This document shows, in pieces, positions 1 through 64,000 of a DNA stretch of 64,000 bases (within the stretch, counting starts at the first letter, position 1; the number at the start of each line of letters is the position of its first letter). Location: positions 2,728,001 through 2,792,000 of the forward strand of contig NZ_CP010976.1 in assembly GCF_000949425.1 (NCBI RefSeq). Direction: 5' to 3'. The notes under the pieces are model-generated. The model ran no database searches and had not been told where the DNA came from. It saw only the letters and a list, made by a program, of their open reading frames with translations. The translations under genes were made by a program, and so were the position numbers. The stretch is from Paenibacillus sp. IHBB 10380 (GTDB lineage Bacteria; Bacillota; Bacilli; Paenibacillales; Paenibacillaceae).

Positions 1-3100
<3,100 letters not shown>

Positions 3101-3230
3101 TTAAAATTATGAAATATAAAAATTCACACTTTTATGATTTTGAAATACTATTTTGATATTTATGAGCCACCCTTCAATCAGCTAAAATACTGAACGTTAT
3201 AGATTGCACTCTCCATCTCTCCATAACTTC

Positions 3231-3587
3231 CTACTCTGCTCCTAACTCTTCCGACGCTACAACACGATGAGCATCTATCAGATGGCCAGCGGCATCTTTC
3301 CCCCAGACAGAAACTTCCGTCTCAACTGCGGCAAGGTTTCCAGTTGTAAAAACGAACTCATAAGCATCAAAATTAGCAAAGTAATTTTTTGTTACCACTT
3401 CATTAGGACTAACATTGAAAAGCTCACTTACATATAACGTTCTGATTCCATTTAAATAGTATCCTAGTATTAAAATATTGGAGATATTGATAGCATCGCG
3501 ATTGACAATTTTAACTGTCACCTGCTGTGTAGGTCGAACACCGCCTACAGCATTATTATCAATGGGCCCTGTAGATAAGATCGCCAT
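3231..3587 (-). CDS. Stand-alone copy of the collagen-like proteins' N-terminal domain
   Basis: This 118-residue protein begins [19 protein letters not shown] and aligns along its whole length with the N-terminal domains of the genes starting at 3082, 11827 and 16831 (VRPTQxVTVKI, YYLNGxRTLYV, FVFTTG, VSVWGKDxxG, AHRxVxSEELG). It stops (TAG) exactly where the others enter the G-X-T repeat. The start has an AGGGGG ribosome site. It lies 148 bp upstream of the BclB-type gene on the same strand. Function is unknown. It may cap or co-assemble with the long proteins through the shared domain, or it may be a gene that lost its repeat. Its sequence has diverged from the other three copies without frameshift, which argues that it is still selected. 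Confidence 0.75.
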   Translation of the reverse strand: MAILSTGPIDNNAVGGVRPTQQVTVKIVNRDAINISNILILGYYLNGIRTLYVSELFNVSPNEVVTKNYFANFDAYEFVFTTGNLAAVETEVSVWGKDAAGHLIDAHRVVASEELGAE

Positions 3588-3899
3588 TCAATTCATTCCC
3601 CCTTCCATTAGTTTATCGAACGTAAAATCTTGACGACAAAACTATTATTTATTAAAAAATAATCACCTCTGTATACCAATATTCAAAAAAATAGTTAGAG
3701 GTGTGGACGTAGTAATAACAAAAGCTCAAAACATTAGCACATTTATATCATTACAATCATCAAGTGCTGTTAAAACTAAGGTTGAATACACTATTAAAAT
3801 TTTATTAATAGATTAAAACTGAATCTTCGTATAATGAATATCCCTTTGTCACATACCGGATCTAGATTTGGTAAACCAAGGATTCAAAGCAATGAATCC
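3588..3899. other. Intergenic: upstream region of the N-domain gene
   Basis: AT-rich stretch with no convincing ORF. Bases 3665-3718 resemble the upstream regions of the two other collagen-like genes (shared ATACCAATATTCAAAA and GTGTGGAC cores), so the minus-strand promoter is probably here. Confidence 0.4.
3665..3718 (-). promoter_or_regulatory. Conserved upstream element of the collagen-like genes, copy C
   Basis: It shares TATACCAATATTCAAAA and GTGTGGAC with copies at 12158-12222 and 17030-17092. All three lie upstream of genes beginning MAILSTGP. It is probably a common promoter or operator region; the sigma factor cannot be assigned by eye. Confidence 0.4.
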
Positions 3900-4933
3900 C
3901 AATTAGAATATTAGAAAGGTTGGTAATCGCGGTCCATCAACACTAGAAAACTATCATTTCATGGAGAAAAATTCCCACTTTGATCGGCGAACGTTGGTCA
4001 TAGTAGAGGAGCCGATGCCATGGCTATTTCGAAGATTATGGCAAGCTCGGTAACGAATCGATTGCGAAGTAGAGCGCGCAAAGTTATTTCAGGAAGCAGG
4101 CAAACAGACGCCCGTTTTCGTGAGATTCTTTAGTGTTATCCTAGGCGGTCATTCACCGATACGCTTCGTGATCCGCGAGGGTTCGCCACGAAATTGTATA
4201 CGGAGGACGGAAACTGTGATTTGGTAGGAAATACTTGAAAATATTTTTTTGTCCATGATGCCACCAAATTTCCTGATATGGTGCATGCCTTTAAGCCCGA
4301 TCCGATGACCAACGTACAAAGCATGGAACGTTTTTTCGATTTCGTAGCTAATTCTCCTAAAGGCTACGCATATGATCACATTTCTGTTTTCCCCCTCGCA
4401 ACCTGACACAGAATGAAGCAGAGAAACTGCAGGAAAAAAACTTCAATCATGCAATACAAAATTTATATGAAGCGATTGAGCGCGGCGATTATCCTGAGTG
4501 AGTGCTTGCAGTGCAGTGGATAAGTGATGATGAGCATCTTGAGCTCGATTTCAACCCGCTTGACGATACAAAGCTCTGGGACATCGACTTATTCCCGAAG
4601 CTACCGGTGGGTATAATGATTTTGAACAAAAATCCGAAAAACTACTTTGCCGAGGTTGAACAGGCAGCATTCGGTACCGAAGTTTTTAGTTGATGTCCTC
4701 GATTTTCCGATGATAAAATACTGCAAGGCCGAACGTTATCCTATTCGGACACACAACGTTATCGGATCAGCACCAATTACCTGCAACTGCCTATTAATGC
4801 ACCAAAGAAGCATGTGGCAACTAATCAGCGTGATGTTGTACCCGGTCAAAATCCCCCCGTTAATTATGTGCCTTCCTCCTTAGCGGACTCATGGAAGCTG
4901 ATCGGTCAGGCACACCGCACGAGCGGATTTTGA
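3900..4933 (+). pseudogene. Decayed heme catalase gene
   Basis: Pieces of a catalase can be read in order across several plus-strand frames: [16 protein letters not shown] (about 3918-3965), [17 protein letters not shown] and KLFQEAGKQTPVFVRF (about 4018-4130), [16 protein letters not shown] (from about 4168), [20 protein letters not shown], then [18 protein letters not shown] (about 4398), [48 protein letters not shown] and [20 protein letters not shown]. These are signature stretches of monofunctional catalases. Frames change at least three times and stops interrupt. About 50 residues between the ANSPK and NLTQ segments are missing, an internal deletion. The gene cannot make catalase. A strong hairpin at 4963-5016 may have been its terminator. 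Confidence 0.9.
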
Positions 4934-4962
4934 GGATACATTGTTCCTAAATGAGTTTCTTT

Positions 4963-5016
4963 AAGAAGATAATAAAAGAAGCAGCTCTAATGAGCTGCTT
5001 CTTTTATTATCTTCTT
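4963..5016. terminator. Long bidirectional hairpin terminator
   Basis: A perfect 24-bp inverted repeat (AAGAAGATAATAAAAGAAGC... and its complement) with a 6-base loop CTAATG, followed on the plus strand by TATTTT. It lies between two converging decayed genes. Confidence 0.8.
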
Positions 5017-5019
5017 ATT

Positions 5020-5189
5020 TTAACAACAGCTAGAACCGCTATTAATCTTTAATCCAGTACCATATTCATCTTGCTCAATATCCACAATATCATTTTCTTG
5101 AGGTTCATTCAGCATCAACCAATAACTTGGACGGCAAAATCCACCTTCTTCTGATGCAAATCGAAGAAGTCGAAATGCCTGCCTCTTTC
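5020..5189 (-). pseudogene. Remnant of a HesB/IscA-like small protein
   Basis: A minus-strand frame without a usable start (an in-frame TGA precedes it) encodes RLLRFASEEGGFCRPSYWLM, LNEPQENDIVDIEQDEYG, TGLKINSGSSCC and a stop. The layout (a Cys followed by L-x-EPQENDIV, then YGTGLKIN and a terminal SSCC) resembles C-terminal halves of HesB/IscA-like iron-sulfur proteins. It is shorter than that family between the EPQENDI and GTGLKI blocks, so an internal deletion is likely. The family call is from recall and is moderate at best; a novel short peptide is the alternative. Confidence 0.4.
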
Positions 5190-5218
5190 ATCATTTGTCG
5201 AAATTCGACCTTCGGGTT

Positions 5219-6427
5219 TTACCAACTCTCAGTTACTCTAAATACCACATCAACTGTGTTTATACCCACCCCACCAATATTTGCCACAGCTAATGTCACG
5301 ACCTGATTTTCAGGAAGAGTGAAATCCAAAAGTTCTGAAGAAGCTAGTATTCTGGAATCACCTGCTCCACCTCCTGTAACACCTTGAAACACCACTTGCC
5401 CCCCAGTAATTGTTGCGGAGGTATTGTTTACCAAAAGAGCCGTTTCGCTATCAGGAATGATCGTGGTAGCTGTCGGATAATTAACAAATGCTCCATTTAG
5501 CGTTCCGCCCACAAGTACTTGATAGCTTAGATCTACGGATGAAATAATGTTGATTTCTTCTAGATCCACTTGAACTGAATTCGTTCTAGCTGAACCAGTT
5601 GGGAAAACCACTTTTCTTGTAAATGAAATGACAGGAGTTAGAGTTGATGTAACATTTGTAATTCTCCTTCTTTCTGAAGTAACTCTAAAGGTAGGATCAT
5701 ATTTTCCTATAATACTATATTGTCTTCCTCCGACAAAAAGGCTATAGGCAGTAGCGGTTCCATTATTATCGATTTGTGCTCTTAAAGGAAGATTTGGATC
5801 AATAAAACTAGTTTGACCTGTTGGGGAGAATCGATGAACGGTAATAACCTCTTGCGCTGAAGTCGTAGGATCAGGGATGACCACTCTAAATTCGATCACT
5901 CCATACCCATACCAAGTAAACACGATTTGAAATATATTCCCTTTAGATAAATTAAGTGTTGCTCCGCTTGCTCCTGTTCCGTCTAATCGATCTACGTTCC
6001 ATGAGCTTTGAGGAAATGTTGTATCGGTTCCTCCTCTGCGTATTGCCACAAACACATTTGCACTATTGACTCCAAAAAAGGCTCCGTTCTGACTGTCAAA
6101 TAACCCCCAGCGTCCAACCTGATTGCCTGTGGGCAAAGTAGGTATACGGACACCTATTCCTGCTTCCCCTGCGAAGCCTGGTTCATATCTACCTCTTAAT
6201 ACACTTTCTAAAATGGCCGAATCTATTCCACTAGCGGTATTACTTAAATTATATTCAGTTGCATTATTTGTAACCGTCCCGCCCCCAGTAGTCGTAACAG
6301 CATCTCTTAAACTCGATAGACCGTATACAGAAGTTAACTCCACAATTGGGGTTTTTTGCGATACTCTTAGCTCATCAAATTGCGAACTGACATTCGGGCC
6401 AATATTCGAGATAATAATATCTGACAC
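5219..6427 (-). CDS. Stand-alone copy of the ~400-residue C-terminal domain of the adjacent collagen-like protein
   Basis: GTG start at 6427 with AAAGGAGG six bases upstream; 402 residues. From [12 protein letters not shown] onward it aligns end to end with the C-terminal ~395 residues of the 1777-residue collagen-like protein encoded just upstream (shared [58 protein letters not shown]). It has no repeat and no shared N-terminal domain. The 66-bp gap from the upstream gene and same strand suggest one transcription unit. The fold is probably all-beta; the RWG-FD-NG-FF and WNVD-LDG blocks recall virus/phage surface proteins, but I cannot name a family. It may form mixed trimers with, or substitute for, the long protein's head domain (inference). 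Confidence 0.8.
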   Translation of the reverse strand: MSDIIISNIGPNVSSQFDELRVSQKTPIVELTSVYGLSSLRDAVTTTGGGTVTNNATEYNLSNTASGIDSAILESVLRGRYEPGFAGEAGIGVRIPTLPTGNQVGRWGLFDSQNGAFFGVNSANVFVAIRRGGTDTTFPQSSWNVDRLDGTGASGATLNLSKGNIFQIVFTWYGYGVIEFRVVIPDPTTSAQEVITVHRFSPTGQTSFIDPNLPLRAQIDNNGTATAYSLFVGGRQYSIIGKYDPTFRVTSERRRITNVTSTLTPVISFTRKVVFPTGSARTNSVQVDLEEINIISSVDLSYQVLVGGTLNGAFVNYPTATTIIPDSETALLVNNTSATITGGQVVFQGVTGGGAGDSRILASSELLDFTLPENQVVTLAVANIGGVGINTVDVVFRVTESW

Positions 6428-6451
6428 GATATTTCCTCCTTTGCAGAAAGT

Positions 6452-6478
6452 GGGAGAAAAAACATATATTCTTCTCCC
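6452..6478. terminator. Short intergenic hairpin between the two related genes
   Basis: GGGAGAA and TTCTCCC arms (6452-6458 and 6472-6478) lie between the stop of the 1777-residue protein and the ribosome site of the 402-residue protein. There is no strong U-run in the coding direction, so it may be an attenuator or mRNA stabiliser rather than a full terminator. Confidence 0.3.
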
Positions 6479-6493
6479 TATAATGTTATTTTT

Positions 6494-12528
<6,035 letters not shown>

Positions 12529-12714
12529 TTAATTAGCGAATCGGTGTAAATCAGGAGCTTCTCGCCATTCATACCTCTGTATATAATGCAAAAAGTTTTC
12601 TTCTCCTCCTATCATTCTCCATATATAATAACTTGTTGGTTTTCTCCCTTTATAATTGGTATCATTATTTCCCTTCATCGGGGTACTTTTTAAATCTTCA
12701 AAATACTCTTCCAT
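12529..12714 (-). CDS. Hypothetical 61-residue protein or remnant
   Basis: Short frame starting MEEYFEDLKSTPMKGN with AGGA seven to ten bases upstream, rich in charged and aromatic residues (YYIWRMIGGEENFLHYIQRY, then EWREAPDLHRFAN). I do not recognise it. The composition is protein-like, but the frame is isolated between two collagen-like genes beside another fragment, so it may be the end of a lost gene. Confidence 0.3.
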   Translation of the reverse strand: MEEYFEDLKSTPMKGNNDTNYKGRKPTSYYIWRMIGGEENFLHYIQRYEWREAPDLHRFAN

Positions 12715-12831
12715 ATCATTTCATTCCTGTTAACATCCTTAAGATCTTTCCAGGTTTTCTTATATTGGTGGAGTTGAACGTACCGAGGAAATCATAACGA
12801 TTGTAAATATTCAAAAAATTACAGATGCACT

Positions 12832-13020
12832 TTATATCCCTTTAAATGACTTATTCGTTTGCTCAGCCGCAATGTTTTTTGGGGTATCACGAGCCGTAAT
12901 CAGACTATATCCTTGTAAGACTCTTGTTCTACCAAATACTTTTTCGAAAAAGATGGCCTTATTATGTGTCACATTATTTATTTCTTCATGTTCCGATAAC
13001 TGTGCCCTTCCCCATTCATA
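12832..13020 (-). pseudogene. Unidentified protein-like fragment without start codon
   Basis: An open minus-strand frame bounded by a stop at its 5' side and lacking ATG or a ribosome site. It encodes YEWGRAQLSEHEEINNVTHN, then KAIFFEKVFGRTRVLQGYSL and ITARDTPKNIAAEQTNKSF. The composition is clearly protein-like. I cannot name the family. It is probably a gene fragment stranded between the two long collagen-like genes. Confidence 0.3.
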
Positions 13021-13089
13021 TTAATTATAGTTAAAAAGTAAAAAAAGAAATGCGGCTTCTAGTAGTCATATGTTCTTGTCATCTTACAA

Positions 13090-13105
13090 GCTGGCAAATG
13101 CCAGC
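13090..13105. terminator. Hairpin after the 1238-aa collagen-like gene
   Basis: GCTGGCA-AA-TGCCAGC just downstream of the minus-strand stop at 13115. The stem is strong and the U-run poor, so it is a likely but imperfect terminator. Confidence 0.45.
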
Positions 13106-13114
13106 CCTCATATT

Positions 13115-16852
<3,738 letters not shown>

Positions 16853-17029
16853 CTAAATTAACGAAGCCAACAGCTCCACACTTCTATGAATTGAACTGTC
16901 CATTTCAGTCAGTAAATTCCACATATTCCTGATGCCATCTGTTACAACCTCTTCTATATCACAATTACTAAACGAAAAATTTTCAAAAGAACTAAGAAAC
17001 GAATATCAAAATCCGAAAAATACACACCT

Positions 17030-17092
17030 TTACATACCAATATTCAAAATACATATAAACGTGTGGACATATCATATGTAATGTAAAATGAA
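17030..17092 (-). promoter_or_regulatory. Conserved upstream element of the collagen-like genes, copy A
   Basis: CATACCAATATTCAAAATAC, then ATATAAACGTGTGGACATAT and CATATGTAATGTAAAA. It is shared with copy B (12158-12222) and, less exactly, with copy C (3665-3718), and lies 200-260 bp upstream of the start at 16831. Confidence 0.45.
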
Positions 17093-17165
17093 ATGCATCC
17101 GTTATTGCGTAAGTTGAATTAAACTTATGATCATTGCAAACAACTATATCCCCATACAAAAAAAA

Positions 17166-17182
17166 CACCTCTACTACAGGTG
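17166..17182 (-). terminator. Rho-independent terminator
   Basis: On the minus strand, CACCT-GTAGTAG-AGGTG is followed by eight T residues (A-run at 17156-17165). It follows the decayed NAD-kinase-like gene. Confidence 0.6.
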
Positions 17183-17187
17183 CTCAA

Positions 17188-17735
17188 TTAAACAACAAGC
17201 TGAGCAGCTGTCGTTTTGTTTGGAAATGGTTCTCTAGCCATGAAATAGAGACATGGTGAGTCCCAATCATAGATTCGAAGTCATCTGACGATTGTTCTCT
17301 TTTTGTTCATTTTCTACGCCCCCCTCATTCATAGCTATATCTTGTGGTGCAAATGTAGTTTGCTGCCGTGTGGTACCACTGACAATACCCGCTACTCCCA
17401 CAAGAACACTCTTGAACCATCCTGTGGAACCAAGACCCATGGAAATAATTACTCCACTAGAAGATTGTTTTCGACCCTATCATTCAGATTAAACTGGAAT
17501 CGGGCCGACACATACGTTTTACGACCTATGAACAAATCATTCACACCAAATAAATATTGACCATCATTAAGCTGTACCTTGTGTAATTCAAAATTTGCGT
17601 CGTCTTCCGATAATCAACGATCCGATAAGCTAACTACCCTTGCACCATTACCGTCTGGTAATCACTCGTGATTTCCTCAAACATGAATGGGACATCCATC
17701 GAGGATACCGGCACTACGACAACTTTTAAATAGAT
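17188..17735 (-). pseudogene. Decayed NAD-kinase-like (ATP-NAD kinase family) gene
   Basis: Read on the minus strand in changing frames: VVVVPVSSMDVPFMFEEITS and DYQTVMVQG (about 17645-17735), FELHKVQLNDGQYLFGVNDL then FIGRKTYVSARF (about 17505-17600), SSGVIISMGLGSTGWFKSVL (about 17400-17460), and DWDSPCLYFMAREPFPNKTT with AAQLVV (17188-17270). The NDGQYLFGVND...RKT..SAR, SSGVIISxGLGSTGW and REPFPxKTT blocks are those I associate with NAD-kinase-like proteins of Bacillales. At least three frame changes and the missing N-terminus mean it is not functional. Confidence 0.75.
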
Positions 17736-17833
17736 GATCTTCCGAGGATAAATTTATATAATTCCACATGGAACTATACGATTATTTGTTTCGCTAAGTG
17801 TAGCAAACTTGTTCATCTTGCTTTACTTTTCTT

Positions 17834-17884
17834 CCAGTATCAATAAACCCAATGCCTATGCGGCATTGGGTTTATTGATACTGG
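17834..17884. terminator. 23-bp perfect hairpin downstream of pepF
   Basis: The CCAGTATCAATAAACCCAAT arm (23 bp in all) pairs with its complement across a TATGC loop. It lies 66 bp beyond the pepF stop. No long U-run flanks it, but the stem itself carries TTTATTG. Confidence 0.65.
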
Positions 17885-17949
17885 ATTAATATTAGTTTCA
17901 CAAAACTCCCTGCAGTAGTGGCCCTGTAATGATCATCCGGTTATTCCTA

Positions 17950-19755
17950 TTAAAATAGTGTCTCTAGTTCATCCACCAATTCTCCAATATACTTAACAGC
18001 GCTGCGAATTGGAGTAGCATCTGACATATCCACACCCGCGAGCTTCATAAGGTCCAACGGGTTCATGCTTCCGCCAGCTTTAAGTACATCCAACCAGCGA
18101 TCTACAGCAGGCTGCCCCTCTTCCTTAATAATCTGAGCTACAGCAGTAGAAGCCGTTAACCCTGCTGCATAGGTGTATGGATATAACCCCATATAATAAT
18201 GAGGTTGGCGCATCCATGTCAGCTTAGCATCCTCATCTATTTCTACTTCGCTACCCCAGAAAGAGGACAGGATTTCACCCTTAAGTTCCGACAGAAGCTT
18301 CGCTGTAATCGGTTCATCATTCATCGCAAGACGGTACACTCTACGTTGCAATTCCCCTTCGAGCAAATGTGTTACAAAGTTATGATAGTAAGTATTAAGT
18401 AATTGTAATATGACCCATCGTCTCATACGTTTATCATTCGATTTGGCTAGCAAATGGTCAGCCACTAGTAGCTCGTTCATCGTAGATGGCGCTTCAATAA
18501 AATACATGGACGGACGAGCATTCGTTAACCTTTGATTTCGTGCCGCAAGCATGAGGTGTCCTGCATGCCCTACTTCATGAGCCAACGTGAAGACGCCTCG
18601 CATGTTATCTGCCCAAGTTACAAGGATATATGAATGCGAACCGTAAGCAGAAGAGCAGAATGCCCCTGTAGATTTCCCAGCGTTATCCGCATAATCTACC
18701 CATCTTTCATTAAAGGCAGAATGCACAATCTCTCCATATTCCGGTCCAAGAATCCCAAGTGCATCTTGGATTAGATCACAAGCTTCTGCGTATGAAATAC
18801 TTGGGTTAAACTCAGGATCAAGAGGCGCTTTCAAATCGCAGAAGTGCATACGATCAAGACCCAATTCCCGTTTCTTCAGAGCGGCCAAGCGACGCATATG
18901 AGGTGACAACTCTTGCTGAATGGTGTCCAGAATTTGATCATACATTTGTGTGGTAACTTGCTGTGGCTTCAGCAACATGTCTGTCACAGAGTCATACCCA
19001 CGTAACCGTGACATCACCACTTGCTTTTTGACCTCTGTCGCATAAGCCTCTGCAAAAGTATTACGATAGGACTGAAGCGATCGGCTAAAAGATGAGAATG
19101 AAGAACGTCTTAACTCCGTATCTGATGACTGCTCATAGTTATTCTCATAAAGTGGAAAAGACACCGGCCGAGACTTACCTTCACCATCCGTCGCATGATC
19201 AAACTTCATATCAGACAACTTAGCCCGCAGATATACTCGATAAGGGGAATCCATCACCTCACTTATAGAAGCAAGTACACTTTCTGTTTCAGAACTCAAA
19301 CGGTGCGGCTTCGTTTCAAGTATTAACATGAGACTTCTACGATAGTCTGCAAGGCCAACCTCCTCTTCCAGATAACGCACAACCGTACCTTCTGGAAGTT
19401 CAAGAATTTCAGATTTGACAAAAGACAACGCCGAAGCGACATTTGATACCATATCCCCTGCTTTAGCAGAATTCACTAGATTGTCTGAATTCGTTCCATC
19501 TTCCGATTGACGTAAGCGAGAGAATGAAGCCGCCCGTGATACCCGTCCATGCAACTCCTCTTGTGCATTCAGACATGCTAATAGAATTTCAGCACCTTCG
19601 CCTAGTTTGCCTTTGAACTGTGTTACCTTGCTTACATCCGATCGAATTGCTTTCAGCTCCGTTTCCCAAGCTTCCACGCTAGGAAAAAGATCATCTAAAT
19701 TCCACGTTGCTTCTTCACGAACCTCCGCACGAGTTAAAATTTTGTCCATCATCAT
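17950..19755 (-). CDS. pepF: Oligoendopeptidase F (M3 metallopeptidase)
   Basis: 601 residues, the usual length for cytoplasmic PepF, a zinc enzyme that cuts peptides of roughly 7-17 residues. The M3 zinc motif HEVGH is present in FTLAHEVGHAGHLM at about residue 393, with the downstream Glu region (SMYFIEAPSTMNELLVADHL) intact. The N-terminus (EATWNLDDLFPSVEAWE) is typical of PepF. ATG at 19755 is preceded by an AGAGG-type site. The gene is transcribed alone, with hairpins on both sides (17834-17884 and 19853-19895). A second, more distant M3 peptidase lies at 30028-31734. Confidence 0.95.
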   Translation of the reverse strand: MMMDKILTRAEVREEATWNLDDLFPSVEAWETELKAIRSDVSKVTQFKGKLGEGAEILLACLNAQEELHGRVSRAASFSRLRQSEDGTNSDNLVNSAKAGDMVSNVASALSFVKSEILELPEGTVVRYLEEEVGLADYRRSLMLILETKPHRLSSETESVLASISEVMDSPYRVYLRAKLSDMKFDHATDGEGKSRPVSFPLYENNYEQSSDTELRRSSFSSFSRSLQSYRNTFAEAYATEVKKQVVMSRLRGYDSVTDMLLKPQQVTTQMYDQILDTIQQELSPHMRRLAALKKRELGLDRMHFCDLKAPLDPEFNPSISYAEACDLIQDALGILGPEYGEIVHSAFNERWVDYADNAGKSTGAFCSSAYGSHSYILVTWADNMRGVFTLAHEVGHAGHLMLAARNQRLTNARPSMYFIEAPSTMNELLVADHLLAKSNDKRMRRWVILQLLNTYYHNFVTHLLEGELQRRVYRLAMNDEPITAKLLSELKGEILSSFWGSEVEIDEDAKLTWMRQPHYYMGLYPYTYAAGLTASTAVAQIIKEEGQPAVDRWLDVLKAGGSMNPLDLMKLAGVDMSDATPIRSAVKYIGELVDELETLF

Positions 19756-19852
19756 TCTCCTCTCTACTCCCTAAATTATCCTATTCATCATATCGAAATA
19801 GTTGACCTATGGTCAATATCACATCTGACGTAAACAAAAAAACAACCAACTT

Positions 19853-19895
19853 GATTCAGAATGAAGTTAAAGAATAACCTCATTCATTCTGAATC
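19853..19895. terminator. Bidirectional terminator
   Basis: Arms GATTCAGAATGA (19853-19864) and TCATTCTGAATC (19884-19895). On the minus strand the hairpin is followed by GTTGTTTTTTTG, so it terminates the YcxB-like operon ahead of pepF. Confidence 0.8.
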
Positions 19896-19920
19896 CTGCT
19901 AATTGTTTTTGCTTTGCTTT

Positions 19921-20442
19921 CTAAAGCATAAATTTAACCGGTTTAGGCGGAATGTTCTTTTTGATAAAATATCTAAACGTTGTTGTTTCTTTCTCAGATA
20001 TAAAGGAATTTTTCGGAATAATGAGCGTCCTATTCGTAGAAACGAAAATTAAAAACAAATTTTTTGTTTCCGTAACTCTGAGAATTTCAGACCATTTAAT
20101 GCTTCCTGATCCAGATTCAGATTCATAGTCGATGCTATTCTCAGATATGAGATACTTTTGTTCCATTTGTGCTAATTTATCCGTTGAGTATGCTTTTCCA
20201 GATCTTCTTTCAACACTTTTTTTATTCAAAAACCATGACACAAAACTTATCACTGCTGCTATACCAGCAAGTATTAGTATATATTCCGTATCTCTTCTAT
20301 CGCTTACAATAATCATAACTGCCAAATAAAATATGAATAATATAACGCCCATCAGGGCTCTTGATTTACTGCTATAAGCCAGATTGAACTCTTTAACATC
20401 CTTTGCTTCTAGCTTCGTTTTGACATTAATTTCGTTGTTCAA
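19921..20442 (-). CDS. YcxB-like membrane protein
   Basis: 173 residues with two adjacent hydrophobic spans (about 30-50 and 55-75: ALMGVILFIFYLAVMIIVSD and YILILAGIAAVISFVSWFLN), then a soluble C-terminal part. The NSIDYESESGSGSIKWSEIL, FLIFVSTNRTLIIPK and SEKETTTFRYFIK blocks are typical of the YcxB-like domain. Function of the family is unknown; it is an integral membrane protein with a PH-like cytosolic tail. The start has AAGGAG. It follows a 51-residue membrane protein gene by 23 bp, suggesting a two-gene operon. Confidence 0.75.
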   Translation of the reverse strand: MNNEINVKTKLEAKDVKEFNLAYSSKSRALMGVILFIFYLAVMIIVSDRRDTEYILILAGIAAVISFVSWFLNKKSVERRSGKAYSTDKLAQMEQKYLISENSIDYESESGSGSIKWSEILRVTETKNLFLIFVSTNRTLIIPKNSFISEKETTTFRYFIKKNIPPKPVKFML

Positions 20443-20465
20443 CTTTATTTCTCCTTTTGCGTATT

Positions 20466-20621
20466 TTACCTTTTATCAGAAATAACAAGAAAGAAAGTGG
20501 CCACAGGCCCCAGAATTAAAGAGAGTAAAAACCAATTCAGACCACTGCGATTCTTCCCTTGTGCAAGCCCAGCGTTAACAAGCGCCAACGTACCCCAACC
20601 TGCATAATAGCCTCCATCCAT
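20466..20621 (-). CDS. Small membrane protein, 51 aa
   Basis: ATG at 20621 with AAGGTG upstream, stop TAA at 20466. The product is MDGGYYAGWGTLALVNAGLA followed by QGKNRSGLNWFLLSLILGPV and ATFFLVISDKR: a polar-Gly N-terminus and one C-terminal hydrophobic span ending in positive charges. The N-R-S/N-G-L-N-WF-L-LGP pattern recurs in many small bacterial membrane proteins of unknown role. It sits 23 bp upstream of the YcxB-like gene in the same direction. Confidence 0.6.
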   Translation of the reverse strand: MDGGYYAGWGTLALVNAGLAQGKNRSGLNWFLLSLILGPVATFFLVISDKR

Positions 20622-20730
20622 GGTATCACCTTACTTTCATAATATTTCTCATACATCTCTAGAGATCATAACAATTTTAAATCTAAATGGGTACCTTTTA
20701 TTACAACCACATGCTATTTTCTTTGTTATT

Positions 20731-21291
20731 CTATAATCTTTTAACCATATGATCATATACTTGTCCATTGATTATGATCTCTTTGTCTGCTTCATAACCT
20801 TTTCGTTGATACAAAGCATAGGCTCTCGGGTTATCTTTATATACGACCAAAGCAATTTTATGAAAAGATTTCTTCCTAGCCACATTCTCAACCTCTTGTA
20901 TTAATTCCGATCCAATCCCTTGTCCTCCACAATCTGGGGACACAGAAAGGGTATCAATATAATATTCATCCTCATCGGATTCCTTATCCAACTTAAAGGT
21001 TGGATCGTTGTGAAGCTTACGTAAACGTTCTAATATCGGTTGATCAAGCATATCAACATCAGCCCCTGCATAAGCAATGACGATGCCAACCACTTTACCG
21101 TCTATTTCCTTCACCATAGCCTGCTTATAGCTTAACCGTCCATCCTCTTGTGTGAAATAATACTCCAGAACGTTTACCGCATCCGCCTCAGTTTCTTCGC
21201 CTGTCAGTTGGTGAGCAACGTCATGTAATGCGTCGTACAACAGTCTAGCTGCGTATTGTGCATCTTCTTTTATTGCGAATCTTATTGTCAT
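20731..21291 (-). CDS. GNAT family N-acetyltransferase
   Basis: Acetyl-CoA-dependent acyl transfer is expected. The acetyl-CoA loop is seen in LSVSPDCGGQGIGSELIQEV (Q-x-x-G-x-G/A type), followed by the ALVVYKDNPRAYALYQRKGY segment typical of GNAT motif B. I chose ATG at 21291 (MTIRFAIKEDAQ) because GGAGG lies five bases before it; the ATG at 21303 has its AAGGAG only two bases away. Length from this start is 186 residues. The substrate is unknown. It is a single gene, 46 bp upstream of nothing on its strand except proS, which ends at 21350 on the far side. Confidence 0.85.
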   Translation of the reverse strand: MTIRFAIKEDAQYAARLLYDALHDVAHQLTGEETEADAVNVLEYYFTQEDGRLSYKQAMVKEIDGKVVGIVIAYAGADVDMLDQPILERLRKLHNDPTFKLDKESDEDEYYIDTLSVSPDCGGQGIGSELIQEVENVARKKSFHKIALVVYKDNPRAYALYQRKGYEADKEIIINGQVYDHMVKRL

Positions 21292-21349
21292 GATAGCCTC
21301 CATATCTCCTTGTACATGTATTTCAATACCTTAAACGTACTGATCATCA

Positions 21350-23059
21350 TTAATTCTGCGCAGCTTCCATCACTTTAGACAGGACTGTCTCCTGATCTAA
21401 TGTTAGCCGCTCATCACGATGACGTTCTTTAAATTCTACAATCCCGTTAATAGCATCCTTACCTACTACGATGCGAATCGGAATCCCTAATAAATCTGAA
21501 TCCTTAAACTTCACACCTGCTCGCTCATCACGATCATCAAGTAATACCTCAATCCCTGCGGCTATCATTTGCTTATATAATTGCTCTGCAATTGCAACTT
21601 GCGTGCTATCTTTAATAGAAACGGGTATGATGTGAACTTGAAATGGTGCCAATGGTTTCGGCCAAATAATACCATGCTCATCATTATTTTGCTCAATAAC
21701 TGCGGCTAGTAAGCGAGAAATACCGATACCGTAACAACCCATGATCATCGGTTGCTCCTTACCTTGTACATCTAGATACTTTGCTCCTAGCTTTTCACTA
21801 TACTTCGTTCCAAGCTTAAATACATGTCCTACCTCAATTCCACGATCGAATTGTAAAGGTGCTCCACAATGAAAACAAACATCCCCTTCTTGCGCCTCAC
21901 GATATTCTCCTTGGCGATTAGCAGAGAAGTGTACACCCGGTACGACATGCTTCAAATGATAGTGTTCTTCATTCGCACCCACAATACCGCCGCCCACTAT
22001 TTTGGCCTCTTCATGATCCATATAGATAGGAATCGTGAGTCCAATCGGTCCCACATAACCATGCGGAGCATCCGATACACTTAGAACCGTGACATCATCA
22101 GCTAGTTCTATTGTCGTTACTCCAAGATCGTTTAATAATTTAGTTTCATTCACATTATGGTCTCCCCGCATAACAACGGCTATGGGATCTCCATCGGCTA
22201 CATAGATCAAGGTCTTCAAAATATCCTTCGCCTGCACCTTCAACAGCTTAACAAGATCTTCCACTGTCTTGGTATGAGGTGTATGTAGCTTTTCTACAGA
22301 TTCAGAGTGTTCCCCTTGGGATTGCTCATCACTAGAAGGCGCTGAAATAGCCTTTTCTATATTAGCGGAATAATGACAGCTAGAACATGTAACTACTGTA
22401 TCTTCACCTACATCAGATAGAACCATAAACTCATGCGTCTCGCCTTCTCCACCAATGGTACCCGCATCGGCCTCCACAGCTGTGAATCTCAGATCGCATC
22501 GACTAAATATTTGATGATAAGCTTTAAACATAGCCTTATATGTAATATCTAATCCTTCCCAATCCATATCAAAAGAATAGGCATCCTTCATTAGGAATTC
22601 TCTACCTCTAAGGAGTCCATATCTGGGTCTTCGCTCATCACGAAACTTAGTCTGAATCTGAAAAAGGGTGATCGGTAGCTTACGATATGACTTAATATCA
22701 TTCGCAACCAAGGCCGTAATTACTTCTTCATGCGTAGGTCCAAGAGCGAATTCCCGTCCGTGTCTGTCCTTGAGCCGAATGAGTTCTGGTCCATAATCCG
22801 CATATCGCCCCGACTCATGCCACAACTCTGTAGGCTGCATAACAGGAAGGTGTAGCTCTTGCCCTCCTGCACGTTCCATTTCTTGCCGAACGATGTTCTC
22901 AATCTTTCGGAGCACTCTCCAGCCCATAGGTAAATATGAATATACTCCAGCAGCAAGTTGTCTGATTAACCCTGCTCTTAATAATAGTTGATGGCTAATT
23001 GCATCCGTCTCAGAAGGGGTATCTCTTAGTGTTGGCATAAATAATGTATTCTGTCTCAT
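21350..23059 (-). CDS. proS: Prolyl-tRNA synthetase
   Basis: 569 residues, bacterial-type ProRS that charges tRNA-Pro. Class II motifs are readable: motif 1/2 region GWRVLRKIENIVRQEMERAG, TELWHESGRY, GPTHEEVITALV, and motif 2 FRDERRPRYGLLRGREFLMK. Between about residues 225 and 390 lies the INS editing insertion expected for bacterial ProRS (QAKDILKTLIYVADGDPIAV). The anticodon-binding C-terminal domain (FQVHIIPVSIKDS...ERAGVKFKDSDLLGIPIRIV) is complete. No T-box leader (AGGGTGGNACCGCG) is visible in the 136 bp upstream, where it is divergent from ktrB. Confidence 0.97.
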   Translation of the reverse strand: MRQNTLFMPTLRDTPSETDAISHQLLLRAGLIRQLAAGVYSYLPMGWRVLRKIENIVRQEMERAGGQELHLPVMQPTELWHESGRYADYGPELIRLKDRHGREFALGPTHEEVITALVANDIKSYRKLPITLFQIQTKFRDERRPRYGLLRGREFLMKDAYSFDMDWEGLDITYKAMFKAYHQIFSRCDLRFTAVEADAGTIGGEGETHEFMVLSDVGEDTVVTCSSCHYSANIEKAISAPSSDEQSQGEHSESVEKLHTPHTKTVEDLVKLLKVQAKDILKTLIYVADGDPIAVVMRGDHNVNETKLLNDLGVTTIELADDVTVLSVSDAPHGYVGPIGLTIPIYMDHEEAKIVGGGIVGANEEHYHLKHVVPGVHFSANRQGEYREAQEGDVCFHCGAPLQFDRGIEVGHVFKLGTKYSEKLGAKYLDVQGKEQPMIMGCYGIGISRLLAAVIEQNNDEHGIIWPKPLAPFQVHIIPVSIKDSTQVAIAEQLYKQMIAAGIEVLLDDRDERAGVKFKDSDLLGIPIRIVVGKDAINGIVEFKERHRDERLTLDQETVLSKVMEAAQN

Positions 23060-23282
23060 CCTTATCTCCTCCCAAACATAATAAAGAACACATTCAACCC
23101 TGTAAAGGGACGAAAGTATTCACACTGCATACTTGGACTTATGATCTTGATAAGCTTTTTAAATAATATAGTTCACAATACCTTACATCAATAAGTTGAA
23201 TAAAGTCAATAACATCTGTTTTATTATTGTTGGGTACACTATAATAGACAGAATGACATTTTTGGAAGGTGAACCACTACAT

Positions 23283-24638
23283 ATGAAAAGAAAGAAAATA
23301 TTACGATTTTTATTAACGCCTCCCAAAATATTAGTACTGGGGTTTATGTTAATTATACTAACGGGGGCCATATTGCTCTCCTCACCCCTAGCGACTTCAG
23401 AAGCTGAGCCGTTATCCTTTGTAAATGCACTATTCATGGCTACATCGGCTACGTGTGTAACAGGACTAGCTGTAATAGATCCGGGAATTCACTTATCCAC
23501 CTTTGGAGAGCTGGTATTATTATTTCTTGTCCAGATTGGGGGAATAGGTTTCACAACTATGGCAACCCTTATTGCACTGTTGTTTAATAAACGCATCTCA
23601 CTTAAAGAGCGCTTAATCCTTCAACAAGCGATGAACCATGGCAGTATGGAAGGTATTGTGAGGCTCATCCGAAAAGTGATTCTGTACTCATTATTAATTG
23701 AGCTTATCGGTACGATTCTCCTTGCTATCCGATTCTCCTTGGACATGCCTTTCTGGAAAGCCGCTTATTTCGGTATGTTCCACAGTATCTCTACGTTCAA
23801 TAACGCGGGATTCAATATATTTGGTAACATTCATGAATTTTCGGATGGCTTTAATTCCTATGTAAACGATCCTTACATCAATCTGATTCTAATGGTCTTA
23901 ATCTTCCTCGGAGGAATCGGCTTTATCGTTATTTCGGACTTACTAAGCTATCGCGAGACTAGAAAACTCTCACTCCATAGCAAAATTGTCCTATCCACCT
24001 CAGTCTGTCTTATTGTGTTGGGTACGATCGTTATCTATTTGAGCGAATATAGTAATCAGGATACTTTGAAAGCCCTGAGTGAACCAGGCAAATTAATGGC
24101 CTCTTTACTCCAATCTGTCACAACACGCTCCGGAGGAATTACAACACTGGATACTGCTTCTTTGAGACAATCAACGCAATTTTTCATGATCATCTTAATG
24201 TTCATCGGTGCTGCACCTGGTTCAACAGGAGGTGGGATCAAAGTAACAACCTTTGCCATTCTCATCGGAGCCGTGATCAGTATGGCGCGTGGCAAAGAAG
24301 ATGTTGTCTTTTTCCGCAATCGAATCTCCAAGGAAGTCGTATATAAAGCCATCACACTAACATTATTATCCTTTCTACTCGTTATCGCCTTTACCATGCT
24401 ACTATCTATAACCGAGGATCAACAATTTCTGAGTATATTATTCGAAGCAACCTCTGCATTTGGTACATGTGGTATTTCGATAGGGTTAACGCAACAACTC
24501 TCTCCTATCGGCAAAATTGCCATTACATTTCTCATGTTCCTAGGCCGGCTAGGACCTTTAACCTTAGCTTACGCACTGACTCCGAAGAAACAAAAGACAC
24601 CTTTCCGTTATCCAGAAGGTAAAATAACGATAGGTTAG
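23283..24638 (+). CDS. ktrB: Ktr-type potassium uptake membrane subunit
   Basis: The TrkH/KtrB superfamily has four M1-P-M2 repeats per subunit, and the P-loop glycines are readable: SATCVTGLAVID, STFNNAGFNIF, TTRSGGITTLD and SAFGTCGISIGLT. KtrB imports K+ with Na+ under control of a cytosolic KtrA/KtrC ring, and no such partner gene lies in this window. I start at ATG 23283 (MKRKKILRFLLTPPK; 451 residues, matching the family's ~445) after GGAAGGTGA, rather than at the upstream in-frame codon at 23196. It is divergent from proS. Confidence 0.92.
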   Translation: MKRKKILRFLLTPPKILVLGFMLIILTGAILLSSPLATSEAEPLSFVNALFMATSATCVTGLAVIDPGIHLSTFGELVLLFLVQIGGIGFTTMATLIALLFNKRISLKERLILQQAMNHGSMEGIVRLIRKVILYSLLIELIGTILLAIRFSLDMPFWKAAYFGMFHSISTFNNAGFNIFGNIHEFSDGFNSYVNDPYINLILMVLIFLGGIGFIVISDLLSYRETRKLSLHSKIVLSTSVCLIVLGTIVIYLSEYSNQDTLKALSEPGKLMASLLQSVTTRSGGITTLDTASLRQSTQFFMIILMFIGAAPGSTGGGIKVTTFAILIGAVISMARGKEDVVFFRNRISKEVVYKAITLTLLSFLLVIAFTMLLSITEDQQFLSILFEATSAFGTCGISIGLTQQLSPIGKIAITFLMFLGRLGPLTLAYALTPKKQKTPFRYPEGKITIG

Positions 24639-24690
24639 TGTAGTGGGTAAATTCCAGTGAGTCAGTTCATGGATGATAAGGCAACATAAT

Positions 24691-24753
24691 AAGGCTTCGC
24701 CTTCTACTTAAATGGAAATATTCCACTGAAGTTAGACTGCGAAGCCTTTTTCT
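24691..24753. terminator. Bidirectional terminator between ktrB and the response regulator
   Basis: AGGCTTCGC (24692-24700) pairs with GCGAAGCCT (24739-24747), followed by TTTTTCTTG on the plus strand. The two flanking genes converge here. Confidence 0.8.
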
Positions 24754-24776
24754 TGTTCAATTCTTGTGATTTGAAG

Positions 24777-25445
24777 CTACTTCCATTTATGAAACAGTCC
24801 ATTTTTTCTACTGACTAATCCTTTTTCCATTGCATAACGAGTTAATTGGACCCGGTTCTCGAGGTGTAACTTTTGCAATATATTTTTCAAATGATTCTTC
24901 ACGGTTTGATCCGAAATAGCAAGCTCTAGCGCAATCTCTTTATTCGTCATCCCTGAAGCGACCCAGTTCAGAATTTCTCGCTCTCGCGCGGTTAAAGGAA
25001 TGTGATCTTCGCCTGCTACAGACACAGGGAATTCCTTCAATATTCTAAAAGCTAACTCACGACTGAGTGGAGCTTCATCGCTCATAATTGCCTGCAAATA
25101 TTCTAGCCACGTTGACGGTGATAAATTTTTGAGCAAATACCCTTGCGCGCCTTGCTTCAAAGCTTCAAATAGATGTGTTACATCATCCGATACCGTAATC
25201 ATGACAATTTTGACGTATGGGTATTGCAACTTAATGACTCGGGTAGCCTCAAGCCCCCCCATCCCTTGCATTTGGATATCCATAAGAATTAGATCCGGCA
25301 TCAATGTCTCTGTACAAGCCACAGCTTCTTCTCCGCTAGAAACCACACCCACAATTTCAAACGAAGGTTCTTCAGCTAGGATATTGCCGATCGCCTCCCT
25401 TGCTTGAGGTGAATCATCCACAACTAGCACTCGATATATACTCAT
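24777..25445 (-). CDS. NarL/LuxR-family response regulator
   Basis: 222 residues. The receiver domain has acidic D10/D11, phospho-acceptor D56 (in LILMDIQM), T/S in MITVSDD and K in LLKNLSP. The C-terminal LuxR-type helix-turn-helix is LTAREREILNWVASGMTNKE with IALELAISDQTVKNHLKNIL. Its ATG overlaps the stop of the sensor kinase gene by 4 bp (ATGA), so the two are translationally coupled and form a pair. Target genes are unknown. Confidence 0.93.
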   Translation of the reverse strand: MSIYRVLVVDDSPQAREAIGNILAEEPSFEIVGVVSSGEEAVACTETLMPDLILMDIQMQGMGGLEATRVIKLQYPYVKIVMITVSDDVTHLFEALKQGAQGYLLKNLSPSTWLEYLQAIMSDEAPLSRELAFRILKEFPVSVAGEDHIPLTAREREILNWVASGMTNKEIALELAISDQTVKNHLKNILQKLHLENRVQLTRYAMEKGLVSRKNGLFHKWK

Positions 25446-26281
25446 AAGGGTTGATCCTCCTTCCGAATTTCAATCGCTGTACCTTGATCCACAGGAGGCA
25501 TTGTAACATCCCATCCCAGCTCCTGTGCTCTTTCTTTCATAATTCGCAGACCATATCGATCCTTACGTTTCGGTGCATCTTCTTGTATACCTGTACCATT
25601 ATCCTTTATAGAGACAACCCAGGCAGCCTTTGTTCCCTCTCCTGTAATCGAAACAACCGATGCCTGAGCATGTTTGGTTGTGTTCATCAAGGCCTCACGA
25701 ATACAAGCAAGTAGTTCTACTTTTTGTTTAGAACTCAGATCCGTATCTGGAATGTTCCACTGAATAAGTAGGTTCATTATGGAAGCTTCTTCAGCCGAAT
25801 GCACAATTCTAGACTTCATAGAATCTTCGTATATATCTTCTGAGGATATGACAGGATAACGTAAATTTGCAATGGCTTGACGAGCATATCGATTAACTTC
25901 ATGGACTGTTTTACGAATTTCTTGTAAATCCACTTGTTCCTCACCGGAAGTTTGTTTAGCTTCGGCTCTGTCAATTTGGACAGATAATAAAAACAAGGAC
26001 TGTGCAATGCCATCGTGGAGTTCTCTTGCCAAATGGTCTTTCTCCTTCAGAGAAATCTTCTCAGCACGTTCCTGATTGAGTTCCTCCTGAATCTGTTCCA
26101 ATGATTTAAAGAGTTGATTCAATAGCGTCATGCTAATTAGAAATACGATAACTGGCGTTAGATAATTTCCTAGATCCATTGAAATATATGGCATTAGAAA
26201 ACGATGTCGTACATATTCCCATATCCCCACTACTAGTGTAGGTAGAATGAGAATCATCCATTTAATCTGTTTGTAGGACAT
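25442..26281 (-). CDS. Membrane sensor histidine kinase (HisKA_3/NreB-DesK type)
   Basis: 279 residues. Two hydrophobic spans occupy about residues 8-20 and 41-58 (MILILPTLVVGIWEY and YLTPVIVFLISMTLLNQLF), with little extracytoplasmic domain. A coiled segment leads to the HisKA_3 phospho-acceptor H89 in LARELHDGIAQSLFLLS. The HATPase region has the N-box-like LACIREALMNTTKHAQAS, then SIKDNGTGIQEDAP and RYGLRIMKERAQELG. With so short a sensor region, the signal is probably sensed within the membrane (inference). It is paired with the overlapping downstream response regulator. Confidence 0.9.
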   Translation of the reverse strand: MSYKQIKWMILILPTLVVGIWEYVRHRFLMPYISMDLGNYLTPVIVFLISMTLLNQLFKSLEQIQEELNQERAEKISLKEKDHLARELHDGIAQSLFLLSVQIDRAEAKQTSGEEQVDLQEIRKTVHEVNRYARQAIANLRYPVISSEDIYEDSMKSRIVHSAEEASIMNLLIQWNIPDTDLSSKQKVELLACIREALMNTTKHAQASVVSITGEGTKAAWVVSIKDNGTGIQEDAPKRKDRYGLRIMKERAQELGWDVTMPPVDQGTAIEIRKEDQPL

Positions 26282-26443
26282 GTTAACCTCCTTATGATAT
26301 CCAAGAGCATTATATCGAAGTTAAATCTAAAATACAGCCCCTTCCTTAAGAAGTGACTGCATCTGTCTTTCATAACTTCAGTTCAACTTTCATCTCCGAT
26401 ATGGTTAAAGCTAGCCTTCTGCTTATAAGAATCAGTACCAATT

Positions 26444-29182
26444 TTAAACCTTATCTTTAGTCAATAGTACTTTCATACTCAAGATCACTTGGGTAATATC
26501 TAATGGTTTACTCAAATAGTCTGATGCCCCTGCACTCAAGCATTTGTCCCGATCTTCCTTCATAGCTTTTGCTGTAAGAGCAATAATCGGTAGCTCTGTC
26601 ATTTCTAGCGTCTGGCGAATATTCGTCATCGTCTGATAACCATCCATCTCAGGCATCATAATGTCCATCAGCACAAGATCCACGGGTGTATCGGACTGTA
26701 AAATATCTAAGCATTCGTAACCATTTTTCGCCGTCATTATTTGCATATTAAACTTCTCAAGTGCGTTCGCTAACGCGTACACATTTCGAATGTCATCGTC
26801 TACCACCAATATTCTTTTCCCGTCAAACAATTCTGAATTCGATTGTAAAAGATCAGATTCTGGTGATTGGCTTTGATTCTCCCACAGTAATTTTCCATTG
26901 TAATCATTTCGATATTCCTGAGTAGATGCAGCCTCATCTAATAAGAACAATGGAGGGCGAATTCCCGAATCTGGGTCCGTAACGGGTAGGTATAGTGTGA
27001 ATACACTTCCTGTACCAAGCTCACTTTCCACATGGATATATCCACCTAGCAATCTAGCGAGCTGTACTGATATCGATAACCCTAATCCTGTACCGCCATA
27101 TTTACGAGCGGTCGCTCCATCTGCTTGTTTGAATGCTTCAAATATAAATCCTTGTTGCTCTGGAGATATTCCTATTCCTGTGTCTCGCACAGTGAACGCA
27201 ATCACTTTAGACGCAATTGAAAACTCAGGTGTATTGATGGCTTCTACTTGATAAATCTTTAGAGATACTTCTCCTCGTTCAGTAAACTTAATCGCATTCG
27301 ATAACAGATTTCGTAAGATCTGATGAAGACGAAGCTCATCCGTATACAGGGTATTAGGTGTATTTTCTCCTAATTCTATTTTTAAGTTAATCGATTTATT
27401 TTCAGCCATTTTGAAGAAAGTACAATGCATGATTTCCGGAAGTTCCGTTAAGTTTAGTGTACCTATATCCAATTCTATTTGCCCTGCTTCGACTTTCGAC
27501 AAGTCTAGAATATCATTAATTAAATTTAAGAGGTCACTTCCTGAAGAATGGATGACAGCTGCATAATTCTGCTCTTCTGGTAAAAGAGTGTTATTGCGGT
27601 TCTCCGATAACATTTGAGATAAAATAAGCATACTGTTTAGAGGCGTTCTAAGCTCATGGGACATATTCGCTAGAAATTGAGATTTATAACCAGAACTAGT
27701 CTGCAATTGTATAGTATACTTTTCTAACTCTAACGCAGTCGTCTCTGCTTCATTTATCTGGCCTTCTAGTTTCTCATTTAACGCTTGCATTTCAGCAGCT
27801 TGCATAAGTAGCTCCTCAGATTGAACCTGAAGTTCCTCTGACTGAACTTGTAACTCCTCATTCAGAGCTGAAGATTCATTGTACAGCTCTTGAATTTCCA
27901 TCTTGTTAATCACTGAGTGCATCGTAACACCAAGTGTGAGTAATAACTGTTTGAGAAGATCAAGCTGCTGAGGAGTACAACTCACAAGGGATCCTAATTC
28001 AATGACAGCTAATACCTTACCTTCAAATTCTACGGGAGCAACAATAATCTCATTAGGAATCGCATGTCCTAAACCTGAATGTATGACCATATAATCATTA
28101 GGGATCTGATTTAGTATCAACATGCGTTTTTCTTTAGCGGACTGACCCACAAGCCCCTCACCCCATAAGAAACTATCTTTACCTAATCCACTATTGTCTT
28201 CAAAAGAACCCGCATAAGATGCGACCTTCTCTAACTGTTTTTCTTTAGTCACATACAAAATACCAAAAAGAATATTTAATAGCCCAGCAATATTGTCCAG
28301 AAATATTTGACCTAATGAACTCAAATTAGAAGCACTTTGAATTATTGTGGACATTCGCGCAATCTGATCCTTCGTCCAATTCTTTCGATCCATCACTGCT
28401 AGAAGCTCATTCGTTGAATCAGCCAGTCTAGAAGTCTCATCTTGTCTCCTAACTTCAATACGTCTAGTTAAATTACCCCCAGCAGCAATTTCATTGATCG
28501 CTTCAATGACCAGTTTAATAGGATTCACGATGTTTCTTGAAATCATGAGCGCCGCAGCAATGGACACTATAGCGACTAGAATCCAAAGAGAATATATGGT
28601 AATCATTAAGTTCTTGTTATTCTCAGCTAACGTAGCCACTCGTTCATCAGTCAACGTCTTCTCAATTTCAAGAAAAGTTGCAAACTGATTACGTAAGAAA
28701 TCCATCTTATTTTTGCCGGAGTCACTATTAAAGGAACGAAGTAACTCTTCCTCTTGATTGTTCTTCTTCAAAGATATTAGAAGGCTTCCTTCATTATTAA
28801 TCCATTGCATAATATTCTGTTGTATATCTTGCAAGTTCTTCTGTTGAACAGGGTTATCTGATACCAATTGGTATAATTGATTATATTCGAGAGGCCATTT
28901 AGAAAGAGCCGTATCATACGGTTCAAGATAATTCGTCTCACCCGTGATAATGTAACCCCGTTGACCTGTTTCCATATCAAGCACGTTCTTCTCGATACTA
29001 TGGGTTAGATCATGTACTTGTATATCATGGTCACTAATAAAATCTGTTTCTCGTTGCAGCGATTGAACCCGTTCCGATATAATCCCGAGAAATGCACCCA
29101 AACAAAATAGAATCAGGACGTAACCAAGAATAATTCGAGTGCTTATTTTATTGAACAAAACTTTCTTAAACAACCCTGCCAA
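26444..29182 (-). CDS. CHASE3-HAMP-GAF hybrid histidine kinase with C-terminal receiver
   Basis: 912 residues. TM1 is at about 13-35, followed by a periplasmic-side CHASE3-like segment (DLTHSIEKNVLDMETGQRGY), TM2 near 200, and HAMP (NPIKLVIEAINEIAAGGNLT). A GAF-like domain spans ~270-420. A heptad coiled coil (QVQSEELQVQSEELLMQAAE) leads to HisKA with NMSHELRTPLN at about residue 509. The HATPase shows N/G boxes (LRNLLSNAIKFTERGEV, DTGIGISPEQQ, GGTGLGLSISVQLARLLGG), and the receiver has D at about 838 (VDLVLMDIMMPEMDG). The architecture is that of Bacillales multi-domain stress-signalling kinases. No phosphotransfer partner is adjacent; it is co-directional with the kinase/regulator pair but separated by 162 bp. 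Confidence 0.93.
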   Translation of the reverse strand: MAGLFKKVLFNKISTRIILGYVLILFCLGAFLGIISERVQSLQRETDFISDHDIQVHDLTHSIEKNVLDMETGQRGYIITGETNYLEPYDTALSKWPLEYNQLYQLVSDNPVQQKNLQDIQQNIMQWINNEGSLLISLKKNNQEEELLRSFNSDSGKNKMDFLRNQFATFLEIEKTLTDERVATLAENNKNLMITIYSLWILVAIVSIAAALMISRNIVNPIKLVIEAINEIAAGGNLTRRIEVRRQDETSRLADSTNELLAVMDRKNWTKDQIARMSTIIQSASNLSSLGQIFLDNIAGLLNILFGILYVTKEKQLEKVASYAGSFEDNSGLGKDSFLWGEGLVGQSAKEKRMLILNQIPNDYMVIHSGLGHAIPNEIIVAPVEFEGKVLAVIELGSLVSCTPQQLDLLKQLLLTLGVTMHSVINKMEIQELYNESSALNEELQVQSEELQVQSEELLMQAAEMQALNEKLEGQINEAETTALELEKYTIQLQTSSGYKSQFLANMSHELRTPLNSMLILSQMLSENRNNTLLPEEQNYAAVIHSSGSDLLNLINDILDLSKVEAGQIELDIGTLNLTELPEIMHCTFFKMAENKSINLKIELGENTPNTLYTDELRLHQILRNLLSNAIKFTERGEVSLKIYQVEAINTPEFSIASKVIAFTVRDTGIGISPEQQGFIFEAFKQADGATARKYGGTGLGLSISVQLARLLGGYIHVESELGTGSVFTLYLPVTDPDSGIRPPLFLLDEAASTQEYRNDYNGKLLWENQSQSPESDLLQSNSELFDGKRILVVDDDIRNVYALANALEKFNMQIMTAKNGYECLDILQSDTPVDLVLMDIMMPEMDGYQTMTNIRQTLEMTELPIIALTAKAMKEDRDKCLSAGASDYLSKPLDITQVILSMKVLLTKDKV

Positions 29183-29267
29183 CTCCTATCACTAATCCTA
29201 TTTATTAAGATGAATATTCACTTTCTCTTCATCCTTCTAATCATTTCACTGCTTTATAGCTAGTAAC

Positions 29268-29303
<36 letters not shown>

Positions 29304-29567
29304 CCCATGTCCGTAACGATTTGATTATGCACGAATACAAATATACCACACATTATATAGATCTATTTATACAAAAGAAAAAGCTCTCACCATTTATAAC
29401 AAAGGGTACTCCATCTTATATTTATTCTAAGTTTAGTCTAGAAACTGATAAGTGATAACCTACCTACTCTGGCCGCTTCAAAAATATTAGAATTATTCAT
29501 ATTCATGAATAATAACGGCTAACTATCAAATAATAATATCAACTTTCACTCAACAAGGAGGACAAAT

Positions 29568-29894
29568 ATCCATAATCATTCTAAAAGAAGCGTATCTTGT
29601 ATACTCATGGTACTGTTATTGATCTCCGTCATCACATTAGGCATGATCTACGCTGATCCAGCGTATGCCAAATGGGGTAACCTTGCAGTCCATGAAGCTC
29701 ATAAGAAATATGAGGCCTCGGTTGTTGATTATCTCCATTTGGGGCGAACAACGATATCTACGAACACAGCTACAGAAAAATTTAAACTCATACTTAAAAA
29801 AGAAGATAAAGAATTCGGCGTATTTGTAACGATTACCTTCAATCCTCTAAATGATAAATTTCAGTCCATTCAGTTTAGTGAAACTGAGCAATAA
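29568..29894 (+). CDS. Secreted DUF3889 protein (YqzG-like), possible ATC start
   Basis: The mature part (AKWGNLAVHEAHKKYEASVV, DYLHLGRTTIS, EKFKLILKKEDKEFGVFVTI) fits the DUF3889 family of small secreted Bacillales proteins of unknown function. The only in-frame ATG (29607) would give a signal peptide lacking positive charges. A perfect AAGGAGG six to seven bases before ATC at 29568 suggests initiation there, giving HNHSKRS ahead of the hydrophobic core (CILMVLLLISVITLGMIY) and an AYA-K cleavage site. So the start is either the rare ATC codon or an ATG changed by mutation or sequencing error. It is monocistronic and ends before the palindromic terminator. Confidence 0.7.
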   Translation: MHNHSKRSVSCILMVLLLISVITLGMIYADPAYAKWGNLAVHEAHKKYEASVVDYLHLGRTTISTNTATEKFKLILKKEDKEFGVFVTITFNPLNDKFQSIQFSETEQ

Positions 29895-29967
29895 AGCATA
29901 CCTCCACAGCTACCGATCAATCCCCACTAAAATACATGTTAAGATATAACCTAAACAAGACATTATT

Positions 29968-30017
29968 AACATAACACAAACCACATATGAAATTTCATAT
30001 GTGGTTTGTGTTATGTT
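29968..30017. terminator. Perfect 50-bp palindrome, bidirectional terminator
   Basis: AACATAACACAAACCACATA followed by TGAAA, then its exact complement with no extra loop bases, then TTTATATTTTTTT on the plus strand. It separates converging genes (DUF3889 and the M3 peptidase). Confidence 0.85.
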
Positions 30018-30027
30018 TTATATTTTT

Positions 30028-31734
30028 TTATAAAAGTTGATCCTCTACGCCATCCAGCCAATTCTCAATCTGCCCAATAACAGAAGCTAAACATCCATTC
30101 TCGAAAGGAGAGATTAGACCTGCAACCTTAACTAGTCCTGTAAAAGACTGACTTCCTCCAGATTGACACAATTTCAAATAATCTACCCATGCTAATTTCC
30201 AATCCTCGTTCATACGTTTCCAGAATTGCATTGCACAGATCTGAGCAAGCGTGTAATCAATATAATAGAATGGCGCTTCAAAAATGTGAGACTGCTTCTG
30301 CCAGAATCCACCACGTAATAGATAATCATTGTTCTCCTGATCACGGTAAGGCAAGTATTTCTTCTCAAGAGAACGCCATGCACTCTTACGTTCCGCTGGT
30401 GTTGCCTCTGGATTTCCATATACAAAGTGTTGGAATTCATCCACCGCAACACCATAAGGGATAAATAATAATGATTCTGCGAGATGGTTGAACCGATATT
30501 TCTCTGCATCCTCCTTGAAGAAGAGATCCATCCAAGGCCAAGTGAAGAATTCCATACTCATGGAGTGTATTTCTGCTGCTTCAAAAGTAGGCCAATTGTA
30601 TTCCGGCACCTCATAATGTCTACTCTCATACACTTGGAAGGCATGACCTGCCTCATGGGTTAGAACGTCAATATCTCCTGAAGTTCCATTGAAATTGGAG
30701 AAAATGAACGGTGAACCATACTTACTTAAGAACGTACAGTAACCTCCACCTTGTTTCCCTTTCTTACTAACGAGATCCATCAATTCATTATCGACCATAT
30801 ACGTAAAAAACTCGTTCATTTCTGGTGACAATTCACTGTACATCTTCGAACCATTCTGAAGAATCCATTCAGGATCTCCTTTAGGTGTAGCATTTCCTGA
30901 TTTGAAGCTAAAGGCATCATCGTAATAGTACATTTGCTCTACACCGATACGATTCTTCTGACGTTCCTTCAACTTAGCTGCTACAGGTACAATATGTTCC
31001 AACACTTGGTCTCTGAAATTAGCGACCATCTCTGCATTATAATCTGTTCGATTCATACGTGCATAACCTAGCTCAATATAATCATCAAAACCAAGCTTAT
31101 GAGCCATTTTCGTCCGTACTTTGACCAAATCATCATAAATACGATCGAAGGTCTCTTCATTCTCAGCCATAAATCCAAATCTCGCTTCCGCAGCGCGACG
31201 TCTCATGTCTCGATCCGTCGACTGTTCGAACGGAATCAGTTGAGGTAATGTACGTTCCTCGCCTTCAAACATAATTTTGGCAGATGCAATAAGCTGCGTA
31301 TATTCTGTTGTTAGCTTATTCTCAAGCTGTAGATCTTCTATGATCTCAGGTTTGAACGTCTTGAGTGAAAGTTCAGCTAACTGAAATAGTTGTATTCCCC
31401 ATTTCTCCTCGAGGTCCACTCTGAACTTAGAGTTGACAAGCCCTCGGTAGAATTCCGTTATGTATTGCTGAATGACCGGTTCAGTCTCATCCATATGATC
31501 TTGTTCTGCCTTATAGAATGCATCATTGGTATCGACAGAATGACGTATGCCTACGATTTCTCCTTGTGTCTCAATTTCGCTACGAAGTTTATTAATAGAT
31601 GTCATAATCTCATCCTGCTCTACGAAGCTACTGGCATTGTTAAATTCACTGAGCAATGATTTGAATTTCTGTTCCACTTCTTCTAAGTTAGGGCGTTCAT
31701 AACGATATTCGCTAAATTTCATGAGTACATACAT
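30028..31734 (-). CDS. M3 family oligoendopeptidase (PepF-related)
   Basis: 568 residues. The zinc motif HEAGH is in DVLTHEAGHAFQVYESRHY at about residue 360, followed by the third-ligand helix region (FEAAEIHSMSMEFFTWPWMD). The N-terminal part (FSEYRYERPNLEEVEQKFK) is that of the M3 oligoendopeptidase subgroup distinct from classical PepF. It is a cytoplasmic zinc peptidase acting on short peptides. Identity to the pepF at 17950 is low, so it is a separate lineage and not a recent duplicate. It stands alone between terminators. Confidence 0.92.
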   Translation of the reverse strand: MYVLMKFSEYRYERPNLEEVEQKFKSLLSEFNNASSFVEQDEIMTSINKLRSEIETQGEIVGIRHSVDTNDAFYKAEQDHMDETEPVIQQYITEFYRGLVNSKFRVDLEEKWGIQLFQLAELSLKTFKPEIIEDLQLENKLTTEYTQLIASAKIMFEGEERTLPQLIPFEQSTDRDMRRRAAEARFGFMAENEETFDRIYDDLVKVRTKMAHKLGFDDYIELGYARMNRTDYNAEMVANFRDQVLEHIVPVAAKLKERQKNRIGVEQMYYYDDAFSFKSGNATPKGDPEWILQNGSKMYSELSPEMNEFFTYMVDNELMDLVSKKGKQGGGYCTFLSKYGSPFIFSNFNGTSGDIDVLTHEAGHAFQVYESRHYEVPEYNWPTFEAAEIHSMSMEFFTWPWMDLFFKEDAEKYRFNHLAESLLFIPYGVAVDEFQHFVYGNPEATPAERKSAWRSLEKKYLPYRDQENNDYLLRGGFWQKQSHIFEAPFYYIDYTLAQICAMQFWKRMNEDWKLAWVDYLKLCQSGGSQSFTGLVKVAGLISPFENGCLASVIGQIENWLDGVEDQLL

Positions 31735-31933
31735 CCTCTCTTTAGAAACAATCTATCTCCTATTATAATGAATAGTGACTCCGAATTTCCATAACAATCA
31801 AGTATAATTAATCTTTCCTCAGTTTAAACCCATACCATGTCTAGTGAACGCTACGCACATTAATGATCCAAATGATTTTATGGCTAATATATCCATTTTA
31901 GCACATCCCCGATTATCATTCAGTAAAACAAAA

Positions 31934-31965
31934 AAAGCAATGCACAAACAGATGTGCATTGCTTT
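31934..31965 (-). terminator. Rho-independent terminator of the leucine dehydrogenase gene
   Basis: AAAGCAATGCACA and TGTGCATTGCTTT arms with a 6-base loop. On the minus strand this is followed by a run of T (A-run 31929-31936). Confidence 0.85.
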
Positions 31966-31994
31966 AATATTTATAACTCTAATCTCTTGTAAGC

Positions 31995-33101
31995 CTATGC
32001 GTGCGTTCTTCTTTTACTAAGAATGTGATTGCCGTTCTGTAGAAATTGTTTACGTGAATGTCTCAATGCTTCGATACGTTCAAGTGCCAAACGATCTGCT
32101 GCCACATAAGTTGGCACATTGTCCCGTTTAGAAATATCAAACACACGGGTAATACTATGGTAAATATCCCCTACCTTACTCATCGCGCGCTCAGCATTGT
32201 AACCATTGAATTCATCAGCAATGTTGATAACGCCTCCGGCATTGATGACATAATCAGGTGCGTAGAATATACCCCATTCATGAATGGCATCCCCATGACG
32301 AGCTTCTTTCAATTGATTATTTGCAGAACCTGCAATCACTTTTGCTTTTAACAAAGGAATAGATTCATCGTTAATCGTGGCTCCCAATGCGCATGGAGAA
32401 TAAATATCACAATCCACACCTATAATCTCATTGGGATCCACCACTTTGGCAGGAAATAGCTCCAGCGCACGTTTAACAGCCTCTTTATGTATATCAGTAA
32501 TAACTAGCTGTGCCCCTTCTTGATGTAAATGCTTGCAGAGATTCAACGCTACATTCCCTACCCCTTGGACAGCCACGACCTTACCTTCTAGTGAATCCGA
32601 TCCAAAAGCTTCTTTAGCTGCGGCTTTCATACCTTGATATACCCCGAAAGCTGTTGCTGGGGAAGGATTACCTGAAGAACCAAATGTAGGAGAGATCCCC
32701 GCTACATAATCGGTTTCCTGATAGACGATATCCATATCTGCGACCGTTGTACCCACATCTTCTGCTGTAATATAACGACCATTCAACCCTTGGATATAAC
32801 GTCCGAAGGCACGGAACATAGCTTCATTCTTATTTTTACGGGGATCTCCAATAATAACTGTTTTACCACCGCCGAAGTTCAGACCCGCGACAGAATTCTT
32901 ATAGGTCATACCTTTGGCTAGTCTGAGCGCATCCTCAATAGCCGCCTCTTCTGTAGCATATGTCCACATTCTCGTACCACCAAGTGCAGGTCCAAGAGTA
33001 GTGTCATGAATAGCGATGATCGCTTTTAACCCCGACTGCTTGTCTTGACAAAAGACTACCTCTTCATAGTCATGTTGTTCCATAGCTTCAAATAGCTTCA
33101 T
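31995..33101 (-). CDS. bcd: Leucine (branched-chain amino acid) dehydrogenase
   Basis: NAD-dependent oxidative deamination of Leu/Val/Ile. From ATG 33101 ([25 protein letters not shown] nine bases upstream) the protein is 368 residues, the family's usual size. Substrate-site motifs [12 protein letters not shown] and [20 protein letters not shown] carry the catalytic and binding lysines. The Rossmann loop is [19 protein letters not shown], and the C-terminal [13 protein letters not shown] is typical. The upstream extension to 33125 is unlikely to be translated. In sporeformers this enzyme links branched-chain amino acid catabolism to branched fatty acid supply. It is monocistronic, with a hairpin in its leader at 33206-33234. 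Confidence 0.95.
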
Positions 33102-33125
33102 TTCTCTGATCCTCCATCTGCTCAT

Positions 33126-33583
33126 TCTGCTGATTAGCTTTACATTAATATGAGCTGTACTTAATCATAGGTTATCCAAGAACCAAATCTGTACAGCAGT
33201 AAAATATCCAGTCTCGCAATTAGAGAGACTGGATTGCTTGGAACCAACAGTAATATAGTCACATTTGATTTCCTTTAAAAGAAAGAACAATATACAAAAA
33301 TTAATAAATATGTAAATTTAAAGAAAAAACAAAGATGGCATATAGATAAAAAGTAACCCATTTAACAATCCCTGTCAATTAGAAAAACCATAATAGATTA
33401 TATTCGTTCAAAACAAAGTAACACCTAAGTATATAACATAATGCTTAACATGAAAATGACATCGAGAAGGTATGTAAAGGCCTTTTAGCTACATATGTCC
33501 TTATTAGGACTACCAATAGTGATACTTTCTAGACCTTGCCCGACATATATAATCATTGCTATATTGAAATGTCTTAGAAACAC
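33126..33583. other. Intergenic between leucine dehydrogenase and tRNA-Leu
   Basis: AT-rich and without a credible ORF. It holds one clear hairpin (33206-33234, arms ATCCAGTCTC/GAGACTGGAT) about 105 bp upstream of the dehydrogenase start, followed on the minus strand by ATTTTAC. This could be an attenuator or an orphan terminator. Confidence 0.5.
33206..33234 (-). terminator. Leader hairpin upstream of leucine dehydrogenase
   Basis: A 10-bp perfect stem with a 9-base loop in the 5' region of the dehydrogenase gene. There is no antiterminator partner that I can see. Confidence 0.4.
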
Positions 33584-33610
33584 AAAAAAACCTTGATATT
33601 CAAGGTTTTT
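33584..33610 (-). terminator. Terminator of tRNA-Leu
   Basis: AAAAACCTTGA and TCAAGGTTTTT arms (33587-33610) with T-run on the minus strand, ten bases beyond the tRNA. Confidence 0.8.
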
Positions 33611-33620
33611 CCGTAAGTAA

Positions 33621-33702
33621 TGCGCGTAGAGGGACTTGAACCCCCACGTCGTAAAACGCTAGATCCTAAGTCTAGTGCGTCTGCCAATTCCGCCATACGC
33701 GC
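33621..33702 (-). tRNA. tRNA-Leu(UAG)
   Basis: The 82-nt cloverleaf reads 5' GCGCGTATGGCGGAATTGG on the minus strand. The 7-bp acceptor stem GCGCGTA/TACGCGC, the anticodon stem CTAGA/TCTAG around loop CTTAGGA (anticodon TAG), a variable arm (CGTTTTACGACG) and T arm GGGGGTTCAAGTCCCTC are all present. CCA is not encoded. A large variable arm is typical of class II tRNA-Leu. Confidence 0.95.
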
Positions 33703-33732
33703 GCAATATTGTGTAACAATAATCTAATATGT

Positions 33733-33761
33733 ATTTTACAACGTGAAGAGGACGATTGCAA
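33733..33761 (-). promoter_or_regulatory. SigA-type promoter of tRNA-Leu
   Basis: On the minus strand TTGCAA (33756-33761), a 17-bp spacer, and TAAAAT (33733-33738), about 30 bp upstream of the tRNA 5' end. Confidence 0.6.
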
Positions 33762-33857
33762 CTATAATTTTATAGTCGCAATTCCGTTAATTTAGCCCTC
33801 TATACACACCCGTTCTAAGCTCTTTCATAATAAGCTTCTAGTCAAGGCATACCACCT

Positions 33858-34691
33858 CTATGAATCAGCATCCATCGAACGTATAGTTGCTACAATCGTA
33901 TCTGTAAATATCCTGAGTTGATTATCTTCCACTATTCTAAAATAAAGGCTTCTCAAGAAACATTTGACATTTTTATGCAGAATGTCATCTTCGGGATGCT
34001 TCCCAAGTTTCCCTGCCTCACTAAAACTATAAATCCAACCGTTAATGTCCGTATCTTCAAGTACATTACGCTTGAAAATACTCACCGTAGCTGTTACCAT
34101 TCTTTCATCTTCACCATTGATATATAAATAATCATTCACAGTAATTGTTTCATGTATAGCATGTAGAATTTCTATTAAGCAAGTTTGATCCATATAGGTC
34201 GATTGTGAGAGATCTTCGAGTGCATCTGCTGTATGAGCTATAGCATGTGCCCAACCCTTATTCTCAACATATCCTCTCCTATCTTTCTCAAGTATAATAT
34301 AGTTCAACAATTTGTCCTTAATCATCTCAACTTCTTCTTGAGCTAGAAAAGAGTATTTTCTATCCATATCAAGAACGAGCGGAATCATCAGCATGGAAAA
34401 GGAACGCGTAAATACCGAATCCGTACCTACCTCTCCTATTTTCCAAAATAAATGGTGTTCATCAAGACTTATATTTAACAACTCTCGCATCTGCTGAGTA
34501 TTAAATACATCCTGAGTTGCCCAATTTAAAATTGTAGAATAAATAAGATTGTCACGTAGTTCAGAATCAACATCGCCAATATGTTTCATCATATCTACAG
34601 CTAGATCAAATACATTCAGATTTACAGGAACCTTATATTGATTTGCTTTAATCTTACTTAATTCGTCTTTCAAAGTATAACAGCTGATCAT
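33858..34691 (-). CDS. DUF2785 domain protein
   Basis: 277 residues, soluble, mostly helical. The block DRRGYVENKGWAHAIAHTAD (about residues 143-162) is the hallmark I associate with DUF2785. The family's function is unknown. The start context is ATG at 34691 after GGGGGAGAAAG. It is a single gene, with a near-perfect inverted repeat at 33755-33782 downstream that overlaps the tRNA promoter. A degraded region lies upstream. Confidence 0.8.
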   Translation of the reverse strand: MISCYTLKDELSKIKANQYKVPVNLNVFDLAVDMMKHIGDVDSELRDNLIYSTILNWATQDVFNTQQMRELLNISLDEHHLFWKIGEVGTDSVFTRSFSMLMIPLVLDMDRKYSFLAQEEVEMIKDKLLNYIILEKDRRGYVENKGWAHAIAHTADALEDLSQSTYMDQTCLIEILHAIHETITVNDYLYINGEDERMVTATVSIFKRNVLEDTDINGWIYSFSEAGKLGKHPEDDILHKNVKCFLRSLYFRIVEDNQLRIFTDTIVATIRSMDADS

Positions 34692-34819
34692 ATTTCTTTC
34701 TCCCCCATTTAACTATAGTGAATAATCTATCTAATACCTCTTGTCACTTTTCCATCCAATTCAATTAACTATATAATAAATCAGCCACTATTCTATCTCC
34801 CTTAGAGTACCGTTGGTCG

Positions 34820-35170
34820 TCATAATGCACTCAATTTCTGTTTAATCAGATTTACAAATTCCTGCTTCTCTTTCTCAGGTATCCATTCGGTTAAACGAGC
34901 TTACAATAGGTAGTATCCAATGTTCTATTTCGCAGGATTGCCACTCATTCCAGTCATCCAATCGATCTTCCATTCCCTTTCATCTATCATAATATTATCT
35001 GGATGGAAATCACCATGACATAACTTCTAGTCTTCCTTAAGACTTTGCAGATAATGAACAATGATTTGTTTCTCATCTCTACTGAGTAATGGAACACTCT
35101 TTCATAAACAATACACTTTCGAGCATAATAATCAACGATCTGAAGCGGTTGGGGAGTTGAAAAACCTAAT
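34820..35170 (-). pseudogene. Remnant of an aminoglycoside-phosphotransferase-like kinase
   Basis: Minus-strand pieces in two frames: RDEKQIIVHYLQSLKED, an in-frame stop, KLCHGDFHPDNIMIDEREWK, IDWMTGMSGNPA, then after a frame change RLTEWIPEKEKQEFVNLIKQ and KLSAL. The HGDFHPDNIMI...IDWMTG pair is the catalytic loop and metal-binding motif of the APH/choline kinase fold. An in-frame stop, a frame change and the missing N-terminus show that it is dead. Confidence 0.75.
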
Positions 35171-35269
35171 TCATATACGCTTACACTTATACGAAATTAT
35201 TCTTCCGCCAAATTTGCTAGTATCCTTATTATAAATAGCTTTAACACACAATTATTATGATAGGCTAAC

Positions 35270-35515
35270 AATTCTACAGTTCTAGAATGATTTCATCAAG
35301 CTGAACTGTAATCCAGATGATTAGCGCAAATCCAGAGTATAGTGAAACTGTCCATGACCAATGTTTATCCTGATACAGATTCAACTTCTTAGCTACTACC
35401 CAATTCCATCGTTTCTTTAAATGCCAATCCACCCATCACAGCACCTATACCTAGAAAAAGATGAAGAGCCACTTACACGTTAGAGCTCTTAGATGGTTTA
35501 TTTAGCATATTCAAT
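35270..35515 (-). pseudogene. Remnant of a small membrane protein
   Basis: Two minus-strand fragments look like adjacent hydrophobic helices: LHLFLGIGAVMGGLAFKETM near 35400-35460 and WSWTVSLYSGFALIIWITVQ with LDEIILEL at 35281-35360. They are in different frames with stops between. I cannot name the family. Confidence 0.5.
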
Positions 35516-35611
35516 TATACAACCTCCCATAAAAATATTCTAACAAACTATATTCGGGAGACCGAGAATTTATCCTGATAAATCAAAGAATACATTTGTA
35601 CAAACGACAAC

Positions 35612-35645
35612 ATTATGTAAAACAACGCCAATCTCATTCAATCGG
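35612..35645. repeat. 34-bp direct repeat, left copy
   Basis: ATTATGTAAAACAACGCCAA continuing TCTCATTCAATCGG. It matches 36958-36991 at 33 of 34 positions in direct orientation. The right copy borders a resolvase remnant. Confidence 0.9.
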
Positions 35646-36022
35646 TAGCGCTGGGGTAATTCTCTTGTGCAATTAGAAAGAAGATAGAAAATATGAAGTA
35701 TCTTTACTACAGACGGCCCGGACCGGCACTACAACGGCTCTAAAGACAACAAAACGTCTGATAGAGTCCGATAAGCTACGGACTGGTGAAATTGTTAACA
35801 TTCGTGGACCATGAAGCCAGAAACGTTAGGCTGACGATCCGGACCAAAACTGACAATTCTAGTTATCGGGTTTCGCCTGATTCTATAGAGGTGAAGGTCT
35901 TAGGGGGGTTCAACAGATTTTGAAATGGCTGCTTGTTCCAGAAGAAGTGAGAGAGGAGTTCATTAAACACGAGTATCACGGCGACACTTTTGTAGTTATA
36001 TTTATTTCAACACTATGTCGGT
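35646..36022. other. Unassigned sequence inside the direct repeats
   Basis: About 380 bp downstream of the lipoprotein gene. Base composition is richer in G+C than the neighbouring intergenic DNA (for example 35710-35760), which suggests former coding sequence, but no frame gives a recognisable protein. Confidence 0.4.
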
Positions 36023-36676
36023 TCATTGGGCCTGAGCCTGACGTACCAAGTCCTTAATTTTCTCTTTAAACTGAGTCACATCCTCACCGCTAACAAGCGC
36101 CTTCGTTTTTTCATCCTGATTCACCGAAAACACCTGTTGATCTTGGATTTCGTATTTTCCTTGGTATTTTCCTTGGTATTCACCGGCCACATAATAAAGG
36201 GGTCCAACTCTTTCGTCCTTCCCAGCTTTCAGAAATAAAATGTAGCTGTTTCCCGATTGCATGATGGGGTTCTCTCGGTCCATCTGTAGCTCTCCCGTTT
36301 TCTCCCGTTCTTCCTCAATGCCGACTTGGGTCAGAATAATCTCTTTCCCTTCAGTGCCTTTCAACACATCCGTTACGGTGGCATTGTAGAAGGTGGCGTC
36401 ATTCACCGGATCGGTACTATGAACGTCCTTGATGTTCACTTCCGCGATCAAAACAGAAACCGCTTCTAATTCTTCTAAGCTTTTATAGGAGTGTGCTAAA
36501 CTTACCGACGATCCGCCAGTAACAGCCTTCGACACAGGATCGACTTTAGCACCAGTAACCTGTCCGGATGCCGGAGTAGACATTTCCTCTTGGTCGATCT
36601 GCGAAGGGGTAGCTGAACAGCCAGCAATCAATGCAGCGCCCCCTACTGCACCGATAATCACTTTCAAGGATTTCAT
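36023..36676 (-). CDS. Predicted lipoprotein, 217 aa
   Basis: The N-terminus MKSLKVIIGAVGGAALIAGC is a type II signal with lipobox LIAG-C20. A Ser/Thr/Gln linker follows to about residue 60, then a globular domain (SVLIAEVNIKDVHSTDP, NATVTDVLKGTEGKEIILTQ, SYILFLKAGKDERVGPLYYV). The domain recalls small extracytoplasmic beta-barrel proteins in which a transient voltage of charged residues is expected, but I do not recognise the family. A short tandem EYQGKYQGKYE arises from a 15-bp DNA duplication. The start has an AAGGCGAGG site. The gene sits alone between the 34-bp direct repeats, so it may have been carried in by a mobile element. Confidence 0.75.
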   Translation of the reverse strand: MKSLKVIIGAVGGAALIAGCSATPSQIDQEEMSTPASGQVTGAKVDPVSKAVTGGSSVSLAHSYKSLEELEAVSVLIAEVNIKDVHSTDPVNDATFYNATVTDVLKGTEGKEIILTQVGIEEEREKTGELQMDRENPIMQSGNSYILFLKAGKDERVGPLYYVAGEYQGKYQGKYEIQDQQVFSVNQDEKTKALVSGEDVTQFKEKIKDLVRQAQAQ

Positions 36677-36789
36677 TGTTCATCGCCTCGCCTTCTTTAT
36701 TTAGTAAAGTGCATTAATTCCGTTAATATCATCCGTTTGTGGTCCACCAATGCTGCACACATCATACCGGTCATACGTAGCTCCCGACC

Positions 36790-36991
36790 TCACTTTTCAT
36801 GCACTTCAATAAACTGACTGTTAATCTCTTTCTTAGGTCGGCCAAACGTCACACCTTCATTCGGGCTACCTCAATACCCTCCGCTTACCGCTACCGATTG
36901 CTTTTCCGTTCCTGTTCGGCCACATATGCTAAGAGACTCAAAAATTGATCTTCCATAATTATGTAAAACAACGCCAATCTCATTCGATCGG
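36790..36991 (-). pseudogene. Remnant of a serine recombinase (resolvase)
   Basis: Minus-strand pieces MEDQFLSLLAYVAEQERKSN and, after a frame change, VTFGRPKKEINSQFIEVHEK match the end of the catalytic domain and linker of TnpR/Tn552-type resolvases (LLxxVAEQERxxIxxRQxEGIxxAKxxGVxFGRPK). The helix-turn-helix and the catalytic Ser region are missing. The right copy of the 34-bp direct repeat overlaps its 5' end. Confidence 0.75.
36958..36991. repeat. 34-bp direct repeat, right copy
   Basis: Partner of 35612-35645. One mismatch (G for A at the 29th base). Together the two bracket 1.3 kb that includes the lipoprotein gene. Confidence 0.9.
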
Positions 36992-37031
36992 CATTATTCA
37001 GTTAAATTTATAGATTATTGGATTATTCTCT

Positions 37032-37859
37032 TTATGAAATGATCTGTGCCACAAATTGAACAATTTCCAGAATAATTGGCGTACCTGAATAAATAATATC
37101 TCCATTCACATTCACATTCAGATTCAAAGTATTTTCAGTTAGAATGTATAAGCTGCTCTCTTGTAAAATCCCATTAATAGTTACATTTGAATAACTATTC
37201 AGGCCAATGCCCATAAAACTATCGCTTAAATTTCCCTCATCGTCAAAGAATTGATTAGCTTGGATGACTATGGGTGACTTAATATCGGAAGTAGCAAAAT
37301 AAAAATATCTTTGCGCACTAGGAATAATGGAGATTGCCGATATCGAACCCGGTGGCCCTGTAGGACCCGAAGGACCCGGAATACCTTGTGGACCTTGTAT
37401 CCCTGCGAAACCTTGAATGCCTTGTGGGCCCTGAGCTCCTACAGAACCCGTAACCCCAGCGATTCCCTCAGGACCTATAGGTCCTTCATTTCCTTGAGAG
37501 CCAGTAGCTCCTGCAATCCCTTGTTGACCTTGCAATCCTGCTGGACCTTGATCTCCTCTCATACCCTGACGTCCCTGAGGTCCTTGAGGTCCTTGAGGTC
37601 CTTGAGGTCCTTGAGAATTTTGAATCCTTAACCTACATCTAGGTTTAACTACTTTACAGCAGATGAGCCCACCTTTTACCATTATTTGTGATTTTGGTTT
37701 TGGTTTTGGTTTTGGTTTTGGTTTTGGTTTTTTTGAGATTCTCCTAGTACATATCTTCACGCTACTATTTGGTCGATGCTTAGGACTATCTTTAGTTTTC
37801 ACTTTATTTTTTTTTACTGTTTTTTTGTTATTGTTCTCACGACCTGCCAATTCGAACAC
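37032..37859 (-). CDS. Collagen-like DUF4183 protein
   Basis: 275 residues. The basic N-terminus has a (KP)6-type tract ([13 protein letters not shown], about residues 46-58), then an [14 protein letters not shown] segment and about 30 G-X-Y triplets of conventional type ([35 protein letters not shown]), roughly residues 83-172. The C-terminal ~95 residues ([51 protein letters not shown]) form a DUF4183 domain. DUF4183 proteins are common in sporeformers and are presumed to be spore-surface components. Its collagen region, with Q and P, is unlike the G-X-T giants to the left. It is divergent from a second DUF4183 gene at 38045. Confidence 0.87.
37691..37730. repeat. Hexanucleotide repeat (GGTTTT)n inside the coding region
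   Basis: Six or so tandem GGTTTT units on the plus strand encode the Lys-Pro tract on the minus strand. As the unit is 6 bp, slippage would change tract length without a frameshift. Confidence 0.85.
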
Positions 37860-38044
37860 CTCCTCATATCTTATTCATTCATAATATGTTGTTTAACTAT
37901 GTGGAGGATTGGACATCATCAAAATCCATATGATCTAAATAAATAAATAATAGTAGATACGCCGTTTCAAATCGTTCTTTTTCACATTAACATTGTATAA
38001 CCGAAAAATCTTATGTTTATTTATAAATGAGAGGGGGTGATCCC

Positions 38045-38455
38045 ATGCCTGTTATTAAACCGGTCTATACGGCTACATCTAATACTCCGGTTGCGACTGG
38101 AGGAGTTATTACTACCAACGTGAACCCAACCGTATCTCGTTACTTCGCAACCATAACTGCTGGAATGATAACGACAAATACAACCATTCCTGCAGCAAGC
38201 TTTGCTGACGATAACGATGCCCCTATCGTTGCTCTGCCCGCATTAACTGTAGATGACTATTACAATGTCTACATTAATGGTGTACTCCAACAAGATGCGC
38301 TATCTACGCTAACAACAGCTAGTTTAGTATTAGATACAACTGATGTTTCCGTAAATGTGCCCATTTTGCTAGAGATAGCAAACTTCGGAAATGCAGCATC
38401 AACTATAACCACTCAACCTACGATTTCTACTCCAACTATCACTATTATTACTTAA
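38045..38455 (+). CDS. DUF4183 protein
   Basis: 136 residues from ATG 38045 (MPVIKPVYTATSNTPVATGG). The sequence GAGGGGGTGAT just before it is the ribosome site, which rules out the ATG at 38027 that lies in the same stretch. The whole protein is one DUF4183 domain: SRYFATITAGMITTNTTIPA, SFADDNDAPIVALPALTVDD, YYNVYINGVLQQDALSTLTT and VPILLEIANFG. The Thr-rich tail (TITTQPTISTPTITIIT) is low complexity. It is divergently arranged with the collagen-like DUF4183 gene. A spore-surface role is inferred from the family. Confidence 0.85.
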   Translation: MPVIKPVYTATSNTPVATGGVITTNVNPTVSRYFATITAGMITTNTTIPAASFADDNDAPIVALPALTVDDYYNVYINGVLQQDALSTLTTASLVLDTTDVSVNVPILLEIANFGNAASTITTQPTISTPTITIIT

Positions 38456-38526
38456 TGACTTAGTGAATAGTAACTATTACAATGTTGTATGCTATGCAAT
38501 AGATTCGAATTAAGAGGTTACATCCC

Positions 38527-39108
38527 CAAACGGGAGAGCACTGAAATTCGTTTACTGTTTCTGGAAATACGTTAGAGCATGCTAACGGTTATTTTTCAGG
38601 TATTTTCCTTACATACAACATAATGACTCAAATTGCGTTCCTTCCTATCTATCCAGAGGACAACCATCTTTACTCTCAATTTGATGCGTCCATACTTTTC
38701 GAGGAGGAAATGCCCCTCATCATTCCTGCTGGGCATCCCTGGGCTAGCAGAAAATTGCTATATACGAGGGATTTACACCGCGAGACGATCTTAATTCCAC
38801 AAAGTAAGTATATTTGCCAATATATCCAAAGTCAGCTCAAACTTAACCATGTCAAGGTACGTTATCTACAAATGAGTACTTTCAATATGATTAAACAGTC
38901 CATCAAGGTGGGTTTAGGTGTTTCATTCCTTCCTTATGAAGCAGTGAAAAATGAATTGGACAATGGCGAGCTAGTAACCATTCCAGTGTCTTCCCTACAA
39001 ATCAGGCGTAAAAACGGCTTTGTCATTCGCAAGAATACACAGCTTAGCGCAGAAGAACAGGCATTCTGTCACAAAGTCGAATCTTATTTCTCTTCATCCG
39101 TTAAATAG
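38527..39108 (+). pseudogene. Truncated LysR-type regulator (substrate-binding domain only)
   Basis: The frame from 38623 (MTQIAFLPIYPEDNHLYSQF) encodes the second half of a LysR effector-binding domain: LFEEEMPLIIPAGHPWASRK, YLQMSTFNMIKQSIKVGLGV, SFLPYEAVKNELDNGELVTI. The same frame continues upstream without ATG (SGNTLEHANGYFSGIF), and a further piece, TEIRLL, is in another frame. So the gene has lost its DNA-binding N-terminus and carries a frameshift. No regulatory activity is expected. Confidence 0.7.
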
Positions 39109-39120
39109 CAACATACAAGA

Positions 39121-39160
39121 AGAAACGGTTACCATCCTTAAAGGGACAGTAACCGTTTCT
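39121..39160. terminator. Hairpin after the LysR remnant
   Basis: AGAAACGGTTAC and GTAACCGTTTCT arms with a 16-base loop and no clear U-run. Confidence 0.5.
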
Positions 39161-39211
39161 CGTAGAATTATAAGCAAAATATAGTGGAAACTTAACCTTT
39201 CTTATATTTTA

Positions 39212-39248
39212 AACAAGGACATTCCTGATGGTAATGGAATGTCTTGTT
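39212..39248 (-). terminator. Terminator of the Fur-box ABC transporter operon
   Basis: AACAAGGACATTCC pairs with GGAATGTCTTGTT (one bulge), 20 bp beyond the last gene's stop, with TTTAAAATAT following on the minus strand. Confidence 0.65.
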
Positions 39249-39266
39249 CATAAAGCTTTCATTATA

Positions 39267-40001
39267 TTAGGAATAAGAGCATGCCTCCAGCAAAGCCTTT
39301 GTATAATCTGAATTCGGATTTTTCAATAAGGCATCTGTATATCCTTCTTCCACAATGGACCCCTCCTTCATCACGGCTACACGGTCAGCGAACCCGCTGA
39401 TCGTCTCCAGACGGTGCGTAATGTACAGAATTGACATCTTCTGTTCACGCTTCAGTGAGAGAAGCAAATCTAATATCTCTTGCTCCGTCTTTGGATCAAG
39501 TGCTGATGTAATCTCATCGGCAATAAGTAAAGTTGGTGAGAGAGTAAGTGCCCGTGCGATTGCTATGCGCTGTTTCTGCCCTCCAGAACACTCAGAGGCT
39601 CTGCGCTCCAGCAAATCCTTCGGTAGTAGAACCTTCTCCAGCATCTCTTCAACACGCGTAGAGACTGCAGAACGTGAATAATGCTTAAGAACAAGCGGCT
39701 CGGCAATAAGATCTTTTACTTTCCAATAAGGATTAAGCGATCGGTCGGGATTCTGAAATACCATTTGAATCCGTGCAGCCTGATGAGAAAGAAAGTCCCC
39801 TTCTCCTTGCCATATCACTTCTCCTTGCGTCGGTCTTTCCAAACCGACGATGATTTCTGCCAGAGTCGATTTTCCTGATCCACTCTCGCCAATCAAGGCG
39901 AATATTTCATTCTCAAGCAGTGTTAAAGTAACGTCCTTTACAGCTACAAGCTTCTTTCCCCTCTTCCCAAATTCCTTGGTCACATTCTGCACGTTCAACA
40001 T
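39267..40001 (-). CDS. ABC transporter ATPase (DppF/OppF/NikE type)
   Basis: 244 residues, a complete nucleotide-binding domain: Walker A GESGSGKST (about 37-45), Q-loop MVFQNPDRSLNPYW, signature ASECSGGQKQRIAIARALTL, Walker B LLIADEITSALDP, and H-loop YITHR. The NPDRSLNP motif is characteristic of the peptide/nickel (PepT) importer ATPases. It overlaps the upstream permease-ATPase fusion gene by 7 bp and is the last gene of the operon. It should form the heterodimeric motor with the ATPase half of that fusion. Confidence 0.92.
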   Translation of the reverse strand: MLNVQNVTKEFGKRGKKLVAVKDVTLTLLENEIFALIGESGSGKSTLAEIIVGLERPTQGEVIWQGEGDFLSHQAARIQMVFQNPDRSLNPYWKVKDLIAEPLVLKHYSRSAVSTRVEEMLEKVLLPKDLLERRASECSGGQKQRIAIARALTLSPTLLIADEITSALDPKTEQEILDLLLSLKREQKMSILYITHRLETISGFADRVAVMKEGSIVEEGYTDALLKNPNSDYTKALLEACSYS

Positions 40002-41605
40002 CCTATTTCCTCCGCTATTCTTTCTTCTGATGGCCCATTTATACCGATATCTTTCTTACTCTGAGACCAGTCTTCATTAATAGAATAATCAATCACCTTT
40101 CCATGCTGGAGTACCATGATATTATTGGCAACATGCTTAGCAGCTAACATATCATGAGTAATTAGTAGCAATGTCATTCCATGCTCCCTGACTTTAGCCA
40201 CGAGCAGCTCTAAGATTTCCCGCTTCACAATCGGATCTAGCGCCCCTGTTGGTTCGTCTGCAATCAGCACCTCAGGTTTGTTAATCAGTGCAAGTGCGAT
40301 CAAAGCCCGACTTAACATCCCGCCACTGAGTTCGTGCGGATAGCAGTCTAGTACCCTCTCGTCAAGCTGTACCTCCTGCAATCCTTGAACAGCCCGCATT
40401 TTTTTATCATGAGCTGATTGTTTCTCAGGAATAGCCTCTATAAACTGCTTACCGATCGTTAGAAGCGGATTGAAGCTAGTTCTAGGATCCTGGAATATGT
40501 AAGCCGCATCCACCCACCGTTGCATGCGTTCCTTACCTACACTGTCATATATATGCTTCCCTCCAATATAGACATCTCCCTTTACCTCACCCTCCAGCAA
40601 TAATCCGTAAATCGCTTTTGCTAGTGTTGTTTTGCCCGATCCCGACTCACCTATCAACACGGTAACACTTCCAGCAGCTACAGAGAATGACATGGGATGC
40701 ACGATCGGACGATCCCCATACGTTACACTCAGTTGATCACATACAATAGCTGCACTTGCAGTCCATATTGGCTTCGGGTCTGTCTTTATCTTATTTCTTG
40801 CTGCCTTTACTACCTTCTTATGAGAATCACTGGTTTCTCCCAATAATGCCAAGCCGACAGTAACTAATAATATTCCCACTACTGGTGGAAGTACTGTCCA
40901 CTGCCATACATTGGTCATCCAGGTTTCACCACTTCCGAACGCTTGCTGGAGCATTTTCCCCCATGAAGGAACATTCGGATCGCCGATACCGATAAATGAA
41001 AGACTTGCCTCCATGACAACAGCTTGTCTGAATGACATCACAAATTTTGTTCGCAGAAGGGGCCATATGAAAGGGAGCACATGTTTACGTAGAATATACA
41101 ACGTATTCCCTTGAAACAGTTGCGCCGATTTCACAAATTCTCGTTCCTTCAAAGACAATACCGATGCACGAATTAAGCGCATATATGCCGGCCATGTTAG
41201 CAGACCCAGTGTAAAGATCAGTTGCCATATGCCCCCACCGGTGAAAGAGGCCACAATTAGAATAAGCAGTAGTGAAGGAAGCACTAACAACATATTGGCA
41301 AACGAGTTGAGGATCAGATCGAGCTTCTTCAGGTAACCCGACAGTAAACCCAGAAAGCCGCTTAAGAACGTACTTAGTAGTGATACGAACAATCCAACAA
41401 ATAACGTTGTGCGTGCCCCATGAACAAATCCACTGAACACATCCTGTCCTAGCATGTTAGTACCTAACCAATGTTCTTTAGAAGGCGTCAAGAAACGCTC
41501 ACCACTCAGGGCAAACGGTCCATATAAAGTTACCGATGGTCCGAATATGGCTACTGCTATAAACACAGTCAGAATGGTTCCTCCTACTGCTTTGCTCCAT
41601 TTCAT
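39995..41605 (-). CDS. Fused ABC permease-ATPase (DppC + DppD type)
   Basis: 536 residues. Residues 1-265 are a DppC-like permease: TM1, then the LGTNMLGQDVFSGFVHGART block, membrane spans, and the coupling EAA-like segment near 190-215 (YILRKHVLPFIWPLLRTKFV, ASLSFIGIGDPNVPSWG). After a linker (~266-292), residues 293-536 are an ATPase: Walker A GESGSGKTT, YIFQDPRTSFNPLLTIG, signature HELSGGMLSRALIALAL, Walker B VLIADEPTGALDP, switch LLLITHD. In most relatives these are two separate proteins. The signature reads LSGGM rather than LSGGQ. It overlaps both neighbours (4 and 7 bp), consistent with translational coupling. Inner-membrane component. Confidence 0.92.
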   Translation of the reverse strand: MKWSKAVGGTILTVFIAVAIFGPSVTLYGPFALSGERFLTPSKEHWLGTNMLGQDVFSGFVHGARTTLFVGLFVSLLSTFLSGFLGLLSGYLKKLDLILNSFANMLLVLPSLLLILIVASFTGGGIWQLIFTLGLLTWPAYMRLIRASVLSLKEREFVKSAQLFQGNTLYILRKHVLPFIWPLLRTKFVMSFRQAVVMEASLSFIGIGDPNVPSWGKMLQQAFGSGETWMTNVWQWTVLPPVVGILLVTVGLALLGETSDSHKKVVKAARNKIKTDPKPIWTASAAIVCDQLSVTYGDRPIVHPMSFSVAAGSVTVLIGESGSGKTTLAKAIYGLLLEGEVKGDVYIGGKHIYDSVGKERMQRWVDAAYIFQDPRTSFNPLLTIGKQFIEAIPEKQSAHDKKMRAVQGLQEVQLDERVLDCYPHELSGGMLSRALIALALINKPEVLIADEPTGALDPIVKREILELLVAKVREHGMTLLLITHDMLAAKHVANNIMVLQHGKVIDYSINEDWSQSKKDIGINGPSEERIAEEIGC

Positions 41606-42597
41606 GACTGTCCCCCCTTATGTGCGCCACGTATGCGCGGATCAAGATGAGGATAAATGAGATCTGCTAACATATTCAAGCAAAGTATGCTCACTGTCAT
41701 CATTAGGAATAGCCCATGGAGCAAAGGATAGTCCCTTGCGAGAATAGCCTCTTGCAGTAACTTGCCAATCCCAGGATATGAGAATACCGTCTCCACAATG
41801 ACAGAACCAGACAACAGTCCACCTATTCGTATGAAGATAATAGTTACGAGCGGAAGTGCCGAATTACGAGCTACATGCCTAAGCAAGACAGCACGTTCTC
41901 CAATGCCCTTCGCAGCCGCGAATTCAATAAATGGCTCTTGAAACACTCGAATGGCTTCATTACGCATTAATAGGTATAGACCTGCAAGACTACCCACCGT
42001 TAGTGTAGCGATGGGTAGCAAAGCATGCTTGGCTACATCTAATATACGATCAAGTCCATTCTCTGACGAAAGGAACGCTGTCTCTGCCCCACTGAGGGGG
42101 AGTAAACCTCCATTTACAGAGAATACGATGAGTAGAATCATTCCGATCAAGAACTCTGGGACTGCGCTGAGTACCATCATAACGATAAAAATCAGGCGAT
42201 CAATACGTCTAGGATGCTTCCACGCTGATAATAGTCCCAGAGCCAATCCAATAATAATGGAAAGAAGAGTGGATATACCCACAATAAGCAACGTCCAAGG
42301 CAATCGGATCGAAATAACGTCATAGACTGGAGATTTATAAGTAAACGACAATCCAAAATCAAACGTGAACAATCCCTTCAAATACTGTGTGAATTGTACC
42401 CATAACGTGTCGTTCAGATGATAATACTGGAGCAACGCCTGCTTTTGAACTTCAGAAACAAATACCGCTCCTTGTTTTCCACCACCGATGAGGAAATCGA
42501 CGGGGCCACCTGGCAAAATCCGTGGGAGCCAAAAGTTGAGTAACACGACGAATATCAAAACACTAACATACGTAACTGCCTGTCTAATTATCCTCAT
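41602..42597 (-). CDS. ABC transporter permease (DppB/NikB type)
   Basis: 331 residues with about six membrane spans. The N-terminus is RIIRQAVTYVSVLIFVVLLN followed by FWLPRILPGGPVDFLIGG (the PGGP-D motif of DppB-type permeases). The coupling loop is FIEFAAAKGIGERAVLLRHV, and the VETVFSYPGIGKLLQEAILA and RDYPLLHG blocks are diagnostic. It starts 14 bp inside the end of the solute-binding protein gene. It pairs with the permease half of the downstream fusion to form the channel. Confidence 0.93.
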   Translation of the reverse strand: MRIIRQAVTYVSVLIFVVLLNFWLPRILPGGPVDFLIGGGKQGAVFVSEVQKQALLQYYHLNDTLWVQFTQYLKGLFTFDFGLSFTYKSPVYDVISIRLPWTLLIVGISTLLSIIIGLALGLLSAWKHPRRIDRLIFIVMMVLSAVPEFLIGMILLIVFSVNGGLLPLSGAETAFLSSENGLDRILDVAKHALLPIATLTVGSLAGLYLLMRNEAIRVFQEPFIEFAAAKGIGERAVLLRHVARNSALPLVTIIFIRIGGLLSGSVIVETVFSYPGIGKLLQEAILARDYPLLHGLFLMMTVSILCLNMLADLIYPHLDPRIRGAHKGGQS

Positions 42598-44227
42598 CGA
42601 TCAGCGCTGCCTTGTTATCCCATAGTGGAATTCCATCTGCTATACCACCCGCTGTATTGAACCACCCATTGAAGTCACTTGATTTAAACAAGTAATAGAA
42701 TGGACGATGATAAAGAACGAGAGTAGGCAGTTCCTCTGCCAGGATGTTCTGCATTTCTCCAACCATTTCTTTCCGCTTATCTTCATCTAATTCTGACATC
42801 TGCTCGATTGCTAGCTGCTGGAACTCGGCATTATCAAACTGCTTCTCTCTTGCTGCCCAAGTATTGCTTGCCTCACCAAGGAACCATAACCGCAAATAAT
42901 CAGGATCTCCACTTAATCCAATATGCCCGGTGATGGCCATATCATATTTATTCTCTCCCATAGCTGTAGTGAACGTTGCCGAATCTATTTGCTGAATATT
43001 CAGTACAATGCCTACCTTCTTAAGCATTTCCTGCATCACCTGTGCCTCCGGTGAATTGGAAGATACCATTACATTCAGCTTCAACCCATCGCGTTCTCCA
43101 TTGGCATTCTTGGCATATCCAAGCTCATCAAGAATACGCTCTGCTTCCGTAATATTATATTCATATTGTTTCACAGAAGAGTTATACCATGGTGAATCAG
43201 GAGGAATGATACCAGCGTTTCCAACTATTGGATCGCCTCCGCTAATCTTCCGTGCCATTTCAGCGCGATCGAGCGCATAAGCCATTGCCTGACGCAGACG
43301 CTTATCCTTCAATTGAGGATGATCTAGATTAAACGTTAAACGTAACGCACTGCCGGTCGGTGCGCTCTTGATTACATCAAATCCCTCTTTCTGTAATTGT
43401 TGAACCTCAGAATAATTGGTCAACATAGCTGTGTCTATTTCTCCTTTTTGCAATGCAAGTATCTTATTCTCAGGGTTTAAGTACGCCACTTCCTTCACCA
43501 GTACTTTTCCTTTGAAATAATGATCATTTGCATTGAACAAATATTGTCCAGACTTCTCATCATACTGCTTCAGTGTGTAGGGACCTGTACCGACAAGAGC
43601 CGAAGGATCGCGGAAATCTAACGGACTTTCCACATTTGTCCACACGTGCTTAGGAATGATAGGCACGATACCTACCAAATCGCTCAAAAAGGGTGCATAA
43701 CCATTATTCAATGTGAATTGAACTTTATGATCATCGATAGCCGTTACAGATTGGATCTGACTGATGTCACCTGTCCACATAAAGGGATGTATTTGATAAT
43801 ATTCAAAGCTGAATACGACATCATCCGCTGTGAGCGAATTACCGTCATGCCATAGGACATTCTCCTCCAATTCAAATGTATATTGAAGGCCATCTTCCGA
43901 AATACTCCATGATTTCGCTAGCCATGGAATAACTCCATTCTCATCCTTCCAAGTTAACGTATCGAATAGGAAGGAGTTACGTAGGAAGCCACCAGGTCCT
44001 GATGAACTAAAGGCAAAGGGGGAAGGATAGCCACTGTTACCCCAAGACATACGCAGCCGGGAAATGGGATCAGAAGTTGCCGATGTATCCTTGATTGTAT
44101 CCGCTGTTGTAGTTACTTCGGTTGTAACTTGTTGAACCTCAGAGGTCTTGCCATTCGACGAACACCCCGTGACGATTGCTACTATACAGAACAAGATCAA
44201 CAGGCTGAATTTATTACGATTTATCAT
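42584..44227 (-). CDS. Solute-binding lipoprotein (SBP_bac_5 family)
   Basis: 547 residues from ATG 44227 (AAGGAG eight bases upstream; the in-frame GTG at 44236 is too close to that site). The signal MINRNKFSLLILFCIVAIVT has lipobox VTG-C22. Mature-protein motifs of the peptide/nickel/opine binding family are clear: KSWSISEDGLQYTFELEENV, WHDGNSLTADDVVFSFEYY, GTGPYTLKQYD, and LKDKRLRQAMAYALDRAEMA. The protein is anchored outside the cell and delivers ligand to the permeases. The ligand cannot be read from sequence. The operon's Fur box and the three unusual genes ahead of it suggest a metal complex or metallophore. Confidence 0.92.
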   Translation of the reverse strand: MINRNKFSLLILFCIVAIVTGCSSNGKTSEVQQVTTEVTTTADTIKDTSATSDPISRLRMSWGNSGYPSPFAFSSSGPGGFLRNSFLFDTLTWKDENGVIPWLAKSWSISEDGLQYTFELEENVLWHDGNSLTADDVVFSFEYYQIHPFMWTGDISQIQSVTAIDDHKVQFTLNNGYAPFLSDLVGIVPIIPKHVWTNVESPLDFRDPSALVGTGPYTLKQYDEKSGQYLFNANDHYFKGKVLVKEVAYLNPENKILALQKGEIDTAMLTNYSEVQQLQKEGFDVIKSAPTGSALRLTFNLDHPQLKDKRLRQAMAYALDRAEMARKISGGDPIVGNAGIIPPDSPWYNSSVKQYEYNITEAERILDELGYAKNANGERDGLKLNVMVSSNSPEAQVMQEMLKKVGIVLNIQQIDSATFTTAMGENKYDMAITGHIGLSGDPDYLRLWFLGEASNTWAAREKQFDNAEFQQLAIEQMSELDEDKRKEMVGEMQNILAEELPTLVLYHRPFYYLFKSSDFNGWFNTAGGIADGIPLWDNKAALIDEDN

Positions 44228-44287
44228 GATGTCCACTCCTTGAATTTGTTATCTGTCTATTAAGATCACTATTGATATTGCTAATTC

Positions 44288-44893
44288 TTATAGTTTCCCT
44301 TCTGCAAGCCACGGAAAAAAACCATCTAGAAACCGCTCCGTTGCAGGCATGAAATAAGATCCATAATGATACTCGGGATCTAATGTCGTCATAATAAATG
44401 TACCCGCCGTACTCACTTTATCCACATACATAATGGCACCGCCATCTTCGACACTGATAATAATATCTGATCCTGCGGGAGGGAAGAACACACCATGATA
44501 ATGCCAAGTGGCATCCTTAATTGTTAGATAACGAAAAAAGTCATGGTCGGGTCGTTCTGCAACTAGTCCACTTCGCGTACTAGATTCCAGCCACCACCAA
44601 AAATTGGTTGGTCTAATTTCCCAATTATGCCCGGGAAGCCATGGGTTCGGTTGAGCTCCTAAAGCAGTCACAATGCCCCCTCGGTTAATAAAGGCATCAA
44701 TGATATGTTGTGATTCACTTACGAGAGACTTGTGAAGCTGTGACGGAATGAGTAGAACATCGATATCATCGAGAGACGTATATTGAAGTTCAGGCAAATA
44801 AATAATATGATGAATATAGCGATGATACTTAGGCTCATAAAGCGTACGAAACTGATGAGAATTCCCTCCGTATAGAACAGCAATCTTTCTCAT
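44288..44893 (-). CDS. ThuA/glutamine-amidotransferase-like protein, paralogue 2
   Basis: 201 residues. It opens with a beta-strand and alpha/beta pattern (MRKIAVLYGGNSHQF, LDDIDVLLIPSQLHKSLVSE, IIDAFINRGGIVTALGAQPN) like ThuA or class I amidotransferase-like folds, but no Cys-His-Glu triad is apparent. Its second half (WHYHGVFFPPAGSDIIISVE, AIMYVDKVSTAGTFIMTTLD, FLDGFFPWLAEG) parallels the neighbouring 214-residue protein (ITYIDRHSTEGTILVHSGNN, LQNWIGEE), so the two are tandem paralogues. ATGA overlap with the upstream gene. A non-catalytic binding or cofactor-handling role is guesswork. I do not recognise a named family. Confidence 0.75.
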   Translation of the reverse strand: MRKIAVLYGGNSHQFRTLYEPKYHRYIHHIIYLPELQYTSLDDIDVLLIPSQLHKSLVSESQHIIDAFINRGGIVTALGAQPNPWLPGHNWEIRPTNFWWWLESSTRSGLVAERPDHDFFRYLTIKDATWHYHGVFFPPAGSDIIISVEDGGAIMYVDKVSTAGTFIMTTLDPEYHYGSYFMPATERFLDGFFPWLAEGKL

Positions 44894-45534
44894 ATCGGTC
44901 TTTTCCCCTCTTGAATATTCCTATATTCCTCGCCAATCCAATTCTGTAACTGGCTGCCGATTCGACCCACTGTGTTGCTTGGGTTCCTATATGCAAATAG
45001 GTTATTTCCAGAATGGACAAGAATCGTCCCCTCAGTGCTGTGTCTATCAATATAGGTGATTGGTTCTCCTCCAGGTAATGTCAACAACACTTCGGCATGT
45101 GGCGGAAGAGGATGATGTCCTCTTGCAAAAAAACCTGAAACACCCTTCGTATAGGTCATATCTTCAGGCTTTACGCTGTCAAATATCGGATGAGGTTGTG
45201 CAATCGACACTTCATAATCACGATGACTATGAATCTGCTTAGGTACGAATATCGAAGCCCCTGGAAGCCAAGGAAGAAATAAATGTCCACTAAAGATTAG
45301 TACTTTCCCCTGATTCAGGAATTTCCATATCCGTTCACTCTCACGATACAGCAGCTCCTGATCGACATAGCTATCGATAACCAGACAAGCATATGACGAC
45401 AAATCGAATTCCGGCAGATCGTAGAGATCCAGTACGAAGCAATCATCCTGTCGCTTAGCATCTTGAACCATCTGTTCACTGAAATAACACCCTGAATCTA
45501 AAATGACAACATTAGCTGTCCCACGTGCAGTCAT
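44890..45534 (-). CDS. ThuA/glutamine-amidotransferase-like protein, paralogue 1
   Basis: 214 residues, cytoplasmic. VVILDSGCYFSEQMVQDAKR, SSYACLVIDSYVDQELLYRE and FLNQGKVLIFSGHLFLPWLP show the alternating strands and helices of a ThuA/GATase-like Rossmann-type fold; HPIFDSVKPEDM is reminiscent of ThuA-type domains. The Cys in DSGCYF is at the N-terminus and not at a nucleophile-elbow position. It is related to the following 201-residue protein. It overlaps both neighbours by 4 bp, so all three first genes of the operon should be made in fixed ratio. Exact function unknown. Confidence 0.72.
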   Translation of the reverse strand: MTARGTANVVILDSGCYFSEQMVQDAKRQDDCFVLDLYDLPEFDLSSYACLVIDSYVDQELLYRESERIWKFLNQGKVLIFSGHLFLPWLPGASIFVPKQIHSHRDYEVSIAQPHPIFDSVKPEDMTYTKGVSGFFARGHHPLPPHAEVLLTLPGGEPITYIDRHSTEGTILVHSGNNLFAYRNPSNTVGRIGSQLQNWIGEEYRNIQEGKRPI

Positions 45535-46055
45535 TGTATCCTCCGTGTCGTGAAGAGCTCTCCAAGTGGGGTAACCAATGCTCGCTCGGCTAATGCCCGC
45601 TTAAGTTTACCAAATGTAGCGACATCTGCCTCTGTCATTGTCTCTTCCCGTCCCTTCTTCAAATAATCATAAAACGTCATAGGCAGGAAGTTCTCATTCA
45701 GAACGATCTCGACGGAGGCTCCTGTCTCCGAGGTAATCACAAACGCGTAGCCTTGAGGTCGGTATGGATCATACTGTCCTGCTGGATAGGCTGTATCTAC
45801 CTGATATGCACCACGAGTAACCGCGCGTGTCACGAATTCGAATGCATCACGAAAACCTGGTCCCCCATGCCCAGAACATATCGAGATAGCTCCACGCTCA
45901 GGAATCTCGTCACCGAATAATTCTTTGAAGGCTGCCTGTAAGCTACGATAACCTACGGCGACAGCCATAAGCGCAATTCCTCCATGATACTTACAGATAT
46001 CTGAAAATCCGATTTCTAAAATATCTTGTCTATCTCTTATATGTATTACTGACAT
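45531..46055 (-). CDS. FmdE-like protein, first gene of the Fur-box operon
   Basis: 174 residues. ICKYHGGIALMAVAVGYRSL followed by ISICSGHGGPGFRDAFEFVT resembles the FmdE domain (normally GHxCPG...GYR...), first named from the molybdenum formylmethanofuran dehydrogenase operon and often found beside metal transport genes. The usual first HxC metal motif is altered to YHGG; Cys and His remain in ICSGHGG. The FAFVITSETGASVEIVLNEN part forms a beta-rich middle. It probably binds a metal or cofactor (inference). The family assignment is from motif recall. Promoter and Fur box lie 56-84 bp upstream. Confidence 0.65.
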   Translation of the reverse strand: MSVIHIRDRQDILEIGFSDICKYHGGIALMAVAVGYRSLQAAFKELFGDEIPERGAISICSGHGGPGFRDAFEFVTRAVTRGAYQVDTAYPAGQYDPYRPQGYAFVITSETGASVEIVLNENFLPMTFYDYLKKGREETMTEADVATFGKLKRALAERALVTPLGELFTTRRIQ

Positions 46056-46110
46056 TTCTACTTACACTCCCTTTGTTGTTATGGTCAGCTGTTGATGCTG
46101 TTAAGATCAT

Positions 46111-46139
46111 ATACTAGCTTATATGATAATGATTATCAA
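46111..46139 (-). promoter_or_regulatory. SigA-type promoter overlapping Fur box
   Basis: On the minus strand TTGATA (46134-46139), 17-bp spacer, TAGTAT (46111-46116). The -35 hexamer is inside the Fur box, so Fur binding would block transcription. Confidence 0.65.
46124..46138. promoter_or_regulatory. Fur box, perfect 7-1-7 palindrome
   Basis: TGATAATGATTATCA is identical to the Bacillus subtilis Fur core consensus (TGATAATnATTATCA). The PerR and Zur consensus differ at several of these positions. It predicts repression of the FmdE-like/ABC operon when iron is replete. Confidence 0.85.
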
Positions 46140-46240
46140 TATCACACAAACTAGTATATGACAAAAATAACCTACCATCAAGCCTTTAGGCTGGATTATT
46201 AAAAATTTTGAATATTTCAAAAAAAATTCCTTCAACACGA

Positions 46241-46282
46241 AAAATCCGCCCTATTGAAGTTACCCCTTCAAGTGGACAGCTT
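46241..46282. mobile_element. Solo IS-end-like sequence
   Basis: The minus strand reads AAGCTGTCCACTTGAAGGGG followed by TAACTTCAATAGGGCGG. TGTCCACTTGAAGGGG looks like an insertion sequence terminal repeat and is echoed by both arms of the neighbouring hairpin (46350-46407). No transposase remains. Confidence 0.4.
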
Positions 46283-46349
46283 AAATAAAGACTTTATGAG
46301 ACGACTTGTTATTGTACTGGACTAAGGTCGTTTAATTTTGCATATAAAA

Positions 46350-46407
46350 ATCCCCTCCAAGTAAACTGTAGTGCGCTTTTTTTACACACTGTCTACTTAA
46401 AGGGGAT
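46350..46407 (-). terminator. Terminator of the chemoreceptor gene, built from an inverted repeat
   Basis: ATCCCCTTTAAGTAGACAGT on the minus strand pairs, with a few mismatches, with CTACAGTTTACTTGGAGGGGAT and is followed by TTTTTATA. The arms resemble the IS-end-like sequence at 46241-46282. Confidence 0.65.
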
Positions 46408-46446
46408 CCTATCCGATGAATATGAATTGAGGTTCTTTAATAACTA

Positions 46447-48549
46447 TTAAATTTTAAATTGTGATAGTTTCTCTAGAAGCTCCTGTACCAACATACTGAG
46501 CGAATCTGCCGACGCAGATATTTCCTCCATAGAAGCAAGCTGTTCTTCGGAAGCAGCGGCAACGTCATGCGAATTAGAAGAGGATTCGTGAGCGATTTCT
46601 GCCAACTGCTCTACACTCCCCGTAATTTGTTCAGAACTTGCCAGCATTTGTTCCGCAGCCGCAGAAACTTCATGAACTTGGCTCTTGACATCCGCCATCT
46701 CTGTCATGATTGAGGTAAACAAGTAACCACTATCTGTTACGGTTTGTACACCACTGTTCACCTCGGTAGAGCCAATTGCCATTGTATGCGCTGCAAGTTC
46801 AGTGTCACTACGTATATCCCCAACTAATTTAGTCACTTGATCAGCAGCCGATTTTGTCTGTTCTGCCAATTTCCGTACTTCAGTAGCTACAACCGCAAAT
46901 CCCTTTCCTTGTTCTCCAACTCGGGCAGCTTCAATCGCTGCATTTAATGCCAATAAATTGGTCTGTGTACTGATGTTAGTAATGAGTCCAATCATTCCAC
47001 CAATCTCTTCGGATCTTTCACTCAATCGGTGAATGGCTTGTTCTGTAGCTCCCACAGCCTCTTGAACTTGATTCATTTGACCGACAGCTTCACTAATACG
47101 TAGATGACCTTTCTCTGTTTGCAAAGTTACATCATCCACAGAAGAAGAAACAGCAACCGATGATTCAGCAATTCTTTTTACTCCTATAGCCATCTCAGTC
47201 ATGGCTTCGCCCGTTTCTTTGGCATAATGCTTTTGTGTTTCTGCTCCCTCTGCCACTTGCTGAATGGATTCAGCAATCGTCTCTGCAGCCTTACTAGATT
47301 CTTCAGAACTAGCCGTTAACTGTTGAGATGCAGCCCCTACAGTCATTGATAAATCATTGACTAAGTGAAACATTCCCCTCAACTTCTGTGTCATGATATT
47401 AAAATACCCAGACATCACACCAAATTCATCTTGATTGTTCACAATGAGCTCTTGCGTTAGATCGCCATCAGCCATTAAACGAAGTTTATCCGATAGTATT
47501 CGGATATTACGAACGACCATATAACGTATCATTAGCACCGTGAGAGTCCCAAGAATTAACATAGCCACAATAGCAATACTAATGGAGACGATTCTATTTT
47601 CTAAGTAAGATTTCAGGATCATACTTTTTTCTGCAACCGTTTGTATGTACCATACATCATCAGTTCCGGGTAAATAAAAACTTTCAAAAGATCTCATAAC
47701 CTCAGCATCTTTACTGTTCAACGTATACCCGACTGTACTTGTTCCATTCATTACCTTCTTTAATAACTCTTCTTTATCTGGCTGATCCCCAAAAGATTTC
47801 AAAATAGATTCGGGATCACTCGGATTAGCCACATAAGTACCTTTAGAGGATATAAGAGAAACATATCCTCCCAGGGGCTTATATTTCTCAGCCTCTTTTT
47901 GCATATCCTCAAGTGAAAGATCAAGTCCCACCATCCCTATATAAGCGCCATCCTTGTCCAATATCGGTTGGACTAGAGACATCATCATAAGGTCTTTCCC
48001 ACCAACCTGATAAATATAAGGTTCAAGAAATGCATTTTTTTTGGTTTTCTTAGGCACTGAATAATAATCTCCAGTTCCCTCATAATCTTTTTGCGCTTCA
48101 ACAGTCACCTTTCCATTACTTCGAACAACATAAGGAATAAATCGTCCCGTTTTATCATCATAAGCTGTTTTTGAAATATGTTCTTTATCGTTATTATCGA
48201 ATGCATTGGGTTCCCACAAGGTTGAAATACCTAGCACTTCTGGGCGCTTATCCAGCATACTCTTCATCATGGATACAACATCTTCACGTGACATTGTATT
48301 GTTTATTTTTGCTTCCTGGAGCACTTCCAACAATACCTGCAACGTCGCTTGAGCATTCACCAATTTATTTTGTAACGTCTCAGAATATTGTTTCCCAGCA
48401 TTTTTTGCTTCTAATTCTCCCTTTTCAATACTCACTTGGTAAAGTTGCTGAAGATTTAAAGGAATCATAACTCCAAAAATCATTAGCATGAGTAATCCAA
48501 GGACAGAAACAAGCTTAGTAGATAAAGACAGATTATTAAAGTATTTCAT
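46447..48549 (-). CDS. Methyl-accepting chemotaxis protein with dCache-type sensor
   Basis: 700 residues. TM1 is at about 12-30, then an extracellular dCache/PAS-like region to ~325 ([56 protein letters not shown]), which in this family binds amino acids or other small ligands. TM2 (~330-350) and HAMP ([20 protein letters not shown]) follow, then a long coiled coil with the CheA/CheW hairpin tip ...[20 protein letters not shown]. The start is ATG 48549. It is transcribed alone. The ligand is unknown. Confidence 0.95.
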
Positions 48550-48674
48550 TAAAATGTCGTCCCCTTTTTTTCTTTAGTATACGACATTTATCGACACAAA
48601 ATGACTTTTTTTGTATAGATAAAAAGACTTTTTCAATGATTTGCATTACATACCACCCTACTCCTATAAAAAAA

Positions 48675-48722
48675 TCCCTTTATGCTATCCTCACTCACGT
48701 GTGAAGAAACTGCATAAAGGGA
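48675..48722 (-). terminator. Terminator of the DivIVA-like gene
   Basis: TCCCTTTATGC and GCATAAAGGGA arms. On the minus strand ATTTTTTTATA follows. Confidence 0.8.
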
Positions 48723-48753
48723 CGCTTTATCATATAAGAATATGTAACCATCT

Positions 48754-49134
48754 CTAGTCAATATATAAATGTTGTTCAGGACTCACTTTAGTTTTTAATT
48801 CTTTGATGTTGTCCTCTAATTTTATAATAATATTCTCTAATTGCCTTGGATCTACTTTGAATGAATCTGTAATATCTGGTTTAACTCCAACTTTCAGATC
48901 ACGCATGACTATCTGCTGCTCTTGCCATTTATCCATTAAGTCTGCAATCGTGGCATAGAAGCGCTCATAATCTTTAATAACCTCATCTAAGAAGCTATTT
49001 ACCTCATCTGGATCATACCCACGAAGCTTATTATTGAATTCCTTCTCATGGATCGAAAGCGCATCCAGATGAATTCCCAATTGATTAAATAATTTCTTCT
49101 GCTTGTCTAGGCGGCGTTGCATATGCTCATCCAA
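48754..49134 (-). CDS. DivIVA/GpsB-like coiled-coil protein
   Basis: 126 residues from TTG 49134, six bases after GGAGGT. The N-terminal domain has LSIHEKEFNNKLRGYDPDEV and NSFLDEVIKDYERF, the conserved F-x-x-x-L-R-G-Y-x-x-x-EV-x-x-FLD motif of DivIVA/GpsB proteins that target membrane curvature and recruit cell-division or wall-synthesis partners. A coiled coil continues to the C-terminus (QLENIIIKLEDNIKELKTKV). At 126 residues it is shorter than DivIVA (~165) and close to GpsB, but with a ~28-residue N-terminal extension (QRRLDKQKKLFNQLGIHLDA) ahead of the motif. It is a paralogue of unknown specific role. Confidence 0.85.
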   Translation of the reverse strand: MDEHMQRRLDKQKKLFNQLGIHLDALSIHEKEFNNKLRGYDPDEVNSFLDEVIKDYERFYATIADLMDKWQEQQIVMRDLKVGVKPDITDSFKVDPRQLENIIIKLEDNIKELKTKVSPEQHLYID

Positions 49135-49351
49135 TTAAATACCTCCAATAATCTGATGCCTTAAAATGTGTTAGATAATCTTCATATTAGTATCGTTCCC
49201 ATACACGGGTGTATACATTTAAGCATACTTATTATAGCTGTATTCCAACTCATATTTCAATATTTCAATACTTTTTATGGATCTGGTCTAATGCATACGC
49301 ATAAATTAAAAATAATCATAAAATGATAAAAATGTTTAAGCGGGTGATCAT

Positions 49352-49519
49352 TTGTCTAAAAGAAACAACATAAATAAATTGAACATTGAAGACTTAGATT
49401 TATCAGCCTCAGATTTAGCCCTTATCGCATCTATCTTGACTATATTAGGTGATACCTTTGCATTACTTGCTGTTCTAAAGACAAAAGAAGAAGAAGCAGC
49501 GGCAAAGAAGAAAGCTTAA
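49352..49519 (+). CDS. Small protein, 55 aa
   Basis: TTG start at 49352 with GGGTGAT upstream; product MSKRNNINKLNIEDLDLSAS, DLALIASILTILGDTFALLA, VLKTKEEEAAAKKKA. A basic start, an acidic stretch, a mildly hydrophobic helix and a Lys/Glu/Ala tail. Similar-looking tiny proteins occur in other sporeforming Bacillales, but I know no function. It is isolated and opposite in strand to its neighbours. Confidence 0.55.
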   Translation: MSKRNNINKLNIEDLDLSASDLALIASILTILGDTFALLAVLKTKEEEAAAKKKA

Positions 49520-49639
49520 TGAGCATTTCATCATCTGCCTGCTTTCTTTCACTATACTTAAGGGGGCCCCGCCCCAATAGACCTAATTGGTCTCGGAGCT
49601 GTACCTGTGTGTTCAACGGATTCTGTTCTTAATCTCCTA

Positions 49640-49999
49640 TTAGTAGTTGTCACTTGCTGCTTTATTTAATATCCCGAGGCAACGATCAAGGTCAGTTTTA
49701 ATTTGCTTCTTATATAAATCTGCCTTCTCTTTGCCACTATCTGTGAAATGATAGAGGACAATTTCTTGGAAATCGACTCGAGGATCATTACCCTTTAATT
49801 GCTTTGTACGATAAAATACTCCTTCTTGCACCAATTCATGTAAAGCACGATATATTTCACTTTGAGGTGGAGCATATCCAAAACTGCTGAATTCTGCTCG
49901 GAGCTCTTCTAGCATTTGATATCCATATCCTCTCTGCTGCTCTACCATTGTAATCAGATATACTTTGATAAAAGCACGTTGAGCTATCATAAACGCCAT
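49640..49999 (-). CDS. rtp: Replication terminator protein homologue (Rtp)
   Basis: 119 residues. It aligns, from recall, along its length with the B. subtilis replication terminator protein (122 residues): xQRAFxKxYxITMxEQxRxYG in the first helices, EIYRALHELVQEGV in the recognition region, EIVLYHF, LYKKQIKTDLDRC and the terminal A-SDN-F/Y. Rtp is a dimeric winged-helix protein that binds Ter sites and arrests replication forks in one direction; it belongs structurally to the PadR-like winged helices. A generic PadR regulator is the alternative, but the C-terminal match is strong. The ATG follows GGGAGG. The palindrome upstream (50041-50080) could be its autoregulatory or Ter-type site. Confidence 0.8.
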   Translation of the reverse strand: MAFMIAQRAFIKVYLITMVEQQRGYGYQMLEELRAEFSSFGYAPPQSEIYRALHELVQEGVFYRTKQLKGNDPRVDFQEIVLYHFTDSGKEKADLYKKQIKTDLDRCLGILNKAASDNY

Positions 50000-50040
50000 T
50001 TCCTTAGTCCTCCCTCTTCTATCTTTTAACCTTCTTCATT

Positions 50041-50080
50041 ATTATATACTACTATTTTCCATATTGCACAATAGTATATA
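50041..50080. promoter_or_regulatory. Imperfect palindrome upstream of rtp
   Basis: ATATACTACTATT (50044-50056) and AATAGTATAT (50070-50079) flank a 13-base centre, 45-80 bp upstream of the rtp start. It is a candidate operator for a winged-helix dimer. Confidence 0.35.
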
Positions 50081-50283
50081 TTCATGTGCATTGGTACTCT
50101 TGTAACATGTCAAATATAATGATCTAAATACATATAATAAAATCTTTAAGCAGGTATGCTCTAAAATTATTTATTTGAATTTTCTATTGTGAATTTTTCA
50201 TATAATGAAATATTAGGTTAACGCTTGTTTTATAGCTTTCGTTGTCGATCGATAAGATCCTTTCTCTATGACAAAAAAATCCC

Positions 50284-50313
50284 CACTGAACTTCTAGCTT
50301 CAGAAGTTCAGTG
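50284..50313 (-). terminator. Terminator of the acyltransferase gene
   Basis: CACTGAACTTCT and AGAAGTTCAGTG around a 6-base loop, followed on the minus strand by GGGGATTTTTTTG. Confidence 0.85.
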
Positions 50314-50339
50314 AAGATTTCGCATCAGCTACATCGTAG

Positions 50340-51491
50340 CTAAGTCTTTTTACTTGAATTGGAGATACCTACAGTCCATTTACCGAACGGCAGTCTAGAA
50401 AGCAATAACACAAGTACGTAAGAGAACAACACACAAATGACAAAGGATATGATCATTCGAATAATAACGGGCCAGTGAATAAACAGGCCTATATCGAAAT
50501 AGTAGCTATACTTGAGCATGAGCGCATGTACTAAATAAGCTCCGTAAGAATACTTTCCGATGGACAGTAATACGTTATTCCACCTTGACCCCTGATGAGC
50601 TTTCATCCTGCTTGCCAGATTGTAGAACACAAAAATTGAACTCAGTAGAAAAATGACCATCATCGGTCGCAGCAAAGATGCACTGTTGAAGCCCATCTTC
50701 ATGCCATCGGGTGTTGTTTGGAAACTCTGGACAACGATATACACGTAATATCCGAACAAAATAATAAAGACACTCCCGTACAGCATACTTCCTTTATGAA
50801 TCCATTTTTTCCATAGATCTGGATACAGGCCAGCATAGGCACCAAGCACAAAATACAAAGAAAAATACAAAAAATTACGATCTGCATATTGTGTAAACCA
50901 CGCTGTGATCATCGGAATGGGATAGGCAGATAAAATCCCTCCAATCGTAAAAATATTGGCAGTGATCCATATAAAGAGAATTCCCCCGCAAATTATAATA
51001 AATGTGTGTATTTTAACGGTACAATGACTTTTCACCTTATAAATAACATAACGAAATACAGGAAATAACAAATAAAATTGAAAAATCATGACCACATACC
51101 ACAAATGATAGCTATTTTTACCTGTGAATAACATCTGAAACCATTTTATACTTTGCGGAATTAGCCCTTGCTGCCAACCATAAGAAATGGAGAAGTAAAC
51201 GAATGACCAGAGAATATAGGGTACAAGAATATCTGTAGCTCGTTTCTTTAAAAAAGATATGTAGTTAAACCTCTCCCTGTAATTATAAAAGAGGACCATA
51301 CCTGTAATAAATATAAACACGGGCACTGCGAATTTAGATAACATGAGGATAAGGGTCATCAGTACCCCATCTTCCAACCTAATCCCATCTACAATAGAGT
51401 AATGCGCGATAGCATGTTGAAGTGCAACAGCTAGAAAGGCCAATCCTCGGAGTAGCTCAATCTCAATGATTCTTTCTTTTTTAGACATCAT
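50340..51491 (-). CDS. Membrane acyltransferase (acyltransferase 3 family)
   Basis: 383 residues with about ten hydrophobic spans. The N-terminal ERIIEIELLRGLAFLAVALQ followed by HAIAHYS is the conserved start of acyltransferase 3 proteins (R-G-hydrophobic-A...H), and KKRATDILVPYILWSFVYFS and LWYVVMIFQFYLLFPVFRYV are typical. The family transfers acyl groups, usually acetyl, to extracytoplasmic sugars or other polymers. The acceptor here is unknown. ATG at 51491 or 51488, after AGGAG. It is transcribed alone between two terminators. Confidence 0.9.
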   Translation of the reverse strand: MMSKKERIIEIELLRGLAFLAVALQHAIAHYSIVDGIRLEDGVLMTLILMLSKFAVPVFIFITGMVLFYNYRERFNYISFLKKRATDILVPYILWSFVYFSISYGWQQGLIPQSIKWFQMLFTGKNSYHLWYVVMIFQFYLLFPVFRYVIYKVKSHCTVKIHTFIIICGGILFIWITANIFTIGGILSAYPIPMITAWFTQYADRNFLYFSLYFVLGAYAGLYPDLWKKWIHKGSMLYGSVFIILFGYYVYIVVQSFQTTPDGMKMGFNSASLLRPMMVIFLLSSIFVFYNLASRMKAHQGSRWNNVLLSIGKYSYGAYLVHALMLKYSYYFDIGLFIHWPVIIRMIISFVICVLFSYVLVLLLSRLPFGKWTVGISNSSKKT

Positions 51492-51530
51492 AATCTCCTG
51501 TAATATAAATATATCCTACCCTGTAGAAAA

Positions 51531-51564
51531 CAAAAATTCAGCTTCTATACTGGCTGAATTTTTG
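51531..51564. terminator. Bidirectional hairpin between acyltransferase and hrpB
   Basis: CAAAAATTCAGC and GCTGAATTTTTG with a 10-base loop. Confidence 0.7.
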
Positions 51565-51866
51565 TTCTTCTTTATATCCATAAGTGAAGTATATACCTAT
51601 GAGTTCCCTCTTAAACAACTTAGCGTTTATTAGAGCAAGAATGAAAGCTAGTATTTCGAATTCGAGTTATATCGGCTCGAGTTAAGTGACTTATTCTCAC
51701 GGAACACTTCATAAGCACCTGTTCCATATTAACCTGAATCAACGAGCACTAGTATTTTACCATGATTCACATAGGAATTCATATTCCTTAGCCTCGTCGG
51801 TAATGGTGACTTTACTTCCCCCTATTCCACTAGATACAAACGCCATAAAGTAATGGGTTATAACCC
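51565..51866. other. Intergenic downstream of hrpB
   Basis: About 300 bp without a credible frame on either strand. The hrpB message probably runs through to the hairpin at 51531-51564. Confidence 0.5.
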
Positions 51867-54380
51867 TTATTTATGTTGTTGTGGCTTTGCACGGCGAGTT
51901 GGAGTAGCTTCAAGTGGATCGTCTGGCCAAAAATGCTTAGGATAACGCCCCTTTAAATCTTTCTTCACATCAAAATATGTTTCTTTCCAAAAACTTGCAA
52001 GATCTGCTGTTACTTGCACGGGACGCTGTGCTGGTGACAACAAGTGAAGCGTTAACCTCTTTGTCCCGCCGGCAATCCGAGGTGTATCCGAAAGACCGAA
52101 CATCTCTTGCAATCTAACAGATACAATAGGCATTTGAGGATCGCTATAATCTATAGGTATTCTAGATCCGCTTGGTACGATGAGATGTGTCGGTGCTTCT
52201 ACATCAAGCTGTCGACGTTGCTCCCAAGTCAAACTTTGTTGTAGAACTTCAATTAAATGTAGCCGTTGCAGATCATTGCGATTCCTCATCCCATATATCG
52301 AAGGTAATAACCATTCATCTAACGTAGCTAACAGGGCTTCCTCAGTAACATTAGGCCAATCTGATGCAACTGTTATATGCATGAATTGAAGTCGTTCTCT
52401 ATATTGATTAGCAGCTTTACTCCACGGTAATATGTTAAGCCCCTCCACCTTAACTCCTGTCAGTAAGACCTGTGAAATATCCTCAGGTGACGGCTTCAAT
52501 AGTGGCTGTTCACGAATAACAATAGCTCCAAGTGTGAGTCTCCTTCTAGCTTTGACACCTTGGAGTTCCCGATCCCATATTAGTTGATCATTTTCCTTGA
52601 TATGAGACTGATGATACCGATGTAGGAACTCTTCCGTCAGCAACGCTCCCATCATGATTCTACCATCGACACCCTTATCATCTACAACTGCCGCCACCAT
52701 ATAGGATGATCTACTTAGAGGTTGGCTTACCGATAATTCAACGCCACGTCCACTAGTAAGAAGAAATCTACCATTTCCTCTGTTCTGTCCAATTCTATCA
52801 GGGTAAGCGAAAGATAAAAGCAAACCATACCATTCTGTATACTCTTTTACTTCCCCTTGAATATGTAGAATAGACTGCAAATTGCGACTTTCTTGTAGTA
52901 TGCGATGCATGGTTGTTATATCTACCGAGGAATCAGGAATATCCGCCATCGCTCCCCGCTCCCATTGAAAGATCGAATCCATTCTTAACGTTACATCACA
53001 GTCTTGTATCGCCTTATTCCCACGATAAGGATCTCTCTCTTGAAGCAAAGCAGCCAATCTGCAGGCTAACGGCCCACATCCCAGCTTCATCGACTCCAAC
53101 ATCATATGAGCTAGTCTAGGATGCATTCCCAGACGCACCATCTGGCGACCATATTCCGTAATATGACCATCTGGATTTAATGCGCCTAACCTTTGAAGAA
53201 GATCAACGCCCCGACTGAAATCCTGGGCTACCGGAACGTCAAGCCATTCTAAATGAGTTGGATCATGTACCCCCCATGTAGCTAGTTCTAGTACGAGTGG
53301 TGCAAGATCACTACCTATAATCTCGGGTGTAGTTGCATCCTTAAGGAAGTCATGTTCTTCTTGACTCCATAGCCTGTAACACCAACCTGCTTCTGTTCTT
53401 CCGGCTCTCCCCTTTCTTTGATCTGCAGCTGCCTTGGACACCTTTACCGTCGTTAAACGAGACATGCCACTACGAGGAGAAAAAGCTTCTGTTCTCATCA
53501 GGCCACTATCCACTACAACCCTCACACCTTCAATGGTTAGACTTGTTTCAGCAATAGAAGTAGCTAGAACAATTTTACGTCGTCCATCAGGTTCAGGTTG
53601 AATCGCAGCATCCTGTTCAGCTAATGACAATTGGCCGTATAATGCTCTAATGGCGGTGTTACTTGGAGCGGTGGTTGATTCAAGTAATCGTGCTACCCGC
53701 CTTATCTCACGAACGCCCGGTAGAAATACAAGCACATGACCAGGGTGGTTAGTTAAGCAACTTAGAATAACTGAAGTTACGGATTTCTCCAGCAACGAAT
53801 TCGTTGTCTGAGGAATATAGAACGATTCTACGGAAAATTGGCGTCCGGGACAATGAACAATAGGTGCATCATGAAGTAGCGCAGCAACGGGCGCTGCCTC
53901 TATCGTAGCTGACATGATAAGAATTCTAAGATCTTCTCTCAGCATCTCCTGTGATTGCAGGGCAAGTGCTAGCCCTAAATCTCCATGAATATTTCGTTCA
54001 TGAAATTCATCGAAAATAAGAAGACCTACATTCATAAGTGCTTGATCATGCTGCAACATCCGGGTCAAAATCCCTTCAGTAACAACTTCTATTCGTGTTG
54101 CCTTGGAAGTCTTACTATCCATTCTAACGCGGTAGCCAACCGTTTCTCCGACACTCTCTCCAAGCTGTCTCGCCATAAATTGTGCGGCAGAACGCGCCGC
54201 TAATCGCCGTGGTTCTAACATGATGATTTTCTTTCCCTCAAGCCAAGGCTCTTCTAGTAGAGCTAACGGTACTTGTGTCGTCTTTCCAGCACCCGGCTCT
54301 GCAATTAGCACTGCGGAAGATTGATTAGTCAATATTTTTTTTAATTGAGGTACTATTTGAGTAATGGGTAGTCTCTGCAT
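51867..54380 (-). CDS. hrpB: ATP-dependent helicase HrpB
   Basis: 837 residues, DEAH-type superfamily 2 helicase. Walker A is AEPGAGKTTQVPLALL (about 24-39); motif Ia EPRRLAARSAA; motif II DEFHERN at about 123 (DEFH, as usual in HrpB); SAT in MSATIEA; motif V ATSIAETSLTIEGVRVVVDS; motif VI QRKGRAGR. HA2/OB-type domains and the HrpB-specific C-terminal region (PAQRPVQVTADLASFWKETY, YPKHFWPDDP) follow. The substrate in the cell is not established for most species. It is monocistronic, starting at ATG 54380. Confidence 0.95.
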   Translation of the reverse strand: MQRLPITQIVPQLKKILTNQSSAVLIAEPGAGKTTQVPLALLEEPWLEGKKIIMLEPRRLAARSAAQFMARQLGESVGETVGYRVRMDSKTSKATRIEVVTEGILTRMLQHDQALMNVGLLIFDEFHERNIHGDLGLALALQSQEMLREDLRILIMSATIEAAPVAALLHDAPIVHCPGRQFSVESFYIPQTTNSLLEKSVTSVILSCLTNHPGHVLVFLPGVREIRRVARLLESTTAPSNTAIRALYGQLSLAEQDAAIQPEPDGRRKIVLATSIAETSLTIEGVRVVVDSGLMRTEAFSPRSGMSRLTTVKVSKAAADQRKGRAGRTEAGWCYRLWSQEEHDFLKDATTPEIIGSDLAPLVLELATWGVHDPTHLEWLDVPVAQDFSRGVDLLQRLGALNPDGHITEYGRQMVRLGMHPRLAHMMLESMKLGCGPLACRLAALLQERDPYRGNKAIQDCDVTLRMDSIFQWERGAMADIPDSSVDITTMHRILQESRNLQSILHIQGEVKEYTEWYGLLLSFAYPDRIGQNRGNGRFLLTSGRGVELSVSQPLSRSSYMVAAVVDDKGVDGRIMMGALLTEEFLHRYHQSHIKENDQLIWDRELQGVKARRRLTLGAIVIREQPLLKPSPEDISQVLLTGVKVEGLNILPWSKAANQYRERLQFMHITVASDWPNVTEEALLATLDEWLLPSIYGMRNRNDLQRLHLIEVLQQSLTWEQRRQLDVEAPTHLIVPSGSRIPIDYSDPQMPIVSVRLQEMFGLSDTPRIAGGTKRLTLHLLSPAQRPVQVTADLASFWKETYFDVKKDLKGRYPKHFWPDDPLEATPTRRAKPQQHK

Positions 54381-54491
54381 ATCATCTTCTCCATGTGATC
54401 TTCATCACTTATTATGTATTACTATCAATCTCATTATAGTAGGAAGAACAGTGTTGTCCAACTCAGCCTAGTTAAACAGCTTAAAAAGATC

Positions 54492-54508
54492 CTGTTCACA
54501 ATGAACAG
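54492..54508 (-). terminator. Terminator of the SDR gene
   Basis: CTGTTCA-CAA-TGAACAG, followed on the minus strand by GATCTTTTTAAG. Confidence 0.6.
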
Positions 54509-54538
54509 AACCTAAATCTTGAATATGAAAATTTACCG

Positions 54539-55345
54539 TTAACACAAAAGTGATTCAGCGCCATCGATAAACATCTCGGTACCTGTAATATGAGATGCTT
54601 CTGTTGAGGCAAGGAACACGACCAGATCTGCAACATGCTCTGGTTGTCCTGGAGCGTGCTTAAGTGGTTGACGTCCTTCAGGGAACTCCATGGGAATAAC
54701 TATGTCTTTAAGCTGGTCTGTTTTCTCTGTACTCTGATCAATATTCGTGGCAATCGCCCCTGGGCAAATCACATTAACCCGAATTTTAAATTTAGCTAGC
54801 TCCAATGCTGCCATCTTAGCAAAAGCCACTTGCCCCGCTTTTGACGTACTATATGCCGACATGCCAAAACTTGAAAAGGTTCGATTTCCGTTAATTGAGC
54901 TAGTAATGATAACACTCCCCCCATTTTTCTTAAGGTGTGGAATCGTATATTTAACGGTTAAAAAGGTACCGTTCAAATTAACATTAATCGTCTGTTGCCA
55001 ATCCTCAAGCTTCAAGTCTTCAATCGGTGAAAGGACACCGTTAATACCCGCATTAGCGAATACGATATCTATTCCCCCGAACAATTCTACCGTCTCAAGT
55101 ACGGCCTTCTCTACCCGTTCTGCATTAGAGGTATCTACATCGAAGGCGCGTGCAGCCCCCTCACGAATGCTATTAACTTCAGCCTCCGTCTCCAAGGATC
55201 GTTCATCCTTTAGATCGAATAATGCCACATTGGCTCCTTGCTGAGCTAGCTTGATCGCTGTTGCTCTCCCAATGCCTGAACCCGCACCGGTTACAATAGC
55301 TGTTTTTCCTTCAAATCGCTGCTTGTTTATCTGTCCCTTGCTCAT
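54539..55345 (-). CDS. Short-chain dehydrogenase/reductase
   Basis: 268 residues, classical SDR. The cofactor loop GAGSGIGRATA is at about residues 20-30; DVDTS and NAGING follow; Ser of SSINGN and Y-x-x-x-K in SAYSTSKAGQVAFAKM form the catalytic set; PGAIATNID is the substrate-side loop. An acidic D after the second strand (ALFDLKDE) favours NAD(H) over NADP(H). The product resembles glucose-1-dehydrogenase-type or 3-oxoacyl-reductase-type SDRs; substrate not assignable. ATG at 55345 after AAAGGAGAGA. Single gene. Confidence 0.93.
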   Translation of the reverse strand: MSKGQINKQRFEGKTAIVTGAGSGIGRATAIKLAQQGANVALFDLKDERSLETEAEVNSIREGAARAFDVDTSNAERVEKAVLETVELFGGIDIVFANAGINGVLSPIEDLKLEDWQQTINVNLNGTFLTVKYTIPHLKKNGGSVIITSSINGNRTFSSFGMSAYSTSKAGQVAFAKMAALELAKFKIRVNVICPGAIATNIDQSTEKTDQLKDIVIPMEFPEGRQPLKHAPGQPEHVADLVVFLASTEASHITGTEMFIDGAESLLC

Positions 55346-55573
55346 ATATATCTCTCCTTTTTTTGTCTTGGATGTAAATATAGTTATACAGTTGGTTTAG
55401 AACTTCAGTCTGCACCATGTATCTCAAGATTACCCAAAAAGGAGGGATGCTTAATCACTTACTTAAATAAAAAAAGAATTTGTAAGTTAGTCTATGTATA
55501 GAAACAAGACAAATAGACCATACACAGTAAGTAGTCGGTCTATTGTTGTACCTCTTCTGATTCCTAGGATCTA

Positions 55574-56377
55574 TCACCAATTAAGTTCTAAAAAGGCTGC
55601 ATCATCCGTGAGTCCATAAGTATGCGGCGCATCAAATAGAATTTGGATTTGTTCATCAGGAAGCCGTTCACGTATAGCGTCTAGATCATGAAGTCCATCG
55701 GTATATAACTGAAGTCTCATGGGTATTCCATACTCTAAGCGGCTTTGATACACGTGTGGAGCACTACCTAATACACCTTGAGCTGTTGACCAGTGCTCAT
55801 TCGTCTGCATGGTTCTTTGAAAATACTCGCTGATCTCTTGATCATCACGCCAAAATCTCAACCGACAATCCCCCTGCCAAGCCATCCATATTCTTCCTAC
55901 TTGTGTGGAGGTAGGCAATTCTATACGTCCGCATATATACATCGTATGACTTCCCAGTCGTCGCTTATCTGTCAGTACCTCTTTTAGTAATGCTGGTAAA
56001 TCATCTGGAATATCAACTAGATTTAACTCTTCAGTCGCCGTTCTGGTTAAATCCTGCATATAAGAAGTAAAACCTACAGATGTCCAATCTTCCGTTGTAT
56101 CTAACCAATTCAACAGTGTATTCCCAACAAATCTCGAGGCAAAATCTCCTTGATAACTCATTCCTACACCATCACATAATACGAAATTACAAACATCACC
56201 TGTTATATGTACACCAACGAAATCCTGGCCTTTCTCACCATGAGAAGCCGTTTCTGAGGCACGTCCATAACCATAGCGGCATTTGAATATACCGTCATAG
56301 CAAGAGACCAACTGTTCTTCGGACTGTGAACTAACATAACGAAATGTATCCAGCCATTGTAAATTCATTGTCATCAT
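55574..56377 (-). CDS. PP2C-like Ser/Thr phosphatase of the T7SS remnant island
   Basis: 267 residues. YGRASETASHGEKGQDFVGV followed by NFVLCDGVGMSYQGDFASRF is the PP2C signature (R-A-S...Q-D...DGVG...G-x-x-AS). The late LRLQLYTDGLHDLDAIRERL and the terminal TDDAAFLELNW supply the metal-binding Asp residues. PP2C phosphatases accompany Bacillota/actinobacterial type VII secretion loci, and here it closes the island that includes WXG100 and EssC sequences. The start is uncertain among ATGs at 56377, 56374 and 56368; GGGGG precedes them. The upstream small gene's stop (TAG) abuts that site. Confidence 0.8.
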   Translation of the reverse strand: MMTMNLQWLDTFRYVSSQSEEQLVSCYDGIFKCRYGYGRASETASHGEKGQDFVGVHITGDVCNFVLCDGVGMSYQGDFASRFVGNTLLNWLDTTEDWTSVGFTSYMQDLTRTATEELNLVDIPDDLPALLKEVLTDKRRLGSHTMYICGRIELPTSTQVGRIWMAWQGDCRLRFWRDDQEISEYFQRTMQTNEHWSTAQGVLGSAPHVYQSRLEYGIPMRLQLYTDGLHDLDAIRERLPDEQIQILFDAPHTYGLTDDAAFLELNW

Positions 56378-56383
56378 ATCCCC

Positions 56384-56591
56384 CTATGCTCTTACCGGTG
56401 TAGCTGCCGACATCTGAAAACCAATAGTTACTAACTCTGAGTGGCTGCCTGGCAACATCATCATTGCTCCTTGGCTGAGCTGATAATCTTGATTTAACTA
56501 ACATTTCACGATAACTTTCTGGTAATCCAGAAGACATCCCACGTAATTTAACGGCATGTTCGTCTGGATTCGGCTGAAAAGACATGGTCAT
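56384..56591 (-). pseudogene. Small T7SS-island gene, apparently frameshifted
   Basis: The frame from ATG 56591 reads MTMSFQPNPDEHAVKLRGMS and SGLPESYREMLVK. The reading that then looks protein-like switches frame near 56515 to LNQDYQLSQGAMMMLPGSHS and ELVTIGFQMSAATPVRA, ending at TAG 56384-56386 exactly where the phosphatase's GGGGG site begins. That operon-like junction suggests the second frame is the original C-terminus and a single-base indel has split the gene. Unshifted, the frame continues to 56331 (86 residues), overlapping the phosphatase by 47 bp. Family unknown. Confidence 0.45.
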
Positions 56592-56652
56592 TACTCTCTC
56601 TATAACATGATCGATACAAGGATAAGCTTATTCTATATACCATTGCTTTATC

Positions 56653-56699
56653 TGAAATATCAGAAAGTACAATAGTGACTTATACTTTCTGATATTTCA
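56653..56699. terminator. Second hairpin downstream of the WXG100 gene
   Basis: TGAAATATCAGAAAGTA and TACTTTCTGATATTTCA, 17-bp arms, directly following the terminator at 56700-56734 in the coding direction. Confidence 0.6.
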
Positions 56700-56734
56700 A
56701 GAAAACCGGGAGTAGTGATCGCACCCGGTTTTCT
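56700..56734 (-). terminator. Terminator of the WXG100 gene
   Basis: AGAAAACCGGG and CCCGGTTTTCT arms with a 13-base loop; TTTTCTTG in the coding direction. It separates the WXG100 gene from the phosphatase pair. Confidence 0.75.
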
Positions 56735-56774
56735 TAACTATAGTTCATTCATAATAAGAAGATAATCATTTCGA

Positions 56775-57050
56775 TTAACGATTTTGGTCAACCGTACGGA
56801 ATTTCGTTGAAATTGCGGTCAATTCTTGGTTAATGCTATTTAAAGTTTGAATAAACAATTGCATTTCTTTGCTAGCTTCTTGGAATTGTTGGAAGAAACG
56901 TTGTTTCGTCATCCCTTCCCATTGTCCTTCCATACCTTGAATCGCCTGCGTCAAAGTAGCTACGATTTGCTGACTTTGCTCTCCACTTAGCTTAAACTGA
57001 TTCGCTACTTGATCTACTTGTTCTGGGGAGATAAGTATACGTCCTGTCAT
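56775..57050 (-). CDS. WXG100 (EsxA-like) protein
   Basis: 91 residues from ATG 57050 (MTGRILISPEQVDQVANQFK), with GAGGAGG nine bases upstream; the longer frame to 57104 lacks a site. Two helices flank a W-x-G turn (EGQWEGMTKQRFF), and a long C-terminal helix ends in TKFRTVDQNR. This is the canonical size and layout of ESAT-6/EsxA proteins, secreted as helical hairpins by type VII systems and also serving as partners of larger WXG-domain effectors. The needed EssC ATPase is broken in this window (59663-60345), so a second functional T7SS elsewhere would be required for export. Confidence 0.9.
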   Translation of the reverse strand: MTGRILISPEQVDQVANQFKLSGEQSQQIVATLTQAIQGMEGQWEGMTKQRFFQQFQEASKEMQLFIQTLNSINQELTAISTKFRTVDQNR

Positions 57051-57151
57051 TCTATAATTCCTCCTCGTAGTTGCATTCAAAGGGTATCCCAACTTACTAT
57101 ACATGAGTCTTCAATAATTTCCAAAAGACCATTGTCCTGATTCTAAATACC

Positions 57152-57439
57152 CTACTCTTCTGCAGATGAAATGTGCTCCAATAATATTTGAAAATCTTTC
57201 TCTTCATCATTTAAATAACCTACATATTTCACCACTTCAATGTCTTCGTGGTTGAATAGAAAAGAGTAGTCGGGGTCTATATAACCTTCAGGAAACACCA
57301 CACCTATATAGTCATAGATCTTGTTAGTATCTATATGTACTTGTTTACGACCATAAACCACTAGGTTCTTATAGGCTCCCTTCAATAAAACCACAGACCC
57401 CAGTGGAAGCAATCCCTTGTATTGTTCCTCGTTATTCAT
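57152..57439 (-). CDS. DUF4176 protein (T7SS-associated)
   Basis: 95 residues from ATG 57439 (MNNEEQYKGLLPLGSVVLLK). LLPLGSVVLLKGAYKNLVVY and GRKQVH, then YDYIGVVFPEGYIDPDYSFL and FNHEDIEVVKYVGYLNDEEK match the DUF4176 family, small proteins encoded in T7SS loci and next to LXG/WXG-type effectors. Role is unproven; chaperone or immunity functions have been suggested by context. GAGGG upstream of this ATG makes it preferable to the in-frame start at 57466. It lies between the WXG100 gene and the glycine-zipper protein. Confidence 0.82.
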   Translation of the reverse strand: MNNEEQYKGLLPLGSVVLLKGAYKNLVVYGRKQVHIDTNKIYDYIGVVFPEGYIDPDYSFLFNHEDIEVVKYVGYLNDEEKDFQILLEHISSAEE

Positions 57440-57466
57440 AATATGTCCATCCCTCTCGTTTGACAC

Positions 57467-57762
57467 TATGTAAGTGATTAGTTTAGAAGAGACAATTGAG
57501 GCTTCTTCTGATTAGAGATTTCTTCTAATCAGAATATATTTGTGTAGATTGCTTGATATCAGCATATAGATAAGAGAGAAGAAGCACAATAGAATGATAA
57601 CTACTATTAATGGTAGAATTATATTGTAACCAATGAATGACTACATTCCCTCCTACAATTCCTAATCCATCCAATACATACTCTCGTTATAATCTCTTTA
57701 GTGATATCATGATAGGTAAAACTACAAATCTATTACGAGATTAGGCAACAGTAATCGCTCCT
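57467..57762. other. Intergenic in the T7SS island
   Basis: No complete gene. A startless minus-strand stretch (about 57535-57640) would encode a hydrophobic helix (ILPLIVVIILLCFFSLIYML), possibly a remnant of a small membrane protein. Confidence 0.35.
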
Positions 57763-58809
57763 TTAAGAGAACAACATGAACATACTAAAAAAGCCTAATC
57801 GTTCTTTAACTCTAGTCACGCTTCTACTCACTCCGGACGAGACCGTATCTACAGTACCTGCTACGGCTTCCGCAGCTTCGGTTCCTGTATCACTCATTCC
57901 ATCAACTGCTGTTTCCTCTCCACTAATAACGCCTTCAATAGCATTATCAACGCCAGCTACAGCATGCGTCTTTAGAGATTTACCATTAATTTTGATCTCC
58001 GTTACAGCTGATACTGTAACTCCTACACCAAGGCCTACAGCTGCTCCGACAGCAGTTCCGACGATGGGAACCGCAGAGCCAATCGCAGCTCCGATCGCAG
58101 CACTGCCAGCCATTGTCCCGAGACCAATTCCACCATTAACAACTACGAAAGCTGTATCTTGAGTTGCGCCACCTACTCCCTTAAAAGAGACGGCTTCTCT
58201 TGCTGCAATCTTAGGGTCTATGAATTTCCATACTTGGGGATTCTGAGCTGCATTATTTAACGTGTACCGAGTACCTCGTGTAAAACCGCTTTTAAGCATG
58301 GTTCCGATCATCAGACTTCCATATCCTAATGAGTTCCCACCCGTAGCAGATGGCCCTTCCCACCCCAATCCGACTTCTATATCCTCTTTCATATTCTCAC
58401 CAACGATGGCTGCTACAGCTGAACTGGGATTTGAGATGACAGTAGACTCTTTCCCCAAACCAGACAACAGTTGTAAATTCTTCTTACTCATTTCAAACAT
58501 CGCCACAGGAGAATGATTAGAGATCGCTGAACTATGGAAGGTAGAGAACGGTTGTTCATCCACAATTTGAAATTGATCTCCCTTATTCTGTAATGTAGTC
58601 GCCATCTCCATGAGTGCAGAAACCATTTCTACACTCTGTAAATTAGCTAATCTCCAAGTGTTCATCACGATCTCCATTGTCTCTGCATCATTAAGAAGAG
58701 AATCCACTGCCTGATTGAGCACCGCTCTAATCTGATTGATCTGCTCCCCACTTTGCTGCAGTTGACGACTTAATGCCCGGAGTGCATCCGGTTCAACAGA
58801 AATTCGCAT
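57763..58809 (-). CDS. WXG-like N-domain protein with glycine-zipper membrane segment (candidate T7SS substrate)
   Basis: 348 residues. Residues 1-80 are helical with an EsxA/LXG-like pattern (RALSRQLQQSGEQINQIRAV, LNQAVDSLL, a lone W52). Residues 221-270 form a Gly/Ala zipper (GGIGLGTMAGSAAIGAAIGS, then AVPIVGTAVGAAVGLGVGVT), the kind of segment found in pore-forming or membrane-inserting effectors. The rest is low in recognisable motifs and ends KERLGFFSMFMLFS. ATG 58809 with AGGTGA upstream. Gene order (DUF4176 downstream, 271-aa protein 21 bp upstream) fits a secreted substrate with partners. Toxic activity is inference; no catalytic domain is visible. Confidence 0.65.
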   Translation of the reverse strand: MRISVEPDALRALSRQLQQSGEQINQIRAVLNQAVDSLLNDAETMEIVMNTWRLANLQSVEMVSALMEMATTLQNKGDQFQIVDEQPFSTFHSSAISNHSPVAMFEMSKKNLQLLSGLGKESTVISNPSSAVAAIVGENMKEDIEVGLGWEGPSATGGNSLGYGSLMIGTMLKSGFTRGTRYTLNNAAQNPQVWKFIDPKIAAREAVSFKGVGGATQDTAFVVVNGGIGLGTMAGSAAIGAAIGSAVPIVGTAVGAAVGLGVGVTVSAVTEIKINGKSLKTHAVAGVDNAIEGVISGEETAVDGMSDTGTEAAEAVAGTVDTVSSGVSRSVTRVKERLGFFSMFMLFS

Positions 58810-58830
58810 GGCACATCACCTTTCGTCAGA

Positions 58831-59646
58831 TTATGTAGACTGCTTCAGCCAACCAAGCAGCATTTCTTGAAATTGATTCTTACTCGTTGGACTCGCAATA
58901 ATCCAATCCTGATCCCCAGACATACTTTTACGAATTAACCAGTTCATCGAATCATTGACAAGAAATGCAGCACTTTGCGTTTCCCACTTCTGACCATCCC
59001 ATATAGACAAGTGCATTTCACCTTCAAGTGAACGAAATTGTAAGCACTTAGCCAAGGTAATTGCCCCTTCTACATCATCTGTAGCCTCAGCAAGCTGATT
59101 ACTTAACGTTTCAAGATCAAAACTCAAAGAATTCTCATACAACTCATTAAATTTATGCTGCGAAAAGAACAACGCTGGCACTTCCGTAGGAAATCCTTCT
59201 TTAAAGCCTAGTTCCTCAACCAGTTTGTTGCAGACCTCATCCACAGTCCCTAATTCATCTAATCTATAACATGAAGAATTTGGTTCACACTTACATACTT
59301 GAACAACACGTTCATTGGTCACATGCAGATAACCTTCAAAGATCTCACCATGATGACTATATTTCAACCAGCATGCACACTCCGACAGACCCGCAATAGC
59401 TACTCTAGAGAACACTGCAGGCGGCATAGAAAGCTGCATCTCATTCTCTTCCTGAATCAATAAACCTTTATCTAATAAGTTGGCTTTAGCCAATTCCCAT
59501 TCTACAGCGATTTCTTCCGCTAAATACCCCCGAAAAGGATCTTCTACTCCTAATAAACGATCAGAACCTAAAATTCCTGCCAAGAAAAAGAATTCCTTAG
59601 CTTCTAGGGTAATCGTATCATGCTCATAATCATGAATCGTCAACAT
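58831..59646 (-). CDS. Uncharacterised 271-aa T7SS-island protein
   Basis: Soluble, acidic, with no signal or membrane segment. It opens MLTIHDYEHDTITLEAKEFF and ends TSKNQFQEMLLGWLKQST. The layout, with AKEFFFLAGILGSDRLLGVE near the start and an alternating strand/helix body, loosely recalls EspG-type chaperones of ESX systems, which bind secreted WXG-family partners. That resemblance is by pattern only. It is 21 bp upstream of the glycine-zipper protein gene, so the two are very likely co-expressed and may interact. ATG at 59646 with GGGGAGG upstream. Confidence 0.6.
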   Translation of the reverse strand: MLTIHDYEHDTITLEAKEFFFLAGILGSDRLLGVEDPFRGYLAEEIAVEWELAKANLLDKGLLIQEENEMQLSMPPAVFSRVAIAGLSECACWLKYSHHGEIFEGYLHVTNERVVQVCKCEPNSSCYRLDELGTVDEVCNKLVEELGFKEGFPTEVPALFFSQHKFNELYENSLSFDLETLSNQLAEATDDVEGAITLAKCLQFRSLEGEMHLSIWDGQKWETQSAAFLVNDSMNWLIRKSMSGDQDWIIASPTSKNQFQEMLLGWLKQST

Positions 59647-59662
59647 TATGAGCTACCTCCCC

Positions 59663-60345
59663 TCAAACGACAACATGCCATCGGTCACAAATTTCTTTTA
59701 CCCAACGTTCTTTGTTCCATTGATTATAGGGAATTGCGCCTTTCACCCTAATAAATTTTCTTTTTATATAGTAACCTTGACCCACAGGAAAGACTTTCAT
59801 TCCCCCTGTGCTTTGAGTTGCTTCCGTAAAAGGTATTCTAAAAAACGATAAGTCATTAGGGTCTAAAGTCCCGAACAAAAACCCACTCTGGCTTGATTTC
59901 ACATCACAAGGCTCAAGATCATCTACCAAAAGACCTACAGGTACATTATATAATAAATGATATTGCAAAGCTCTCTAGAACGCTCATCCTCATCTACCCT
60001 TTGAGATGGGTAAAGCAGCCTGAAATTATAAAGGAGGCATATGACCTTTAACAAGGCCTTATGTTCTGATACCTTCTCAGCATATTTCTTTTTGTTACCT
60101 ATTATAGATAAAAAAGGCAATATATAGGACATCAGCATCATGACGGTCGTAATCATTTGAAACATAATGAAATTACTATTACCCATCTTGCCTGAGTCAT
60201 ATAAATGTAGAATCCTACTGTCACCATAATCATCACTATTGGCAAAATAATAGATATCATAGAGAAGGAGGGTTTAGTGGCCCGAATTGAACAACCTTCG
60301 AACAGTCCAATTTCAGTCACACTTTGTGAGTCATTTATAGTAAAC
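59663..60345 (-). pseudogene. EssC (FtsK/SpoIIIE-type T7SS ATPase) with central deletion
   Basis: The 5' part (about 60345 to 59935) encodes FTINDSQSVTEIGLFEGCSI, RATKPSFSMISIILPIVMIM and IMFQMITTVMMLMSYILPFL followed by NKKKYAEK, the FHA-to-transmembrane junction of EssC/YukB. The 3' part (59968-59663), in another frame, encodes SGFLFGTLDPNDLSFFRIPF, then FPVGQGYYIKRKFIRVKGAI, which matches the extreme C-terminus of the last EssC ATPase domain. A whole EssC is about 1300-1500 residues; about 1000, including all Walker A/B motifs, are gone, and the junction is out of frame. The island therefore lacks a working motor. Confidence 0.75.
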
Positions 60346-60680
60346 CACAGACCTTCAGCAATTTACCTTCTAATATGTATTGTAAATATCGTAATCAATG
60401 CAAAATTTCTGCTATATTAATGTAACATTCATGCAAAATGCCGTCAATTTCCCACATTCATTGAGGAAAACAAGGTTAGCCTTGTCTTCCAACATCATTG
60501 AAACCTTTGTTTATGTAATTCATAAAAATACCCTTGACAAGATATCTTATGACGTCACGGGTTAGACATAAATCTTAATAAATATGAATACTTCACCTAT
60601 TTATAATCTATTTTTAAGGAAATTTTAATAATGGTTGTTTATTATTATGTGTAATAAATAATACGATTAGGGGTGTTTTC
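60346..60680. other. Intergenic, no gene seen
   Basis: AT-rich spacer between the EssC remnant and the small plus-strand gene at 60682. A short inverted repeat CAAGGTTAGCCTTG lies near 60471-60484. Confidence 0.5.
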
Positions 60681-60681
60681 T

Positions 60682-60921
60682 ATGACCATGTTAATTACTT
60701 TTCAGAACAAATTGGTACCTGTATACTTTAGTACAGACAGTAAACAACCTGTACAAAAAACGATGAAGCTACTTAGTAATATATTAGAAGTTAAAATTCA
60801 AAATGGAAAAAGAGCATTAAAAAAATGCTTAGATTCACTTATAAGTATTGAAATTGAAGGATCAGAAGCTATCCTTCATAGTAAAAGCGAGAATGATACA
60901 CTAGCATTGTCCCTCTATTAA
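60682..60921 (+). CDS. Small protein, 79 aa
   Basis: ATG 60682 after AGGGGTG (the in-frame GTG at 60673 is part of that site). The product MTMLITFQNKLVPVYFSTDS continues KQPVQKTMKLLSNILEVKIQ and NGKRALKKCLDSLISIEIEG, ending LALSLY. It is charged, soluble, alpha/beta. I do not recognise it. The terminator hairpin overlaps its stop codon, supporting a genuine short transcript. Confidence 0.6.
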   Translation: MTMLITFQNKLVPVYFSTDSKQPVQKTMKLLSNILEVKIQNGKRALKKCLDSLISIEIEGSEAILHSKSENDTLALSLY

Positions 60922-60936
60922 GAGGGATTTTTTTTG
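60911..60936 (+). terminator. Terminator overlapping the stop codon
   Basis: CCCTC-TATTAA-GAGGG followed by ATTTTTTTT; the TAA stop lies in the loop. Confidence 0.85.
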
Positions 60937-61234
60937 AATAGAGTCTAGCATTTATACATAGAAGAAACCTAACCACGATCAATGGACATTCCCACGTCTC
61001 TCCTTATAAAAAACGAAGTTATGAGGATCGATTTACCATTTACCAATTTACCCTATATACCTCATTACCGAGTTTAATTTCTTCCAATCAAAACTAAGTT
61101 CTTATTAGTAATCCATGTAGTATCTTGCATTATTCAGTAGTGCGTGATACACTTTATTCATCCAATAGTGATCAATGTTCAGTACTGAATATAGTTAAAT
61201 CCGAATAACAATCTGTAATGGGGAGGAATCCGCT
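60937..61234. other. Promoter region of the PadR operon
   Basis: No gene seen. It contains the palindrome TTCAGTACTGAA at 61178-61189, with a half-like TTCAGTA at 61134-61140, ahead of the padR-like gene. Confidence 0.5.
61178..61189. promoter_or_regulatory. Candidate PadR operator
   Basis: TTCAGTACTGAA is a perfect 12-bp palindrome 46-57 bp upstream of the regulator's start, a position expected for autoregulation. Confidence 0.35.
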
Positions 61235-61564
61235 TTGAGTGTAAGCGTACAGTTTAAAAAAGGCGTTCTTGAGTTCTGTGTACTCATACTTATCAAGCGT
61301 AAAGATCAGTATGGATATGAGTTAGCTCAATCCGTGTCCAAACATATTGAAGTTGCTGAAGGTGCACTCTACCCCCTTCTTCGAAGATTGGTGAACGACG
61401 AATACTGTACAACGTATTTACAGGAATCTACAGAAGGACCACCACGTAAATATTACCGAATAACACCACAAGGAGAATCTTATATGACGGGTATGGTCGC
61501 AGAATGGAACTCCTTTGTACAAAATGTGGCTAATTTAATTGAGGAAGGAAACGAATATGAATAA
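61235..61564 (+). CDS. PadR family transcriptional regulator
   Basis: 109 residues from TTG 61235, with GGGGAGG nine bases upstream. Winged helix: FKKGVLEFCVLILIKRKDQY, GYELAQSVSKHIEVAEGALY, PLLRRLVNDEYCTTYLQEST, GPPRKYYRITPQGESYMTGM; the EGALYPLLRRL recognition helix and the PRKYYxIT wing are diagnostic. Upstream of DUF1700 and DUF4097 genes, a well-known Bacillota arrangement in which the PadR protein represses its own operon, often linked to cell-envelope stress. It overlaps the next gene by 8 bp. Confidence 0.93.
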   Translation: MSVSVQFKKGVLEFCVLILIKRKDQYGYELAQSVSKHIEVAEGALYPLLRRLVNDEYCTTYLQESTEGPPRKYYRITPQGESYMTGMVAEWNSFVQNVANLIEEGNEYE

Positions 61565-62105
61565 ACATCAGTTTTTATCTACATTACATCATCATCTTGC
61601 ATCGCTTGCACCAGAAGAAAGAAATGAGCTCATGGCGGATTATGAATCTCACTTCATCCATGGACTGCAGAATGGAAAGACCGAAGCTCAAATTGCAATC
61701 GAGCTGGGTGATCCAATTGAACTATCCAAAGAAATGGTAGATGATCGTGCAACTATAGTTATACATACGGCAAAACCATCATCAATAATACGCAGCCTGT
61801 TCGTTTATGTTGGACTCTTTTTTGCAAACATTGTCGTAGTACCTTTCTTTATCGCACTCTGGGCGGGTTGGATTGGCATATGTGCAGGAGCACTCGGTTT
61901 ACTACTATCCCCTCTATTGATAAGCGTGGAGTATGTTATCAATCATGTCTTCTTCGTTTCTAAACTATTCGCCTCTATAGCCATGATGGGGATTGGTATC
62001 TGGCTCTTTATCGCAGCTAAGTTCATTAAGGCAGGATTACTTTCAATCACTAAATCGTATGGACACTGGAATACAACCATCGCAAAAGGAGGGAACGCGG
62101 AATGA
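61557..62105 (+). CDS. DUF1700 (HAAS-type) membrane protein
   Basis: 182 residues from ATG 61557 (MNKHQFLSTLHHHLASLAPE), with GGAAGG upstream. The N-terminal domain (ERNELMADYESHFIHGLQNG, KTEAQIAIELGDPIELSKEM) is the helical DUF1700/HAAS module; three or four hydrophobic spans follow (LFVYVGLFFANIVVVPFFIA, GWIGICAGALGLLLSPLLIS, LFASIAMMGIGIWLFIAAKF). It is thought to act as a membrane partner in PadR-regulated envelope-stress operons. It overlaps padR (8 bp) and the DUF4097 gene (4 bp), so all three are co-translated. Confidence 0.9.
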   Translation: MNKHQFLSTLHHHLASLAPEERNELMADYESHFIHGLQNGKTEAQIAIELGDPIELSKEMVDDRATIVIHTAKPSSIIRSLFVYVGLFFANIVVVPFFIALWAGWIGICAGALGLLLSPLLISVEYVINHVFFVSKLFASIAMMGIGIWLFIAAKFIKAGLLSITKSYGHWNTTIAKGGNAE

Positions 62106-62953
62106 GTACTACGAAATGGCGAGGTCTTGGATTTATTGGTTTGATACTGGTTATAATCGGGTTTGCCGGGATGGCATTTAATCGTTTTGAATTTGGAGAT
62201 GATCTAACTGTATACAATAAGAAATGGACCTTTGAACCTAATACGCTCCATACATTGAATATTAACAGTGATTATTCTGCAGATGTGAACTTCATAGAAA
62301 GTACAGATGGCACAGACTCCATTGCGTTGGACGGACCTTTAGAGAACCAAACCATTACCTTCATGGAGCAAGCAACCCTAAATAACGGCACCTTTGATAT
62401 GAACCTCACAGATGGGGACACCATTAGATTCTTTAATATCTCCTTCCAACCTAAAAAACTTAAAATCACAGTATCTGTAACTGATCCGAATCAACTACAA
62501 AAAGTTGCTCTTCAATTCAATTCAAACAATGCAAATATTAAAAATTTAACAGCTAAAAACACTTCTATAATCACTCATTCAGGAAATTTATCCCTTGAGT
62601 CTATTACATCAGAACAATTACTACTAGATGTTAAATCGGGTAATATAACAGGGCATATGATTAATGGTAACACTACCGCAGCATCAAATTCTGGAAATAT
62701 TAGATTAGATGACTTAAGTGGTAATAGTACAATAAGTGCTAGTTCAGGTAACATTCGAATCATTCAAAAAGGGGCTGCTTCCCTTAATCTTTCGGCAAGT
62801 TCAGGTAATGTCACGCTAACCCCAGATGTAGACTTCAAAGGTACCTATGATCTCCAAGCTAGTTCTGGTAGTGTACAATCCCCTGAATCTTTAAGACAGT
62901 CCGATGATCTTATTAAGATCAGGACTCATTCTGGTAATATTACCGTGAAGTAA
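62102..62953 (+). CDS. DUF4097 adhesin-like protein
   Basis: 283 residues. One N-terminal membrane span (FIGLILVIIGFAGMAFNRF) is followed by an extracytoplasmic right-handed beta-helix-like region with repeated S-G-N-I/V-T/R turns (HSGNLSLESI, KSGNITGHMI, NSGNIRLDDL, SSGNIRIIQK, SSGNVTLTPD, HSGNITVK) about every 18-24 residues. That is the DUF4097 pattern (LiaG-like). It is the last gene of the padR operon, followed by a hairpin at 62975-62998. Presumed envelope-stress role; molecular function unproven. Confidence 0.92.
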   Translation: MSTTKWRGLGFIGLILVIIGFAGMAFNRFEFGDDLTVYNKKWTFEPNTLHTLNINSDYSADVNFIESTDGTDSIALDGPLENQTITFMEQATLNNGTFDMNLTDGDTIRFFNISFQPKKLKITVSVTDPNQLQKVALQFNSNNANIKNLTAKNTSIITHSGNLSLESITSEQLLLDVKSGNITGHMINGNTTAASNSGNIRLDDLSGNSTISASSGNIRIIQKGAASLNLSASSGNVTLTPDVDFKGTYDLQASSGSVQSPESLRQSDDLIKIRTHSGNITVK

Positions 62954-62974
62954 AATCAAATGAGAATATCCTAA

Positions 62975-62998
62975 AACCCATCCCCTAAAAGATGGGTT
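62975..62998 (+). terminator. Terminator of the padR operon
   Basis: AACCCATC and GATGGGTT arms with an 8-base loop, followed by ATTCTTC; moderate U content. Confidence 0.6.
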
Positions 62999-63122
62999 AT
63001 TCTTCATGAATAACTTTTTTCCTTTGTACCCGATTGGTTTGTTATGTCGAATGACAGCTTAAGCCAATACAGTAAAATGGTATTGACCGTAACTCTCGTT
63101 ATCGGACACTGTAACAAACGTG

Positions 63123-63151
63123 TTGACAGATAAAACTTATGTTACTATAAT
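63123..63151 (+). promoter_or_regulatory. Consensus SigA promoter of azoR
   Basis: TTGACA (63123-63128), 17-bp spacer, TATAAT (63146-63151): an exact consensus match 47 bp upstream of the azoR start. Confidence 0.9.
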
Positions 63152-63161
63152 AATGTAAGTA
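63135..63161. promoter_or_regulatory. Candidate redox-regulator operator over the azoR promoter
   Basis: ACTTATGTTACTATAATAAT then GTAAGTAAGT has inverted ACTTA/TAAGT and TTAC/GTAA arms centred on the -10 box. It resembles operators of YodB/CatR (HxlR/MarR-type) quinone sensors that control azoreductases in B. subtilis. The assignment is tentative. Confidence 0.35.
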
Positions 63162-63197
63162 AGTAGATTAAAGTACAGAACAGGAGATAAACATACT

Positions 63198-63824
63198 ATG
63201 TCTAACGTTTTATTTATCAAAGCTAATAACCGTCCTCTTGAAATGTCCGTAAGTGTTAAGCTATACCATTCATTCTTGGAGAGCTACAAACAATCGCATC
63301 CGAATGATCAAATTGAGGAACTTGATTTGTTTGCAGAGAACCTTCCTTATTACGATAATACGGCTATCATGGGTATGTATAAAGCAGCCAATGGTATGGA
63401 ATTAGCACCAGAAGAACAACAAGCCGCTGACAATGTAACTAAATATTTGAATCAATTTCTTGCAGCTGACAAAGTTGTGTTTGCATTCCCATTGTGGAAT
63501 ATGACAGTACCGGCTGTTCTTCATACCTACATTGATTACCTTAATCAAGCAGGCAAAACATTTAGATATACAGCTGAAGGTCCTGTTGGATTAGTTACAG
63601 ACACCAAAGTAGCGATTCTAAATGCAAGAGGTGGCCTGTATTCCGAAGGTCCTGCAGCAGCAGCTGAAATGTCAGTTAACTTTATTACGTATAACATGAA
63701 CTTATTCGGTGTTAAAGACTTAACTTCTGTTATTGTCGAAGGACATAATCAATTCCCAGATCAAGCAGCAAACATTATTGAGACTGGACTTAAACAAGCA
63801 TCGGAAGCCGCGGTAAGCTTCTAA
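63198..63824 (+). CDS. azoR: FMN-dependent NADH:quinone oxidoreductase / azoreductase
   Basis: 208 residues, the usual length of AzoR. Flavodoxin-like fold: LFIKANNRPLEMSVSVKLYH supplies the FMN phosphate loop; VFAFPLWNMTVPAVLHTYID (P-L-W-N-M) and VAILNARGGLYSEGP are the flavin-contact motifs. It is cytoplasmic and homodimeric, reducing quinones and azo compounds with NAD(P)H, and in Bacillus it is induced by quinones and diamide. ATG 63198 after AGGAGATAAACATACT. It has its own consensus promoter and ends at a strong hairpin (63848-63893). Confidence 0.95.
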   Translation: MSNVLFIKANNRPLEMSVSVKLYHSFLESYKQSHPNDQIEELDLFAENLPYYDNTAIMGMYKAANGMELAPEEQQAADNVTKYLNQFLAADKVVFAFPLWNMTVPAVLHTYIDYLNQAGKTFRYTAEGPVGLVTDTKVAILNARGGLYSEGPAAAAEMSVNFITYNMNLFGVKDLTSVIVEGHNQFPDQAANIIETGLKQASEAAVSF

Positions 63825-63847
63825 TTCAATCCTTAAATATTGTAAAC

Positions 63848-63893
63848 AACAACCTCTCTTATGGATACATTAATCCATGAAGAGAGGTTGTTT
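63848..63893. terminator. Bidirectional terminator after azoR
   Basis: AACAACCTCTCTT and AAGAGAGGTTGTT arms, with inner ATGGAT/ATCCAT pairing, followed by TATATA. Confidence 0.85.
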
Positions 63894-63937
63894 ATATACA
63901 GAATGTATTCTACAAAGTCAATCCTCCATTTGTTTCA

Positions 63938-64000
63938 TTAGATAATCTCAACTAGCTCATTTAACTCATGAATCGTTTTCCACGGTTTCACATTTAGCTC
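63938..64000 (-). CDS. C-terminal end of a minus-strand gene, partial
   Basis: An open minus-strand frame from the window edge to TAA at 63938 encodes ELNVKPWKTIHELNELVEII. The KPWKTIHxLxEL pattern followed by the stop is reminiscent of the C-terminus of HAD-type hydrolases, but 20 residues are too few for a call. It converges on the azoR terminator, as a real gene would. Confidence 0.4.
   Translation of the reverse strand, partial: ELNVKPWKTIHELNELVEII

Follow-up and report, generated by a model that had tools for sequence, protein, structure and literature searches.

The closest described relatives of the locus analyzed here are opine-metallophore (staphylopine/bacillopaline, Cnt) uptake systems, the NikABCDE importer, and the FecBCD/FhuBCD-type ferric siderophore importers. 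FecCD/Peripla_BP_2 importers are chelate transporters, and the peptide/nickel/opine class covers binding proteins for peptides, sugars, opines, and metals. Opine-zincophore clusters use importers of both the peptide and FecCD types, with some actinobacteria using both (PMC7438024). Within the window (the whole 64,000-nucleotide stretch of Paenibacillus sp. IHBB 10380 DNA that we analyzed), the list of ORFs revealed a minus-strand operon of seven genes running from 46055 to 39267 in the order FmdE-like, ThuA-like A, ThuA-like B, binding lipoprotein, permease, permease–ATPase fusion, and ATPase (Table 1). The initial annotation had described all seven genes as tightly overlapping, a slight overstatement: overlaps of 4–14 bases join the genes at five of the six junctions, but a 51-base gap separates ThuA-like B from the binding protein. 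No description of this gene set was found in the open-licence literature searched, and the main text of a Haloferax iron paper (PMC11349517) contains neither "ThuA" nor "FmdE."

Table 1. Positions of the operon's genes and of the adjoining regulatory and flanking features in the window.
Feature	Position	Strand	Length	Remarks
FmdE-like protein, predicted cytosolic	45531..46055	-	174 aa	
ThuA-like protein A	44890..45534	-	214 aa	GATase1-like fold; signature GFFARGHHP
ThuA-like protein B	44288..44893	-	201 aa	Paralogue and probable partner of A; signature RPTNFWWWL / TWHYHG / FMPATERFL
Extracellular binding lipoprotein, SBP_bac_5 (peptide/nickel/opine class)	42584..44236	-	550 aa	Lipobox seen by eye
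Permease, Opp2B/NikB-like	41602..42597	-	331 aa	
Second permease fused to first ATPase (Opp/NikC-NikD-like)	39995..41605	-	536 aa	
Second ATPase, OppF/NikE-like	39267..40001	-	244 aa	
Terminator-like hairpin	39120..39161	-	18 pairs	Directly downstream of operon
LysR-type regulator remnant	38593..39108	+		Effector-binding part only; DNA-binding domain absent
Fur box, perfect 7-1-7	46124..46138	-		TGATAATGATTATCA
Element of perfect Fur box plus second overlapping copy (2 mismatches)	46124..46144	-	21 bases	TGATATTGATAATCATTATCA
Sigma-70-type promoter	46111..46139	-		-35 TTGATA (46139-46134); 17-base spacer; -10 TAGTAT (46116-46111)

Pfam bore out the importer class assigned earlier (dipeptide/nickel/opine), finding SBP_bac_5, two BPD permease domains, and two ATPase domains, with the second permease and first ATPase in one chain. 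The architecture is that of NikABCDE, and the best NCBIfam match for three of the four importer proteins was a nickel-transporter model, all of them under the cut-off. In contrast to NikABCDE, scores fell below each Nik equivalog cut-off (NikA, 163.5/393; NikB, 183.2/447; NikC, 149.4/358.45; NikD, 194.2/318.7; NikE, 190.9/332.55), a permease and an ATPase are fused, and the operon has a Fur box and partner genes. Likeness to Cnt uptake lies in the peptide/nickel-type importer, in apparent metal regulation, and in the replacement or doubling of that importer by a FecCD importer in some lineages (PMC7438024). Unlike Cnt systems, this operon carries a Fur box plus an extra ThuA-like pair and FmdE-like protein, and its binding protein scored far under the CntA cut-off (145.7 vs. 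800 bits). A lack of metallophore synthesis genes had also been noted, and this holds for the two families that we searched for: the opine-metallophore dehydrogenase (PF10100, CntM-type) was absent from the window's own genome, with the same search positive in 55 of 197 family genomes, and IucA/IucC was absent with its controls positive. A link to opine-metallophore synthesis was rejected (PF10100 in 5 of 16 ThuA-positive genomes vs. 4.5 expected). Judged from sequence, the operon would work like a metallophore uptake system, yet it fails the Nik and Cnt family tests.

The ThuA-like proteins had been described as paralogous and triad-less. They are indeed paralogous, with 27% identity over 144 residues (E 3e-7), and the fold test placed both in the ThuA-like GATase1 superfamily. 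As to Cys, the second description also stands: the amidotransferase catalytic Cys was not found, no Cys is invariant in either family (a shared Cys column reaches at most 10 of 21 rows in family A and 5 of 26 in family B), and protein B of the window contains no Cys. Compared with known ThuA-like or class I glutamine-amidotransferase-like proteins (1t0b, 2gk3, 3rht), the pair is without a supported Pfam match, has its own signatures, and nearly always occurs as two. Pfam and NCBIfam names for these proteins were accordingly rejected, and searches for sequence relatives of solved structure gave no meaningful match for them or for the FmdE-like protein. The shared GATase-like fold alone says nothing of chemistry. 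None of the three proteins carries a signal peptide by eye. Relatives of ThuA-like A are named "phosphate starvation-inducible protein PhoH" in many public records, apparently a propagated misannotation.

The FmdE-like protein scored 18.6 bits against FmdE (PF02663), below the Pfam gathering score of 22.9 bits, although a few of its close relatives do carry the precomputed Pfam label. It nevertheless shares the FmdE fold; the resemblance is real though subthreshold. The HGHxC / TDxCGVD / GCT.GK motif, taken from eight canonical FmdE members, is not kept by the family: the canonical cysteines and second histidine are replaced in the window's protein, and no alignment column at the motif has Cys in most rows. 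The first motif His (His24) is retained in 91 of 91 sequences, and H63, D70, and E73 are near-invariant. The altered metal motif proposed for this protein was thereby confirmed.

Screening 84,980 species genomes with a ThuA-like A profile (two peptide patterns) returned at least 54 loci, which span Bacillota, Actinomycetota, one Deltaproteobacterium (MAG), and one haloarchaeon (Halopenitus) and include the genera Paenibacillus, Brevibacillus, Cohnella, Psychrobacillus, Lysinibacillus, Kurthia, Pseudonocardia, Rhodococcus, and Rubrobacter. The gene cluster thus occurs among soil bacteria and in some archaea. The ThuA-like pair or an A–B fusion was present in 51 of the 54 (B is missing in L032, L033, and L035; in L002, ThuA-like A was missed by the ORF picker and placed by tblastn at 10001-10615). 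Because A and B are fused in many genomes (16 loci, the A half first and the B half second in 16 of 16), they probably form a heterodimer. An SBP_bac_5 gene occurred in 39 loci and an FmdE-like gene in 24; the latter was out of reach in the other 30, and FmdE is thus not part of every system. The binding proteins form two groups: one, found in 14 loci of which 13 have FmdE, is close to the window's, and the other, in 25 loci, is distant. Separation of the first three genes from the transporter had been set beforehand as the refuting test of the initial annotation; co-occurrence was found, although FmdE is missing in those 30 loci. Among 197 family genomes (the window's included), 13 had the FmdE-like gene, 16 had ThuA-like A, and 12 had both (1.06 expected; Fisher p 4.6e-15). 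In 17 regions from the family genomes, several on contigs that repeat the 54-locus set, 15 of 15 with a ThuA-like A gene also had the importer. Of the remaining two, L071 yielded no more than an incomplete ThuA-like match plus a relative of the ATPase, and in L072 just a remnant of FmdE was seen. The distribution is patchy, with FmdE in 2 of 100 same-genus genomes, one being the window's own. Partner distances were correlated (r 0.71–0.90, 12 loci), which may stem from species descent alone.

SBP_bac_5 was absent in 15 of the 54 loci, 7 of which have the FecCD type, while L043 and L047 keep other importer genes; in L011 and L012, a Fur box precedes the ThuA-like pair but the vicinity contains no importer. 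The seven loci in which Peripla_BP_2, FecCD, and an ATPase stand beside the pair (L023, L026, L027, L029, L030, L031, and L047) connect it with FecBCD/FhuBCD-type importers, an ABC class other than that of the window's importer. The pair, therefore, probably follows the cargo and not the pump, as the same alternation of importers in opine-zincophore clusters also suggests (PMC7438024). In Rhodococcus L047, the two kinds of importer occur together, along with three additional ThuA-like genes and two that are FmdE-like. We scanned one representative of each of the 19 neighbour families recurring in at least three loci with Pfam; four had no match, and none was a metallophore-synthesis family.

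At the promoter, we recovered the perfect 7-1-7 Fur box reported over the -35 hexamer: it overlies most of TTGATA plus spacer, as expected for a member of the Fur regulon, and it is the sole perfect match within the window. The 21-base element containing it is near-identical across the window and nine aligned relatives. For these and the DtxR/IdeR scans, we used consensus strings that we take from general knowledge. Fur matches with up to three mismatches numbered 12 in the window vs. 6.9 expected (12 was reached in 3 of 100 shuffles), and the whole genome holds 51 sites within one mismatch vs. 7 for a reversed control pattern. Promoter-like matches are common in the window (27 found vs. 17 expected), and the weight of the operon promoter thus rests on conservation. 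The Fur box is also central in a longer 27-base imperfect palindrome (46107-46161, 85%) with outer arms TCATATACTAG/CTAGTATATGA; this palindrome is not evident among the relatives aligned at the promoter.

Boxes of this kind recur at the relatives. Of 36 Bacillota loci, 31 have a Fur box within one mismatch close to where a core gene starts, and the remaining five (L019, L021, L022, L023, and L025) have two-mismatch sites. Leaders of the Bacillota loci hold 34 Fur sites (1.20 per kb) vs. 21 elsewhere (0.031 per kb), some of the latter preceding a LysR gene. Outside Bacillota, 18 loci gave 8 DtxR/IdeR-like sites (up to five mismatches from the consensus) vs. 0.75 in a null model of single-base shuffling inside 200-base blocks. 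Seven of the eight lie upstream of sbp or thuA in six loci (L036, L038, L044, L045, L051 with two, and L052), and the eighth (L043) is located elsewhere; the other 12 of the 18 loci have no such box upstream of either gene. Read from these motifs, a predicted iron link is conserved through two unrelated regulators, Fur in Bacillota and a DtxR/IdeR-like one in some other lineages, and the operon is apparently switched by iron sensors.

The LysR remnant beside the operon matches residues 149-307 of the intact L001 relative with 79–81% identity; the next best LysR in the window's genome is only 30% identical. In 20 of the 54 loci, a member of this LysR-type family adjoins the cluster, and a separate Fur box often accompanies it. 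Relative to the Fur box, the best match to a LysR-site-like dyad falls 59-62 or 80-82 bases upstream in 17 of 23 LysR-positive vs. 1 of 13 LysR-negative promoters (the one being L013, on a short contig), with distance windows picked after seeing the data and related loci that are not independent; only 7 of 37 promoters have a dyad match that outdoes shuffles (at most 5%).

We consider it likely, with moderate confidence, that iron starvation induces the operon and that its products let the cell use an iron chelate not of its own making, through uptake followed by processing or release of the iron in the cytosol. Under iron shortage, Fur would leave the promoter and the operon would be read; the lipoprotein would capture the chelate, and the two-permease, two-ATPase pump would bring it in. 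The ThuA-like pair and the FmdE-like protein would take it over in the cytosol, releasing iron and/or breaking down or remodeling the ligand. In relatives, the LysR-type protein would provide a further level of switching, probably as a sensor of the cargo or a product, and its decay in the window's genome would leave Fur alone. More tentatively, and at odds we would put somewhat short of even, these accessory proteins may be a new class of cytosolic iron-chelate-processing complex, common to two unrelated ABC importer families and to bacteria and archaea, whose target is a widespread chelate that bacteria are not yet known to use for iron. If so, an iron-acquisition route that recurs has escaped notice, partly because its accessory genes are labelled PhoH, FmdE, or hypothetical; it would become clear how a chelate brought in by either ABC class is opened in the cytosol, and defined proteins would be available for fishing out the ligand.

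The breadth of the importer class, which takes in peptide, sugar, and opine as well as metal binding proteins, also speaks for a rival reading, in which the cargo is a peptide-, opine-, or sugar-like organic nutrient whose use spares iron-dependent metabolism or takes its place, the ThuA-like pair and the FmdE-like protein are catabolic enzymes, and iron control is indirect. A LysR regulator fits a catabolic operon, and sugar enzymes are among the proteins with a domain of the GATase-like fold. Chelate importers of the FecCD/Peripla_BP_2 type, however, accompany the same partners, and the neighbour families include no catabolic enzyme that accompanies the trio from lineage to lineage, leaving this explanation unlikely. 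We give slightly less credence to an importer of another metal complex (nickel, zinc, or cobalt) placed under iron control, with the FmdE-like protein as metal carrier. The subthreshold nickel-model matches and the P-type ATPase gene near the operon in L005 and L007 speak for it, but the boxes are of the iron-regulator type in two lineages and the canonical FmdE cysteines are lost. Import of heme or another tetrapyrrole, with the trio acting in iron removal, is very improbable: the PDB has SBP_bac_5 entries that carry the name heme-binding protein A, but no heme-related family is among the 19 recurrent neighbour families (one representative each).

Several loci and the window showed further features. 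In L005 (16597-19650) and also L007, genes for the P-type ATPase and a pyridine-nucleotide-disulphide-type flavin reductase adjoin the operon behind a two-mismatch Fur site; a ferric chelate could be the substrate of such a reductase. Another form of the cluster (L003, L006, L010, L015, L016, L022, L024, L025, L034, L035, L037, L040, and L042) has in addition a small ATPase, an FtsX-like permease whose FtsX domain Pfam supports, and secreted proteins without a family; judged by eye, the mature forms of the latter would start with His (AHLTGAF..., AHI...). Three Lysinibacillus loci share a pyruvate-dehydrogenase set, which has the look of a common neighbour. Upstream of the operon, a 20-base inverted repeat (46350-46407, 80%) may terminate the adjacent chemotaxis-like gene or may have been left by a mobile element. 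Elsewhere in the window, a collagen-like protein with GPQ-type repeats (37032-37859) adjoins a Thr-rich protein (38027-38455), and two very long ORFs (6494-11827 and 13115-16831) have long open antisense frames, which suggests repetitive or biased sequence.
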